Origin: a virus | Length of the DNA: 45,647 nt | IMG/VR virus record: IMGVR_UViG_3300018083_000048 | Location: 1-45,647 of that record | Strand: one strand, 5' to 3' | In this document: positions 1-45,647 of the stretch, one piece after another | Position numbering within the stretch: the first letter of the stretch is position 1 | Layout of the letters: every line of letters starts with the position of its first letter | The notes under the pieces: generated by a model | Told to the model about the DNA's origin: nothing | The model's input: the letters and a program-made list of their open reading frames with translations, nothing else | The model's database searches: none | Position numbers and translations under genes: made by a program

Positions 1-123
1 AATTCGTCGCGGCCGAAAAGGATCCGGAGCGGCTCCGCGTTTTCATCAATACCGTACTCGGCCAGGTGTGGACGTCGAAAGGCGAGGCGCCGGAGTGGGC
101 GGGCCTCTACAACCGCCGCGACA
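1..123. repeat. Terminal direct repeat, left copy (contig circularity)
   Basis: These 123 bases are identical to 45525-45647. The repeat lies inside the large terminase gene, whose reading frame continues exactly across the junction. The simplest reading is overlap left by assembling a circular or circularly permuted molecule, not a biological terminal repeat. The unit genome is then about 45,524 bp. Confidence 0.95.
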
Positions 124-1097
124 CGTACGCGATCGGCTCCGTTCCCATGGGCGCGCTCGTGCTCACGTGCGGCGTCGACGTCCAGAAGGATCGCCTGGTG
201 TACGAGGTCGTAGGATGGGGCCGCGGCAAGCGGTCATGGTCGATCGACGCCGGCGAGATCCCGGGCGATCCGGCGAACGTCGAGCGCGGGCCCTGGGGCG
301 AGCTCGAGAAATTGACGGCGCGCCTATTCCCGCACGACGCCGGGATCGAGATGCCGATCCGATTGCTCGCGATCGACTCCGGGTACGAGACGCAGCACGT
401 ACACGCCTGGGTCCGTCGGCCGCACTCGACGCAAGTGATCGCCGTGAAAGGGTTCGATCACGGCGGCGCGATCATCGGTTCACCGGCGCCCGTCGAGATC
501 ACGATCAGCGGGAAGAAACGGAAACGCGGCGGCCGCGTGTGGCCGGTCAGCACCGGGATCGCGAAGTCGGAATTCTATGGGTTCCTTCGTCTCGAGCGCG
601 AGGCGGGCAAGCCAGATCCCGCCGGGTACGTGCGATATCCGGAGTACGCGGAGGAATGGTTCCGACAGATCACCGCCGAGCAATTGACGGCGACGAAAAC
701 CCGCCGCGGGTACATCAAGCTCGAATGGTCGATCCTCCCGGGCCGACAGAATCACGCGCTCGACTGTCGGGTCTACGCGCGCGCGGCCGCGGCGCTCGCC
801 GGGATCGACCGGATGAATGATCGCGATTGGGACGCGCGCGAGAAATTCCTCGGCGCCGGTTCCACGCCGGCCGCCGCCGCCGCTCGCGCGCGGGCCGCGA
901 GCACCTCACCGGCGCCAGGCTCGAGCGCGCCGGCCTCGAGCGCGCCGACGGCCGCGAGCTCCCCGGCGCCGGCGCCTCCGCTCCGCCCTGGGCTAGTTCC
1001 GCGGCCGCCGCCCGCGAGTAGTCCATCACCGGCGCCGGGCAAGCCCGGCCGGCCGACGTGGGTTCCGCCGCGGCCCGATTGGCTGAAACCCCGTTGA
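1..1097 (+). CDS. Terminase large subunit, C-terminal part (continues from 44540)
   Basis: This is the 3' portion of the large terminase gene; the 5' portion is at 44540-45647. The window enters the gene in frame at base 3. The segment carries the C-terminal nuclease half of lambda gpA-type terminases: CGVDVQKDRL (an acidic-site motif typical of the family), AIDSGY, and a late NHALDC motif. The last ~80 residues are an Ala/Pro/Ser-rich low-complexity tail not usual for the family. Joined around the circle, the protein is 693 aa from the ATG at 44540, slightly longer than lambda gpA. It cuts concatemeric DNA and drives packaging into proheads through the portal. Confidence 0.95.
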   Translation, partial: FVAAEKDPERLRVFINTVLGQVWTSKGEAPEWAGLYNRRDTYAIGSVPMGALVLTCGVDVQKDRLVYEVVGWGRGKRSWSIDAGEIPGDPANVERGPWGELEKLTARLFPHDAGIEMPIRLLAIDSGYETQHVHAWVRRPHSTQVIAVKGFDHGGAIIGSPAPVEITISGKKRKRGGRVWPVSTGIAKSEFYGFLRLEREAGKPDPAGYVRYPEYAEEWFRQITAEQLTATKTRRGYIKLEWSILPGRQNHALDCRVYARAAAALAGIDRMNDRDWDAREKFLGAGSTPAAAAARARAASTSPAPGSSAPASSAPTAASSPAPAPPLRPGLVPRPPPASSPSPAPGKPGRPTWVPPRPDWLKPR

Positions 1098-1138
1098 AGT
1101 GGAGCGGAGTGGAGCAAGCCCGGCGGCGATTACGGATC

Positions 1139-1154
1139 TGTTCCACGTGGAACA
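1139..1154. promoter_or_regulatory. parS: parS-type centromere site (perfect 16-bp palindrome)
   Basis: TGTTCCACGTGGAACA is a perfect inverted repeat. It matches the bacterial chromosomal parS consensus (TGTTTCACGTGAAACA in Bacillus; the C/G variant here is common in GC-rich bacteria). ParB loads on such sites as a CTP-dependent clamp. The site sits in the 218-bp noncoding gap between the large terminase and gpW genes. No parA or parB gene is present, so any ParB would come from the host. It is the only perfect copy I found by eye; partial cores containing CACGTG occur elsewhere, for example near 3967. Confidence 0.8.
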
Positions 1155-1229
1155 CCCGGCCCGCCGCGGCCCTCGCCGAAACCGGCCGACGCTGGCGCCA
1201 GGCGGGGCGCCCGTAGGCGCGCGGGCGTC

Positions 1230-1247
1230 GGGCCGGCCTCCCGGCCC
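1230..1247. terminator. GC-rich hairpin between large terminase gene and gpW gene
   Basis: GGGCCGG at 1230-1236 pairs with CCGGCCC at 1241-1247 around a 4-base loop. There is no T-run after it, so intrinsic termination is not assured. A weak -10-like TATCCT at 1297-1302 lies just upstream of the gpW start. The gap may therefore separate two transcripts. Confidence 0.35.
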
Positions 1248-1315
1248 TCCCGCCGTCGGCGTCGTTTCTAGGCCCGCCAGGGCGCCCGGGGCGTGCTATC
1301 CTCCTGGCAAAGCTC

Positions 1316-1525
1316 ATGCCGTTCACGACGACGGACGCCGAAAACCTCCGACGCGCGATCGCTGACGCGCGAGGCGCGCGATCGATGACGTTCAGCGATC
1401 AAACCGTCGTGTTCAATTCGCTCAAGGAAATGCTCGATCTCCTGGCCGTGATGGAGGCGGAGGCCGCCGCGGCCGCCGGCACGAGCGTACGGTACCGGAT
1501 CGGCACGACGAGCAAGGGCGCATAG
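1316..1525 (+). CDS. Head-tail connector, gpW-like
   Basis: A 69-aa protein directly downstream of the large terminase, the position of gene W in lambda (A-W-B). Its size equals lambda gpW (68 aa). The pattern fits the gpW family: an N-terminal helix (ENLRRAIADARGARSMTF), a short beta segment ending in VVFNS, then a helix (LKEMLDLLAVMEAEAAAA), with a basic tail. gpW plugs the portal after DNA packaging and forms the platform for tail attachment. The start is the ATG at 1316, and no convincing Shine-Dalgarno precedes it. In lambda the portal gene follows directly; here four glycan genes intervene. Confidence 0.8.
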   Translation: MPFTTTDAENLRRAIADARGARSMTFSDQTVVFNSLKEMLDLLAVMEAEAAAAAGTSVRYRIGTTSKGA

Positions 1526-1538
1526 GGGATCGCGCCTC

Positions 1539-2273
1539 ATGGCCGCGCCGATCCTCGCGTCCGTCTACTTCGGATCGGGCGCCGCCGGCGATCACTTCCG
1601 CCGGATGGCCCGGGCCCTCGAGTACTCGGCGCTCCGTCACGCGCCGGCCTGGCGCGTCGAGGTGCGACAGGTTCCGCCGCCGTCCGGCGTCTACCGCTCG
1701 ACGCTCGGCGTTCCCGCTCATGAGCACAACTCCGCGAAGCTCGATCACTGGCGCGACAGAATCACGGCCGCGGCCGACGGGGATCGCGTGCTCCTGATCG
1801 ACGTCGACACGATGATCACGGGCCCGCTCGATCCCGTGTGGGATCTCCCGTTCGATCTCGCCTACACGTCGGCGGCCGAACGGCTCCCGCTCAACGCCGG
1901 CGTCGTGTTCGTCCGTGTCTCGCCGTCGACGCGGGGGTTCCTCGAGCAATGGGCCGCCGTGAATCGTTCCTTCCTGGGCGACGCGGCCGCGCTCCGGCCC
2001 TGGCGCGCGCGCTACGCCGGGATCAACCAGGCCGCGCTCGGGTTCATGCTCGAGCGCGCGGGGCACGGCTGCCAGGTCGCACGGCTCGACGGCGCGATCT
2101 GGAATTGTGAAGATTCCACGTGGCGCCGGTTCGATCCGGCGACGACGCGGATCGTTCACCTGAAAAGCGATCTCCGCCGCGCGATCTTCCGCGGGCTCGC
2201 GCGGCCGGCGCTCTCGACGCTCGTCGCCGCCTGGCGCGAGCTCGAGGCCGCGGCGATCGAGGCGCACCGATGA
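1539..2273 (+). CDS. Glycosyltransferase, GT-A fold with DxD motif
   Basis: A 244-aa protein that opens the glycan cassette inserted between gpW and portal. The N-terminal beta strand (PILASVYFG), the metal/nucleotide-sugar motif LLIDVDTMI (DxD near residues 89-91) and the later LNAGVVFVR and NQAALGFML segments resemble GT8-like or nucleotide-diphospho-sugar transferases. It probably transfers a sugar from an NDP donor; donor and acceptor cannot be read from the sequence. Its stop overlaps the ATG of the next gene (ATGA), which implies coupled translation. A related enzyme, at 3922, lies two genes downstream. Confidence 0.75.
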   Translation: MAAPILASVYFGSGAAGDHFRRMARALEYSALRHAPAWRVEVRQVPPPSGVYRSTLGVPAHEHNSAKLDHWRDRITAAADGDRVLLIDVDTMITGPLDPVWDLPFDLAYTSAAERLPLNAGVVFVRVSPSTRGFLEQWAAVNRSFLGDAAALRPWRARYAGINQAALGFMLERAGHGCQVARLDGAIWNCEDSTWRRFDPATTRIVHLKSDLRRAIFRGLARPALSTLVAAWRELEAAAIEAHR

Positions 2274-3928
2274 TCCCGCCGCTCGTGAGCGTGATCGTTC
2301 CCTGCCACAATCACGGGGCCGTCGTCGGCGACGCGATCGCGAGCGTGCTCGAGCAACCGATCCCCGTGGAAGTGATCGTGATTGACGACGGTTCGACGGA
2401 CACGACGCCGGCCACGCTCGCGGCGATCGAGGATCCCCGCGTCCGAACGATGCGCCAGGAACACAGCGGGCCGTCGAGCGCGCGGAACCTGGGGATCGAG
2501 CTCGCGCGCGGGGCGTTCGTGATGTTCCTCGACGCCGACGACACGATCGAACCGACGAAGCTCGAGACGCAGATCGCCGCGTTCGACGAGACGGTCGGCT
2601 GGGTCCTGTGCGACGTCGAGATACAGGACGCCGCGAAGCAACGGACGATCACGGCCTCCGAACAATACCGCTACGATCGGCGCGAGTTCGGCGGATGGAT
2701 CGCGCCGATGCTCCGCCGCGGCAACGTGATCCCGATCATGTCGCCGCTCGTGCGACGCGAGACGATCGGATCGATCCGGTTCGACGACGCGCGCGTTCCG
2801 GAGGACTGGCACTTCTGGATCGCGATCGCGGAGGCGGCCCGTTGTCGCTACGTTCCGGAGGTGCTCGCGACGTACCGCCATGGGATCACCGGCCGGAGTC
2901 GGCTCCCGAAGTCGGCGCGCCAGGCGCATAGCGGGATCCGCTCGCCGCTCCGCTTGAACCTTGGATGCGGGAACCCGGCCGATCGATCCTGGCATCCGCT
3001 CCCGGGCCTCGTGAACCTCGACAAGTCGCTCGGCTGGAAATTCGAGCACGGGCTCGGCGAATTCGCCGCGGGCACCGTCGCAGGGATCACGATCTCGCAC
3101 GCGCTCATGTATCTCGCGGCCGACGCCTGGCCGGCGTTCGTCGAGGAGCTCGCGCGCGTGCTCGAGCCTGGCGGCGTCGTGCGGATCACGGAGGACGAAA
3201 CCCGCGACGCGCGATCGAGGTGTGTCGGCGGATGGAAGGGATCGCACCCGGCGATCACGCTCACGTCGCCGGCGTTCGTCCGCGCGAACCTTGAGGCCGG
3301 CGGGTTCACCGTCGTCGACGTCGCGCCCGACGAAACCCGGTACCGCGATGCGTCGCTCTGTCAGCGGTTCCACGGCGGGCCGCCCGACGTGTTTTTCGTC
3401 GAGGGCCTCAAGCGGAACGCGCTTCTATTCGCGCCGCACTCCGACGACGAGGCGCTGTTCGCCGCGTTCACCGTGCAACGCGCGCGGCCGCGGATCGTGA
3501 TCTGCTATCCGTCCGTCCGCGACTACGGCGACACGTACCGCCGGACGGAGGAGTCGCGCGCCGCGGCCGCCATCCTGGGCGCCGGGCCCGTCGAGCAATG
3601 GCAGGGCGGCAACCTCGCGGCCCGTATGCGCGCGCTCGTCGCCGATCACGGGATGCCGGCGGAGGTGTGGGCGCCGTCGCCGAACGCATCGCACGCCGAT
3701 CACGTCGCCGTCGCGGTCGCCGCGCGCGAGGTGTTCGGCGCCGGCGTTCGCCGGTACCAGACGTATCGGGGCGCCGAACGGGTTCGCGAGGGGCGCCAGG
3801 TCAGCCCGGGCACGGCCGACGCGATCGGGCGCAAGCTCCGCGCGCTCACGTGCTACCGCTCGCAACTCGAGCACCCGCGAGCCTCGCCGTTTTTCCTCGA
3901 CGATCAACGGGAGTACGAGGAATGCTAA
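2270..3928 (+). CDS. Three-domain fusion: GT2 glycosyltransferase - SAM methyltransferase - PIG-L deacetylase
   Basis: A 552-aa protein. Residues 1-225 form a family-2 glycosyltransferase (VSVIVPCHNHG, VIVIDDGSTD, FLDADDTIEP carrying the DxD). Residues ~226-380 are a class I methyltransferase of the LNLGCGNP type, with a following LARVLEPGGVVRI strand. Residues ~384-552 match PIG-L/LmbE zinc-dependent N-acetylglucosamine deacetylases: LLFAPHSDDEALF holds the metal-binding His-x-Asp-Asp, and SHADHVAVA the distal His pair. One polypeptide could transfer, methylate and deacetylate a sugar. The start is the ATG at 2270, which overlaps the upstream stop; longer in-frame starts run into the preceding gene. 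The domain order is as seen; the substrate is unknown. Confidence 0.85.
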   Translation: MIPPLVSVIVPCHNHGAVVGDAIASVLEQPIPVEVIVIDDGSTDTTPATLAAIEDPRVRTMRQEHSGPSSARNLGIELARGAFVMFLDADDTIEPTKLETQIAAFDETVGWVLCDVEIQDAAKQRTITASEQYRYDRREFGGWIAPMLRRGNVIPIMSPLVRRETIGSIRFDDARVPEDWHFWIAIAEAARCRYVPEVLATYRHGITGRSRLPKSARQAHSGIRSPLRLNLGCGNPADRSWHPLPGLVNLDKSLGWKFEHGLGEFAAGTVAGITISHALMYLAADAWPAFVEELARVLEPGGVVRITEDETRDARSRCVGGWKGSHPAITLTSPAFVRANLEAGGFTVVDVAPDETRYRDASLCQRFHGGPPDVFFVEGLKRNALLFAPHSDDEALFAAFTVQRARPRIVICYPSVRDYGDTYRRTEESRAAAAILGAGPVEQWQGGNLAARMRALVADHGMPAEVWAPSPNASHADHVAVAVAAREVFGAGVRRYQTYRGAERVREGRQVSPGTADAIGRKLRALTCYRSQLEHPRASPFFLDDQREYEEC

Positions 3929-4626
3929 CGATCCTCACGTGGAAGTGGGGATCGAAATTCTCCGCGCGTCACGTGAACACGCTCCGATCGATGCTCGCGC
4001 GCCGGCTCTCGCTCGAGCACCGGATCGTCTGTGTCACCGACGACGACGCCGGGATCGACGACGCGATCGAAACGATCCGGCTCCCGGCCCGCCATGCCGA
4101 CTCGCCGCGATGCCGGCGCCGGATGCGACAGTACGATCGTACGTTCGCCGAACTGATCGGCCCGCGGATCCTGTCGCTCGATCTCGACGTCGTGATCACG
4201 GGCGACATTACGCCGCTCGTCGATCGCGCGGATCCGCTCGTGTGCTGGCGCGTCGAGTACGCGGGCGTGTTCTCCGGTTCGATCGTCCTGATGGACGCCG
4301 GCGTGCTCGATCCGCTCTGGCGCGCGTTCGACGCGGATCCCGTCGGCTACGCCAGGCGCGCGGCTCCGCGCGGCGTCGGCAGCGATCAGGCGATGCTCAA
4401 TTGGTATCTGTCGCAACCGTCGACGACGATCCGGCCGGCCGTGTGGACGGAGGCCGACGGGCTCGTGACGTTTTTCGGCGCCGGATACGAGCGGCTCGAG
4501 CACCGCGGCGTCGGCCCTGGCCATCCGCACCTCCCGCCAGGCGCGCGGCTCGTCGTGCTCGGCTCCGACGATCTATACGTCCTCGAGCAAGGGGAGCGGT
4601 ACCCGTGGATCAGCGAATGGCGGTAA
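3922..4626 (+). CDS. Glycosyltransferase, GT-A fold with DxD motif
   Basis: A 234-aa protein with the same plan as the first cassette enzyme: a short N-terminal strand (LTILTWKWG), a central ILSLDLDVVITGD segment with the DxD, then a hydrophobic strand reading FSGSIVLMDAG, and SDQAMLNWYL. This layout fits GT8-like transferases. The ATG at 3922 lies within the end of the fusion gene (7-base overlap), and its own stop region overlaps the next start. The cassette is therefore translated as a coupled unit. Donor and acceptor are not readable. Confidence 0.7.
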   Translation: MLTILTWKWGSKFSARHVNTLRSMLARRLSLEHRIVCVTDDDAGIDDAIETIRLPARHADSPRCRRRMRQYDRTFAELIGPRILSLDLDVVITGDITPLVDRADPLVCWRVEYAGVFSGSIVLMDAGVLDPLWRAFDADPVGYARRAAPRGVGSDQAMLNWYLSQPSTTIRPAVWTEADGLVTFFGAGYERLEHRGVGPGHPHLPPGARLVVLGSDDLYVLEQGERYPWISEWR

Positions 4627-5228
4627 ACCTCGTGACGTTCGTTCCGTTCGATCTCGAGGCGAACCTGGGGCGCGCCTACAATCGCGCTATGGAGCTCCTC
4701 CCGGCCGACGCCTGGGCGTGCTTGCTCGATCATGACGCGATGCCGACGACGCGCGAATGGTACCGGCAATTGATCGAAGTGATCGAGCACCGGCCCGACG
4801 TCGGCCTGCTCACGGCGGCGACGAACCGGATCGCGTCGCCGTGGCAGCGGGCAGCCGAAAGCGATCTCGACAATCACGACATGGCGTACCACCGGCGGCT
4901 CGGCGCCGCGCGCCTCGAGCGGCGAACGCTCCTCGACGTGACGGAAACGAAGGGGCTCGGCGGCGTGCTCATGTGTCTGTCGCGCCGGGCCTGGGAGCGC
5001 GCCGGCGGGTTCGTCGATGGAATGCTCTGCGTCGATCACATGATGCACTTCGCGATCGCGCGCGCGGGCCTCAAGGTCTACGTCGTCGAAAGCCTGTACG
5101 TCTATCACTGGCGCCGGGCGAACGGCGACAATCTCCCCGCGAGCGTACCGAAGGCCCGGCATTGTCCATGCCGCGGGCCGGAACCGACGCCGACGCGGCG
5201 GATCTCGATCGTTCCGGAGAAGGGGTAA
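4617..5228 (+). CDS. Family 2 glycosyltransferase
   Basis: A 203-aa GT2-like protein. LVTFVPFDLEANLGRAYNRA is a strand-loop-helix at the donor-binding end. WACLLDHDAMPT contains the metal-binding DHD, GLGGVLMCLSRRAWERAGGF is typical of the GT2 acceptor region, and a later Cys/His stretch ends the protein. Phage GT2 proteins of this compact type usually lack membrane anchors, as here. The ATG at 4617 overlaps the preceding stop. It is the last gene of the cassette, followed directly by the portal gene with a good GGAGAAGGGG ribosome site. Confidence 0.75.
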   Translation: MAVNLVTFVPFDLEANLGRAYNRAMELLPADAWACLLDHDAMPTTREWYRQLIEVIEHRPDVGLLTAATNRIASPWQRAAESDLDNHDMAYHRRLGAARLERRTLLDVTETKGLGGVLMCLSRRAWERAGGFVDGMLCVDHMMHFAIARAGLKVYVVESLYVYHWRRANGDNLPASVPKARHCPCRGPEPTPTRRISIVPEKG

Positions 5229-5230
5229 CG

Positions 5231-6796
5231 ATGACACCTGAAAGAACCGAACGCCGCCGCCGGACGATCGGCGATCGTCTCGACGCGATCACGGCGCCGA
5301 TCGCGCCACGCTGGACACTCCGGCGGCAACGGGCCCGCTACGCCGGCGAGGTGCTCTCTCGACATTACGAGGGCGCCGCGACGACGGCCAGGACATCGGG
5401 CTGGCGTCGGCCGGCGACGGATGCGAACGCGGCGATCGGGCCCGCGGCCGCGAACCTCCGGAACGCGGTTCGGGATCTCACGCGCAACAATCCGTACGCG
5501 GCCGCGGCGCTCGCGTCGATTGTGAACGAAACGGTCGGATGGGGGATCGTCGCGGAGTCGCCGAACGCGCGCGCCATGGCGCTCTGGCGGAAGTGGGCCG
5601 AAACGAAAGCCTGCGACGCCGACGGGCAACACGATATCTACGGACTCCAAAAGCTCGTGCTCCGCACCGTCGCGCAGGACGGCGAGGTGCTCGTACGCCG
5701 CCGGTTCCGGCTCCCGATCGACGGCCTCCCGATCCCCGTGCAGCTTCAAGTGCTCGAGGCCGATTACCTCGACACGATGAAGGATCAGATCACGACGCCG
5801 AACGGCGGCCAGGTCGTACAAGGGATCGAGTTTTCCCCGATTGGCGAACGCGTCGCGTACTGGCTGTTTCGCGAGCACCCGGGCAGTATTCGCGGATCGT
5901 ACGCGCCGTCGGTTCGGATCCCGGCGGAGGGCGTGCTCCATCTATTCCGCGGCGAGCGGCCCGGCCAGGTCCGCGCCGTGTCGTGGTACGCGCCGTCGCT
6001 CCTCGGCTGGAAAGATCTCGACGATTACGACGACGCGACGCTGGTGAAACAAAAGATCGCCGCGTGCCTGGCCGTGTTCGTCCGCGACGATCTCGACGGC
6101 ACGGGATCCCCGCTCGGCGAACCGAACGACGTTCCGACGCCGGCGATCGATGCGCTCTCGCCTGGCATGATCAGCAACCTCCCGGCCGGCCGGCAGATCT
6201 CCGTCGTCGAGCCTCCGCGCGTGAACGATTTCGGCGACTACATGGATCGCAAGCTCCGCGGGCTCGCGAGCGGGCTCCGCGTGCTGTTCTCGAGCATGAC
6301 CGGAGACTTCCGCGATCTGTCGTTCTCGGCGGCGCGGATGGAGCGGATCGCGCATCAGCCCGACGTCGACGACAACCGATGGAGACTTTTGATCCCGGGT
6401 TTCTGTGATCCCTCCTGGGCGTGGGCAATGGAGGCGGCCGCGATCGCCGGGCTCCTCAATTCGGCGGAGGTTCCCGCCGTCGAGTGGACGCCGCCGCCGC
6501 TCGCGTTTATCGATCCGGCGTCGGAGGGGCTCGCGATCCTTCGCAACGTGCGAACCGGGATCTCGACGATGCAGGAGGAGCTCCGCGCGCGCGGGCTCAA
6601 CCCGGCGAAGGTCCTCGCCGAAATAAAGGCGTGGAACGCGATGCTCGACAAAGCGGGCGTCGTGCTCGACTCCGATCCGCGAAAGATGACGCAAGCCGGC
6701 ATGGCGCAGAGCGCGCCCGCGGCCGCGTCGCCGTCGGCGCCTCCCGCTCCCCCCGAACCCGCGGCGCCGGCGGAGGCTCCGGAGGAGGACACGTAA
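5231..6796 (+). CDS. Portal protein, lambda gpB family
   Basis: A 521-aa portal protein. The family is recognised from RDLTRNNPYAAAALASIVN near residue 80, the wing and stem region containing QDGEVLVRRRF and VLEADYLDT, and the conserved DFRDLSFSAARMERIAHQ stretch of the lambda/phage-21 type. It forms the dodecameric ring through which DNA enters and leaves the head. The C-terminus is Ala/Pro-rich. The start is the ATG at 5231, preceded by GGAGAAGGGG. Lambda gpB is similar in length. Confidence 0.93.
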   Translation: MTPERTERRRRTIGDRLDAITAPIAPRWTLRRQRARYAGEVLSRHYEGAATTARTSGWRRPATDANAAIGPAAANLRNAVRDLTRNNPYAAAALASIVNETVGWGIVAESPNARAMALWRKWAETKACDADGQHDIYGLQKLVLRTVAQDGEVLVRRRFRLPIDGLPIPVQLQVLEADYLDTMKDQITTPNGGQVVQGIEFSPIGERVAYWLFREHPGSIRGSYAPSVRIPAEGVLHLFRGERPGQVRAVSWYAPSLLGWKDLDDYDDATLVKQKIAACLAVFVRDDLDGTGSPLGEPNDVPTPAIDALSPGMISNLPAGRQISVVEPPRVNDFGDYMDRKLRGLASGLRVLFSSMTGDFRDLSFSAARMERIAHQPDVDDNRWRLLIPGFCDPSWAWAMEAAAIAGLLNSAEVPAVEWTPPPLAFIDPASEGLAILRNVRTGISTMQEELRARGLNPAKVLAEIKAWNAMLDKAGVVLDSDPRKMTQAGMAQSAPAAASPSAPPAPPEPAAPAEAPEEDT

Positions 6797-6800
6797 GATC

Positions 6801-7037
6801 ATGGGCGAGGATCGAACCGTGCACTGGCCCGACGAACGCGACGAGCACCGGCGCCGCGGCGGCCCGTTTCTCGAGGCGGCGATCTCCCCGTCGGCGCTCG
6901 CGGCGAAGTGGGGCGTCGGCGTGCAAACGATCTACCGCGACATCCGAAAGGGCGCCCTCCGCGCGTACCGGCTGCCTGGCGGCGATCTCCGGATCCGGAT
7001 CCGTGACGCGCGCCGCTATGGAAAACCTGTCGAGTGA
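6801..7037 (+). CDS. Helix-turn-helix protein (MerR/excisionase-like)
   Basis: A 78-aa protein with one DNA-binding domain: SPSALAAKWGVGVQTIYRDI reads as a helix-turn-helix, followed by a short wing with GDLRIRIRDARRY, as in the HTH_17/excisionase group. It lies between portal and protease-capsid genes, an unusual place for a regulator. With no integrase in the genome, an excisionase role is unlikely. Regulation of late genes or a packaging accessory role are alternatives. Confidence 0.65.
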   Translation: MGEDRTVHWPDERDEHRRRGGPFLEAAISPSALAAKWGVGVQTIYRDIRKGALRAYRLPGGDLRIRIRDARRYGKPVE

Positions 7038-7112
7038 TCTAGCTTTTCGTGATCGTTCGCGGCGCTAGTCCCTTGCGGCCGACGGCGCGCCTCCCGCATT
7101 CTCGCCAGCATC

Positions 7113-9125
7113 ATGTCGCGCACGGCCGCCGCTCCTCAGACGACGATCGACGTTCCGCCGCTCTCACTCCTCGCGCGCGCCGTCGTCGAGACGGCGAACG
7201 ACGAGGATCGCTCCGTCGAGCTTGTGTTCTCGACGGGCGCCGCGGTCGAGCGGTACGACTGGATGAAGGACACGCGATATCTCGAGCAACTCGAGATCTC
7301 GAAAAAGGCGATCCGCGTCGCGCGCCTCAACACGGCGCCGCTCCTCGACGCTCATTCCGCGTGGTCGATCACCGATCAGATCGGAACCGTTGTCGCCGGG
7401 TCGTTCCGGATCGACGGCACCGACGCGATCGTCCGCGTCCGATTCTCCGCGCGCGAGGCCGTCGCGGGGATCTGGCAGGACGTCAAGGATCGGATCATTC
7501 AGAACGTGAGCGTCGGCTATCGCGTTCACAAATTCGAGGAGGACGCGACCGGCGCGATCCCCGTTCGTACGGCGGTCGATTGGGAACCGTACGAGGTGTC
7601 AATGGTCCCGATGCCGGCCGACGTCGGCGCGAAGGTTCGCAATCACGAGCTCGCGACGAATTCTTGCATTCTCATCCGAAAGGAAACTGCCGTGGCTGAT
7701 CCCGCTCGCCGTCCTGCCGATTCGATCGCCGAAGATCCCGCCGTCGCCGCCCTCCGGCTCCACCCGGCCGGCGATCCCGCCGCGCCGGCGCGTCCCGCCG
7801 CGACGGAACCGACGGACGCCGATCGCGCCGTCGCCGTCGAGACGACTCGCGTTCAGGGCATCATCACCGCGGCGCGCGCCGGCCGGATGCCGCAGGCGTT
7901 CGTCGACGATCACATCGCGAAGCGGACGCCGCTCGAGGAGGTATCGCGCCTCGTGTTCGTCGAGCTCCAGGCCCGCAACGCGCAGGATCGCGGGCCGCAG
8001 CCCGGGCCCTCGATCGCGCTCGGCGAAGATCCGCTCGTGCACGTGCGAACGGCGATCATGGGCGCGCTCTGTCACCGCGTCGCGCCGACGTTTTTCAAGC
8101 TCGAGGACGCGCACCGGCCGTACCGCGGGCTCACGCTCCTCGACACGGCGCGCGCGTATCTCCACGCGGCCGGCGTCCGCACGACGGGCCTGTCGAAGAT
8201 GGAACTCGCGGCCGCCGCCCTGGGCCTCAATCAGCGGGCCGGCCACGGGTACCACACGACGAGCGACTTCGCGTTCCTCCTGGCCGACGTCGCGAACAAA
8301 ACGGTTCGCCGCGCGTACGACGAGGCGCCGCAGACGTTCAAGACGATCGCGCGCCAGGTCAACCTCCCCGATTTCAAGCCCGTCTATCGTACGCAGATGG
8401 GCGACGCGCCGGCGCTTCTCGAGGTCAAGGAGCACGGCGAATTCAAGCGGGGCACGATCGGCGAGGCGCGCGAGGCGTTCCAGCTTGTGACGTACGGCCG
8501 CGTGTTCGCCATCACGCGAAAGGCGCTCGTGAACGACGACGCCGACGCGTTCGGCCGCGTCCCGACGATGTTCGGCCGCGCGGCCCGCACGCTCGAAAGC
8601 GATCTCGTGTGGGATCAGATCACGAGCAATCCGATCATGGGCGACGGGAACGCGCTGTTCTCCGCCGCGCACCTCAACATCGATTCCGTAGGGTCGGAGA
8701 TCGACGTCGATTCCCTGGGCGAAGCGCGCGCGAGTATGCGCCAGCAGGTTTCGCTCGACGGCGAGCGGCTCAACATCGCGCCGAAGTACCTCCTCGTGGG
8801 CTCCGCCCTCGAGACGCGCGCCGACTCGATCGTCGTGCCGATCACGCCGCAGACGTTCACGGCCGTCAATCCGTTCTCCGGCAAGCTCACGGTCGTCGCG
8901 GAACCGCGGCTCGACGATCAGCCGCTCGCGTGGTACCTCGCCGCCGATCCCGCGCAGATCGATCTGATCGAATACGGATTCCTCGAGGGCGAGGAGGGGC
9001 CGACGATCGAGACGCGGATCGGGTTCGACGTCGACGGGATCGAGATCAAGTGTCGCGAGGATTTCGCGGCGAAGGTGCTCGACTGGCGCGGGCTGTTCAA
9101 GAACGTCGGACACGAGCACTCGTAA
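7113..9125 (+). CDS. Prohead protease - major capsid protein fusion
   Basis: A 670-aa protein. Residues ~15-175 form a caudoviral prohead serine protease: LLDAHSAWSITDQIG with His81, NVSVGYRV with Ser133, and the closing EVSMVPMPAD. Residues ~190-300 are Pro/Ala-rich and helical, fitting a scaffold. Residues ~300-670 look like a Mu gpT-type/HK97-fold major capsid protein, with a terminal DGIEIKCREDFAAKVLDWRG strand. After assembly the protease should cleave the fusion and release the capsid subunit. No separate capsid gene exists nearby. The ATG at 7113 follows a 75-base gap. Confidence 0.88.
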   Translation: MSRTAAAPQTTIDVPPLSLLARAVVETANDEDRSVELVFSTGAAVERYDWMKDTRYLEQLEISKKAIRVARLNTAPLLDAHSAWSITDQIGTVVAGSFRIDGTDAIVRVRFSAREAVAGIWQDVKDRIIQNVSVGYRVHKFEEDATGAIPVRTAVDWEPYEVSMVPMPADVGAKVRNHELATNSCILIRKETAVADPARRPADSIAEDPAVAALRLHPAGDPAAPARPAATEPTDADRAVAVETTRVQGIITAARAGRMPQAFVDDHIAKRTPLEEVSRLVFVELQARNAQDRGPQPGPSIALGEDPLVHVRTAIMGALCHRVAPTFFKLEDAHRPYRGLTLLDTARAYLHAAGVRTTGLSKMELAAAALGLNQRAGHGYHTTSDFAFLLADVANKTVRRAYDEAPQTFKTIARQVNLPDFKPVYRTQMGDAPALLEVKEHGEFKRGTIGEAREAFQLVTYGRVFAITRKALVNDDADAFGRVPTMFGRAARTLESDLVWDQITSNPIMGDGNALFSAAHLNIDSVGSEIDVDSLGEARASMRQQVSLDGERLNIAPKYLLVGSALETRADSIVVPITPQTFTAVNPFSGKLTVVAEPRLDDQPLAWYLAADPAQIDLIEYGFLEGEEGPTIETRIGFDVDGIEIKCREDFAAKVLDWRGLFKNVGHEHS

Positions 9126-9193
9126 GCGAGCGCGCGGCGTAGGACGGCGGAGGAGCTCGAGACGGTCAACGTTCACAGTAGGGAGATCAGGCG

Positions 9194-9544
9194 ATGAAGA
9201 ATTTCGTACAGCCCGGCGAGTCGGTCGAATTCACGGCGCCCGCCGGCGGCGTCGTCTCGGGCGTCGGCGTCCAGATCGGCGAGCTCCTCGTGATCGCGAC
9301 CGTCACGGCCGCGGCCGGCGTACGGTTCGTCGGCCTCGTGGAAGGCGTGATCTCGCACGCGAAAGCACCCTCGGAGGCGTGGGCGGAAGGGGCCCGCGTC
9401 TATTGGGATGAGGGGAACAAGCGGTTCACCTCGTCGGGAGCGGGCAACCTTCCGGCCGGCTATGCCGTCGTCGCCGTCGGCGCCGGCGTCGCCGAAACGA
9501 CGGGCGTCGTTCTCCTCCATCCTGACGCCGGTTCATTCACGTAA
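9194..9544 (+). CDS. Capsid cement/decoration protein, DUF2190-like
   Basis: A 116-aa beta-rich protein. The opening FVQPGESVEFTAPAGGVVSG and the later strand LVIATVTAAAG are typical of DUF2190-type head decoration proteins, which stabilise expanded capsids. Its place immediately after the major capsid gene is standard. The ATG at 9194 is preceded by a GGGAGATC ribosome site at suitable distance. Confidence 0.8.
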   Translation: MKNFVQPGESVEFTAPAGGVVSGVGVQIGELLVIATVTAAAGVRFVGLVEGVISHAKAPSEAWAEGARVYWDEGNKRFTSSGAGNLPAGYAVVAVGAGVAETTGVVLLHPDAGSFT

Positions 9545-9561
9545 CCGGCGGGGCCGGCCTG

Positions 9562-9930
9562 ATGGATCTCTCGTCGCTCCGCGCGCTCGTCCGGAACCTC
9601 AATTTCGAGGCGCACGGGATCGGCGTGGTGCTCGAGGCGGATCCGGTCAACATCGCGACGCGCGGAATTTGGCTCTCGCCGGAAACGGACGACGTACCCG
9701 GCGGGCTCGATCTCCGGCGTCGCGAACGTTCGTACGTGCTCGCCGTTCCGCGGCTCGACACGACGAAGGGAACGATCGTCCTGGCGCCGGCCTCGCCGGC
9801 CTGGGAGCAACTGATCGAACCGCCGCCCTCGCCTGGCGAGATCCTCCGTTGGGAGGTCGACGGGTTCGCCGGCGTCGAGTCCGACCACTTACGGCTCCGG
9901 CTCGTGCTCGCGCCGGCTGAGGCAACATGA
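9562..9930 (+). CDS. Probable head-tail joining protein (gpFII-like by position)
   Basis: A 122-aa beta-rich protein lying between the cement protein and a tail-terminator-like gene. The size matches lambda gpFII (117 aa). Strands around RRERSYVLAVPRL and GTIVLAP, and a C-terminal LRWEVDGF...LRLRLVLAP, suit a head-completion fold. I assign the role by position and size rather than a firm motif. The ribosome site at 9562 is weak. Confidence 0.5.
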   Translation: MDLSSLRALVRNLNFEAHGIGVVLEADPVNIATRGIWLSPETDDVPGGLDLRRRERSYVLAVPRLDTTKGTIVLAPASPAWEQLIEPPPSPGEILRWEVDGFAGVESDHLRLRLVLAPAEAT

Positions 9931-10397
9931 TCACGCGGCGACTCCTGATCCTCGAGCGACTCGGCGCCCTCGCCGGCGTGATCAAAGTCGCGAACGGGTT
10001 CGACTCCGACGCGGGCCTCCATGTCTACATCGGGACGGCGCCGGAGCTCGGGCCGAACGATCCCGACTACGCGATCGCGATCGTGCCAGGCGACGAGCTC
10101 ACGACGGAGGACGGCCGGCTGTCGAATTCGTTTCCCGTCGAGGTGCAGGCAATCGGCAAGGCCGCGGCCGCCGACGCGTGGATCAATCTCGAGCTCCTCG
10201 TCGGCGATCTGAAACGCGCGATCGAGCTCGAGGATCGGACGCTCGGATCCGTGATCAAGGGCGTGATGAAACGCGGGGCAACGCGGACACTCGAGCGGCC
10301 GCCGGGCTCGCTCACGATCGGCGCCGGGATCATTTACTCGTGTCCGTACGTCGACGAGTGGGGCAACCCGGAGTACGGCGTACCGGAGGAAACGTAA
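9927..10397 (+). CDS. Probable tail terminator / tail completion protein
   Basis: A 156-aa protein that overlaps the preceding stop by 4 bases. An N-terminal helix (RRLLILERLGAL) precedes alternating strands (AIAIVPGDEL, FPVEVQAIG) and a helix reading WINLELLVGDLKRAI. This alpha-beta-helix plan and gene position match gpU-like tail terminators, which cap the tail tube and join it to the head. Lambda gpU is 131 aa. No diagnostic motif was recognised. Confidence 0.5.
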   Translation: MITRRLLILERLGALAGVIKVANGFDSDAGLHVYIGTAPELGPNDPDYAIAIVPGDELTTEDGRLSNSFPVEVQAIGKAAAADAWINLELLVGDLKRAIELEDRTLGSVIKGVMKRGATRTLERPPGSLTIGAGIIYSCPYVDEWGNPEYGVPEET

Positions 10398-10400
10398 CCC

Positions 10401-10985
10401 GTGGGGATGACCGTTCGGTTCACGACGACGACGCCGGCGCAAGTGGCGAAGCTCCGCAAGAAGGCGCCGCTCGCTCAGGTCCGCGCGCTCAACCGCGCGA
10501 TCGCGTCGGCGAACACGGCAATGCTCCGCGTGATCTCCGCCGACATGGGCGTGAAGATCGGGGATCTCCGCGACAAGATCCGCGTCGAGCAGGCAACGCC
10601 GGCCAGGCTCCGCGCCAGGCTCTACGCGAGCGCGAAGCGGATCCCGCTGATCGATTTCGGCGCGAAGGGCCCGGAACCGTCGAGGGGCCGCGGCACCGGC
10701 GTTACCGTGAAACTCGGCCGCGCGCGGACGCGGATCCCGAACGCGTTTATCGCTCGCATGAAAAGCGGGCACCGCGGCGTCTATCGTCGCGTCGACAACG
10801 GCGTCGGCCGTCGCGGGCCGCTCCCGCACCGATCGCAGCTTCCGATCCGCGAACTGTTCGGCCCGTCGATCTGGAAGGTGTTCACGAAAAATCAGCAGGT
10901 AGGCATCGATCGAGGGCGCGAGCAATTGATCAAGAACCTACAGTCTGAATTCCGTTTCGTCCTGGCCGTCGACGCGGCCGCGTAA
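10401..10985 (+). CDS. Minor tail protein, gpZ-like
   Basis: A 194-aa basic protein close in size to lambda gpZ (192 aa). The N-terminal helix ALNRAIASANTAMLRVISADMGVKIGDLR and the following basic strand region fit the prophage minor tail protein Z family. It helps finish the tail's head-proximal end. The GTG at 10401 is chosen because GGAGG ends 11 bases upstream; an in-frame ATG at 10407 is the alternative. Confidence 0.75.
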   Translation: MGMTVRFTTTTPAQVAKLRKKAPLAQVRALNRAIASANTAMLRVISADMGVKIGDLRDKIRVEQATPARLRARLYASAKRIPLIDFGAKGPEPSRGRGTGVTVKLGRARTRIPNAFIARMKSGHRGVYRRVDNGVGRRGPLPHRSQLPIRELFGPSIWKVFTKNQQVGIDRGREQLIKNLQSEFRFVLAVDAAA

Positions 10986-11037
10986 ATCGTCGTCGCCTGG
11001 CCGCTCGTGATGCGGCCGACATAGAGGAGCACTCACA

Positions 11038-11649
11038 ATGAGGAACGCCGTACCGCTTGAAGTGATCGCCGCGCCGTTTACGATGTATGTCGCGCCCGTC
11101 GGAACCGCGTTCCCCGAAGTGGATGAGGTCCCGGACTCGAGCAACTGGACGCTCGTCGGGAGCGCCGGGCCGCTCAATTACGACGAGGCCGGCGTGAACG
11201 TCGAGCACTCGCAATCGATGGCGTTCTGGCGCTCCCTGGGCGACGCCGGATCGCGGAAGGTGTTCCGCTCGAGCGAGGATCTCAAGATCGGCCTGATGCT
11301 CGTCGACGTCACGCCGGAGCAGTATTCGTTCGCGCTCAACGGAAACGTCGTCACGACGACGCCGGCCGCCCTCGGCGTTCCCGGGACGAAAAAGATCGGC
11401 CTATCGCGCGGGTTCGTCGTCGACACGCGCGCGGTTCTCCTCCGCGGCCCGTCGCCGGAGATGGAGGACGGCGCGATGCAGTACGAATGCCCTCGCGCCG
11501 CGCAGACCGGCGAACCGAAGCCGGTTTACACGAAGGACAAGCCGGCGATGCTCGCGATCGAGTGGACGGCGCTCGTCGATCCCGACGCGGCCGATCCGGC
11601 GGAGTACTTCGGCCGGATCGTCGTCCAGACCGACGACGCGGGCACGTAA
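11038..11649 (+). CDS. Major tail tube protein
   Basis: A 203-aa beta-rich protein placed directly before the tail chaperone and tape measure genes, the canonical slot for the tube subunit. The opening segment PFTMYVAPVGTAFPEVDEVP resembles tail tube proteins that begin with a small 'PFTVYVAPVGTAFP' motif. It would polymerise as stacked hexamers around the tape measure. GAGGAGCACTCACA precedes the ATG. Confidence 0.75.
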   Translation: MRNAVPLEVIAAPFTMYVAPVGTAFPEVDEVPDSSNWTLVGSAGPLNYDEAGVNVEHSQSMAFWRSLGDAGSRKVFRSSEDLKIGLMLVDVTPEQYSFALNGNVVTTTPAALGVPGTKKIGLSRGFVVDTRAVLLRGPSPEMEDGAMQYECPRAAQTGEPKPVYTKDKPAMLAIEWTALVDPDAADPAEYFGRIVVQTDDAGT

Positions 11650-11653
11650 GACC

Positions 11654-11881
11654 ATGGCGACGTCGGTTCCGGAGCTCCTCGCGAAGATCCGCCAGGCCCG
11701 GGCCGACGTCGCTCGATTGAAGCTCACGATCCGCACCTCACGCGATCAACTGTGCACCGCGGCTGCCGCGCTCAAGGATCTCGAGACGGAGGCCCGGCGC
11801 CTGGGGATCGCCATCATCAACCGCGACGAAGGCGTAGGAGTGATCCATGGCCGACAAGAACGTTCTCGATCTCACAACTGA
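11654..11881 (+). CDS. Small coiled-coil protein in tail operon
   Basis: A 75-aa protein of unknown function. Residues 5-50 form one long charged helix (LLAKIRQARADVARLKL, ALKDLETEARRL). The tail is basic. It overlaps the chaperone gene start by 35 bases, indicating coupled expression with tail assembly. Confidence 0.6.
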   Translation: MATSVPELLAKIRQARADVARLKLTIRTSRDQLCTAAAALKDLETEARRLGIAIINRDEGVGVIHGRQERSRSHN

Positions 11882-12311
11882 AACCGACCGGCCCGTCGTG
11901 ATGATCGACGGCATCGCGTACCCGCTCCGCACGGCGCGCGATCTCACCTTGCAGGATTTCAAAAACCTCGAGCGGCTCTCGATCCGAACGTCGGAACTGA
12001 TGACGCGCGCGCGCTCGCTCACGAAGGACGAAAACCGCGAGCTCGCGATCCGGCTCAAGGAAGTCGCAAAGATCGCGCTCGAGGCGCCGCCGGGCGTCCT
12101 GGCGAAACTCTCGGACGTGCAACGCGTGATGGTGTTCAAGGTTTTTACGGAGCTCTTGACGCCGACGCTGATTCTCGCGGCGAGAGCGATCGCGACGGAT
12201 CAGACAATCGCGGCCGCGCTCCGCTCTCCTGGGCCGAAGCAATCCCCCGGCTCATTCGCTTCTACGGCGGGACTCCTCAGACGTGGATCGCGCAAACGCC
12301 GACGGGGATAG
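11847..12311 (+). CDS. Tail assembly chaperone, gpG-like (zero-frame product)
   Basis: A 154-aa mainly helical protein between tail tube and tape measure. The segment VVMIDGIAYPLRTARDLTLQDFKNLERL is typical of tail chaperones, which bind the tape measure protein and guide tube polymerisation. The zero frame ends in a basic, low-quality tail, while the -1 frame over the same bases reads as a well-formed protein (see 12248-12553). This points to a programmed frameshift like lambda G/GT. AGGAGTGATCC precedes the ATG. Confidence 0.75.
   Translation: MADKNVLDLTTETDRPVVMIDGIAYPLRTARDLTLQDFKNLERLSIRTSELMTRARSLTKDENRELAIRLKEVAKIALEAPPGVLAKLSDVQRVMVFKVFTELLTPTLILAARAIATDQTIAAALRSPGPKQSPGSFASTAGLLRRGSRKRRRG
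12243..12249 (+). other. Candidate -1 ribosomal frameshift site (C-run)
   Basis: TCCCCCG lies at the end of the tail chaperone frame. In the zero frame it is read TCC CCC G. A single-base slip back of the CCC tRNA re-pairs perfectly with CCC, and reading resumes with CGG at 12248. It is not the lambda GGGAAAG heptamer. Both frames are open from 12122 to the zero-frame stop, so the exact slip point is inferred. Confidence 0.4.
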
Positions 12312-12553
12312 TCGCCGCGTGCCTACGGATGATCCCGCGGCTCGAGGCGGAGGAGTCGATCCGGCGCTCGAAAGAGATCGCCGTCGGGACGGGGGCGATC
12401 GCGAACCCGCGCGCCCTGTCCGATCAATGGGAACGCCTGGCGCGCGCCGACGCGCCGGCGAGCTCGAGGCCGGCCACGCGTAAGCCGGCCCTGTTCTCCG
12501 ACGAGGTGCTCGGGCGCCTCCCGGTTCGCCGCGTAGTCAAGCGGAAGGGGTAA
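12248..12553 (+). CDS. Tail assembly chaperone, -1 frameshift extension (gpGT-like)
   Basis: This is the -1 frame continuation of the tail chaperone, 101 codons after the proposed slip. It reads RLIRFYGGTPQTWIAQ, then CLRMIPRLEAEESIRRSKEI. The pattern of an FYGG segment followed by a helical LEAEE stretch is the usual second part of frameshifted tail chaperones. No ribosome site precedes the first internal ATG at 12329. A separate gene is therefore less likely than a fusion of about 235 aa. It ends 4 bases before the tape measure gene. Confidence 0.65.
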   Translation, partial: RLIRFYGGTPQTWIAQTPTGIVAACLRMIPRLEAEESIRRSKEIAVGTGAIANPRALSDQWERLARADAPASSRPATRKPALFSDEVLGRLPVRRVVKRKG

Positions 12554-12557
12554 CACG

Positions 12558-15500
12558 ATGGCAGGCGAAGCGGCCCTCGGGCGCGCCGTCCTCGAGCTCT
12601 CGACGGACGGAAAACAACTCGACGCCGGGCTGGCCGACGTTCCGAAAAAAGTCGCGAAGGTCGGCGAGTCGGTAAAGGGGCTCGCCGGCCCGCTCGGCCA
12701 GGTGAACGGGCTCCTCGGGACGTTCGGCGTCGGGCTGTCCGTCGGCGCCGTCGTCGCGTTCGGCAAGTCGATCCTCGACATGGCCGACAACGTGATGAAG
12801 GTTCACGATCGAACCGGACTCGCGACCGACGATGTTCAGCGGCTCCAATTCATTGCAGAGCAATCCGGCAACTCGATCGACGATCTCGCCGGCTCGATCT
12901 CGAAACTACAGGTACGGCTCGCCGACGGGAAAGCGAAAGCCGGGATCGAGGCCCTGGGCCTCAACTTCAAAAAGATCCGCGACGAATCGCCGTACGACGC
13001 GCTCGCCGACGTCGCGGAGGCGATCGGCAAGATCGAGAACCCGACGCTCCGCGCGCAACGCGCCGTCCAGGTGTTCGGCAAGGCGGGAACGGAGATCCTC
13101 CCGACGCTCGTGTCGGATTTCAAAAAGCTCGGCGCGGAGGCGCCGATCGCGAGCGAGGCGACGATCCAGGCGCTCGACGCCGCCGGCGATGCGCTCGGCA
13201 AATTCGGATCGTCGCTCAAGGTGTGGGCCGCGGAGTCGTACAACTACGCGCGCGGGTTTTTCGACAAGCTCGTCGCCGAAGCGTACCGCATGGTGCAACG
13301 GCTGTACGAGAACGCCGCCGGCCTGGCGTCGCTCGCGGCGAAGCTCCCCGGCGCGAGCAAGATCGGGATCGATCAGAAGCTCGTCGACTCGCTCAAGGAA
13401 TCGGCGATCTGGTACGGCAACGTCGCGAAGGGGATGGATCAGACGACGGTCGCCGCTAAGAGCACGGCGAAGGGGATCGCCGCGCTCCCGCCGATCCATG
13501 AGGCCGCGACGGGAGCGGCGAAAGCCCAGGCCGCGGCGCTCGAGGAGATCCGGCTCGCGGCGATCCCGCTCACGGCCGCGCAGGGCGCCGTCGCCGTCGC
13601 AAACGAGAAGATCGGGATCTCGGCGTCGACGACGGCGAAGGCGCTCGGGATCAGCGGGGAGGCCGTCCAGCAATACCTCGACCGGATCAAGAACGGCGAG
13701 CAGATCGCGGAGGTGTGGGCCGACGCGCACACAAAGATGCTCGACGCGTCGAAGAAATTCATATCGGCGACGGTCGCCGCCTGGCAGGAGGGGCAACAGA
13801 AGATCGCCGACGCGTCGGCGAGGGCGATCGTCGATCAGCTACAGCAGGCGCAATCGTACGAGCAGCGGCTCGCGGATCTCGGGCGCTCCGGCGCCGAACT
13901 ACGGATCGTTCTGATCGAGCGCGAACGCGACGCGGAGATCGCCGCCCTCAACGCCGCGAGCAATCAGCGGGGCCCGATCTACCAGCGGGATCTCGCGGCG
14001 ATCAAGGCGTTCTATAAGCAGCAGATCGACGTCGCGACCGGAACGTTCTCGACGATCGAGCAGCGGATGCGCGCTCAGGGCGTGCTCACGCGCGAGGAGC
14101 TCGCCAACAACGCCGACGCGGCGACGCGTGATTACGAACAGATGCGCGACTCCGGCGTCTACGGCGCCGCGGAGATCCAGGCCGCTTTCGAGCGGATGAC
14201 CGACGCGATCGCGAAGTCGCGCGGCGTCGTCGTGTCCTGGGGGAGCGTGATCTCCCAGGCCGCCGGAACCCTGGGGCAATCGTTCGGCGCCGGCGGGACC
14301 ATGGGCGGCGCGATCAACATCGTCGGCAGTATCGGCAAGTCGATCGACGTCGCCGCAGACTCGACAAAGAAATGGGGCAACTCCGCCGGCGTCGCCGCTC
14401 CGCTGTTTTCGAGCACCGCGACGACGGCGCAAAAGGCGGCGGCCGGAGTCGCGGCCGGCGCCTCCATCGCATCCGGCGCCCTCGACGTGTGGGCGGCGAC
14501 GAGCGAGAAAACCGGGAAGGCCGCCGGCGCGCTCCATGGGGCCGTGGCCGGCGCGAAAGCCGGCGCCGCGTTCGGGCCCTACGGCGTCGCGATCGGCGCC
14601 GTGGCGGGCGCCCTCGTCGGTTTAATCAGGAACCTCAACGCCGGACGCTCGGCGATCGTCGATTTCGCGAAAACGTTCGACACGGCGGCCGCGGGAACCG
14701 GGTTCGACGAGCTCCACGCGAAGCTCCTCAAGGTCGCCGGCGGCGAGGAGCTCTGGATCAAGGCGACACAGAAGATCGCGAAGGGCGACGTGAACGCCGC
14801 CAAAAAAGCGATCGAGGATATCAACGCCGCGCTCGCCGATCAGGATCAGTGGTTACAGCGGCTCCCCGGCGTGCTCGAGAAGTACGGGATCGCGTGGGAG
14901 GCCGCCGGCCAGGCCGTGAACCAGGCGCGCCTCGACGAAGTAGCGAAGCAACTGATCCAAGATTTCGCCGATCTCTCGAGGGCCGGCGTCGACGTCGATC
15001 TCATCACGACGAAGATGAGCGACTCCGTAAACGCCTACATACAGGACGCGATCCGCACCGGCACGGAGATCCCGCCGGCTATGCGGCCGCTCCTGCAAAA
15101 AATGATCGAGCTCGGCACGCTCACCGACGCGAACGGGAACAAGATCACCGATCTCGAGGGCAGCGGGATCACGTTCGCGCAAACCATGACGGAGGGGTTC
15201 CAGTCCGTCGTCGGCGCGATCAAGGAACTCACGAAGGCGCTCGGCGGCGTTCCCGCGGCGCTCGACAAAATCCCGGGGAAGAAAACGATCGACGTCGAGT
15301 ACCGCGGCCGCAAAACCGGATACGCGCCCGGCGACGACGAGAGCACCGACGGCGGCGACGAGGCCGTGCCCATGGCGCGCGGCGGGTTCGGGCGCGTGCT
15401 CCGGCCGACGCTGTTCTACTCGAAAGGCGACGAGGATTTCGCGTTCAGCGGCGAGGGGCGTTCGTTCGGCATGAGCAAGCTCGCATCGCGGCCGATCGAG

Positions 15501-15599
15501 ATCACGAACGTAACGGAGCTCGACGGGCGCGTCGTCGCGCGCAATCAGATCCGCCACACGCCGAACGAACTCGCGCGCGTCGGCGTCCGGAGTCGCTAG
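12558..15599 (+). CDS. Tape measure protein
   Basis: A 1013-aa protein, one of the longest in the genome, placed right after the tail chaperone. The N-terminus (ALGRAVLELSTDGKQLDAGL) and long Ala-rich helices with repeated KAAAG and AGA stretches are typical. A hydrophobic glycine-alanine region near residues 530-690 suits the segment that helps DNA cross the membrane. By the usual rule of about 0.15 nm per residue it predicts a tail of roughly 150 nm. AAGGGGTAACACG precedes the ATG. Confidence 0.9.
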   Translation: MAGEAALGRAVLELSTDGKQLDAGLADVPKKVAKVGESVKGLAGPLGQVNGLLGTFGVGLSVGAVVAFGKSILDMADNVMKVHDRTGLATDDVQRLQFIAEQSGNSIDDLAGSISKLQVRLADGKAKAGIEALGLNFKKIRDESPYDALADVAEAIGKIENPTLRAQRAVQVFGKAGTEILPTLVSDFKKLGAEAPIASEATIQALDAAGDALGKFGSSLKVWAAESYNYARGFFDKLVAEAYRMVQRLYENAAGLASLAAKLPGASKIGIDQKLVDSLKESAIWYGNVAKGMDQTTVAAKSTAKGIAALPPIHEAATGAAKAQAAALEEIRLAAIPLTAAQGAVAVANEKIGISASTTAKALGISGEAVQQYLDRIKNGEQIAEVWADAHTKMLDASKKFISATVAAWQEGQQKIADASARAIVDQLQQAQSYEQRLADLGRSGAELRIVLIERERDAEIAALNAASNQRGPIYQRDLAAIKAFYKQQIDVATGTFSTIEQRMRAQGVLTREELANNADAATRDYEQMRDSGVYGAAEIQAAFERMTDAIAKSRGVVVSWGSVISQAAGTLGQSFGAGGTMGGAINIVGSIGKSIDVAADSTKKWGNSAGVAAPLFSSTATTAQKAAAGVAAGASIASGALDVWAATSEKTGKAAGALHGAVAGAKAGAAFGPYGVAIGAVAGALVGLIRNLNAGRSAIVDFAKTFDTAAAGTGFDELHAKLLKVAGGEELWIKATQKIAKGDVNAAKKAIEDINAALADQDQWLQRLPGVLEKYGIAWEAAGQAVNQARLDEVAKQLIQDFADLSRAGVDVDLITTKMSDSVNAYIQDAIRTGTEIPPAMRPLLQKMIELGTLTDANGNKITDLEGSGITFAQTMTEGFQSVVGAIKELTKALGGVPAALDKIPGKKTIDVEYRGRKTGYAPGDDESTDGGDEAVPMARGGFGRVLRPTLFYSKGDEDFAFSGEGRSFGMSKLASRPIEITNVTELDGRVVARNQIRHTPNELARVGVRSR

Positions 15600-15608
15600 G
15601 GATCAACC

Positions 15609-18600
15609 ATGCCGCCGATTCTCCACACGTCGAGACTAGGGATCACCGAACGCGTCGACGCGTCGTTCCCGTGCACGGGCGACACGCCGACGTCGTTCAT
15701 GATCTACTCGAATAACTTCGGCCCGTTCGGCGTCGTCGTCGCCGCCGTCGTGTCGTCGGGCACTCCGCCGCCAGGCGTAGAACCGTTCTTTTGCCAGATC
15801 GCGACACAATCGCGCGCGTGGATGGTCGGCACGCCGACGGCGATCGGCGTCTATACCTACACCGTCGATATCACGACGTCGGAAGCGACTCACGTGTTCG
15901 TCGACGTCGTTCAGACGATCGCGTTCGTCGGGCCGCCCGCCGGGCCTGGCGGGGGCGGCTGTTCCCTGATCACGATCACGCCGGCAACCCTCGACGACGT
16001 GTTCGTCGGCGAACCGATCTCGATCCCGCTCACCGCGAGCGACGGCGCCGCACCGTACGTGTGGGATCTCCCCGACGGCGAGGAGCTCCCCGACGGGATC
16101 ACGCTCGACGCCGGCGGCAGCCTCGACGGCGCCGCGACGACGCCGGGCGTCTACACGTTCACGATCCGCGCGACGGACGATAACGATTGCCCGGGCGCGA
16201 TCGCCTACTCGCTCACCGTCGTCGCGCCCGACGCGATCATCGTGCACCCGGACGATCCGACGCTCCCGCCTGGCGCCCGCGACTGGCTGTACGTCCAGAT
16301 CTTCACGGCTACGGGCGGGATCGGAGAACCGTACGAATTCACGATCAGCGACGGCACGCTCCCCCCGGGCCTCGCGCTCTCGCTCGGCGGCGTGCTCGCC
16401 GGCCTGGCGCGCGAGGCGGGCCTGTTCGTGTTCACCGTGCGCGCGACCGACGGCGCCGACGTGTTCGGCGAGCGCGAGTACACGCTGCAGATCACCGGGC
16501 TCCGGATCGTGATCGGCGGGGAGGACGTAACGCGCGAAGTCGCGGCCGCCGATCTCGAGCTCGGCCTGAACCGCCAGGCAACCGGCGAGCTCGAGATCGG
16601 CGATGCGTACATACCCGCCCGCGGCGCCGACGCGCTCGTCTACGCGCGCGACGGCATCACGCCGATCTTCGGCGGGCTCGTGCTCATGCGCCACGTCGGC
16701 GGGATGACGGACTCCAGTCCGGCGAACCGCACCCAGGCCGATCTCGTCGACTACTCGATTTTTTTCGACGACGCGGATCCGATCACGATCGTCAACACGG
16801 CGCCGCAGTACCTCGAGGACGTGATCGCGGAGATCGTCGCTCAGGCGCTCGCGGTCTACGGCATCACGTACGACGCGGCGCCGACGGGGCAAACGGTACC
16901 GCCGATCGAGTGGACGGCGATCAACGTCTCCGACGCGTTCAAGCGGATCACCGACGCGACGGGCGTCGTCTTTCGCGTCGATCCGCTCAAGGCGCTCAAG
17001 GTGTTCGTACCGCTCGAGGAACCGGCGCCGGCCTCGATCACCGACGCGAACATAAACGCGTTCGATCTCGCCTGGGCCGATCCGCCGGGCCTCGCAAAGA
17101 ACACGGTCGATCTCCTGTGCGGCCCGACGGGGAACGGGATCGCAACGCAGGAATGGGAGGCCGACGGGTACGAGACGTCCTGGGAGGTCGACATCCAGGC
17201 CGTACTCGGCACGGCGCAACCGGCCCGCCGGGCGAACGCCTATCTCTCACCCGTCGACGCGACGAATTTCAGCGACGGCGACACGATCGGCGCCGGCGCG
17301 TCGACCTACACGTTCCGCGCCGCGCTCGTCGGCGACGTCGCCGGCGAGGTGCTCATCGGCGCGAACGTCGAGGACTCGATCGGGAACCTCAACGCCGCGA
17401 TCAATCACGCCGGCGGAGGCAATTACGCGCCCTCGACGCCGATCAACGCCGACGTCTCGAGCTACATCCGGAACCCCGGGCAACTCGAGGTCGACGCGCT
17501 CACGGCCGGCGCCGCGGGCAACGCGATCACCGTCGCGAGCTCGCACGAGGCGATCGCGTTCTGGTACGGCGAGGGCGCGATCCCGCGCTCGACGCTGCAA
17601 CTCGGCGCCGACGCGACCGGCGTCGCCGGCTGGACGCAGGGTTACATCCTTGAGGACGGCGCCGTCGCGCGCACGATCGGCACGGCGCCAGGTCAAGCGA
17701 CGTACCTATGGGACGTCACCGACGGCCGCGGAACGATCTCCGTCGACTTGGGCCCGGCGCCGGCGCAATACACGGTCCTCGAGCTCAAGTACCTCGCCGT
17801 GTTCCCGTTCCACGCGATCGTCTCGAGCGGCTCGCCGCCGCGGACGTTCCGCGAGGCGCATCCGGAGATCGTCGAGTACGCCGCCGGGATCGCGCTCGCA
17901 ACTCAGATCCTCGCGCGCGAGAGCGCCGATCGTCGAGAGCTCGAGGTATTCACCGACGTCGACGGGTTCCTGCCAGGCCAGGCGCTCACCGTCGACACGA
18001 CGCACCGCGGCGGGATCGACGCGCTGTTCCTCGTCGCGACCGTGCGGATCAAATTGGTCAACGCCGAACTATGGGAGTACTCGATCAGCAATCAGCAGAC
18101 CGACGAGTACGCCGGCTCGTACGTCGATCAGTGGAAGTCGCTCACCTCCGGCGGAGGCGGCTCCGCGGCCGCGCCTGGCACGATCGAGGGCGGCGCCGCG
18201 ATCGCCGGCGATATCTACAGCGACGGCCGTCAGTCGTTCCGCGCGAATCAATCCATGGGCGGGCACAAGCTCACGTTCGTCGACGATCCAGCGAGCGATC
18301 AGGACGCGGCGACGAAGGCATACGTCGACTCGGCGCCGGGCCTCATTCGCGCGGATGGCTCTGTCGATTTCACCGGCCCGCAATCCATGGGCGGGAACGC
18401 GCTCACCGATCTCGAGGATCCAACCGACGGCCAGGACGCGGCGACGAAGGCGTTCGTGCTCGCGAACGTCGGAGGCGGCGATCCTGATCGCGGATTTTTC
18501 GCCGTGGGCGGAGGCGCCGCGGTTCTCGCGGCCGGCCCGATGCTTGTCAAACCGACGGGAACGACGCTCACATTCGTCGTCGGCGTCGGGCAGATCGGCA

Positions 18601-19610
18601 CCGGCGACGCGCTCGTACTCGCGAACGTGCAACTAACCGATCTCACGCTCGACGACGCGCGCGCCGTGATCAATCGCTCGCTCGTGTCGTTCGGCGGCCA
18701 GCACCTGTTCGGCCTCGTGCACATTACCGGACTCACCGCCGGGAAGGAGTACGTCGCGACGCTGCAATACGCCGCGCGGATCAACGCCGCGGCGTTCGTC
18801 GGCGGGCCCGGCCCTGGGCAGCCGTTCCTCGTGTGTCTCGATCTCGTGACGGCCGCGGACGCGGCGACGGTCGAAACCGCCCAGGCGTCGAGCTCCGGCA
18901 CAATGGCCGATCTCGCGACGGCGGGCCCGTCCGTCTCGCCGACGCTCCCCGCGGACGCCGTCGTCGCCGTGCTCGCGGGCGACTCTGAGAACCGCGTGCA
19001 GACCGGAACCTCGAGCCTGGGCGTCGTCGTCTCAGGCGCGAATACGCTCGCGGCCGTGGCGTTCGTCAATCAGTCGACGAGCGGCGCGCAGAATATCGCG
19101 CTCCAGGGCGGGCTCATGCTCGCGCGCCTGGCGTCGGGCTCGACGACGTTCAAGCTCCAGTACGCGAGCGACGGCGGGAGCAACACGCGGTACGCCAGGT
19201 GGATCGCCGTGCTCCGCGCCGTGTTCGGCGACACGCCGATCGTTTTCGCCGTCTCTCAGGTGCTCACCGCGCAGAACACGACGAGCACGAGCTATACCGG
19301 GCTCACGACGGCCGACGCCGTGACGCTCACGACGGGAACCTCCGTACTCGTGCTGTTCTCGATCAACACGGCCGGATCCGGAGTGATCGACACATCGGTC
19401 GCCGTCGACGTGTCGGGCGCGACGACGATCGCCGCGGCGGATGGAGTGAGCAACGCGAAAGCGATCACGGCGGCGTCGACGTACCACGTCGGCCGCGGCG
19501 TCGTGATGACCGTGAACGCCGGATCGAATACGTTCACCCTGAAGTATAAAGTCAGCGGAGGAACGGGAACGTTCTCCGGCCGCGTGCTCGCCGTGATCCG
19601 TCTCAACTGA
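15609..19610 (+). CDS. Tail hub/tip protein with Ig-like domains and fibre-like C-terminus
   Basis: A 1333-aa protein after the tape measure. Residues 1-115 are beta-rich. Residues ~117-297 hold two putative Ig domains of the He_PIG type (LPDGITLDAGGSLDGAATTPG; LPPGLALSLGGVLAGLAREAG). Residues ~297-835 form a hub-like core starting LRIVIGGEDVTREV. Two fibre-type repeats follow: SMGGHKLTFVDDPASDQDAA and SMGGNALTDLEDPTDGQDAA, each leading into TKAY/FV. The last ~380 residues contain about three diverged beta units ending in GSTTFKLQY- or GSNTFTLKY-like strands. It probably combines the lambda gpJ role (tip and receptor contact) with a side fibre. Confidence 0.75.
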   Translation: MPPILHTSRLGITERVDASFPCTGDTPTSFMIYSNNFGPFGVVVAAVVSSGTPPPGVEPFFCQIATQSRAWMVGTPTAIGVYTYTVDITTSEATHVFVDVVQTIAFVGPPAGPGGGGCSLITITPATLDDVFVGEPISIPLTASDGAAPYVWDLPDGEELPDGITLDAGGSLDGAATTPGVYTFTIRATDDNDCPGAIAYSLTVVAPDAIIVHPDDPTLPPGARDWLYVQIFTATGGIGEPYEFTISDGTLPPGLALSLGGVLAGLAREAGLFVFTVRATDGADVFGEREYTLQITGLRIVIGGEDVTREVAAADLELGLNRQATGELEIGDAYIPARGADALVYARDGITPIFGGLVLMRHVGGMTDSSPANRTQADLVDYSIFFDDADPITIVNTAPQYLEDVIAEIVAQALAVYGITYDAAPTGQTVPPIEWTAINVSDAFKRITDATGVVFRVDPLKALKVFVPLEEPAPASITDANINAFDLAWADPPGLAKNTVDLLCGPTGNGIATQEWEADGYETSWEVDIQAVLGTAQPARRANAYLSPVDATNFSDGDTIGAGASTYTFRAALVGDVAGEVLIGANVEDSIGNLNAAINHAGGGNYAPSTPINADVSSYIRNPGQLEVDALTAGAAGNAITVASSHEAIAFWYGEGAIPRSTLQLGADATGVAGWTQGYILEDGAVARTIGTAPGQATYLWDVTDGRGTISVDLGPAPAQYTVLELKYLAVFPFHAIVSSGSPPRTFREAHPEIVEYAAGIALATQILARESADRRELEVFTDVDGFLPGQALTVDTTHRGGIDALFLVATVRIKLVNAELWEYSISNQQTDEYAGSYVDQWKSLTSGGGGSAAAPGTIEGGAAIAGDIYSDGRQSFRANQSMGGHKLTFVDDPASDQDAATKAYVDSAPGLIRADGSVDFTGPQSMGGNALTDLEDPTDGQDAATKAFVLANVGGGDPDRGFFAVGGGAAVLAAGPMLVKPTGTTLTFVVGVGQIGTGDALVLANVQLTDLTLDDARAVINRSLVSFGGQHLFGLVHITGLTAGKEYVATLQYAARINAAAFVGGPGPGQPFLVCLDLVTAADAATVETAQASSSGTMADLATAGPSVSPTLPADAVVAVLAGDSENRVQTGTSSLGVVVSGANTLAAVAFVNQSTSGAQNIALQGGLMLARLASGSTTFKLQYASDGGSNTRYARWIAVLRAVFGDTPIVFAVSQVLTAQNTTSTSYTGLTTADAVTLTTGTSVLVLFSINTAGSGVIDTSVAVDVSGATTIAAADGVSNAKAITAASTYHVGRGVVMTVNAGSNTFTLKYKVSGGTGTFSGRVLAVIRLN

Positions 19611-19635
19611 GCTCAAGGCCGCGGCCGCGTATAAT
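19607..19635 (+). promoter_or_regulatory. Candidate promoter before lysis genes
   Basis: A perfect -10 hexamer TATAAT at 19630-19635 lies 17 bases after CTGAGC at 19607-19612, which matches a -35 only in part (TGA). The box sits in the 65-base gap before the holin candidate. A TATAAT in such GC-rich sequence is notable, but the -35 is weak. Confidence 0.4.
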
Positions 19636-19675
19636 CCTCTCGAGAGCGGCGCCGGGAAAACGAACGAAGGAACCC

Positions 19676-20071
19676 ATGATCGAGATCACTGAAAAAGGCA
19701 ACCCGCCGAAAGCGCCGATCGCGCCGTACATCGTCGTGATCGTCGTGATCGCCATCGCGGCGATCGGCGGCGTCGTGCTCGTGCTCACGATCCGGCCCGA
19801 CAAGGACAACGCCGCGCTCGTGACTCAGATCCTCGGGTTCGGCTCTACTACCCTCATGGCCGCGCTCGCGTACATGCGATCGACGGAAACCCGCGAGGTC
19901 GTTAACTCTCGCATGGACGAATTCAAACGGAGCCTGCAGGCGGCGAGCGAGATCGCACAAGCGACGGCGCGCGCCGACGGACGCGCGGAAGGGCGGGCCG
20001 CGGCGAACGCGAGAACCGACGCGCTCGCGCTCCCGCCGGCGCCGCCCGCGAAGCCGGAGATCCCGACGTGA
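19676..20071 (+). CDS. Holin candidate, two membrane segments
   Basis: A 131-aa protein. Residues ~17-40 (IVVIVVIAIAAIGGVVLVLT) form a clear membrane helix. A second hydrophobic stretch, ILGFGSTTLMAALAYM, spans residues ~52-68. A charged helical tail follows (MDEFKRSLQAASEIAQATAR). Two membrane segments and a gene directly upstream of a muralytic enzyme, with a 4-base stop/start overlap, fit a class II holin. The family itself was not recognised. The start is the ATG at 19676, after a GAAGGAACCC site. Confidence 0.55.
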   Translation: MIEITEKGNPPKAPIAPYIVVIVVIAIAAIGGVVLVLTIRPDKDNAALVTQILGFGSTTLMAALAYMRSTETREVVNSRMDEFKRSLQAASEIAQATARADGRAEGRAAANARTDALALPPAPPAKPEIPT

Positions 20072-20643
20072 ACCGCTACGCCGACGAGATCGCCGCGGCC
20101 GCCAGGATCCACGGCGGGATCGATCCGCCGCTCGTCGAGGCCGTGATCGAGCAGGAATCCGACGGCGAGACCGACGCGTTCAACCCCGAACCGAAGTACC
20201 GATATTTTTGGAACGTGCGAACGGGCGCGCCGTTCCGCGCCGTGTCGGACGTCGAGGTCGCCGCGAAGTTTCCGCCGCGGGATTTCCCGACGCTCGCCGG
20301 CGATCCGGATCAGGAGTGGTGGAGTCAACAGGCGTCCTGGGGCCTCATGCAACTCATGGGCGCCGTCGCGCGCGAGCACGGGTTCAAGGGGAAGTACCTC
20401 ACCCGGCTCTGTTCCGATCCCGCGCTCAACATCGATCTCGGCTGTCAGCACCTCGCCGGGCACCTGGCGTGGGCGTCGCGCCTGTATGTCGGGCTCGAGG
20501 CCGGCCGCGTCGGCGCCGTGACGCGAAGCGCCCTCGCCGCCTACAATGGCGGCCGCGGAGGGAACGCGCCGACAGGCCCGATCCGCAATCGCGAGTACGC
20601 CGACGAGGTGCTCGCACGCTACCGCAAGATCCGCGGCTCGTAA
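20068..20643 (+). CDS. Lytic transglycosylase (SLT domain), endolysin or tail lysin
   Basis: A 191-aa protein with the SLT lysozyme-like fold. VEAVIEQESDG carries the likely catalytic Glu30, SWGLMQLMGAVAREHG is the GLMQ motif, NIDLGCQHLAGHL follows, and ALAAYNGG is the last signature. It would cleave peptidoglycan glycan strands to the 1,6-anhydro product. No signal peptide is present, so release through the upstream holin candidate is expected; a tail-carried role is possible too. The GTG at 20068 overlaps the upstream stop. Confidence 0.85.
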   Translation: MNRYADEIAAAARIHGGIDPPLVEAVIEQESDGETDAFNPEPKYRYFWNVRTGAPFRAVSDVEVAAKFPPRDFPTLAGDPDQEWWSQQASWGLMQLMGAVAREHGFKGKYLTRLCSDPALNIDLGCQHLAGHLAWASRLYVGLEAGRVGAVTRSALAAYNGGRGGNAPTGPIRNREYADEVLARYRKIRGS

Positions 20644-20662
20644 ATCTCAGAAGGGGGAACCC

Positions 20663-22615
20663 GTGCCGAAGCTACATCCGATCACCGGCCTCGCGGCGTG
20701 CGGGACCGCCGGCGGCCGTATCTCGTACGGCTCGAGGAGCGGCGAGCAATTCGTCTTGTGCGACGGCGGCTGTTCCTTCTGGCTCAACGCCGACGAGATC
20801 GCATACCTGGGCCCGCTGAGCGGCTCCTGGGCGACGCCGGGTAAGACGGCGCCGCAAGCGGTCAACATCCACACGGGCGCGCGGCGGCCGCTCGAGCAGG
20901 TTCCGGAGGGCGCTCCGCTCCGCGAGGCGTCGTTCCTGGCGGCGTCGCCGACGGGACGCTGGCAAGCGGCGATCGCCGGCGCGCCTGGCTCATCGTTCGG
21001 ATCGTGCGGCGAATTCCCCGGCGGAACCGTCGGCCGCGCCATGACGGACGGCCGCGGCGCCGCGTCGGCCGACGGCTCGATCGTGCTCGTCGACTTGTAT
21101 CAGGGAGGCGGGCAGGGGTTCCGGATCTCGAGGCCCGACGGCGTGATCGTTCCGACGTTCAACCCGCCGGCGGATCGGCAACCGGCGATCGCGGCCGGCT
21201 CCGATCCGTATCACCTCGAGCTCGTCGACGCGGCGCGCGCGCTCTGGCCGTCGGACGGCGCCTGGGGCGTTCACGGCATCACGCCGCCGCCGCTCTGGAT
21301 CCCCGGTTCGCTCCGCGCGTGCTACGTCGAGATCGCCGGCGTCGCGTACCTCGTGCACTGGCTCGAGGGCGTCGGCACCGTCGCCAGGCGGGCCGACTCC
21401 GATCAGGGGAAGGTACTATCGCGCGCCGGGATGGAATTCCATTACGACGCGATCGCATGGAACGATGGGATCCGGATCGCGTGGGCGAGGTTCGACGGCG
21501 AGCCTCCCGGGTCCCTCGAAATCGTCGAGTGGGATCTCGTGAGCGGGCTCGAGGATCTCACGCCGGCGCCGCCGCTCGTGTTCCCGTCCTGGCGGTTCTC
21601 GCATCCGGTCAGCGTCTACCCGTACAAAGCGGCGGGGAGCGGCCGGCCGGATCTGTTCACCCTGGGCACGTACACGGAAAAGCCGGATCTCCCGTCGCCG
21701 ATGCCGGCCGGCCGGCTCCTCCTCGCGCACGACGGCGAAAGCGACTGGACGATCCCGGCGGCCGCGCTCCGCTCGTACGATGCCGTCGGATGGGAGCTCT
21801 ACCGCATCAAGGGCGAGACGCTCGAGCAAACCCGCGCCAGGTGGATCCGCCAGTCGCGCGCGAACCTCGCGCAATGGCCGCGCGACTGTTTCGTAGTTCC
21901 GATGTTCTACAACCAATTCAACCCGGAGACGGGCGCCTGGTTATGGACCGACGCGGAAGTCCTCGAGGCCCTCGAGTACGTCGATCAAGTCGTGAACCTC
22001 GATCCCCGGATCAAATTCATGGCGCCGTTCTCCTTCGATCGGGCGAACGGCATCAAACCGAATCCGAACCTCCGGCGCGCGTTCGACGATTGCGTCGCCG
22101 CGGCCGCGCTCGCCGGCGAGGCGACACTCACGCCGATCCCGCCGATCATTCCGCCAATCGATCCGCCGAAACCGGATCCGTCTCTCTACTACAAACCAAA
22201 GGAGTACGCGATGTCAGCAGGCGAGGAAATCGGAGCAGTCAAAGTCGGCCCGCTATTCGGGCGCGTCGTCGCCGCCGGCGAGGGCCGCGGCCCGTTCGGA
22301 TGGTACGAGGTGCTATTCGATCGCGAGACTCCCGACGACGATTCATGGTGGAAGCTCACGAAACCGGATACCCGTCACGCGCTCGAGCACACGAAGATCC
22401 CCTGCTTGCTCGGCGCCGATCAATTGAAGGCGGAGGACTCGATGTTCTACGGGAAACCGACGAACCTCCCGAACGCGCGCGGGATCCTCGAGTCGCCGGT
22501 TCTCATCAAGGATCCGGCGAGCAATCTCCTGATCGGTTATTTCACCTGGCCGGATCGGCATCCGACCGGCGGGACTGGATCGCCGTCGTTCGTATGGGTC
22601 AAGAGGGCGTCGTGA
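20663..22615 (+). CDS. Large beta-rich protein, possible tail fibre or spike
   Basis: A 650-aa protein of no firmly recognised family. The first ~370 residues are strand-rich, with recurring short repeats reminiscent of a beta-propeller (FRISRPDGVIVPTF, VAYLVHWLEG, IAWARFDGE, FTLGTYTEK). Residues ~390-500 contain YNQFNPETGAWLWT and a LDPRIKFMAPF strand that could belong to a barrel-like domain. A Pro-rich linker (PIPPIIPPIDPPKPDP) leads to a C-terminal beta module. Its place after the lysin and before a glycoside-hydrolase-like gene suggests surface-polymer recognition. AGAAGGGGGAA precedes the GTG at 20663. Confidence 0.55.
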   Translation: MPKLHPITGLAACGTAGGRISYGSRSGEQFVLCDGGCSFWLNADEIAYLGPLSGSWATPGKTAPQAVNIHTGARRPLEQVPEGAPLREASFLAASPTGRWQAAIAGAPGSSFGSCGEFPGGTVGRAMTDGRGAASADGSIVLVDLYQGGGQGFRISRPDGVIVPTFNPPADRQPAIAAGSDPYHLELVDAARALWPSDGAWGVHGITPPPLWIPGSLRACYVEIAGVAYLVHWLEGVGTVARRADSDQGKVLSRAGMEFHYDAIAWNDGIRIAWARFDGEPPGSLEIVEWDLVSGLEDLTPAPPLVFPSWRFSHPVSVYPYKAAGSGRPDLFTLGTYTEKPDLPSPMPAGRLLLAHDGESDWTIPAAALRSYDAVGWELYRIKGETLEQTRARWIRQSRANLAQWPRDCFVVPMFYNQFNPETGAWLWTDAEVLEALEYVDQVVNLDPRIKFMAPFSFDRANGIKPNPNLRRAFDDCVAAAALAGEATLTPIPPIIPPIDPPKPDPSLYYKPKEYAMSAGEEIGAVKVGPLFGRVVAAGEGRGPFGWYEVLFDRETPDDDSWWKLTKPDTRHALEHTKIPCLLGADQLKAEDSMFYGKPTNLPNARGILESPVLIKDPASNLLIGYFTWPDRHPTGGTGSPSFVWVKRAS

Positions 22616-23925
22616 CAGTCGAGATCTATCGGCCCTCCGCGTACATTCCTGACGCCGGCGGAGGCGGCGCGGCGGGCCCGCGCGCCGGCGTTCCCCGCGC
22701 GAACGGGCGCGCGATCGTCGACGACAACGGCGAATGGTTCCCGCTCGGCCTGACGTTCATGTGGTCACTACAGGGCGCGCGGAACGAACCCGATCGGTAC
22801 CGCGCGAACCTCGAGTGGGCCGCGGCTCACGGGTTCGATTACAAGCGGCCGCTCTACGAAGTCGCATGGAATCCGCCGCTCGAGATCAACCCGGCGACGT
22901 TCCCCGATCACCTCGGCGCCGTCGCGCGTGATCTCGATCTCTCCTGGGGCCTGGGGCTCAGGAGCGGGATCACGCTCAGCGGAAAAGGAACCGGCTACGA
23001 TCTGCCGCGCCTGGCGCGCGACGTCGGCGGCGTGATCGCGGATGGCCGCGAGGCCGCCGTGCTCCTCGTCGAGATGCAGAACGAATACAGCAACGGCGGC
23101 GATCCGCTCGCGACGCTCGAGGCCATGGCGCGCGAGATCGATCCGTTGATCCGAAACCTGATCGGGTTCTCGACGCCGGGCAATGAAGCGGAGGTCGAGG
23201 AGATCAAGGCAGCCGCGCGACGAGTCGCCGCGAAGATCTTCATCCGGCACACCGAACGCGGGAACAGCGATCACGGATGGCGCGACGTTCGCCAGGCGTG
23301 GGATTTCCACAACGACGGCGGGTTCGTCGGCGCCGATTGGGAGGGGCCCGGGCCCGGCTCGAGCGGATCGGTTCTCACGGATCGGCTCCGGCTCGCGATG
23401 AAGCGCGCGCTCTCGATCATGTGCGGCGCGCCGATCTTCACGCTCCACACGGGAACCGGCGTCTACGGCAACGGAGCGCCCTCGAGCTCCGGCGCGCCGC
23501 GGCCGCCGAACTTTTGGGAGATCGACGACATCGACGGGATCGTCGAGGCGCTCCGCGGCGTCGTCGCGCTCCTCCCGGCCGGCGTGTCGAATTGGCAACA
23601 GGCGAACACGCAATGGGTACCGCCGAACCCCGTCGCGCCGTTCCAACCGCACAATCATTGGGAGGGCGACACGGGCGACGGCGTGAACAAGGCATATTCC
23701 GCGCTCGCGCCCGACGGCCGCGTGATCCAAATGCCGATCGGCGTCCGCGGCCGCGTGCGGCTCACGGCCTCGTACCGGCTCACCGGCGTTACCGTGTTCG
23801 ATCCGCTCACCCTGGCACCGCTCCCCGATTTCACGGATCGGAGTTTCGGCCAGGGCGAGGTTATGGAGCTCCCCGGGGGCGGGATCGACGCCGACGTCGC
23901 GTACATCATCCACGGGCACCGCTGA
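22612..23925 (+). CDS. Glycoside-hydrolase-like protein (TIM-barrel type), possible depolymerase
   Basis: A 437-aa protein. GEWFPLGLTFMWSL near residue 40 and LVEMQNEYSNGGD near residue 152 resemble clan-A glycoside hydrolases, in which the Asn-Glu pair (here N157-E158) holds the acid/base residue. FIRHTERG and GAPIFTLHTGTGVYG suit later barrel strands. A Gly-rich N-terminus and a C-terminal beta domain flank the barrel. It may degrade host surface polysaccharide as part of the tail. The GTG at 22612 overlaps the upstream stop. The exact family was not established. Confidence 0.6.
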   Translation: MTVEIYRPSAYIPDAGGGGAAGPRAGVPRANGRAIVDDNGEWFPLGLTFMWSLQGARNEPDRYRANLEWAAAHGFDYKRPLYEVAWNPPLEINPATFPDHLGAVARDLDLSWGLGLRSGITLSGKGTGYDLPRLARDVGGVIADGREAAVLLVEMQNEYSNGGDPLATLEAMAREIDPLIRNLIGFSTPGNEAEVEEIKAAARRVAAKIFIRHTERGNSDHGWRDVRQAWDFHNDGGFVGADWEGPGPGSSGSVLTDRLRLAMKRALSIMCGAPIFTLHTGTGVYGNGAPSSSGAPRPPNFWEIDDIDGIVEALRGVVALLPAGVSNWQQANTQWVPPNPVAPFQPHNHWEGDTGDGVNKAYSALAPDGRVIQMPIGVRGRVRLTASYRLTGVTVFDPLTLAPLPDFTDRSFGQGEVMELPGGGIDADVAYIIHGHR

Positions 23926-23934
23926 GGCTCGCCA

Positions 23935-23970
23935 GGCCGGCCAGGCGCCACGGGGCGCGCCTGGCCGGCC
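23935..23970. terminator. Strong GC hairpin at end of structural operon
   Basis: A perfect 14-bp stem: GGCCGGCCAGGCGC at 23935-23948 pairs with GCGCCTGGCCGGCC at 23957-23970 around an 8-base loop. It starts 9 bases after the stop of the last tail gene. There is no T-run, so it may act as a pause, an RNA 3'-end protector or a Rho-assisted terminator. Confidence 0.6.
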
Positions 23971-24036
23971 ATTCCGACGCCGGCGCCGCCGGGCCCGTCC
24001 TGGGGGCGCCTGGCGGGCCGTGATACCCTCCTCAAC

Positions 24037-24852
24037 ATGAACCCGCCGGCGCCCTACTACCAGCATCAAGGGATCACGATCTACCGGGCCGACTGTTTCG
24101 AGGTGCTCCACACGCTCGAGGGCGTCGGCGCGTACGTGACCGACGTTCCGTATTCCAGCGGAGGCGCGTTCCGCGGGGATCGGATGTTCTCGACGCTCAG
24201 CAAGTACGCGAGCTCCGATAGTTCTCAGCAGGCGGGGATCGGGTTCACCGGCGACAATCGGGATCAGCGGGCGTTCCTGGCGTGGTGTTCGCTCTGGATG
24301 TCCGCGGCTCGAGGCGCCGCGGCCGACGGCGCCACGTTCGCGACGTTCATCGACTGGCGGCAACTCCCGACGATCACCGACGCGATCCAGGCCGGCGGAT
24401 GGGTATGGAGGGGCGTCGGCGTCTGGTCGAAAAAATTCGGGCGGCCGCGGGATGGCGGGTTCTCCGGCGCGTGTGAGTTTCTCCCCTGGGCCTCGCACGG
24501 CTCGCTCGTCGAGAGCGGCGCGTATCCGTCCGGCGCTTTCGAGTACTCGCCGCCGCCTGTCTCGAGGCGCCATCACCTCGCCGAAAAACCGCTCCCCGTG
24601 ATGGAGTGGGCAATGGCGAATGTTCCCGCCGGCGCGCTCGTCGTCGATCCGTTCATGGGCTCCGGCTCGACGCTCGTCGTCGCGAAACGTCGAGGACTCC
24701 GCGCAATCGGGATCGACGTCGACGAGCGCCAGTGTGAGATCGCCGCGCGCCGGCTCTCGCAGGATATGCTCCCGGGCCTCGAGCTCGAGGATCTCGACGC
24801 CGGCGAGCTCGAGGGGCCCGCGCTCCTCCCGCTCGAGCAGGCGGAAGGATAG
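24037..24852 (+). CDS. DNA N4-cytosine/N6-adenine methyltransferase, beta class
   Basis: A 271-aa amino-methyltransferase. The catalytic motif IV comes first as DVPYSS (residues 36-39), a variant of the usual DPPY. The SAM-binding motif DPFMGSGST follows at ~203 with GIDVDERQCEIAARRL, which defines the beta-class order. It would methylate exocyclic amino groups in a specific DNA sequence, probably to block restriction. No cognate nuclease is adjacent. It starts 67 bases after the long hairpin that ends the tail operon. Confidence 0.85.
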   Translation: MNPPAPYYQHQGITIYRADCFEVLHTLEGVGAYVTDVPYSSGGAFRGDRMFSTLSKYASSDSSQQAGIGFTGDNRDQRAFLAWCSLWMSAARGAAADGATFATFIDWRQLPTITDAIQAGGWVWRGVGVWSKKFGRPRDGGFSGACEFLPWASHGSLVESGAYPSGAFEYSPPPVSRRHHLAEKPLPVMEWAMANVPAGALVVDPFMGSGSTLVVAKRRGLRAIGIDVDERQCEIAARRLSQDMLPGLELEDLDAGELEGPALLPLEQAEG

Positions 24853-24870
24853 AAGCTCGAGCGCGCGAGC

Positions 24871-24900
24871 GTGACGGCCGCCGGCCTCCCGGCGTATAGT
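24871..24900 (+). promoter_or_regulatory. Candidate promoter GTGACG-18-TATAGT
   Basis: GTGACG at 24871-24876 and TATAGT at 24895-24900 are separated by 18 bases. They lie in the gap upstream of the gene at 24921, which also has an AAGGAG ribosome site. Match to the sigma70 consensus is fair. Confidence 0.4.
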
Positions 24901-24920
24901 GTCGTCAAGGAGCGTGACTC

Positions 24921-25367
24921 ATGAAATTCGACTTCAAGAAATTCCTGGCCGTCGTCGGCCAGGTCGGCCCGATCATCCTCGCCGCGACGCCTGGCGGCGA
25001 GAAGATCCCGAAGGATCTGATCGGAAAGATCGTCGGCGCGATCGGCGAGGCGCAGGAGATCAAGGGCGCGAGCGGGCCGGATAAGAAGGCGCACGTGCTC
25101 AAGGTCCTCGCGGCCGGCGTCGACGTCGCGAACGCAACCGGGCGCGTGAACCTCGACGGCGCCGCGATCAACAGCGTCGCGAGCGCCGGGATCGACAACG
25201 TGATCGCGACGGTCCATATCATCCAGGGATCGAAAGTCGCGGTCGAACCTGGCGCGACGGCGCCGGCCGTCGGCGCCGCCGCCGGCGTCGAGCAGGGCGG
25301 GATCGCCGGCGACACCGGCGAACACGCATCGCACGGACACGGGTCCGGCGACAACCTCAAAAAGTAG
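24921..25367 (+). CDS. Unknown small phage protein
   Basis: A 148-aa protein of unknown function. Residues 5-30 contain a mildly hydrophobic helix (FLAVVGQVGPIILAATPGG). An alternating helix region follows (DLIGKIVGAIGEAQEI, HVLKVLAAGVDVANAT), and the C-terminus is Gly/Ala/His-rich and probably disordered. AAGGAGCGTGACTC precedes the ATG. It lies between the lysis/methyltransferase region and the early promoters. Confidence 0.6.
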   Translation: MKFDFKKFLAVVGQVGPIILAATPGGEKIPKDLIGKIVGAIGEAQEIKGASGPDKKAHVLKVLAAGVDVANATGRVNLDGAAINSVASAGIDNVIATVHIIQGSKVAVEPGATAPAVGAAAGVEQGGIAGDTGEHASHGHGSGDNLKK

Positions 25368-25596
25368 CAGGCGGCGCCGGCGAGCTCCTCGACGCTCGTC
25401 GGCGCCCGCTCCCGCCCAGGGCCGCCCGGCCCGCGCTCCGCCGCGAGGTAGTCTAGCGCGCGCGATCTATATAGGCGATTCAAAAAGCAGCATGAACATT
25501 GGGGTTTTTGCGTCCTCTTGACACGCGTTCGCGGATTTGCTAATCTGTTTCTTGTCGACGGCAATTCCGCCGAACGACACTCGAAAGGATCGCCCC
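25368..25596. promoter_or_regulatory. Noncoding early control region with AT-rich patch
   Basis: A 229-base gene-free stretch. The first part is GC-rich. From about 25460 to 25515 it turns AT-rich (ATCTATATAGGCG, CAAAAAGCAGC, GGGGTTTTTG), which stands out in this genome. A strong promoter follows. The 8-base palindrome CTATATAG and the CAAAAA/TTTTTG inverted arms may be protein-binding or pausing elements. Confidence 0.5.
25517..25546 (+). promoter_or_regulatory. Early promoter 1 (sigma70 consensus)
   Basis: TTGACA at 25518-25523, a 17-base spacer and TAATCT at 25541-25546. The spacer holds the near-palindrome CGCGTTCGCG. The 28 bases from C25517 recur exactly at 26248 in the second early promoter. 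The first gene, at 25597, lies about 45 bases downstream of the predicted start of transcription. Confidence 0.85.
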
Positions 25597-25779
25597 GTGA
25601 ACGACTCCACCCTCGCCGCCTTCCGCCAGATCGCCGCCGACATGATCGGCCCGACCGACTGGCAATGGATCGGCCCGCACGCATCGCAGCGGATGTTCGG
25701 GATCACACGCGAGCGCGCGGAAGCGTTCGCGGCCCGGCACGGCGGCGAGGCTCGCGAGATGGCGAAGGGGGGCCGCTAA
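25597..25779 (+). CDS. Unknown small early protein
   Basis: A 60-aa protein, first gene after early promoter 1. It contains a Trp pair (DWQWIGPH) and an amphipathic helix ITRERAEAFAARHG. No family was recognised. The GTG at 25597 is chosen because GAAAGGA lies 9 bases upstream and because upstream starts would overlap the promoter. Confidence 0.65.
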   Translation: MNDSTLAAFRQIAADMIGPTDWQWIGPHASQRMFGITRERAEAFAARHGGEAREMAKGGR

Positions 25780-26000
25780 TGGCCGCCCTCGCGCTCTACA
25801 AGCCGGCGTTCGTCGATCACTTCCAGTCCGCGACGTACTGCCACGTGATGACACGCGTAGAGGCCGACGGCTCGCTCGTCGCGATCTTCGCCGACGGCCA
25901 CGAATCGCCGTCCGTCTATCCGACGGCGGCCGCGATGATCGAGGCCGGCGCGCTCGACTGGCGCGAGCGGATGATCCCGGTTCACGGAGGCGCCCGCTAA
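25779..26000 (+). CDS. Unknown small early protein
   Basis: A 73-aa protein sharing one base between its ATG and the preceding TAA. Two strands around HVMTRVEADGSLVAIFADG and a helix reading YPTAAAMIEAG are visible. No family was recognised. It belongs to the same early transcript as its neighbours. Confidence 0.65.
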   Translation: MAALALYKPAFVDHFQSATYCHVMTRVEADGSLVAIFADGHESPSVYPTAAAMIEAGALDWRERMIPVHGGAR

Positions 26001-26215
26001 TGGCCGCCGCCGTCGTGCTCGTGTCCGTCGTCTGTCCCGCGTGCGGGTTCGGCCTCAATCACATCACCTCAGAGGATCGTCGAGGCGAGTACGCCGACGC
26101 GCTCGTCGGCCCGCTCGCGGCCGCGTGCGAGTCCTGCGGCGCGCAGATCACGATCCCCGCGTCCGCGGTTCACGACGCGCAACACGAGTGCCTGCGTCTA
26201 CTCGGCGAGGACTAG
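26000..26215 (+). CDS. Zinc-ribbon protein
   Basis: A 71-aa protein with two CxxC knuckles (CPACG at ~12 and CESCG at ~43), which make a zinc ribbon of about 30 residues. It shares one base with the preceding stop. A small DNA/RNA-binding or host-takeover role is possible but not shown. Confidence 0.65.
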   Translation: MAAAVVLVSVVCPACGFGLNHITSEDRRGEYADALVGPLAAACESCGAQITIPASAVHDAQHECLRLLGED

Positions 26216-26247
26216 AACCCGGGGGAAACACTCAGGAAATCGGCCCG

Positions 26248-26277
26248 CTTGACACGCGTTCGCGGATTTGCTAATAT
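26248..26277 (+). promoter_or_regulatory. Early promoter 2 (near-duplicate of promoter 1)
   Basis: TTGACA at 26249-26254, a 17-base spacer and TAATAT at 26272-26277. The first 28 bases are identical to 25517-25544, including the CGCGTTCGCG near-palindrome between the boxes. Transcription should begin near 26284, next to the ATG at 26285, so the transcript may be leaderless. Confidence 0.85.
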
Positions 26278-26284
26278 GGTTTAC

Positions 26285-26548
26285 ATGATGACGCGCGACG
26301 AACTCCAGACCGCTTTCAACGCCGCCGACGCCGCCGTCGTCGTCGCGGCCCGCAACATCCGGATCGCCGAACGCCGGAAGCGCCAGGATCCCGCCGCCTA
26401 CGTCGCCGCCGATCTCGCGCTCACCGAAGCCGGCGCCGCGCTCGAGGCCGCAGAGGCCGCGCTCGTCGCCGCCCTCGTGATCGAGGAGGCCGACGCCGCC
26501 GCGGCCGCCGTCGCGCCCGATTTCGTCAACCTCGCGTTTCAGTTTTAA
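26285..26548 (+). CDS. Ala-rich helical protein, probable leaderless start
   Basis: An 87-aa protein, largely one long Ala-rich helix (FNAADAAVVVAARNIRIAE, AALEAAEAALVAALV). The ATG at 26276 overlaps the -10 box of early promoter 2. The ATGs at 26285 and 26288 lie at the expected transcription start, so I use 26285. No ribosome site exists. Function unknown; it precedes a Cro-like gene. Confidence 0.6.
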   Translation: MMTRDELQTAFNAADAAVVVAARNIRIAERRKRQDPAAYVAADLALTEAGAALEAAEAALVAALVIEEADAAAAAVAPDFVNLAFQF

Positions 26549-26557
26549 GGGATCACA

Positions 26558-26752
26558 ATGAAGGAAATCGATCCGCTCGAGAGGCTCAACGCGTTCGTCG
26601 CCAAACACAAAACCCAGGCGGCAGCCGCCGACGCGCTCGGCGTGTCGCGCCCGTACCTGTCCGACATCATCAACGGCCGCCGCGATTTCTCCGACGCGAT
26701 CCTCGCGCGCCTGGGGCTCCGTCGCGTCGTCGTCGCCGCCGTCGCCGCGTAG
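26558..26752 (+). CDS. Cro/C1-type helix-turn-helix regulator
   Basis: A 64-aa protein consisting of one HTH domain: TQAAAADALGVSRPYLSDII is the recognition unit, followed by NGRRDFSDAILARLGL. It has the size and layout of Cro-like repressors. It lies just downstream of early promoter 2, and both early promoters share a near-palindromic spacer. Autoregulation at those sites is a reasonable inference. There is no C-terminal dimer or cleavage domain as in lambda CI. Confidence 0.8.
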   Translation: MKEIDPLERLNAFVAKHKTQAAAADALGVSRPYLSDIINGRRDFSDAILARLGLRRVVVAAVAA

Positions 26753-26762
26753 AGGTTCCATC

Positions 26763-27080
26763 ATGATCAACAGCAACGATCCGATCGTCGACGCGTCGGG
26801 CCGGTTCCTGGCGCCGCCGCAGGGCACGCTCGAGCGGCCCGCCGGCCCGTGGGATGAGAACCGCGGCCGCGCCGTTCGCCAGGCGCTCACCGGCGAGCGC
26901 CCGCGCGCCGTGCGCGAGGCCGAAACCGTCGCGCGGATGAACGCCGCGCACCCGGGCGCGTCCTGGCATTTCGTGACGCATCCGACTGTCGGCCGGGTCC
27001 TCGTGAGCGTTCCCGGCGACGACGACGCGCCGGCCTCGTCGGAGGTGCTCGCGGAGATGGCACACGGGCGGCAATCATGA
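26763..27080 (+). CDS. Unknown early protein
   Basis: A 105-aa protein of unknown function. The N-terminus is extended and Pro-rich. A middle helix (REAETVARMNAAH) is followed by WHFVTHPTVGRVLVSVPG, which reads as a beta hairpin. It overlaps the next start by 4 bases (ATGA). Confidence 0.6.
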   Translation: MINSNDPIVDASGRFLAPPQGTLERPAGPWDENRGRAVRQALTGERPRAVREAETVARMNAAHPGASWHFVTHPTVGRVLVSVPGDDDAPASSEVLAEMAHGRQS

Positions 27081-27280
27081 ACGGCACCGCGGGCGCTCCC
27101 GTCGTCGGCGATTTCATCACGATCCCCGCGTGGCAACGCTCCGGCCAGGTGATAGACACTCGGCCGGCCACGATGGGCACGGAGCACGCCGTCGAGGTGC
27201 TCGTCGAGCATTGTCCAGACGATCCGCGGCCGAAGTGGTACCGGCTCGAGCCTGGCGAATTCACCAATGAGGGGCAATGA
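27077..27280 (+). CDS. Unknown small early protein, possible SH3-like barrel
   Basis: A 67-aa protein with a strand-turn pattern (VVGDFITIPAW, GQVIDTRPAT, AVEVLVEH, KWYRLEPGEF) reminiscent of small SH3-type barrels. This resemblance is structural only; no family was recognised. ATGA overlaps join it to both neighbours. Confidence 0.6.
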   Translation: MNGTAGAPVVGDFITIPAWQRSGQVIDTRPATMGTEHAVEVLVEHCPDDPRPKWYRLEPGEFTNEGQ

Positions 27281-27498
27281 TCACGAACTACACGATCCGG
27301 CATCGGACACGCGGCGACGTCGGCGGGTTCCCGTCCCAGGTGGAAGCGACGCTCGTCGCGCTCGAGATCGGATGGCCGCTCGACGAGTGGGAGATCGAAC
27401 CCGTCGACGGCCTCGAGCGCGCCGACGCCGCACCGTTCGCCGATCTCCAACAAACCCCGGCGAGGGATCGCGCGCTCGATCGATGGGCCCGGGCATGA
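27277..27498 (+). CDS. Unknown small early protein
   Basis: A 73-aa protein of unknown function. It has an N-terminal strand (NYTIRHRTR), a central helix (VEATLVALEIG) and an acidic middle (DEWEIEPVDGLERAD). It closes a three-gene overlapping unit and is followed by an 84-base gap with a hairpin. Confidence 0.6.
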   Translation: MITNYTIRHRTRGDVGGFPSQVEATLVALEIGWPLDEWEIEPVDGLERADAAPFADLQQTPARDRALDRWARA

Positions 27499-27515
27499 GA
27501 CAGTAAACCGACGGC

Positions 27516-27544
27516 CGCGGGCACCCTGGCGAGGGAGGGCCGCG
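27516..27544 (+). promoter_or_regulatory. Intergenic RNA hairpin with TGGCGA loop
   Basis: CGCGG at 27516-27520 pairs with CCGCG at 27540-27544. An inner CCC/GGG stem (27524-27526 with 27533-27535) closes the six-base loop TGGCGA. The same apical sequence, CCTGGCGAGGGA, occurs in the hairpin at 31132-31168. Both hairpins precede genes by a similar distance. Confidence 0.45.
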
Positions 27545-27582
27545 ATCGTCACGTCGATCAACAGCACGAGGAGCACCGAACC

Positions 27583-27966
27583 ATGAGCACCGATCAGGTA
27601 CTACCGCGCGACGAATTTTCCACACGACTCCGCGAGCTCACGAACAATCCGGCCGCCATCCGCTCGAGCTCGACGATCACGATCACAGACGACTACGGGA
27701 ATACGTCGACGTGGATCGTCGACGGGTTCCGACACGACGGGAAAGACGAACTCCTGCTGCAGCGGATCGGCGCCGACGAAAAGGCGATCCGGCTCGTGCT
27801 CCCGCCGCGCGTCATGTCGGCGATCGTAGGGCAGCGCGAGCGCGCGAACAAAGTCACGCGCCGGCGCGCGGCGACGAAGGGCCTCGAGACGAAGCGCGAG
27901 CGCGGGATCGATCCGGCCGCAGCGATCCGTGGCCGCGGCGGGAAACGCAAGGGCGGCCGCTCGTGA
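27583..27966 (+). CDS. Unknown basic early protein
   Basis: A 127-aa protein. The N-terminal half has strands (SSTITITDDYG, STWIVDGFRH, ELLLQRIG) and the C-terminal ~50 residues are strongly basic (VTRRRAATKGLETKRERG, GRGGKRKGGR), which suggests nucleic-acid contact. No family was recognised. An AGGAGCACC ribosome site precedes the ATG. Confidence 0.65.
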   Translation: MSTDQVLPRDEFSTRLRELTNNPAAIRSSSTITITDDYGNTSTWIVDGFRHDGKDELLLQRIGADEKAIRLVLPPRVMSAIVGQRERANKVTRRRAATKGLETKRERGIDPAAAIRGRGGKRKGGRS

Positions 27967-28232
27967 GAAATCAGTCCATGAAACGAAAGGCCGAAAACGG
28001 CGAGGCGCTCGACGTCGAGAGCATGATCGCGCTCGCGGCGCCGGAGGGCGGGACGCTCTACGCGGGAACGTTCCGGCTCGATCGGTTCGTCGAGGGCGTC
28101 GACTACTTCGTCGGCTCGACAGAGCAGTGGATATGGTCGATCGGGCGGCGCCTGAGCGACGGCGCGATCTTCGCCGCGCTCGACTCGAGGTTCGCGGGAA
28201 ACCCGGAGTTTCATTGTCTATGGCTCCGATGA
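27963..28232 (+). CDS. Unknown small early protein
   Basis: An 89-aa protein starting with a GTG that overlaps the preceding stop. The core TEQWIWSIGRRLSDGAIFAA alternates aromatic and hydrophobic residues, and the end reads EFHCLWLR. The pattern resembles small phage proteins that display a status from input arguments, but no family is certain. It overlaps the next gene by 13 bases. Confidence 0.6.
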   Translation: MRNQSMKRKAENGEALDVESMIALAAPEGGTLYAGTFRLDRFVEGVDYFVGSTEQWIWSIGRRLSDGAIFAALDSRFAGNPEFHCLWLR

Positions 28233-28375
28233 TCCTGATCGCCGGCGGGCTCGCGCTCGTCGGCGTCGTCGCGCTCGCGGTTCGTACGATCGTACGGCTC
28301 CGCCGGCCAGGCGTCGAGGCGCGTCGGCTCTCGAGCCTGGGCACGGTCGAGGCGCACCGGGAGCGACGGCCATGA
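28220..28375 (+). CDS. Small single-pass membrane protein
   Basis: A 51-aa protein. Residues 3-21 (PMILIAGGLALVGVVALAV) form a membrane helix, followed by a basic tail. The basic residues after the helix suggest a cytoplasmic C-terminus. Its stop overlaps the start of the Dam gene. Function unknown. Confidence 0.55.
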   Translation: MAPMILIAGGLALVGVVALAVRTIVRLRRPGVEARRLSSLGTVEAHRERRP

Positions 28376-29004
28376 GTCGCACGAACACGGCCGCCCGCCA
28401 TTCATGCGACTCGCCGGAATGGTTCACGCCGCGCGAGTACGTCGAGGCCGCGCGCCAGGTGCTCGGCGCGATCGATCTCGATCCGGCGTCTCACGTCGAG
28501 GCGAATCGGATCGTCCGCGCGCGCCGGTTCTACACGGCGAAGCAGAACGGACTCCGGCGCCCGTGGGCGGGCCGCGTGTTCGTGAACCCGCCGGGAGGAC
28601 TCACGGCGGAATTCTGGCACCGACTGATCGACGCGTGGGAGGCCCGGGAGATCTCCGCCGCGATCTGGATCGGGTACTCGCTCGAGCAGCTTCAAACGCT
28701 GCAAGGGTACGAGGTGCGATCCCCGCTCGCGTTCCCGTTCTGCGTACCTGATCGCCGGATCCCGTTCGTCGAGTCGACGGCGAAGCGCGATCTCCGGCGC
28801 CAGGCAGTCGAGGTGCACAATCGGAACGTGCGCGAGGCGATCAGGGACGCGGAGAAACGGGGCGACGGCACGAGCGCGATCGGGCCGCTTCGCGAATTCA
28901 AGGCGGCCGCGCAACCGTCGCACGCGAACTACATCACGTACATAGGGCGCGCGTCGGCCAGGTTCGCGCGCGTGTTCGGCGAATTCGGCGAGGTGCGACG
29001 TTGA
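28372..29004 (+). CDS. Phage DNA N6-adenine methyltransferase (Dam family)
   Basis: A 210-aa enzyme of the phage Dam family: SPEWFTPREYVEAARQVLG, the LDPAS motif near residue 36, then FVNPPGG at 70-76, the catalytic NPPx motif. It should add a methyl group to adenine N6; many relatives act on GATC. GATC is remarkably abundant in this genome. It forms a TTGA stop/start overlap with the C5 methyltransferase gene. Confidence 0.85.
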   Translation: MSRTNTAARHSCDSPEWFTPREYVEAARQVLGAIDLDPASHVEANRIVRARRFYTAKQNGLRRPWAGRVFVNPPGGLTAEFWHRLIDAWEAREISAAIWIGYSLEQLQTLQGYEVRSPLAFPFCVPDRRIPFVESTAKRDLRRQAVEVHNRNVREAIRDAEKRGDGTSAIGPLREFKAAAQPSHANYITYIGRASARFARVFGEFGEVRR

Positions 29005-31079
29005 AGTACTTGAGCGTGTGCAGCGGGATCGAGGCCGCCTCCGTCGCGTGGGGCCCGCTCGGATTCGATCCCGTCGCGTTCAGCGAGATCGAACCGTTCC
29101 CGTCGGCCGTGCTCGCTCACCACTATCCGACCGTCCCGAATTGGGGCGACATGATGAAATGGGAGTCGTGGCCTGATGCAATTATCGATGTTCTCGTCGG
29201 AGGAACTCCGTGCCAATCGTTCAGCGTCGCCGGGTTCCGAAAGGGACTGGCTGATCCGCGTGGCAACCTTGCCCTTACGTACCTTGCGATCGCTGATCGA
29301 TATCGCCCCCGTTGGATCGTTTGGGAGAACGTCCCCGGCGTCCTGTCCTCTGTCAGCCATGCCGCGCCCGATCCATGTGCGCCGCCGGCACCTCTGGACG
29401 TGGGACGCGACGGCGCAACAGTGGAGACTGACGACGAGTACGACGGAGAAGAATTACACGCATTCGGCTGTTTCCTGGCCGGATTATCAGAGCTCGGGTA
29501 CGGCGTGGCGTACGGAACTCTTGACGCTCAGTACTTCGGCCTGGCGCAGCGCCGGGAGCGTGTGTTCGTTGTCGGCTATCTTGGAGACTGGCGTCGTAGC
29601 AGCGCGGTACTACTTGAGCGGGGCAGCCTGTCGGGGGATCCTTCGCCGCGCCGCGAAGCGTGGGAAAAAATTGCCGGAACTCTTGGAGGGAGCTCTCAGA
29701 GCGGCGGGTTCAGAACGACGGACCTAGACAACTCCGGCGCGTTCATACCGGAGATCTCGCGCGACGTCGAGACGGCGGGCACACTCGACGCGGGCGACGG
29801 ATCCGCAACGCAGCGCGCCGTCGAGAGTAGTCGACTGATCCCCGTCGAGACGGCGCATTCGCTCGACGCCTACAGCGCCGGCCGCGCGACGGAGGACGGC
29901 ACGGGCCGCGGCTGTCCGTTGATCCCGACGGGCGACGTGATCGCGTTCGACACGACACAGATCACGCACCCGGCGAACCGGAGCAACCCTCAGCCCGGCG
30001 GGACGAGTCCACAACTCGCGGCCGCCGCGCACGCGCCGACGATCGCCTTCTCCGTCAAGGATCACGGCGGCGATGCAACGGAGGAGCTCTCGCCGACGCT
30101 CCGCTCTGGAAACGAGATCAACGCGAACGCGAGCGGCGGCGTGATGCCGGCGATCGCTTTCGAGCCTCGTGTCGCGAGCGGTCGACGGGAGGGGAAGATC
30201 GGCGACACGGCCGGCCCGCTCACGAAAGAATCGGATCGCGGCGACGGGTTCCCGTGTGTCGCGTACGGCGTGCACAGCGATCACTCTGTCGCGATGCGAG
30301 GAAACGGATCGGCCGAAGTCGCGTACGAGACGGATCGCGCGCGCGCCCTCGACACGAACGGCGGGTTCGCGCATTCGCAAGGCGGAACCGTCGTCGCGGC
30401 TCGAGCGGTCGCGTACGGGATAGGCTCGCACGCCGGAGCGGCCGACGCCGAAGTCAGCAACAAAAACCACGCGAGCGGCGGCCCGGCCGGCATGGGCATA
30501 CAGGAGGAGTGCTCGCACTCCATGAGGGCGGGCCGCGTTCCCGCCGTCGCATCGTTTCAGGAGGGCGGCGAGGAGTCGGTCGGGTTCTACGCTCAAGGCG
30601 GAACCCAGGGGATCTCGGCCGACACGACGGCGCCGTCGCTCAAGGTCGGCAACGGCAACGCCGGCCATCAGATCGCCGTCGCGTCGTTTCAGGAGTCGCA
30701 GAGCGGCGCGCGCGTCGGCGAGACGCATCCGACGCTCGACGCGCACAACGGATCGCGACGGCACCAGGGCGTCGTCGGGTTCGCCGACGTCGCCGATCCT
30801 GTCGCCGCCAATCAGGCCCGCACGTACACGCGGGAGGGCGCCGGAAATTTCCGAATGTCCAACGTCGCGCACAGCGCCGTGCAGGTCCGACGGCTCACGC
30901 CGCGCGAGTGTGAACGACTGCAAGGGTTCCCCGACGACTACACGCTGATCCCGTACCGGCGCAAACTCGCCGCCGACGGCCCGCGCTACAAGGCGCTCGG
31001 TAATTCGATGGCGGTTCCGGTCATGCGATGGATCGGGGAGCGGATCGCCATGGTCGACGAGATCGAACCGGAGGAGTAG
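29001..31079 (+). CDS. DNA (cytosine-5) methyltransferase with large insertion
   Basis: A 692-aa C5 methyltransferase. Motif I is SVCSGIEAASVAW, motif IV GGTPCQSFS (catalytic Cys71), motif VI WENVPG (Glu109), motif VIII QRRERVF. Motifs IX-X close the protein (RLTPRECERLQGFPDDYT; YKALGNSMAVPVM). Between VIII and IX lies a ~400-residue insertion rich in short repeats (AGTLDAGDGS, SPTLRSG, SNPQPGG), typical of long phage enzymes, where target recognition is expected. The start is a TTG preceded by GAGGTG. Codons 59-242 also encode an out-of-frame ORF, and there the codon choice departs from the genome norm. Confidence 0.92.
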   Translation: MKYLSVCSGIEAASVAWGPLGFDPVAFSEIEPFPSAVLAHHYPTVPNWGDMMKWESWPDAIIDVLVGGTPCQSFSVAGFRKGLADPRGNLALTYLAIADRYRPRWIVWENVPGVLSSVSHAAPDPCAPPAPLDVGRDGATVETDDEYDGEELHAFGCFLAGLSELGYGVAYGTLDAQYFGLAQRRERVFVVGYLGDWRRSSAVLLERGSLSGDPSPRREAWEKIAGTLGGSSQSGGFRTTDLDNSGAFIPEISRDVETAGTLDAGDGSATQRAVESSRLIPVETAHSLDAYSAGRATEDGTGRGCPLIPTGDVIAFDTTQITHPANRSNPQPGGTSPQLAAAAHAPTIAFSVKDHGGDATEELSPTLRSGNEINANASGGVMPAIAFEPRVASGRREGKIGDTAGPLTKESDRGDGFPCVAYGVHSDHSVAMRGNGSAEVAYETDRARALDTNGGFAHSQGGTVVAARAVAYGIGSHAGAADAEVSNKNHASGGPAGMGIQEECSHSMRAGRVPAVASFQEGGEESVGFYAQGGTQGISADTTAPSLKVGNGNAGHQIAVASFQESQSGARVGETHPTLDAHNGSRRHQGVVGFADVADPVAANQARTYTREGAGNFRMSNVAHSAVQVRRLTPRECERLQGFPDDYTLIPYRRKLAADGPRYKALGNSMAVPVMRWIGERIAMVDEIEPEE
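29176..29727 (+). CDS. Overprinted ORF inside the C5 methyltransferase gene
   Basis: A 183-aa ORF in the +1 frame, wholly nested in the methyltransferase gene, with GGGAG 10 bases before its ATG. It opens MQLSMFSSEELRANRSASPG, has SFGRTSPASC and LLTLSTSAW, and ends in a basic helical stretch (ACRGILRRAAKRGKKLPEL). From memory, similar proteins opening 'MFSSEE..SRSPGS' and carrying 'LETG..P.RYFLS..AC.GILRRA.KRGK.LP' are annotated in many phages at the same nested position. Over these codons the host frame uses CTT, TTA, ACT and GGA codons that are rare elsewhere, as dual coding would require. Function unknown. Confidence 0.75.
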   Translation: MQLSMFSSEELRANRSASPGSERDWLIRVATLPLRTLRSLIDIAPVGSFGRTSPASCPLSAMPRPIHVRRRHLWTWDATAQQWRLTTSTTEKNYTHSAVSWPDYQSSGTAWRTELLTLSTSAWRSAGSVCSLSAILETGVVAARYYLSGAACRGILRRAAKRGKKLPELLEGALRAAGSERRT

Positions 31080-31131
31080 TATCGGCGAGCGCCGGGAGGA
31101 GGGCGCCGCCGCGATCGTAGATGAAACACGA

Positions 31132-31168
31132 ACGCCGCCGGATCCTGGCGAGGGAAACCCGGCGGCGT
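31132..31168 (+). promoter_or_regulatory. Intergenic RNA hairpin with TGGCGA loop (second copy)
   Basis: ACGCCGCCGG at 31132-31141 pairs perfectly with CCGGCGGCGT at 31159-31168. In the loop, CC/GG at 31144-31145 and 31152-31153 closes TGGCGA, repeating the apical sequence of the hairpin at 27516-27544. It sits 28 bases before the GTG at 31196. It may also end the methyltransferase transcript. Confidence 0.5.
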
Positions 31169-31195
31169 CGTTCAGCACGAAAGGACCGTAACCCC

Positions 31196-31504
31196 GTGAG
31201 CGATAGCCATTCTACACGATCAGCTTTTCCCGCCGGAAATCCGCACTATCGGGAGGCCGCCCGGGCCTCGATCGCAATCGCGCGCGCCGGCCAGGCGCCG
31301 ACGCTGCAGCAGTCTGTCGCGCTCGAGCGGATCCGCGTCCGGTTACACGGCCGCGCGAACCGTCACGATCTCGGCACCTGGCGCGAGGATCCCGACGCGT
31401 CGGCCGTCGAGATCGTCGCGTGCTCGAGGTGTGGGGCCCGGGCGCACCTGTCGCGCGCGACGGGCGTCGCCGTCGTGTCGGAGCTCCTCAAGGCGTGCAA
31501 GTAA
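31196..31504 (+). CDS. Zinc-binding small protein
   Basis: A 102-aa protein. A helix near residues 19-35 (YREAARASIAIARAG) precedes a CSRCGARAHL segment, a probable half zinc site, and a final Cys three residues from the end. The GTG at 31196 is chosen because AAAGGA lies 10 bases upstream; an ATG at 31121 in frame would place the start within the hairpin's leader. Function unknown. Confidence 0.6.
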   Translation: MSDSHSTRSAFPAGNPHYREAARASIAIARAGQAPTLQQSVALERIRVRLHGRANRHDLGTWREDPDASAVEIVACSRCGARAHLSRATGVAVVSELLKACK

Positions 31505-31929
31505 TGGGCAGGTTCCGATCGACGTTCGGCGCGTTCAGGAGTGGCGAGGGCGCCGGCGAGCGGCGGCCGCTCCCGTCCTGTTTCAAGCATTACGATCGCG
31601 TGCTCGTCGGCGCCGATCGCGCGCCTGGGCGGCTCCTCAAGTGTGAGCGGAAACCGCCGGCGACGGGTTCGTACTTCAAAGTCAAAACGGACGGCGGCGA
31701 GTGGAGATGGCCCGACGTCCTCATCCTCGCCGGGACTGGCGCGAACGTCGCGACGTGCGAGGCCGGCGCCGGCCGGTTCATGACGGACAAGATCGGCGAC
31801 GGGCTCCTCTGTCCGAAACACGACGCGGAGATCTTCGGCTCGCCGGCGGATCACGCGCTCGACGCCGCCGATCCGGTTCGGCCGCGCGGCAACTCTCACA
31901 AGTGGAAACGCGGAAGGGGTTCACGATGA
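31504..31929 (+). CDS. Unknown early protein
   Basis: A 141-aa protein sharing one base with the preceding stop. Three Cys/His-containing segments (PSCFKHYDRVL, LKCERKP, LLCPKHDAEIF) suggest metal binding. The C-terminus is basic (HKWKRGRGSR). No family was recognised. Confidence 0.6.
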   Translation: MGRFRSTFGAFRSGEGAGERRPLPSCFKHYDRVLVGADRAPGRLLKCERKPPATGSYFKVKTDGGEWRWPDVLILAGTGANVATCEAGAGRFMTDKIGDGLLCPKHDAEIFGSPADHALDAADPVRPRGNSHKWKRGRGSR

Positions 31930-32129
31930 AAAGGAAAGACACGATCGAGATCACGGTCACGCTCAGAGGGAACCCGGCCGGCGTCGTGAACGCGCTCGCG
32001 AACGGCCTTCCGCTTGAGGCGCTCGTCGACATTCGCGACGGCCTCGACGACGAGATGGCGATGCGGCGCGAGCGCCCGGCCCGCGGCCGTCGGCGCCAGG
32101 TCCGGATCGTCGGGAGGGCGCGCAAGTGA
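31926..32129 (+). CDS. Unknown small basic protein
   Basis: A 67-aa protein in an ATGA overlap with the preceding gene. A strand (TIEITVTLRG) is followed by a helix (ALVDIRDGLDDEMAMRRERP) and a strongly basic tail. It could be a small nucleic-acid-binding protein. Function unknown. Confidence 0.6.
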   Translation: MKRKDTIEITVTLRGNPAGVVNALANGLPLEALVDIRDGLDDEMAMRRERPARGRRRQVRIVGRARK

Positions 32130-32581
32130 ACGATCTCAAATCCCGGTACCTCAACGATCCGGTTTTTCACACCGTCGTCGATCACATGCGAGCACTCATC
32201 CGGGGCGCAACGCTCACGCCGTCGGAGGTGCGCGAAGCGGCGATGACGGCCTGCGTGATCGAGGAGATGTACAACCCGCGGCCGCCGTTCTCGACGTCCG
32301 ACGCGGATCTCGACATCGTTCGCCAGGCGCTCTCGAGTCGGCCCGCCGCGCCCGTCGCGATCTGTGAACGATGCCAAATGACGCTCCCCGAACGGCTCGT
32401 CACGTTCGGCCGCGGCGTTCGCGGCGGAAGGGCCGCCAGGTGTGCGGCGTGCGAACCGCAACCCGGGCCCGACGGCGAGGCGAACCGGCTCGAGGTAATC
32501 GAGCTCAGACGCGCGCGCTCGAGCACGCTCGCGCGGCCGCTCAATCACGACGCCGGCGGCGAGGGAGTACCGAACCCATGA
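32126..32581 (+). CDS. Unknown protein with zinc-like cysteines
   Basis: A 151-aa protein starting with a GTG that overlaps the upstream stop. The N-terminal half is helical (HTVVDHMRALIRG, SEVREAAMTACVIEEMY). CERCQM at ~80 and CAACEP at ~110 form a plausible four-Cys zinc site. It overlaps the next start (ATGA). Confidence 0.6.
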   Translation: MNDLKSRYLNDPVFHTVVDHMRALIRGATLTPSEVREAAMTACVIEEMYNPRPPFSTSDADLDIVRQALSSRPAAPVAICERCQMTLPERLVTFGRGVRGGRAARCAACEPQPGPDGEANRLEVIELRRARSSTLARPLNHDAGGEGVPNP

Positions 32582-32856
32582 GGATCCCGATCGTGCTCGA
32601 CGGCCGCCTGATCGCGCGCGCCGTGATCGACGCGCTCGATCCGATGGGCGCCGCCGCACGTGCGGCCGTGGACGCCGTCGTCGGCCTGGCGCGAGAGCTC
32701 GAGGCCATCCGACGCGACGAGCGCCGGCGTCGACGTCGAGCGAAGTACGAGATCCGCGAGGCGATCACCGCGCGTCGCCTGGGCGTACCGCCGGAACCCT
32801 GGCGCGGGAAAAACCACCAAACCACCAAACCACCAAACCAAAGGACTCAAGCATGA
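32578..32856 (+). CDS. Unknown basic helical protein ending in a repeat-coded tail
   Basis: A 92-aa protein. Strand and helix residues 1-45 (PIVLDGRLIARAVIDAL, AVDAVVGLARELEAI) are followed by a run of Arg and basic helix. The last ~15 residues are translated from the ACCACCAA tandem repeat at 32813-32840. A change in copy number would shift its reading frame. Function unknown. Confidence 0.55.
   Translation: MRIPIVLDGRLIARAVIDALDPMGAAARAAVDAVVGLARELEAIRRDERRRRRRAKYEIREAITARRLGVPPEPWRGKNHQTTKPPNQRTQA
32813..32840 (+). repeat. Tandem repeat ACCACCAA, three and a half copies
   Basis: Three exact 8-base units and a half unit, at the 3' end of one gene and 13 bases before the ATG of the next. 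The composition (A and C only) is foreign to the surrounding GC-rich sequence. The unit length is not a multiple of three. Confidence 0.9.
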
Positions 32857-33902
32857 CAAACGAACGCGAACCCGACGCCGCCGGCGCCGACGTGATCGAC
32901 GCCGAACCCTCTCACCTGATGCGCCATCCGGGCACGCCGACGACGATCAACGAGCTCGCCGCGCTCAAGGGCGAGGCGCTCGAGGTAATCGAGGCCCGCG
33001 TGCTCGTGATCGAGACGCTCCGCCGCGCCTCGATCCGCGCGACGTCGCCGGCCGACTGGCTCCTGTTCAAGTCGCCGGAGGAGCAGGGCGGGCAGATCGT
33101 CGGGTACTTGCAGGACTGCGGCGCCGATCGCGTCCGCGATCTGTGGGGGATCGAGGTCTACAACGTCGGCAAACCGGAGAAAGTCGCCGGCCTCGATCCC
33201 GCCGTGTTTACGTACCTGATCACCGGATCCGGACGCTGCAAGATCACGCGCCAGGTTCTCGAGGAGGTCGAGGGCGGCCGATCGAGTACCGATGATTTCT
33301 GCAAAGGGAAAACCGGCGCCGATCTCGAGCTCTCGGTTCGTAAGGCCGCGCGCGCGAACCTCGACGGCGGGATCACGCGCGAGCTCGCCGGGATGAAGTC
33401 GGTACCGTCGGCGGAGATCGAGGCCGCCTGGGTCGGCACGACGAAAAAGATCGGCGACTGTCGTCGAGGCCGCGGGTTCGGCACGCACGAGGAGCGACTC
33501 GGCGCCAGGTCGGAAAAGGCGCCCGATATCGATCCGCCGATCTGTCCTCACTGTCAATCCGTCGGCGTGTTCCGCCAGGGCAAGAACGGGCGGCCCGGGT
33601 TCTACGGCTGTCCGAAGTATCAGAGTCACGCCGATAAACGATGGCTCGTGGACGGGCCGGAATGGCAGGCGGGCGCCGCGCAGCGGGCCGCCCAGGCCGC
33701 GACGGCGACGGGAGCGGCCGCGAGCACCTCGACGACGGGCGCGGGCCCTGGCGGGGCGCCTGGCGCGAAAGCGACGGCACCGGCGACGGCCGGCCGCGTC
33801 TCGAGCGAGCTCCAGGCCGACGAGGTGTTCGGCCCGCCGCACGGCGCCAGGCGCCAGGGCACGCCGCCGCCGGCGAACCGTGAACCCGGCGAGGAGGGGT
33901 AA
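32853..33902 (+). CDS. Probable ssDNA-annealing/recombination protein with zinc ribbon
   Basis: A 349-aa protein. The central segment, TSPADWLLFKSPEEQGG then YLQDCGADRVRDLWGIEV, and later KAARANLDGGITRELAG, resembles a phage family that often lies near an exonuclease and is thought to act in single-strand annealing. A zinc-ribbon-like stretch follows (CPHCQSVGVFRQGKNG, GFYGCPKY), and then an Ala/Pro/Gly-rich tail. Three genes downstream lies a RecB/Cas4-type exonuclease, the expected partner. The assignment rests on pattern memory and context. Confidence 0.6.
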   Translation: MTNEREPDAAGADVIDAEPSHLMRHPGTPTTINELAALKGEALEVIEARVLVIETLRRASIRATSPADWLLFKSPEEQGGQIVGYLQDCGADRVRDLWGIEVYNVGKPEKVAGLDPAVFTYLITGSGRCKITRQVLEEVEGGRSSTDDFCKGKTGADLELSVRKAARANLDGGITRELAGMKSVPSAEIEAAWVGTTKKIGDCRRGRGFGTHEERLGARSEKAPDIDPPICPHCQSVGVFRQGKNGRPGFYGCPKYQSHADKRWLVDGPEWQAGAAQRAAQAATATGAAASTSTTGAGPGGAPGAKATAPATAGRVSSELQADEVFGPPHGARRQGTPPPANREPGEEG

Positions 33903-33905
33903 GCC

Positions 33906-34601
33906 ATGCCGAAACTACAGATCACGGTCACCGACGACGCCGGGCCCGTCGTCGGGCGCCTGGGCGTCCACTGTTCCCCGGGTCCTCAGAACGGGGAACG
34001 GTTCGTCCACGTGCGGATCGGCGGGCTCGATCTGTCCGTCGCCGGGAGCGACGAGATCGCCGCGGAACGATGCCAGGCGATCGCGTCGGAGTTTCACCGG
34101 ATGGCGCTCGAGCTCCTCCGGCCGTCCGTGTCGCGGGAGGAGCGAATCCGCGCGCTCGACGTCGCGCGAGACGAACGCCGGCGGGATCGCGAGGCCGGCC
34201 GGCCGGTTCACACGATCGCCGACGAGCGGCCCGGCGACGAGCTCCAGGGGTCCGCGGCCGCGTCGGCGATCTCTGTCGCGCTCGAGCGGCCGCGCCAGGC
34301 GCTCGACGCGCGTGCACACGCCGGCGAGGGCGAGGACGCCGCGCTCGAGGCCGGCGCGTCGGCCGTCGGCGACGGATCCGGCGATCCGCTCCCGGCGTTC
34401 GATCCGACGCTCGAGCGCGAGGGCGCCGGGCACCGGCTCACCGGGATCCCCGATCCCGATCCGCGCGAACCCGTGATGACGAAGGGCGAGATCGACGAGG
34501 CCGCGCGGCCGTCTATCTACCCGTGCGGATGCTCACGGCTCAAGGTCGAGGCGGGCCTCTGTAGCATCTACGACGAGAGCGGATCGGAGCGTTCAGAATG
34601 A
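33906..34601 (+). CDS. Unknown protein between recombination genes
   Basis: A 231-aa protein. Residues 1-75 are beta-rich with a helix (KLQITVTDDAG, HVRIGGLDLSVAG, ERCQAIASEFHRMALELL). A charged linker and a long acidic low-complexity region follow. The C-terminus contains YPCGCSRLKVEAGLC, three Cys that may bind metal. No family was recognised. It ends in an ATGA overlap. Confidence 0.6.
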   Translation: MPKLQITVTDDAGPVVGRLGVHCSPGPQNGERFVHVRIGGLDLSVAGSDEIAAERCQAIASEFHRMALELLRPSVSREERIRALDVARDERRRDREAGRPVHTIADERPGDELQGSAAASAISVALERPRQALDARAHAGEGEDAALEAGASAVGDGSGDPLPAFDPTLEREGAGHRLTGIPDPDPREPVMTKGEIDEAARPSIYPCGCSRLKVEAGLCSIYDESGSERSE

Positions 34602-34978
34602 ACGCGCAGCGGATGTTCTCAGAGCTCCAGACCGGCGCCCGGTTCACGTTCGATCACGATGCCGACTCCGGGTACACGTGGACGAAAACCGGGCGCCGCG
34701 ACTACTCAAGGATCCACACGAAGCGGATCGGATCGACGTCGGCGCCCGTCACGCCGATCGCGCCGGTACCCGACGACGAGGGCGACGCCGTCGTGATGCT
34801 CCGCGAGCTCGCGAACCTGATCACGTCGCTCCGCGCGCTCGAGCGGATCAAGCGAGACGGAAACGACGTGATCACCGCGAGTGATCTCGACGCGCTCCTG
34901 GCTCAATGGACGGCGGGCCCGCTCGCGCTCGACGAGCACGACGCGGCGACGATCCGCCGGATCGTAGGTGGACAATGA
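34598..34978 (+). CDS. Unknown early protein
   Basis: A 126-aa protein. An N-terminal strand region (GARFTFDHDADSGYTWTKTG) precedes a helical C-terminal half (VVMLRELANLITSLRALERI, DLDALLAQWTAG). No family was recognised. ATGA overlaps join it to both neighbours. Confidence 0.6.
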   Translation: MNAQRMFSELQTGARFTFDHDADSGYTWTKTGRRDYSRIHTKRIGSTSAPVTPIAPVPDDEGDAVVMLRELANLITSLRALERIKRDGNDVITASDLDALLAQWTAGPLALDEHDAATIRRIVGGQ

Positions 34979-35175
34979 CGCCGGCCCGCAAGATCGGATC
35001 GCTGTCCGATCTCCGCCCGGGCGACATCATCCGCGAGATCAGGACGCAGCGCGCGTTCGCCGTGCTCGAGGTCGACGCGGATCGCGCGACGCTCGTGCAA
35101 CTCGTGATCGACGTTCAAAAGGTCGACGCGTACGAACTCCTGAGTCACGCCGACGAGCGACGGGGGCGATCATGA
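34975..35175 (+). CDS. Unknown small early protein
   Basis: A 66-aa protein with a beta-barrel-like pattern (LRPGDIIREIRTQRAFAVLE, ATLVQLVIDV). It lies immediately before the exonuclease gene with a 4-base overlap. Function unknown. Confidence 0.6.
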   Translation: MTPARKIGSLSDLRPGDIIREIRTQRAFAVLEVDADRATLVQLVIDVQKVDAYELLSHADERRGRS

Positions 35176-36233
35176 CGGAACCCGCCGCCGCCGCCGCTCC
35201 GGCTCCGCCGCCGTCGCCGTTCGATCTCGCAAAGGGGATCGAGCGCGCCTGGGGAACGCACCTCGCGCGCTCCGCCAGGACGGCGGAACCGCACCCGTAC
35301 GCCTACGCGTCGGCGTTCCGCAATTGCGAACGCCGGATGGTCTACGAAATGACGACGCCGCAAACGCTCCCGCCCTGGCCGCCGGAGGTGCTCGCGCGGT
35401 TCCGACGCGGCGACGATCGCGAGCGGGATCTCCTGGCCGATCTCACGCGGATCGGCCGCGATGCGGATCCGCCGTTCACGCTCAGCGGGCAGCAGGAACG
35501 GTTCAAGCTCAAGGATCACAAGGGGCGGATCGCGATCTCCGGCAAGGTCGACGCGCGGATCGAGATCGCCGGCGCGCGGGCACCGCTCGAGGTCAAGGCG
35601 TGGTCGCCGATGATGGTCGACCGGATCGAGACGTTCGCGGATCTATTCGATAACCCGTGGACGAAATCCGGCGCCCATCAATTGCTCTCGTACCTGTTCG
35701 GCGCCGGCGAACCGTTCGGATTTCTCCTCCTCGATCGGAGCGGGATCCCGCGGCTCCTCCCCGTCGTGCTCGATCAGCACCTCGAGCACATGGAGGAGTT
35801 TCTCGCGCGCGCGGAACGGGCGATCGATCACGTCGAGGCCGCGACGCTCCCTGATTTCCTTGAGGGCGACGCGGCGGAGTGTAAGCGATGCGCGTGGTAC
35901 GGGCACACGTGCAACCCGCCGCTCGCGGCCGTCGGCGCCGTCGTACTCACCGATCCCGATCTACACGCGGATCTCGCACGCCGCGACGAGCTCGAGGCCG
36001 CGGCGAAGGAATTCGAGAAGCTCGACAAAAAGATCAAGGCGCAACTCCGCGGCGTCGAGGACGGGATCGCCGGCCCGTTCGTGATCTCGGGACGCTGGCA
36101 AAAGAAAACCGGCGTCGTCCTCCCGGCCGACGTCAAGGCCAAGTACACACAGACCGATCCGAAAGGTTCCTTCCGGATCGAGATCGTCCGCGTCGACTCA
36201 CCGGCAACCCCGTTAGAGGAGCAACAACCATGA
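35172..36233 (+). CDS. PD-(D/E)XK exonuclease, RecB/Cas4-like with four-Cys cluster
   Basis: A 353-aa nuclease. The core reads GKVDARIEIAG (Asp127) and LEVKAW (Glu140, Lys142), with GAHQLLSYL (Gln170) as motif IV. Cys52 near the N-terminus together with Cys237, Cys240 and Cys247 (CKRCAWYGHTC) gives the layout that holds an iron-sulphur cluster in Cas4, AddB and related enzymes. A C-terminal coiled coil (ELEAAAKEFEKLDKKIKAQL) follows. It probably resects DNA ends for annealing-type recombination with the protein at 32853. Confidence 0.8.
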   Translation: MTEPAAAAAPAPPPSPFDLAKGIERAWGTHLARSARTAEPHPYAYASAFRNCERRMVYEMTTPQTLPPWPPEVLARFRRGDDRERDLLADLTRIGRDADPPFTLSGQQERFKLKDHKGRIAISGKVDARIEIAGARAPLEVKAWSPMMVDRIETFADLFDNPWTKSGAHQLLSYLFGAGEPFGFLLLDRSGIPRLLPVVLDQHLEHMEEFLARAERAIDHVEAATLPDFLEGDAAECKRCAWYGHTCNPPLAAVGAVVLTDPDLHADLARRDELEAAAKEFEKLDKKIKAQLRGVEDGIAGPFVISGRWQKKTGVVLPADVKAKYTQTDPKGSFRIEIVRVDSPATPLEEQQP

Positions 36234-36307
36234 AATACATCGTCGTTCCGCTCGAGGCGATCCGGATCCTCCTCGAGATCCTCGGCCTCCGGAGGCGGCG
36301 CGCGTGA
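36230..36307 (+). CDS. Very small hydrophobic-basic ORF
   Basis: A 25-codon ORF with an AGAGGAGCAACAACC ribosome site before its ATG and stop/start overlaps on both sides. It starts with an aliphatic stretch (YIVVPLEAIRILLEILGL) and ends in five residues that are mostly Arg. The spacing strongly suggests it is translated. A membrane or peptide-regulator role is open. Confidence 0.5.
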   Translation: MKYIVVPLEAIRILLEILGLRRRRA

Positions 36308-36498
36308 CAAGCGATCACCCGCTCGTCGACGTCGTACGGGCGAGTCGAGGACCGATCAAGAAAAGCGCGAACGGGAGGACGGTTCACGAGTGGGCCGTTC
36401 TCCTCCTCGTGTGCGGTCACAACCTCGTATACGAGCGGCTGAAAAACCCGACGCGTCGGGCACCGCGGCGCGTCCGCTGTACGGCGTGCAAGGCGTGA
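36304..36498 (+). CDS. Small zinc-ribbon-like protein
   Basis: A 64-aa protein starting at a GTG in a 4-base overlap. CGHNLVYE and a terminal CTACKA give three Cys and a His, enough for a metal knuckle. A basic region lies between them. Function unknown. Confidence 0.6.
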   Translation: MTSDHPLVDVVRASRGPIKKSANGRTVHEWAVLLLVCGHNLVYERLKNPTRRAPRRVRCTACKA

Positions 36499-36806
36499 TC
36501 ATCAACGGCGACGGCCGACGCGTCGACGAACTCACCGGCGAGGGCCGCGAGGGATGCGGGTTCGGCCCGTGTCTCGACTCGCGCGAACGCGGCGGCCGCG
36601 GCTGCCGACTCTGCGACGTGATCGCGAGGCTCCCGCAACCGGCCAGGCCGGCGGAGATCGTCGCGGCCGTCGACGCCGACGCGCACGAGCGCGCGCACAA
36701 GAACGCCGCGCGCGACGGCGATCCGAAACTGCCAGGCGAGAAACCTCGTCGGCATCCGATGTTTGAAAAACGGCACCGCGACGGGCCGCACCGATCGAAC
36801 GTGTAG
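36495..36806 (+). CDS. Unknown small Cys-containing protein
   Basis: A 103-aa protein beginning at the GTG at 36495, which overlaps the upstream stop. It carries GCGFGPCLDSRERGGRGC and LCDV, four closely spaced Cys suitable for zinc. The C-terminus is basic and His-rich (RRHPMFEKRHRDG). No family was recognised. Confidence 0.6.
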   Translation: MIINGDGRRVDELTGEGREGCGFGPCLDSRERGGRGCRLCDVIARLPQPARPAEIVAAVDADAHERAHKNAARDGDPKLPGEKPRRHPMFEKRHRDGPHRSNV

Positions 36807-36818
36807 GAGGGATCAGCG

Positions 36819-37013
36819 ATGGATATGAGAACCGGCGACATGTACCCGAACCGCGAGGCGGCGCTCGCGGCCGGCGTTCCCGACGATCAGATCGCGGAAG
36901 TCGAGCCTGAGATCGTTCGCGTCACGTCGGGCCCGTTCCGCGGCCGCGTGTACGAGCGGAACCCGTTCACGCGCCAGCTTGTACGGCGGAAGGATCTCGA
37001 GGTGCGATCGTGA
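36819..37013 (+). CDS. Unknown small early protein
   Basis: A 64-aa protein after an excellent AGGAGG ribosome site. It opens MDMRTGDMYPNREAALAAG, a pattern found in small phage proteins with a conserved 'TG.hY.s...A...G' start, and ends in a basic strand. Function unknown. Confidence 0.65.
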   Translation: MDMRTGDMYPNREAALAAGVPDDQIAEVEPEIVRVTSGPFRGRVYERNPFTRQLVRRKDLEVRS

Positions 37014-37243
37014 TCGTCACGCTCGAGGCCACGAGCAAAATCGTACGGCTCGTCGTCGAGGGCCGCGAGGTACCGGCGCGAATTTGGGAGGGGCACACGG
37101 CGAGCGGGATCCCCTGTCACGCCTACATCACGCGGATCGCCGTCGGCGACGATCAGGACTCCGCGGAATTCGATCACGAGCTCCTCGAGACGCGGCGCCC
37201 GTCGCCGGAGATCGAGGCGATCCCGACACGGCTGATCCTCTAA
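37010..37243 (+). CDS. Unknown small early protein
   Basis: A 77-aa beta-rich protein (SKIVRLVVEGREVPARIWEG, CHAYITRIAVG) starting at a GTG overlapping the previous stop. No family was recognised. Confidence 0.6.
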   Translation: MIVTLEATSKIVRLVVEGREVPARIWEGHTASGIPCHAYITRIAVGDDQDSAEFDHELLETRRPSPEIEAIPTRLIL

Positions 37244-37276
37244 ACCCCGACAACCCGACAGAACGGAGATCTCGAC

Positions 37277-37549
37277 ATGGCACGAAAACGCAACCCGGCC
37301 GACGCGGCGATCGAATTCTTTCAGACGGCCGATCTCGGAACGGCCTCGACAATGCTCGACGTGTGCAAGGGCACGGTCGAGCGACGGCGGCGAGAGCTCG
37401 CGAAATCCCCGGCCGCTCAGCACGCGGCCGCAGAGGGCGCCAGGCGGCCCGCCAGGCGCTCGAGGGAAGTCGTTCCCGGCGAAGTATCGACGCCGGAGGG
37501 CGGCGCGCCAGGGGCGCCGGCTGAGGGGCTCACGACGCGCCAGGAGTAA
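37277..37549 (+). CDS. Unknown small protein, possible HTH
   Basis: A 90-aa protein upstream of the replication-like gene. Residues 9-40 (AAIEFFQTADLGTASTMLDV then KGTVERRRREL) could form a helix-turn-helix. The rest is Ala/Pro/Gly-rich and disordered. A good AACGGAGATCT site precedes the ATG. Confidence 0.55.
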   Translation: MARKRNPADAAIEFFQTADLGTASTMLDVCKGTVERRRRELAKSPAAQHAAAEGARRPARRSREVVPGEVSTPEGGAPGAPAEGLTTRQE

Positions 37550-37554
37550 CGGCC

Positions 37555-38340
37555 GTGTGGGTCAAGCTCGACGACGGGATCGCGGATCACCCGAAGTTTT
37601 TCGACGCCGGCCGGCACCTGGGGCGACACGGGATCGCGCGCGCGTTCGCGGTCTATGTCGCCGGCCTGGCGTACGCAAACAAGCACCTGACCGACGGATT
37701 CCTGTCCGAATCGGTCATAAAGTCGTTCAAGATCGATCGAAAACCGGGCGAAATCGCATCCGTTTTGGCATTCGCTGATGTCGGATTATGGGAGGTCGTT
37801 CCCGGCGGGTATCGAATTCACGACTACCACCACCACAACCCCAAGTCGCAGGAAGTAAAGGACAAACGGGAACGCGATGCCGCCAGGAAACGCCAGGAAC
37901 GCGACGACAAGGATCGGGCGCGTCCGCGCGGAGTCCGTGCGGAGTCCGCGGCGCTCGCGCGCGCGCGATCCCGTCCTGATCCGGATCCCGTCCTCTTACG
38001 GGGAGAAGATCACGCCGCGCTCCGCACGGCGAACGGTGGAAAACCTGTGGAAAACGCGCCTCGCGTGCTCAGGGCGCTCGTCTGGTCTGAGGTGCGCGAG
38101 ATCTTCCGCCAGGGCGCGCCGACGACGCGGGATCCGGCAACCGGCCGGCGCGTCGTCGACAGTTTCGAGATCCGCGAGCGGCTCAAGGATCGCGCGGCCC
38201 GGGCCGGCCTGATCTACGCCGTCGAGGATTTCCACAACCAGGCGGAGCTCGCGATCGCGCGCTACTCGAGCGACGTCGGCGCCGCGGCCCGGGACGCTCA
38301 GCGTACGGCCTGGCGCCAGGCGGGGAGGCCGTCACGATGA
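37555..38340 (+). CDS. Replication-initiator-like protein
   Basis: A 261-aa protein. The N-terminal ~90 residues (WVKLDDGIADHPKFFDAG, GLWEVVPGGYRIHDYHHH) match the winged-helix domain of phage replisome organisers and lambda O-like proteins. A highly charged linker (KDKRERDAARKRQERDDKDR) leads to a helical C-terminal domain. No helicase or polymerase gene is present, so it would recruit the host replisome. The GTG at 37555 follows AGGAG. Confidence 0.7.
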   Translation: MWVKLDDGIADHPKFFDAGRHLGRHGIARAFAVYVAGLAYANKHLTDGFLSESVIKSFKIDRKPGEIASVLAFADVGLWEVVPGGYRIHDYHHHNPKSQEVKDKRERDAARKRQERDDKDRARPRGVRAESAALARARSRPDPDPVLLRGEDHAALRTANGGKPVENAPRVLRALVWSEVREIFRQGAPTTRDPATGRRVVDSFEIRERLKDRAARAGLIYAVEDFHNQAELAIARYSSDVGAAARDAQRTAWRQAGRPSR

Positions 38341-38870
38341 TCACCGCTCCCGCCGGCGCGCGCTCGCTCACGTTCACCGTCGAGGGCGACGCTCAGACGA
38401 AGGGATCCGCGAAGGGGTTCGTCCCGTTCGCCTGGGCTCAGGAGGCCGTCGAGCGCGCGCGCAAAACTGGAAAGCGGATCCCGCCGCGTGTCGTGATCAC
38501 GAACGACAATCCGAACGCGAAAGCCTGGCAGGAACACGTGATGGACGCCGCGCTCGAGGCGCGCCGCGGCGGGCCGCTCCTCGCCGGCGAACTCATGGCC
38601 GGCGCCGTCGTCGTCGATCTCGTGTTCTATCTCGCGCGGCCGCAGAAGATCCGGAGCTCCATCGTTTCGCACACGTCGAGGCCCGACGTCGACAAGCTCG
38701 CGAGGTGCGTACTCGACGGGCTCACCGGCGTCGTCTATGCCGACGACGGCCAGGTCGTAGCGATCCGGCTCGCGAAACAGTACGCGCCGATCGACGGCCG
38801 GCCCGGCGTCTCGATCACAATCACCGAAGCGGCCGTCGCGGATCCCGCGGCGCCTCCGCTGTTCACGTAA
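38337..38870 (+). CDS. rusA: Holliday junction resolvase, RusA family
   Basis: A 177-aa RusA-like nuclease. The signature RPDVDKLARCVLDGLTG and the following ADDGQVV carry the conserved acidic residues (Asp117, Asp119, Asp127, Asp136/137) and Lys120. The enzyme resolves four-way DNA junctions that arise in recombination and in concatemer replication before packaging. It has about 50 residues more than E. coli RusA, mostly in an N-terminal extension and loop. Overlaps the preceding stop (ATGA). Confidence 0.88.
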   Translation: MITAPAGARSLTFTVEGDAQTKGSAKGFVPFAWAQEAVERARKTGKRIPPRVVITNDNPNAKAWQEHVMDAALEARRGGPLLAGELMAGAVVVDLVFYLARPQKIRSSIVSHTSRPDVDKLARCVLDGLTGVVYADDGQVVAIRLAKQYAPIDGRPGVSITITEAAVADPAAPPLFT

Positions 38871-38881
38871 GGGAGGACACG

Positions 38882-39550
38882 ATGGCGAAACGACAGAAGG
38901 GCAACACGACGGCACGCCGGATCGGGTACGAACTGATCACCCGCGATCACGTCGCCGGGCATCCGGTATACGCGCTCCTCGACGAGCTCGTACACGCGCA
39001 CCACGATCACCTCAAGCCGGCGCGGATCGCGCTCGCCTGGGCGCTCTCCTGGCAGCCCGACGCCGACGGCCGCGTCAAGATCGGCGCGTGTATGAAGGCG
39101 AACGATCTCGCGCGGGAGCTCGCGCCGTTCGATTTCGTGATCCTCCTCCGGCGCGCGTTCTGGAAAGACGAGCGGATCACCGACGAGCAGCGGCGCGCCC
39201 TCATGGATCACGAGCTCTGCCACGCGTCGAGGGCGACGACGAAGGGCGGCGACGATGCCGTCGACGAGCGAGGCCGGCCCGTGTGGCGGATCCGGAAACA
39301 CGACGTCGAGGAATTCTCCGACGTGATCGAACGGCACGGCATGTACTCCGCCGATCTCGAGAACATCGCGGCCGCGCTCCGTCGCGCCGGCGTCGGCCCG
39401 TTCGTCCATTGCGACAAATGCGCGCTCAACCCGGGATGGCTCACCGTCGCGAGCACCGACGCGGCGCCGCGCGTCGAGCGATGCGCCTGTTGGCTCGCGT
39501 GGACGGAACGCCGGAACGACTACACCGACGACAAACGGGCGAGCGCGTGA
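38882..39550 (+). CDS. Putative phage metallopeptidase
   Basis: A 222-aa protein with the zinc protease motif HELCH (His110, Glu111, His114) in MDHELCHASRAT, as in the phage metallopeptidase family. FVILLRRAFWKDERITDEQR precedes it, as in relatives. A C-terminal segment with CDKC and CAC may bind a second metal. Substrates are not known for this family. GGGAGGACACG precedes the ATG. Confidence 0.8.
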   Translation: MAKRQKGNTTARRIGYELITRDHVAGHPVYALLDELVHAHHDHLKPARIALAWALSWQPDADGRVKIGACMKANDLARELAPFDFVILLRRAFWKDERITDEQRRALMDHELCHASRATTKGGDDAVDERGRPVWRIRKHDVEEFSDVIERHGMYSADLENIAAALRRAGVGPFVHCDKCALNPGWLTVASTDAAPRVERCACWLAWTERRNDYTDDKRASA

Positions 39551-39804
39551 TGTCGACCGACGTGATCGCGCGCGCGATCTCGACGACGATGAGCGTTCCG
39601 GCGCTCGACGAGATCCGCGCGCGCGTGAGCGAGGGGGAATACAAGGCGATCCTCCTCCTGGCCGGCGAGCTCGTCGAGAGCACGGAGGGCGCGGGCCTCC
39701 CGGCAATGCTCGTGCTCTACGCGCTCACCGCGGCCGCCGCGATGTACTCGGAGGGGCTCAAGCAATCGGCATCGATCATGGGCCGCGGCGCGGGGAGCAA
39801 TTGA
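39550..39804 (+). CDS. Unknown small helical protein
   Basis: An 84-aa helical protein (ALDEIRARVSEGEYKAILLL, AMLVLYALTAAAAMY) that shares one base with the preceding stop. The second helix is moderately hydrophobic and might associate with membrane. Function unknown. Confidence 0.6.
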   Translation: MSTDVIARAISTTMSVPALDEIRARVSEGEYKAILLLAGELVESTEGAGLPAMLVLYALTAAAAMYSEGLKQSASIMGRGAGSN

Positions 39805-39806
39805 AC

Positions 39807-40073
39807 ATGGGACAAGTACCACCGGATCGGCCTCGAGGTCCTCGGCCCGAACCTCCGCCGGCGCCGCCGCCGTATCGCGCGCCAGGCCAGGCGCCGCGCG
39901 TGCGGCTCGCCAGGTGCTCGTATTGCGGCCGCGGCGGCGTCGAGCTCTCGCAATGCGACGGATGCGGCGCGACGGTACCGGAGGCGAGCTCGCCGCCGTA
40001 TCCGACGTTCCCGGCGAACCGCACGATCCGCGGCGCCGCGATCGTTCCCGTGTTCCCCATGGTGAAACGTTGA
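39807..40073 (+). CDS. Small zinc-ribbon protein with Pro-rich N-terminus
   Basis: An 88-aa protein. The first ~30 residues are Pro/Arg-rich. CSYCGRGGVELSQCDGCG forms a four-Cys ribbon. The ATG at 39807 sits 9 bases after GGGGAG; an overlapping TTG at 39801 is the alternative. Function unknown. Confidence 0.6.
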   Translation: MGQVPPDRPRGPRPEPPPAPPPYRAPGQAPRVRLARCSYCGRGGVELSQCDGCGATVPEASSPPYPTFPANRTIRGAAIVPVFPMVKR

Positions 40074-40555
40074 CTGGCCGCCCTCACGTGATCCCGTGGT
40101 ACCAGGCGGAGGATCGAGCGACGCGCGACGCGCTCGACGTGCAAGCGTGTAAGGAATGCGGCGCCGTGCTCTGGCGCCGCGAGACGACGAAAGACAAACC
40201 ACGTTACGCGCCCGGCGCTCTCGTCGGCGACGATTGCCCGGGCTCAGAGGAGAACAGCAGCATGGCAAAACGAGCAGCAAGGAAACCACGGCCAGAACAG
40301 GCGGATCTCCCGGGTACGGAGGACTCCGCGATCAAACCGCTCGAGGACGCGGCGAAGCGGTACGCGAAGATCCGCGACGAGCGGATGGAGCTCAACACCG
40401 ACGAGGCGAAGATCAAAGCGAGCCTGATCGTCCTCATGCACAAGCACGGGAAAACCACGTACAGCCGACACGGGATCACGATCACGCTCGTACCGGAGGC
40501 GGAGAACGTGAAGGTCAAGATCAAGGGTAAGGACGATGCCGACGACGAGACGTAA
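40070..40555 (+). CDS. Unknown protein, possible second internal start
   Basis: A 161-aa reading frame beginning at a TTG that overlaps the preceding stop. The N-terminal part has CKECGAVLWRRETT. The C-terminal part is a helical hairpin (YAKIRDERMELNTDEAKIKA) followed by a beta hairpin (TYSRHGITITLVPE) typical of small phage proteins with a coiled-coil plus 'Y.h.g..i.l.....kvKVk' ending. An in-frame ATG at 40262 has a very strong AGAGGAG site and would give only the 97-residue C-terminal part. Both products may be made. Confidence 0.55.
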   Translation: MTGRPHVIPWYQAEDRATRDALDVQACKECGAVLWRRETTKDKPRYAPGALVGDDCPGSEENSSMAKRAARKPRPEQADLPGTEDSAIKPLEDAAKRYAKIRDERMELNTDEAKIKASLIVLMHKHGKTTYSRHGITITLVPEAENVKVKIKGKDDADDET

Positions 40556-40757
40556 TCGCCGACGGCCGCCGTCGAGGCGTCATGAGCGGTACCTCGCCGA
40601 CGTGATCAGGCGCGTGCACGTGATGAACGGCGACGTCTCAAGGATCGATCCGCGGCGCGTCGATCGCGCGCTCGACGTCGGGCGCACGGCGAGCGACGCC
40701 GCGGATCGTGAGGTTCGCGCCGGCGTGCTCGAGGCCAGGCGGGAGCGGCGATCGTGA
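40536..40757 (+). CDS. Unknown small basic protein
   Basis: A 73-aa Arg-rich protein overlapping the previous gene by 20 bases and the next start by 4. The N-terminal 25 residues hold many Arg (RRNRRRPPSRRHERYLADVI); the rest is helical. A nucleic-acid role is possible. Confidence 0.5.
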   Translation: MPTTRRNRRRPPSRRHERYLADVIRRVHVMNGDVSRIDPRRVDRALDVGRTASDAADREVRAGVLEARRERRS

Positions 40758-41284
40758 GCGGGTTCGCGCTCTATCCCGTCGCGAAACACTGGTGGTCACT
40801 CACCGATTACGGCGCCGTGCTCGACACGGTTCGGCGCCTGGGCGCGAAACGCGTGATCGAATTCGGCCCGGGCTCCTCTACCCTGGCGCTCGTCGAGGGC
40901 GGCGCCGAACAGGTCGACACGTGCGAGGACGATCGGAAGTGGTACGACGTGCACCGCTCCCGCGTGGGCCGGCAATTCGCGCCCGTCGTGAGCGTGCACC
41001 TGTACACCTGGGGGGATCCGCTCACGATCCCCGCGCTCGAGGGGCGGCGCTACGACATGGCAATGATCGACGGGCCGCACGATACCCCCCGGCGGCCCGT
41101 CGTGATCGAGTACTGCATGGCCAGGGCAGCGGCGGTTCTGATTCCTACTGAGGATTACAAGGTATCGTCGCCGCCGCTCCGGCCGCACATCGCACGGATC
41201 GCCGCCGCCCATGGTGCAACCGTCGAGGTGTGGGATACAGGGCCGACGTCGGGATCGTTCGCGCTCATCACGGGGCACACGTGA
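40754..41284 (+). CDS. SAM-dependent methyltransferase, class I
   Basis: A 176-aa protein. The SAM-binding motif reads VIEFGPGSSTLALVEGG near residue 36, an acidic residue ends the second strand (VDTCEDD), and MAMIDGPHDT near residue 105 resembles motif IV of small-molecule or sugar methyltransferases. It lacks DNA methyltransferase motifs. It might modify a glycan along with the late cassette, or a host molecule. The GTG at 40754 overlaps the preceding stop. Confidence 0.7.
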   Translation: MSGFALYPVAKHWWSLTDYGAVLDTVRRLGAKRVIEFGPGSSTLALVEGGAEQVDTCEDDRKWYDVHRSRVGRQFAPVVSVHLYTWGDPLTIPALEGRRYDMAMIDGPHDTPRRPVVIEYCMARAAAVLIPTEDYKVSSPPLRPHIARIAAAHGATVEVWDTGPTSGSFALITGHT

Positions 41285-41535
41285 CGCGACTACATCACGC
41301 GGCGCGCTCACTGTCCCGAACGATCGACGCGTTCCGCGAGTACCGCCCAGGGGAGGAGGGGGATCGAAGGGCGGAGATCGAACGCGTCGAGTCGAAGGAC
41401 TGGCGAGGGGTTCGCGTGTTCCGCGTGCACTGTGACGGGCCGTACGGGCGGGGCCCGCATGATCATTGGGTACAGGAGTACATCCTGTGGAGTCTGATCG
41501 ACGTGACGCGTTATCGGTGTCCATTTCACCGCTGA
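41281..41535 (+). CDS. Unknown small protein
   Basis: An 84-aa protein beginning with a GTG overlapping the previous stop. It has two Cys near the end and an aromatic helix (HDHWVQEYILWSLID). It closes the early cluster; a 177-base gap follows. Function unknown. Confidence 0.55.
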   Translation: MTRLHHAARSLSRTIDAFREYRPGEEGDRRAEIERVESKDWRGVRVFRVHCDGPYGRGPHDHWVQEYILWSLIDVTRYRCPFHR

Positions 41536-41712
41536 GTAAGGATCGATCAGTCGAGAGAAGTCGAGGTCGATCACGCGAGCTCGACGGGGAGGGGGGAGGG
41601 GGCGCCGTAGGTTCTTTCCGCGAACGCCAGCAGAGCGGGCGAGCGAGGCGCAAACGGCCGCTAGTTCTCAATCAGAATTTGGGTCCGGTTAATTGGATCG
41701 ATGGAGGTTCAC
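41536..41712. promoter_or_regulatory. Noncoding gap with G-tract and AT-rich patch
   Basis: A 177-base gene-free region upstream of the packaging operon. At 41586-41602 GGGGAGGGGGGAGGGGG could form a G-quadruplex. From 41662 to 41705 the sequence turns AT-rich (TTCTCAATCAGAATTTGGG, CGGTTAATTGGATCG). No clear consensus promoter was found, but it is the most likely place for a late promoter or another control site. Confidence 0.45.
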
Positions 41713-41868
41713 GTGGCGACAGAATTGGAATACGGAACGGCGAAGGTCGGCGCGCTCGACGCGCTCGCGAAGTTTCTCAACGCGGCCGCGGAGCTCGTGA
41801 CGTTCTTTCGGAAAGAGCTCGAGCGCGAGGCTGCCGAAGTCGCGGCGAGAAAAGGCGGCCGCTCATGA
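41713..41868 (+). CDS. Small helical ORF heading the packaging operon
   Basis: A 51-aa ORF. GGAGG lies 5 bases before its GTG and its end overlaps the next gene (ATGA). It reads as one amphipathic helix (LDALAKFLNAAAELVTFFRK) followed by a charged helix. Function unknown. Confidence 0.6.
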   Translation: MATELEYGTAKVGALDALAKFLNAAAELVTFFRKELEREAAEVAARKGGRS

Positions 41869-42152
41869 GCGAGCTAGCACGGATCACCGCTCGCTATTTC
41901 GCCGTCCTCCTCGAGCGCGAGGGGCTCTCAGCATCGATCCCCGACATGCGCGCGGAAGTCGCGGCCGCGGGGGAGGTCGACGAGCGGGCGCACGCGGCCG
42001 CGGCGGAGGCGGCGATCAACGCCTGGCACGCGACCGATCAGGCGAAGGATCCCGCGTCGGCGTCGGCGGCGTATCAGCGGAAGATCGACGGCCTCGTCGA
42101 CGGAGCGCGAGACGAGACGGCGCGCGGGCGCCAGGCGCGGAGGCAACCGTGA
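41865..42152 (+). CDS. Unknown helical protein
   Basis: A 95-aa helical protein (SELARITARYFAVLLEREG, AAAEAAINAWHATDQ). It is in a 4-base overlap with both neighbours. No family was recognised. Confidence 0.6.
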   Translation: MSELARITARYFAVLLEREGLSASIPDMRAEVAAAGEVDERAHAAAAEAAINAWHATDQAKDPASASAAYQRKIDGLVDGARDETARGRQARRQP

Positions 42153-42448
42153 GCGGATCGAGGACGGCGGGCCCGGGCTCCGGCGGCCGTCTGGTACGCA
42201 AGGCGACGATCACGACGATCGGCGAGGGATGGGCGAGCTATCTATCGAACGTCGTTCCGACGGCGGCGTCGGAGTCACAACGCGAGGAGACGAAACGCGC
42301 GTTCTACGCGGGCGCCGCCGCGATGTTTACCGCGATGCTCGACGCCGCAGAGCTCGAGGAGGATCAGGCCGCGGCCCGCGTCGAGGGCCTCGATCGCGAG
42401 CTCGACGACTATCTCCGTCTGTTCAAGGCGCGCGAGGGGGTCAAGTGA
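42149..42448 (+). CDS. Unknown helical protein
   Basis: A 99-aa protein starting with a GTG. After a Gly/Ser-rich N-terminus it has helices (ETKRAFYAGAAAMFTAMLDA, EDQAAARVEGLDRELDDYL). The FYAGA...F segment is common in small helical phage proteins. Function unknown. Confidence 0.6.
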   Translation: MSGSRTAGPGSGGRLVRKATITTIGEGWASYLSNVVPTAASESQREETKRAFYAGAAAMFTAMLDAAELEEDQAAARVEGLDRELDDYLRLFKAREGVK

Positions 42449-42756
42449 TCGTCGCGCACCTCCGCGGCGTCGGCCTCCCGATCTGGATCCCCGACTGGCT
42501 CCTCGAGCGGATCGCCGCGCGCGACGAGCGGCGATCGATCGCGGCGGCGCGCGAGATCAATCGGCGCTGTCCGTTCACGCCGACGCCGCGGCGCGTCGTC
42601 TGTCCGGCGTGTCGGGTACCGTTCACGCGACACGGCGCCGCGAACTCGTCTCACTTCTACCGGACGCGCGAGGAGAACGAAACCTGTATCGTCTGCCGGG
42701 AGGGGCTCGATCCCGTCACGCTCAAGCCTCTCGCGCGGCGCGAGGTGCAATCATGA
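42445..42756 (+). CDS. Zinc-finger-like protein
   Basis: A 103-aa protein starting at a GTG overlapping the previous stop. CPACRVPFTRHGAANSSHF and CIVCREG provide two CxxC pairs for a zinc site of about 30 residues. The N-terminus (LPIWIPDWLLERIAARDERR) is helical. Function unknown. Confidence 0.6.
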   Translation: MIVAHLRGVGLPIWIPDWLLERIAARDERRSIAAAREINRRCPFTPTPRRVVCPACRVPFTRHGAANSSHFYRTREENETCIVCREGLDPVTLKPLARREVQS

Positions 42757-43277
42757 TCGAACCTGGCAAACCTGAGAAGCTCACCGCCGGCGAGCTCGTC
42801 GAGGCGCTCGAGATCGCGGCGTCGCGGATCCGAATGGCGGCGCCGGCGGATTTCCGACACGTCGGCGACGTGATCGCCGGCCTGGCGCTCGAGGCCGCGG
42901 CCCGGCTCCGCGCCGGCGACGTCGGCGGCGTGCTCGCGCGCGTCGTGACGTTCTCGGCTCCCGTCGATCACCACGGCGACGTCTACGCGCCCGGCTCGCT
43001 CAAGGGCGCGCGCGTCCCGCTACTCGAGGCGTTCGACGAACAGAACCCGATCGGCGTCGCGTCGATCCTTGAGGACGGAACCGCGCGGCTCTGGCTCAGG
43101 CCAGGGCTCGCCGTGAACCTCGAGAAGATCGCGAAGCTCTCACCGATCAACGTCGGCCTGGGGTTCCGCGTCATTCGCTCGCACGTCGACGACGGCGTTC
43201 GCGTGATCGATGAGCTCGAGCCTCTATGTGTCGGGATCGATCGCCGTGTGCTCGAGGGCCTCGACGATGCCGGCTGA
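42753..43277 (+). CDS. Degenerate prohead-protease-like protein (pseudoenzyme)
   Basis: A 174-aa protein. A helical N-terminus precedes a domain that follows the caudoviral prohead protease plan: HHGDVYAPGSLKGARVPLLE, then EQNPIG, and INVGLGFRVI. In active relatives the second segment contains HD and the last SIGF/SVGY. Here Phe94 replaces the His and Gly135 the Ser, so the catalytic pair seen in the 7113 fusion (His81, Ser133) is absent. It may be a structural or regulatory homologue. It lies just before the small terminase region. Confidence 0.5.
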   Translation: MIEPGKPEKLTAGELVEALEIAASRIRMAAPADFRHVGDVIAGLALEAAARLRAGDVGGVLARVVTFSAPVDHHGDVYAPGSLKGARVPLLEAFDEQNPIGVASILEDGTARLWLRPGLAVNLEKIAKLSPINVGLGFRVIRSHVDDGVRVIDELEPLCVGIDRRVLEGLDDAG

Positions 43278-43524
43278 TACGTGCGGCGCGAAGTCGGGCC
43301 TGCTCGTGTGCGATCGCGCGCCACACGTCGACGGCGATCACCGCGGATACGACGAGGAGCGGGACGCCGTTCTGTTCTGGCCGACGCCGGCCGCCGTGCT
43401 CGAGGAGCTCGGGCGGCTGATCCGCCGTGGACTCGCGCAAGTAGAACCCGCGGAACGGCTCGAGGCCGGCGCCCGATTGAAGGCGACGATCGACGACGCG
43501 ATCGGGAGCGGCCCTCGTGCGTAA
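43267..43524 (+). CDS. Unknown small protein
   Basis: An 85-aa protein overlapping the previous gene by 11 bases. The N-terminus (CGAKSGLLVCDRAPHVDGDH) pairs two Cys with two His in a pattern seen in small phage metal-binding proteins; a helical C-terminus follows. Function unknown. Confidence 0.55.
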   Translation: MPADTCGAKSGLLVCDRAPHVDGDHRGYDEERDAVLFWPTPAAVLEELGRLIRRGLAQVEPAERLEAGARLKATIDDAIGSGPRA

Positions 43525-43855
43525 TATGTCGTTCGCGCTCACGACGGATCAGATCCAACGGCGCCAGAAAACCGTCACGCGCCGCAACGGCTGGACGTTC
43601 GCGAAAGTCGGCGACGTCGTTCAACCCGTGATCAAGTCGCAGGGGATCCCGAAGGGCGAGCACGTCGAGAAGATAGGCGGGCCGATCCGGTTCACGGCCG
43701 TCGATCGCGTCACGCTCGGATCGATCTCCCCGCAGGACGTTTACCGCGAGGGGTTCCCGAACCTCACGACGCGGCAATTCATCACGTTCTACAAGCGGGC
43801 GAACGGCGGCCGTCGCGATCAGATCGTGACGCGGATCGCTTTCGAGTATCTGTGA
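43517..43855 (+). CDS. ASCH-domain-like protein
   Basis: A 112-aa protein. MSFALTTDQIQRRQKTVTRR, then KVGDVVQPVIKSQGIPKGE, and a terminal TRIAFEYL are typical of phage ASCH-type proteins, an RNA-binding PUA-related fold. GGGAG ends 8 bases before the GTG at 43517; the ATG at 43526 is the usual homologue start. Its role in phages is unclear. Confidence 0.75.
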   Translation: MRNMSFALTTDQIQRRQKTVTRRNGWTFAKVGDVVQPVIKSQGIPKGEHVEKIGGPIRFTAVDRVTLGSISPQDVYREGFPNLTTRQFITFYKRANGGRRDQIVTRIAFEYL

Positions 43856-44418
43856 GCAAACGCCGGCGAGCTCGATCCACCAAAAAACGAAAGCGGAAAC
43901 CCGCGGCCGCGGCGCCGCCCGTCGAGATGTCGATCGCCGCGTTCAGTCGGGATCGCAACGTCGACGAGAAAGCCGTTCGGAAGGGGATCGCGTCGGGCCG
44001 GATCCCGGCGTCGTGTGTCGGGCTCTCGAGGAGCGGGCGCCGACAAGTGATCACCGACGTCGCGGCCGCGCGCCTGGCGTGGGATGCGAACGCCGCGAAG
44101 GTTCCGCCCGGCCCGTCGGTCGACGGCGAGCGGCAATCGCTCAGCGAGGCGTCGCGCCTGGCGACGATGGAGCGCCATCGGGGGCTCCGGATCAAAAACG
44201 ATCTGAGCGAGGGGCGCGTCGTCGACGTCGTGATCCAGAAACGGGCCGCTTTCGAGGATGCGCGTATCATCCGTGAAACCTTGCTCAATCTCTCGGCTCG
44301 ACTCGCCGCCGTGCTCGCCGCCGAAAACGATCCGGCGAAGGTGTTCGCGATCCTCGACGACGCGATCCGCCAGGCGCTACACGACACGGCCGATCGACTC
44401 GAGGCCGCCGGCGAATGA
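43852..44418 (+). CDS. Terminase small subunit, Nu1-like
   Basis: A 188-aa protein. After a basic N-terminus, MSIAAFSRDRNVDEKAVRKG reads as a Nu1-type winged helix-turn-helix that would bind the packaging site. A long helical C-terminal part (LRIKNDLSEGRVVDVV, FEDARIIRETLLNLSARLAA) is like Nu1 relatives that dimerise and touch the large subunit. Its place 120 bases ahead of the large terminase supports the call. The GTG at 43852 overlaps the ASCH gene stop. Confidence 0.8.
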   Translation: MSKRRRARSTKKRKRKPAAAAPPVEMSIAAFSRDRNVDEKAVRKGIASGRIPASCVGLSRSGRRQVITDVAAARLAWDANAAKVPPGPSVDGERQSLSEASRLATMERHRGLRIKNDLSEGRVVDVVIQKRAAFEDARIIRETLLNLSARLAAVLAAENDPAKVFAILDDAIRQALHDTADRLEAAGE

Positions 44419-44555
44419 CGCGCCATCACGCGCGGATCGCGGAGTCCTGGGCGAGCACGATCCGCCGCGCGATCGAACTCGGCGAGGGCGACGCCGCCAG
44501 GCGGATCACGATCGGGCTCGTGCGGCGCCTCCGTGAACTATGGGCGCGCGCGTGA
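44415..44555 (+). CDS. Small basic ORF between terminase genes
   Basis: A 46-aa ORF starting at an ATG that overlaps the small terminase stop and ending within the large terminase start. It is helical and basic (IAESWASTIRRAIELGEGDA, ITIGLVRRLRELWARA). Perfect overlap on both sides suggests that it is translated. Function unknown. Confidence 0.55.
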   Translation: MTRHHARIAESWASTIRRAIELGEGDAARRITIGLVRRLRELWARA

Positions 44556-45647
44556 GCGAGAGCGACGCGGACGCCGTTCGCGAGATCCGCAAGGCGCGCG
44601 CCGACGGCCTCCGGCCCGATGCCGTCCTCACCGTGAGCGAGTGGGCCGACGCGCACCGGAAGCTCCCGAAAAAGTCGAGCGCGGAACCTGGGCCCTGGCG
44701 CACGGATCGCGCGCCGTACCTCCGCGAAATCATGGATTCGTTTTCCTCGCGCTCCGACGTCGAGGAGATCGTATTCATGAAGGCCGCGCAGATCGGCGGA
44801 ACCGAAGTCCTCCTCAACGCGCTCGGCTACATCATCGATCACGCGCCCGGGCCCGTGATCCTCGTATGGCCGACGGTCGACACGGCGAAGCGGGGATCCC
44901 GGCAACGCGTCGCACCGCTCACGACGGACACGCCGACGATCGCAGAGAAGATCGCGCCGGCGAAGTCTCGCGACGCGGCGAACACGGTTCTCGAAAAGAC
45001 ATTCCCCGGCGGGCACCTCGTGATCACCGGCGCGAACTCCGCCGTCGGCCTGCGATCGATGCCGGCGCAATACGCGCTCATGGACGAGATCGACGGCTGG
45101 CCGATTGACGTCGACGAGGAGGGCTCCCCGATCGCGCTCGTCGAGGTTCGGCAGCGCACGTTCGCGCGGCGGAAGCGACTCAAGATCTCGACGCCGACGA
45201 TCGCCGGCCGCTCCGCGATCGAGGCCGCGCACGATCGCGGCGACGCGCGCCGGTACTTTGTCCCGTGTCCGATCTGCGGGGAGTTTCAAGAACTCACGTT
45301 TGATCGGCTCGTGTGGACGAAGCTCGATCTCCCGCCGGCGGCAGCCGTGTACGAGTGTGCGGCGTGCGGCGATTACATCCGCAATCATCAAAAGACGGCG
45401 ATGCTCGCCGCCGGCGAATGGCGCGCCACGCACCCGGGCCGCGGCGCCGGGAAGATCCGGAGCTATCACCTCAACGCGCTCTATGCGCCTGTCGGCTGGA
45501 TCTCCTGGGGCGAGATCGCGGTCGAATTCGTCGCGGCCGAAAAGGATCCGGAGCGGCTCCGCGTTTTCATCAATACCGTACTCGGCCAGGTGTGGACGTC
45601 GAAAGGCGAGGCGCCGGAGTGGGCGGGCCTCTACAACCGCCGCGACA
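44540..45647 (+). CDS. Terminase large subunit, N-terminal part (continues at 1)
   Basis: The 5' part of the large terminase gene, open to the end of the window and continuing at base 1. FMKAAQIGGTEVLLNA is the deviant Walker A of the lambda gpA family, YALMDEIDGWP the Walker B, and a zinc-ribbon-like pair (CPICGEFQELTF; CAACGDYI) follows. The ATG at 44540 overlaps the upstream ORF by 16 bases; the GTG at 44552 with a 4-base overlap would give 689 aa. Neither has a clear ribosome site. Confidence 0.93.
   Translation, partial: MGARVSESDADAVREIRKARADGLRPDAVLTVSEWADAHRKLPKKSSAEPGPWRTDRAPYLREIMDSFSSRSDVEEIVFMKAAQIGGTEVLLNALGYIIDHAPGPVILVWPTVDTAKRGSRQRVAPLTTDTPTIAEKIAPAKSRDAANTVLEKTFPGGHLVITGANSAVGLRSMPAQYALMDEIDGWPIDVDEEGSPIALVEVRQRTFARRKRLKISTPTIAGRSAIEAAHDRGDARRYFVPCPICGEFQELTFDRLVWTKLDLPPAAAVYECAACGDYIRNHQKTAMLAAGEWRATHPGRGAGKIRSYHLNALYAPVGWISWGEIAVEFVAAEKDPERLRVFINTVLGQVWTSKGEAPEWAGLYNRRD
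45525..45647. repeat. Terminal direct repeat, right copy
   Basis: Identical to bases 1-123. Together with the continuous terminase reading frame across the junction, it shows that the contig closes on itself. Confidence 0.95.

Follow-up and report, generated by a model that had tools for sequence, protein, structure and literature searches.

The analysis of a 45.6-kb metagenomic soil phage record (IMG/VR IMGVR_UViG_3300018083_000048; the window, 45,647 nucleotides, analysed over its whole length) revealed a gene, P1, whose single product combines a predicted GT2 glycosyltransferase (GT) domain, a compact domain of class I methyltransferase (MTase) fold and a predicted PIG-L de-N-acetylase domain. 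We propose, with a probability of roughly 55%, that P1 is a glycan-building and glycan-tailoring enzyme that works with the products of three adjacent GT-like genes, P2, P3 and P4, and that a virion protein is the acceptor it most likely uses. The GT2 domain would add a sugar onto a growing glycan, and the MTase-fold and PIG-L domains would probably modify this glycan, the former methylating it and the latter N-deacetylating an N-acetylhexosamine to give the free amine, on the same residue or on one neighbouring the sugar added. P1 would act together with the three GT-like proteins from one late-gene block, and this soluble four-protein set would constitute an oligosaccharide builder for virion proteins. 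What the analysis established is the open reading frame (ORF), its predicted folds and motifs, the constraint upon it and the linkage of the cassette; the activity of each domain, the donor, the order of the steps and the acceptor are inferences.

P1 is a single polypeptide of three predicted domains

The P1 ORF is uninterrupted and has no internal stop (Table 1). The original prediction that three domains are fused in this order within one polypeptide agreed with the length of the ORF, the predicted folds and the existence of co-linear relatives, and all the motifs that it quoted were located: VSVIVPCHNHG (residues 6 to 16), DADD (88 to 91), LNLGCGNP (229 to 236), APHSDDEAL (388 to 396) and SHADH (474 to 478). 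The AlphaFold2 model, computed from a 49-row alignment, reached a mean pLDDT of 89.7 and showed three compact domains. Full-length co-linear relatives with about 52 to 82% identity were found on at least a dozen IMG/VR contigs, and they keep D88/D90, E178-D179-W180, N230-L-G-C-G234, D251, H390-x-D392-D393-E394 and H478. The dN/dS values of the individual domains, 0.24 to 0.50, indicated purifying selection in each. Because the relatives keep the motifs and every domain is under purifying selection, the fusion cannot be put down to a frame artefact; the splitting of the ORF by a frame error, named beforehand as the result that would count against the prediction, was not seen in any of these independent contigs, and an assembly artefact is ruled out on the same grounds.

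The N-terminal part of P1 matched PF00535 (Glycos_transf_2) with an E value of 1.2e-29 (103.8 bits; cut-off, 23.3). Its model shows a GT-A fold, with D88-A-D90 and the acidic base motif E178-D179-W180 both invariant. The best structural match was WrtF (Z 25.0 over 189 residues at 2.0 Å), TarP and RmlT followed at Z about 24, and WrtF, TarP, RmlT and TarS together spanned Z 23 to 25. A BFVD search with the whole P1 model yielded matches mainly on the GT domain, among them the GT Q855A2 of phage Che8.

The C-terminal part matched PF02585 (PIG-L) with an E value of 3.6e-8 (34.4 bits; cut-off, 28.2), and its model has the LmbE fold, superposing on 2ixd with Z 18.7 (166 residues, 2.3 Å) and on BshB 6ull with Z 18.4, the matches to BC1534 and BshB spanning Z 18.4 to 18.7. 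Loss of metal ligands in homologues, which would have told against a PIG-L enzyme, was not observed: H390, D393 and H478, together with the base position D392, as well as E394, were invariant in 25 of 25 PIG-L members, a set that took in relatives of only about 30 to 40% identity, PIG-L proteins that stand alone in other phages, and two bacterial MAGs. Stand-alone PIG-L relatives occur in a Gemmatimonadota and a Moraniibacteriota MAG, and no partner resembling the MTase-fold domain was found within those genomes.

Table 1. Positions of P1, its domains and the genes around it in the window, and of an additional gene in related contigs
Feature	Position	Strand	Remarks
Terminase large subunit, C-terminal part	66..1097	+	phrog_15; remainder at 44540-45647, in frame across both window ends
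Small ORF, lambda gpW-like gene position	1316..1525	+	Position alone, compared with Rhodobacter phage RcKemmy
P2, GT-A-like glycosyltransferase (GT8/Nucleotid_trans-like)	1539..2273	+	D88-x-D90 invariant; overlaps P1 by 4 bp
P1, GT2 - compact class I MTase fold - PIG-L	2270..3928	+	552 aa, ATG to TAA
P1 GT2 domain, residues 1-208	2270..2893	+	DDG 39-41, DAD 88-90 and EDW 178-180 invariant
P1 linker, residues 209-224	2894..2941	+	Predicted disordered, pLDDT below 50
P1 compact MTase-fold domain, residues 225-381	2942..3412	+	N230-L-G-C-G234, D251, S276-H277, T307-E-D309
P1 PIG-L de-N-acetylase domain, residues 382-552	3413..3925	+	H390, D392, D393, E394, H478
P3, glycosyltransferase	3922..4626	+	phrog_1962, 4e-9; D86-L-D88 invariant; 7 bp overlap with P1
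P4, glycosyltransferase	4617..5228	+	phrog_14179, 1.6e-19; 10 bp overlap with P3
Portal protein	5231..6796	+	PF05136, 5.8e-95; starts 2 bp past P4
Major capsid and protease fusion protein	7113..9125	+	phrog_4523, 1.8e-212
Extra MTase-like gene of distant relatives	L016:4609-5193, L007:5945-6703, L009:8717-9307, L015:5013-5861, L017:8714-9232, L146:9002-9541		Methyltransf_24-like, weak

The middle domain has a compact methyltransferase fold

The methyltransferase signature, described as clear in the original prediction, held up in part: the LNLGCGNP motif and the fold were recovered, but the Pfam score of P1 is below threshold and the helix that should follow motif I is missing. Methyltransf_11 scored 18.2 bits (E value of 0.0041; cut-off, 21.2) in whole P1 and 20.9 bits, against the same cut-off, on the excised domain. 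The best relative reached an E value of 1.5e-8, and relatives in which PIG-L precedes the MTase-like part scored 25 to 30 bits on the methyltransferase profile. When folded alone, the domain gave a pLDDT of 93.1, and this model has the overall fold of class I SAM methyltransferases (Z 12 to 14), with Z 14.1 to 3dli (136 residues, 2.4 Å) and Z about 13 to the SAM-bound BelI. In two models, however, neither the helix between motif I and strand 2 nor a clear strand 3 was present, and for this reason we speak of an MTase-fold domain rather than of a demonstrated methyltransferase. Given the weak signature and the missing helix, catalysis by this domain is not assured.

The Foldseek matches of the domain included the MTase-like domain of anamorsin, which to our knowledge does not bind SAM, and the models suggest that the P1 domain may not bind SAM either. 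The domain could then be a scaffold without a catalytic role, its SAM binding having been lost, with P1 contributing to glycosylation and deacetylation only, whichever acceptor is used. The absent helix and strand, the anamorsin match and the sub-threshold profile score all point this way; nevertheless, we regard this possibility as somewhat doubtful, since the close family retains N-L-G-C-G and D251, the rate at which the domain evolves is no higher than that of the PIG-L domain, and the compact layout recurs in a Gemmatimonadota protein encoded next to GT-like ORFs.

P1 belongs to a four-gene cassette among head genes

The three neighbouring GT genes, which the original prediction had missed, provide the best clue to the function of P1. 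The junctions along P2-P1-P3-P4-portal measure −4, −7, −10 and +2 bp, and the block lies between the terminase and the portal and capsid genes; this tight packing makes co-expression of the cassette with the head genes likely. In the related Rhodobacter phage RcKemmy, the interval between terminase and portal holds nothing but a gpW-like gene; the small ORF at this position in the window had no match in Pfam. P2 gave a profile match to the UDP-galactose:glucoside-Skp1 galactosyltransferase 6mw5 (Skp1 alpha-galactosyltransferase) at 2.3e-6. Every relative with sufficient flanking sequence carries all four genes, and their linkage persists where terminase and portal are highly diverged and where P2 sits after the portal gene; in contigs L011 and L012, the cassette is located before the packaging genes. 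No membrane segment was detected in P1 to P4 (highest 19-residue hydropathy mean, 1.42), and the proteins are predicted to be soluble.

The terminase gene leaves one end of the window and resumes in frame at the opposite end, so that the record probably represents a near-complete phage genome in circularly permuted form. The capsid-protease fusion protein shares 40% identity with those of Rhodobacter (Rhodobacter capsulatus) phages, and the structural genes as a group are about 40% identical to their proteobacterial phage counterparts, which is too distant for naming a host.

The position among head genes, which is different in L011 and L012, is no more than a circumstantial pointer to a virion acceptor. 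The main rival to virion glycosylation is a change made by the cassette to a glycan of the host envelope, LPS or capsule, in the course of infection or lysogeny, so that receptors are masked and other phages excluded. P1 does resemble GTs of LPS and wall polysaccharides (WrtF, TarP, RmlT) and is weakly similar to GtrB-like PHROGs. In addition, PIG-L, sugar-nucleotide, methyltransferase and GT functions are encoded by separate genes in the Stenotrophomonas phages DLP3 and DLP5, whose authors classed the DLP5 PIG-L as a moron, wrote of host membrane modification and suggested LPS modification for the DLP3 GT (PMC7326821, PMC5834331). In these phages, the deacetylase, methyltransferase and GT genes lie close together (gp96-102; PMC7326821), which recalls the P1 set, but they are separate genes with sugar-nucleotide enzymes alongside, and the DLP3 methyltransferase was tied by the authors to erythromycin resistance (PMC7326821). 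Neither phage was recovered by tblastn with the P1 PIG-L domain. We consider modification of the host envelope rather unlikely, as P1 to P4 have no membrane segment, no flippase or polyprenyl-phosphate GT was recognised among the proteins scanned, and the genes stand within the morphogenesis block and not as a moron with its own context. The make-up of a Gtr serotype-conversion system, with the flippase GtrA and membrane-bound GtrB/GtrC, was likewise not found, no GtrA being present among the proteins scanned.

The domains of P1 are joined differently in other phages

Fusion of the three domains is not obligatory, since in two relatives, L011 and L012, GT2-MTase and PIG-L are encoded by separate ORFs that overlap by 4 bp. 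In the PIG-L tree, this pair nests among the fused proteins, as neighbour of the group to which the window belongs (94/82), and the simplest reading of this nesting is a later split of the fused gene, although two separate fusions are possible. Past the split PIG-L gene, both contigs contain a conserved ORF of about 100 aa without Pfam match (L011:9694-9993, L012:9742-10059).

Further phage proteins combine the same domain families in one chain, and several of their contigs hold GT2-like ORFs. The order is reversed, PIG-L then MTase, in L148/L170, L149/L187, L177 and L202, whereas L188 has no MTase part and joins GT2 to PIG-L through a TPR stretch; L170, L177, L202 and L188 fall apart from the GT2-MTase-PIG-L family in domain trees. 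The L177 protein has about 260 extra N-terminal residues without Pfam match. In additional contigs, most of which also carry GT2-like ORFs, the MTase-like or PIG-L domain stands alone. That the same domains have been joined repeatedly and in differing arrangements suggests that they serve one common pathway, and the arrangements in L170, L177, L202 and L188 in particular point to linked MTase and PIG-L activities.

Distant relatives carry, between P1 and P3, an extra MTase-like gene (LEFGPGSSTLALIEGG ... ALIDGP) that is missing from the window. As to cellular sequences, 200 genomes from a single phylum were searched for the MTase-fold domain, with a single weak match, a similar compact MTase-like ORF adjoining GT-like ORFs. 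The Gemmatimonadota ORF L206:4-2049, which has the same compact MTase layout (VNVGCGPFVLPGFLNLD) and GT-like ORFs beside it, may represent the family from which the domain came in cells.

The claim that no phage system with this domain order had been described was in line with our searches, as none turned up in 50,697 phage records or in the literature searched. No chain like P1 was found among these records, none of which covered 80% of P1, and tblastn with the MTase-fold or PIG-L domain alone gave no match at an E value of ≤0.01. Nor was a chain similar to the MTase-PIG-L part found among 72,556 plasmids. A seed-based scan of 84,980 species genomes, incomplete as such scans are, returned single-domain matches only, and a cellular origin of the whole fusion is thus not supported. 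The literature on PIG-L with GT and MTase in phages, as far as it was covered, yielded DLP3 and DLP5 as the only relevant cases. The lack of recognisable MTase-like and PIG-L matches in annotated phage records implies that cultured phages sample little of this chemistry.

Proposed function of the cassette

We favour the building and tailoring of a glycan because the GT2 domain has donor, metal and catalytic-base motifs and a Z score of 25, the PIG-L domain has a complete metal site, the middle domain has a class I MTase fold with Z 14, and P1 to P4 co-occur, pack among head genes and lack membrane segments. A virion acceptor is further suggested by analogy with two known systems. In chlorovirus PBCV-1, A064R fuses two GT domains and one MTase and both builds and methylates the terminal part of the glycan on the major capsid protein, as part of a virus-encoded, mostly soluble glycosylation set (PMC9614988). 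Like P1, it is one viral polypeptide that joins GT and class I MTase domains; unlike P1, it has two GTs and no deacetylase and belongs to an algal virus, and the likeness is one of functional analogy. In cluster O mycobacteriophages, three tandem GTs and an O-methyltransferase modify the capsid and tail tube (PMC11600133, citing Freeman et al. 2023); this combination recalls the cassette, but there the enzymes are encoded by separate genes and PIG-L is not mentioned in that account. Glycosylation by multi-domain viral enzymes is therefore known, while the GT2-MTase-PIG-L set and its shuffling among phages appear undescribed in the sources searched.

That P1 adds, methylates and N-deacetylates a single sugar residue, as first envisaged, is one possibility among others. 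A bolder version, which we think unlikely, would have one polypeptide carry out HexNAc transfer, N-deacetylation to the free amine and O- or N-methylation as successive steps, giving virions a positively charged coat of methylated aminosugars; the domains, variously fused, split or reordered from phage to phage, would form an exchangeable toolkit for glycan tailoring. If true, such a coat would be one not described for any phage.

It is very improbable that the enzymes instead make a diffusible aminosugar metabolite of the bacillithiol or antibiotic kind. The nearest solved PIG-L enzymes are indeed BshB-type (2ixd, 6ull) and share the fold and metal site of P1, but these BshB/LmbE-type deacetylases are stand-alone enzymes. 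The substrate of BshB is a small thiol precursor; no ligase or acyl-transfer genes were recognised in the cassette, and an oligosaccharide is a better fit to four GT-like proteins in a row. Least probable of all is glycosylation of phage DNA, for which the original prediction had proposed a glycan analysis: phage GTs can act on DNA, as in T-even phages (mentioned in PMC9614988), but no nucleotide hydroxymethylase or base-hypermodification gene, only ordinary DNA methyltransferases, was recognised among the approximately 35 window proteins scanned with PHROGs, many of which had no match at all.

Few systems of phage virion glycosylation are known, and such glycosylation affects the recognition of phages by antibodies. 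With its conserved four genes and a central fusion of three predicted activities, the cassette offers a compact, testable way to reach a phage glycan that is probably new. It could serve as a marker for virion-glycosylating phages in metagenomes, and P1 is a candidate for use in producing glycans of the methylated glucosamine type.

Other features of the genome

A small HTH_17-like ORF (6801-7037) lies between the portal and capsid genes. The window, of 45 kb, contains three DNA methyltransferase genes (24037-24852, 28372-29004 and 29001-31079). In the second of these, the Dam domain is confined to the N-terminal part. The third encodes a C5-cytosine DNA methyltransferase (PF00145) in which a Gly/Ala/Ser-rich, repeat-like insert of about 400 residues separates the N-terminal motifs from the C-terminal part. 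A candidate Cas4-like exonuclease is encoded at 35172-36233 (phrog_1990, 2.5e-6).

Follow-up and report, generated by a model that had tools for sequence, protein, structure and literature searches.

The window (the whole 45,647-nucleotide stretch of viral DNA analysed here, an IMG/VR virus record) encodes a cytosine-specific C5 DNA methyltransferase (MTase), within which a second open reading frame, referred to below as P, runs in the +1 frame. The features of the locus are as follows.

28372–29004, + strand: upstream gene for a Dam-family N6-adenine MTase (PF05869, E 4.9e-7).
29001–31079, + strand: C5 cytosine-specific DNA MTase, the host of the nested frame (692 aa, TTG start; Pfam PF00145, E 1.3e-45; TIGR00675; PHROG 116).
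29161–29165, + strand: GGGAG, a Shine-Dalgarno-like site for P in the sequence, spaced 10 bases from its ATG.
29176–29727, + strand: P, the nested frame in the +1 frame of the MTase (183 aa, complete from ATG to TAG).
29371–29451, + strand: P residues 66–92, a beta-hairpin insertion (AlphaFold2 pLDDT about 95) that few relatives have (for example, L001 and L081).
29524–29700, + strand: conserved C-terminal core of P, residues 117–175, three helices, overlapping MTase motif VIII and the segment that follows it.
29625–30851, + strand: variable region of the MTase, residues 209–617, with no predicted fold (AlphaFold2 pLDDT about 30–40) and no target-recognition domain found in cis.
30885–31046, + strand: MTase motifs IX–X (VRRLTPRECERLQGFPDDYT...RYKALGNSMAVPVMRWIGERI), in the large chain of the window.

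The stop of the Dam-family gene and the start of the C5 gene overlap in the sequence TTGA. Motifs I–X of the C5 MTase all lie in one chain, and P, which starts inside motif IV, spans motifs IV–VIII. The core of P has the consensus SLSxILE..P.KYYLS.KAC.GILRRA.KRGK.LPE.L..AL. In the MTase frame, the DNA of the beta-hairpin (29371–29451) is likewise an insertion, following motif VI; the hairpin is shared by the P of the window, L001 and L081 and missing from most relatives.

An earlier note, made from the sequence alone, had described P as a complete 183-codon frame with GGGAG ending 10 bases 5′ of its ATG, and had read a shift in host-frame codon use as a sign of dual coding. The frame and the site are present as described, and the codon shift was borne out by counting: CTT, TTA and ACT number 7, 2 and 4 among the 183 MTase codons of the overlap and are missing (0, 0 and 0) from the other 508, and GGA takes 10 of the 183 overlapped codons against 10 of the 508 elsewhere. 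The GC content at third positions of MTase codons is 0.62 within the overlap versus 0.86 before and 0.84 after it. The note's GATC counts were also correct (6 in the P frame and 9 at positions 2281–2580); at the window's own rate, set by 923 occurrences in all, about 11 would be expected per 552 bases. This total for 45.6 kb is itself several-fold above the expectation from base composition (about 135).

We asked how often such a frame would arise by chance with the MTase protein held fixed and its synonymous codons permuted. For the window, the probability of a +1 frame open this long was about 0.02, falling to about 0.007 when a start and a ribosome-binding site were also required; across 64 non-redundant homologues, only 0.5 genes with an open +1 frame, start and ribosome-binding site were expected under permutation. 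The +1 frames of the real sequences scored 69–131 bits against the P of the window, compared with a null median of 24 bits (95th percentile 40), and 69 bits was reached by 1 of 1,260 null sequences. Most homologues start P at the same position, as a rule with AAGGAG at a 7-base spacing ahead of it, and this site is kept by synonymous choice, with lysine encoded by AAG in 24/24 cases (11.6 expected) and glutamate by GAG in 36/48 (23.7 expected). The ribosome-binding site of P in the window is only moderate.

Viral homologues were gathered in two sets: L001–L080 were fetched with P, and L081–L160 with the MTase N-terminus alone, so that the second set is unbiased for P. In that second set P was present, in the same +1 register and with its start conserved, in all 80 loci; stops in the +1 frame of close homologues, which the earlier note had named as grounds for rejecting the gene, therefore did not materialize. 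Nor did its other such ground, free synonymous variation in the MTase frame. At fourfold-degenerate MTase sites compared pairwise among the 64 non-redundant homologues, identical residues used the same codon in a fraction of 0.35 before P, rising to 0.53 over its N-terminal part and 0.83 over its C-terminal part (the last third); GGA at MTase residue 195 and GCT at residue 176 were the identical codon in 64/64 homologues.

Selection acts on the amino acids of P. Over its last third (residues 117–175), 190 distant pairs had a mean identity of 56% in P versus 44% in the MTase frame, and identity in P was the higher of the two in 93% of the pairs. Within this core, 43% of DNA differences fell at third positions of P codons versus 31% at third positions of MTase codons, an excess that argues for selection on amino acids and against a signal in RNA or DNA; an RNA structure or other nucleic-acid signal was rejected on this P-frame pattern of differences, and a chance frame on the same selection pattern together with the permutation tests. 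P is the dominant frame in its last third. Over its first 57 residues the MTase frame dominates, with 55% of differences at MTase third positions. The overlap is long, on one strand and unusually well supported, and in its last third the hidden frame is more conserved than the annotated one.

P is widespread among phages. It was found in 110 phage records, and in each of 12 records fetched for inspection it lay in the +1 frame of a match to a C5 MTase (12/12; these span P1, Vibrio, Pseudomonas, Caulobacter, Akkermansia, Enterobacter, Pectobacterium, mycobacteriophages and gut phages). In phage P1 it lies unannotated within dmt, again in the +1 frame (locus L174, about 2740–3210). A pattern scan for the core gave at least 597 confirmed matches, the core was present in 337 of the 339 loci collected, and the motifs that the earlier note had likened to proteins nested in other phage C5 MTases (MQLSMFSSEE... 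and ...ACRGILRRAAKRGKKLPEL) proved to be conserved across hundreds of relatives. The homologue survey and the selection tests thus support that note's central claim, of an overprinted protein-coding gene nested in C5 MTases across phages. P is also conserved in AT-rich Lachnospiraceae and gut phages; in the Lachnospiraceae family of L170, about 25 of 397 sampled genomes gave a strong match. Ordinary C5 MTases sampled by TIGR00675 (L439–L468) had no P in any frame, with the exception of L445, which is of the M.EcoHK31I-like type discussed below. An origin as a de novo overprinted orphan gene was rejected, as P extends to phages of many hosts and to bacterial genomes, and single-chain MTases carry it in frame.

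Several other observations came from these surveys. In Mycobacterium phage Schatzie (L176, 1324–2847), annotation marks the P-bearing methylase as interrupted and leaves its intron boundaries unresolved, with an HNH endonuclease gene inside. One bacterial genome carries an isolated 93-aa frame resembling the core, on the − strand and with no adjoining MTase (L427), which could be either a remnant or a stand-alone protein. A second, more distant family of +1-nested frames (...GKCLTARISESPSQGSGCILSDILMEDVPEKYYLSQKQ...) is hosted by a different subfamily of C5 MTases, for the most part in genomes from the family of L170 (L369–L375, L379, L430, L431 and L438).

Sequence searches of Pfam, NCBIfam and PDB with P or its profile gave no match, and Foldseek with the P model gave no significant match in PDB. 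In a viral library, Foldseek placed P near only an annotated 81-aa P fragment of Mycobacterium phage Thibault and one MTase-named protein. PHROG 16143, named ‘DNA methyltransferase’, matched 115 of 132 P proteins, which suggests that some phages probably already have P as a predicted gene, under the name of its host gene.

The closest known counterpart came from bacteria. M.EcoHK31I is a YGGCCR C5 MTase, and M.EaeI is a similar two-polypeptide C5 MTase; the published lengths of the M.EcoHK31I polypeptides are 309 and 176 aa, with the small one nested out of frame. In M.EcoHK31I, motifs I–VIII and X lie in the larger of two polypeptides and only motif IX in the smaller (PMC3404938), and methylation in vitro needs two proteins, according to the title of reference 18 in that paper. 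Weak genome hits led us to a locus (L377) where the nested frame consists of the P core and, after it, MTase motif IX; motifs I–VIII and X are in the large chain. The large chain of this type of pair was matched in 106 of 5,426 complete Escherichia coli genomes. One such E. coli locus (L385) pairs a 309-aa large chain with a +1-nested frame of 176 aa; by its motif split and these lengths, which match those of M.EcoHK31I, this locus appears to be M.EcoHK31I-like. At another (L386), annotation gives a NotI-family restriction endonuclease as the convergent neighbour. In RefSeq, both of these chromosomal loci have the 309-aa chain alone, with no annotation of the nested 176-aa chain.

Profile comparison with hhalign aligned the P family with the small chains of these systems over 105 collinear columns (probability 99, E 6.4e-18). 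P is therefore homologous to a chain whose identity as the M.EcoHK31I small polypeptide is itself judged from the motif split and subunit lengths. The window MTase further resembles M.EcoHK31I in that its large chain is a C5 MTase holding motifs I–VIII and X, and in that the small polypeptide lies in the +1 frame of the large-chain gene, in the same place and register as at the E. coli locus. It differs in three respects: motif IX, found only in the small chain of M.EcoHK31I-like systems, is in the large chain of the window, beyond the end of P; a variable region of 400 residues is present in the window MTase; and no restriction enzyme was noted adjoining it. Because P is without motif IX, the pair fails one defining feature of M.EcoHK31I, and we regard it as a variant of the type and not a strict member, one that probably works like M.EcoHK31I.

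In several lineages the core of P is fused to parts of the MTase. In three rumen phage contigs (L264, L267 and L335) and two bacterial genome loci (L359 and L408), the P frame continues in frame via the variable region to motifs IX–X, and motifs I–VIII form a separate chain; in the product of L264, Pfam detects only the C-terminal part of PF00145. Four other loci (L388, L403, L404 and L405) encode a complete MTase whose chain also includes the P core, downstream of motif X. These single-chain enzymes share the core and the MTase subfamily with the window, but there the core is in cis and the nested +1 frame is broken by stops. No further fusions of the L378 type appeared in a viral scan made for them. 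A core found either in trans, nested, or in cis at the end of the enzyme would look like a working enzyme part. Frame-swapped forms were also seen: in L303, L304, L287 and L368 the MTase N-terminal half leads in frame into the P core, and in L309 the N-terminal part of P leads into the MTase C-terminal half. They apparently arose by indels in a G-rich tract that lies upstream of motif VIII, and decay, phase variation, programmed frameshifting or assembly error could each account for them.

Two other known arrangements bear comparison. In M.AquI, two chains make one C5 MTase, split in the variable region (PMC3404938). The five relatives with a separate motif I–VIII chain are likewise split, after motif VIII, but their second chain begins inside motif IV and bears the P domain. 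Mycobacteriophage methylases of the ShiLan type hold an out-of-frame HNH endonuclease (PMC11855218), and so also hide an out-of-frame gene within a phage methylase. The ShiLan gene, however, has an HNH domain and is a mobile insertion of patchy distribution, whereas P overlaps conserved MTase motifs and is present in every close homologue; a homing endonuclease of this type was rejected because P has neither an HNH domain nor any Pfam or PDB match and occurs in 80/80 homologues selected by the MTase.

The target-recognition domain of a C5 MTase normally lies between motifs VIII and IX, here residues 209–617. AlphaFold2 folded the window MTase over residues 1–208 (motifs I–VIII) and 620–690 (motifs IX–X) but gave no confident fold for 209–617 and no folded recognition domain in the chain, a low confidence that may stem from a shallow, gappy alignment of the variable region. 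For P, it predicted the three-helix C-terminal core (pLDDT 84–97) and the beta-hairpin of residues 66–92, the rest being uncertain. Some ordinary C5 MTases have, following motif VIII, a segment (LxxILE..V..KYYLS) to which the core bore a weak likeness (hhalign probability 88.5, E 2.7e-6, from examples partly picked by score); the idea that such enzymes carry the core in frame, being weakly supported, was set aside.

P is a selected protein, found in the same place throughout, homologous to the small polypeptide of M.EcoHK31I-like systems and fused to MTase parts in some relatives. This homology and the fusions of its core point to an MTase subunit, and the reading we favour, with good though not full confidence, is that P is the independently translated second subunit of its host C5 MTase and a homologue of the nested small polypeptide of M.EcoHK31I-like enzymes. 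We infer that this phage translates P, and that the product binds the MTase, acts at the target-recognition domain and is required for methylation. In the mechanism we propose, ribosomes would start internally on the MTase mRNA to make P, whose C-terminal helical core would join the large chain (motifs I–VIII and IX–X). The core folds well in the AlphaFold model, the MTase variable region has no confident fold there, and the core weakly resembles the segment after motif VIII of some ordinary enzymes; on these grounds, we propose that it probably completes the small DNA-recognising domain, which the large chain alone appears not to fold. Against a subunit stands the fact that P is without motif IX and the large chain has motifs I–X, so that the large chain might be active alone.

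P might instead be a real protein that acts apart from MTase catalysis, either as a phage protein against restriction or by regulating the MTase, the functions the earlier note had suggested. Overprinted viral genes often encode accessory proteins (reviewed in PMC8227390), and P, being small with a basic C-terminus, might bind nucleic acid or another protein. We consider this unlikely: apart from the single isolated frame at L427, P was not found away from a C5 MTase; several lineages have its core joined to an MTase half or to the C-terminus of the MTase; and its homologue forms half of an M.EcoHK31I-like MTase in a restriction-modification locus, where a restriction antagonist is not expected. 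The suggested functions thus found no support, and the homology to M.EcoHK31I-like systems and the core fusions point to an MTase subunit in their place. The note's view that the function of P is undescribed held in part. The nested frame in phage C5 MTases was not found described in the open-access subset of the literature, but P does have a homologue in the nested small polypeptide of an M.EcoHK31I-like system.

A role as an aid and not an obligatory subunit also has little probability in our estimation. P would then restore or modulate an MTase already active alone, for example as a factor for specificity or stability, as the presence of motifs I–X in one chain would allow, and M.EcoHK31I-like systems, with motif IX in the small chain, would be the extreme case; the strict co-occurrence (80/80) and the strong constraint on the core suggest more than this. 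It is very improbable that the +1 frame is untranslated and reflects high GC, conservation of the MTase or a signal borne there by the RNA or DNA. Long spurious frames do occur in GC-rich genomes, and many are listed in the window, but this reading is contradicted by the freezing of synonymous sites, the codon permutation nulls, the third-position excess in P and the conservation of P in AT-rich Lachnospiraceae and gut phages.

Returning to P as a second subunit, on balance we lean towards a broader proposal: that a subfamily of phage and prophage C5 MTases, including P1 Dmt, would depend on an unannotated +1 subunit lying across motifs IV–VIII that supplies part of the DNA-recognition domain, and that this domain would move between being nested in trans, fused to the IX–X half and fused in cis after motif X. 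If this is true, M.EcoHK31I would turn from a single biochemical curiosity into an example of a general design of phage cytosine methyltransferases. A gene would be missing from the annotation of well-studied phages such as P1 and of about a hundred complete E. coli genomes (the 106 matched), and codon-optimised or recoded clones of P-bearing MTases would silently lose a subunit.
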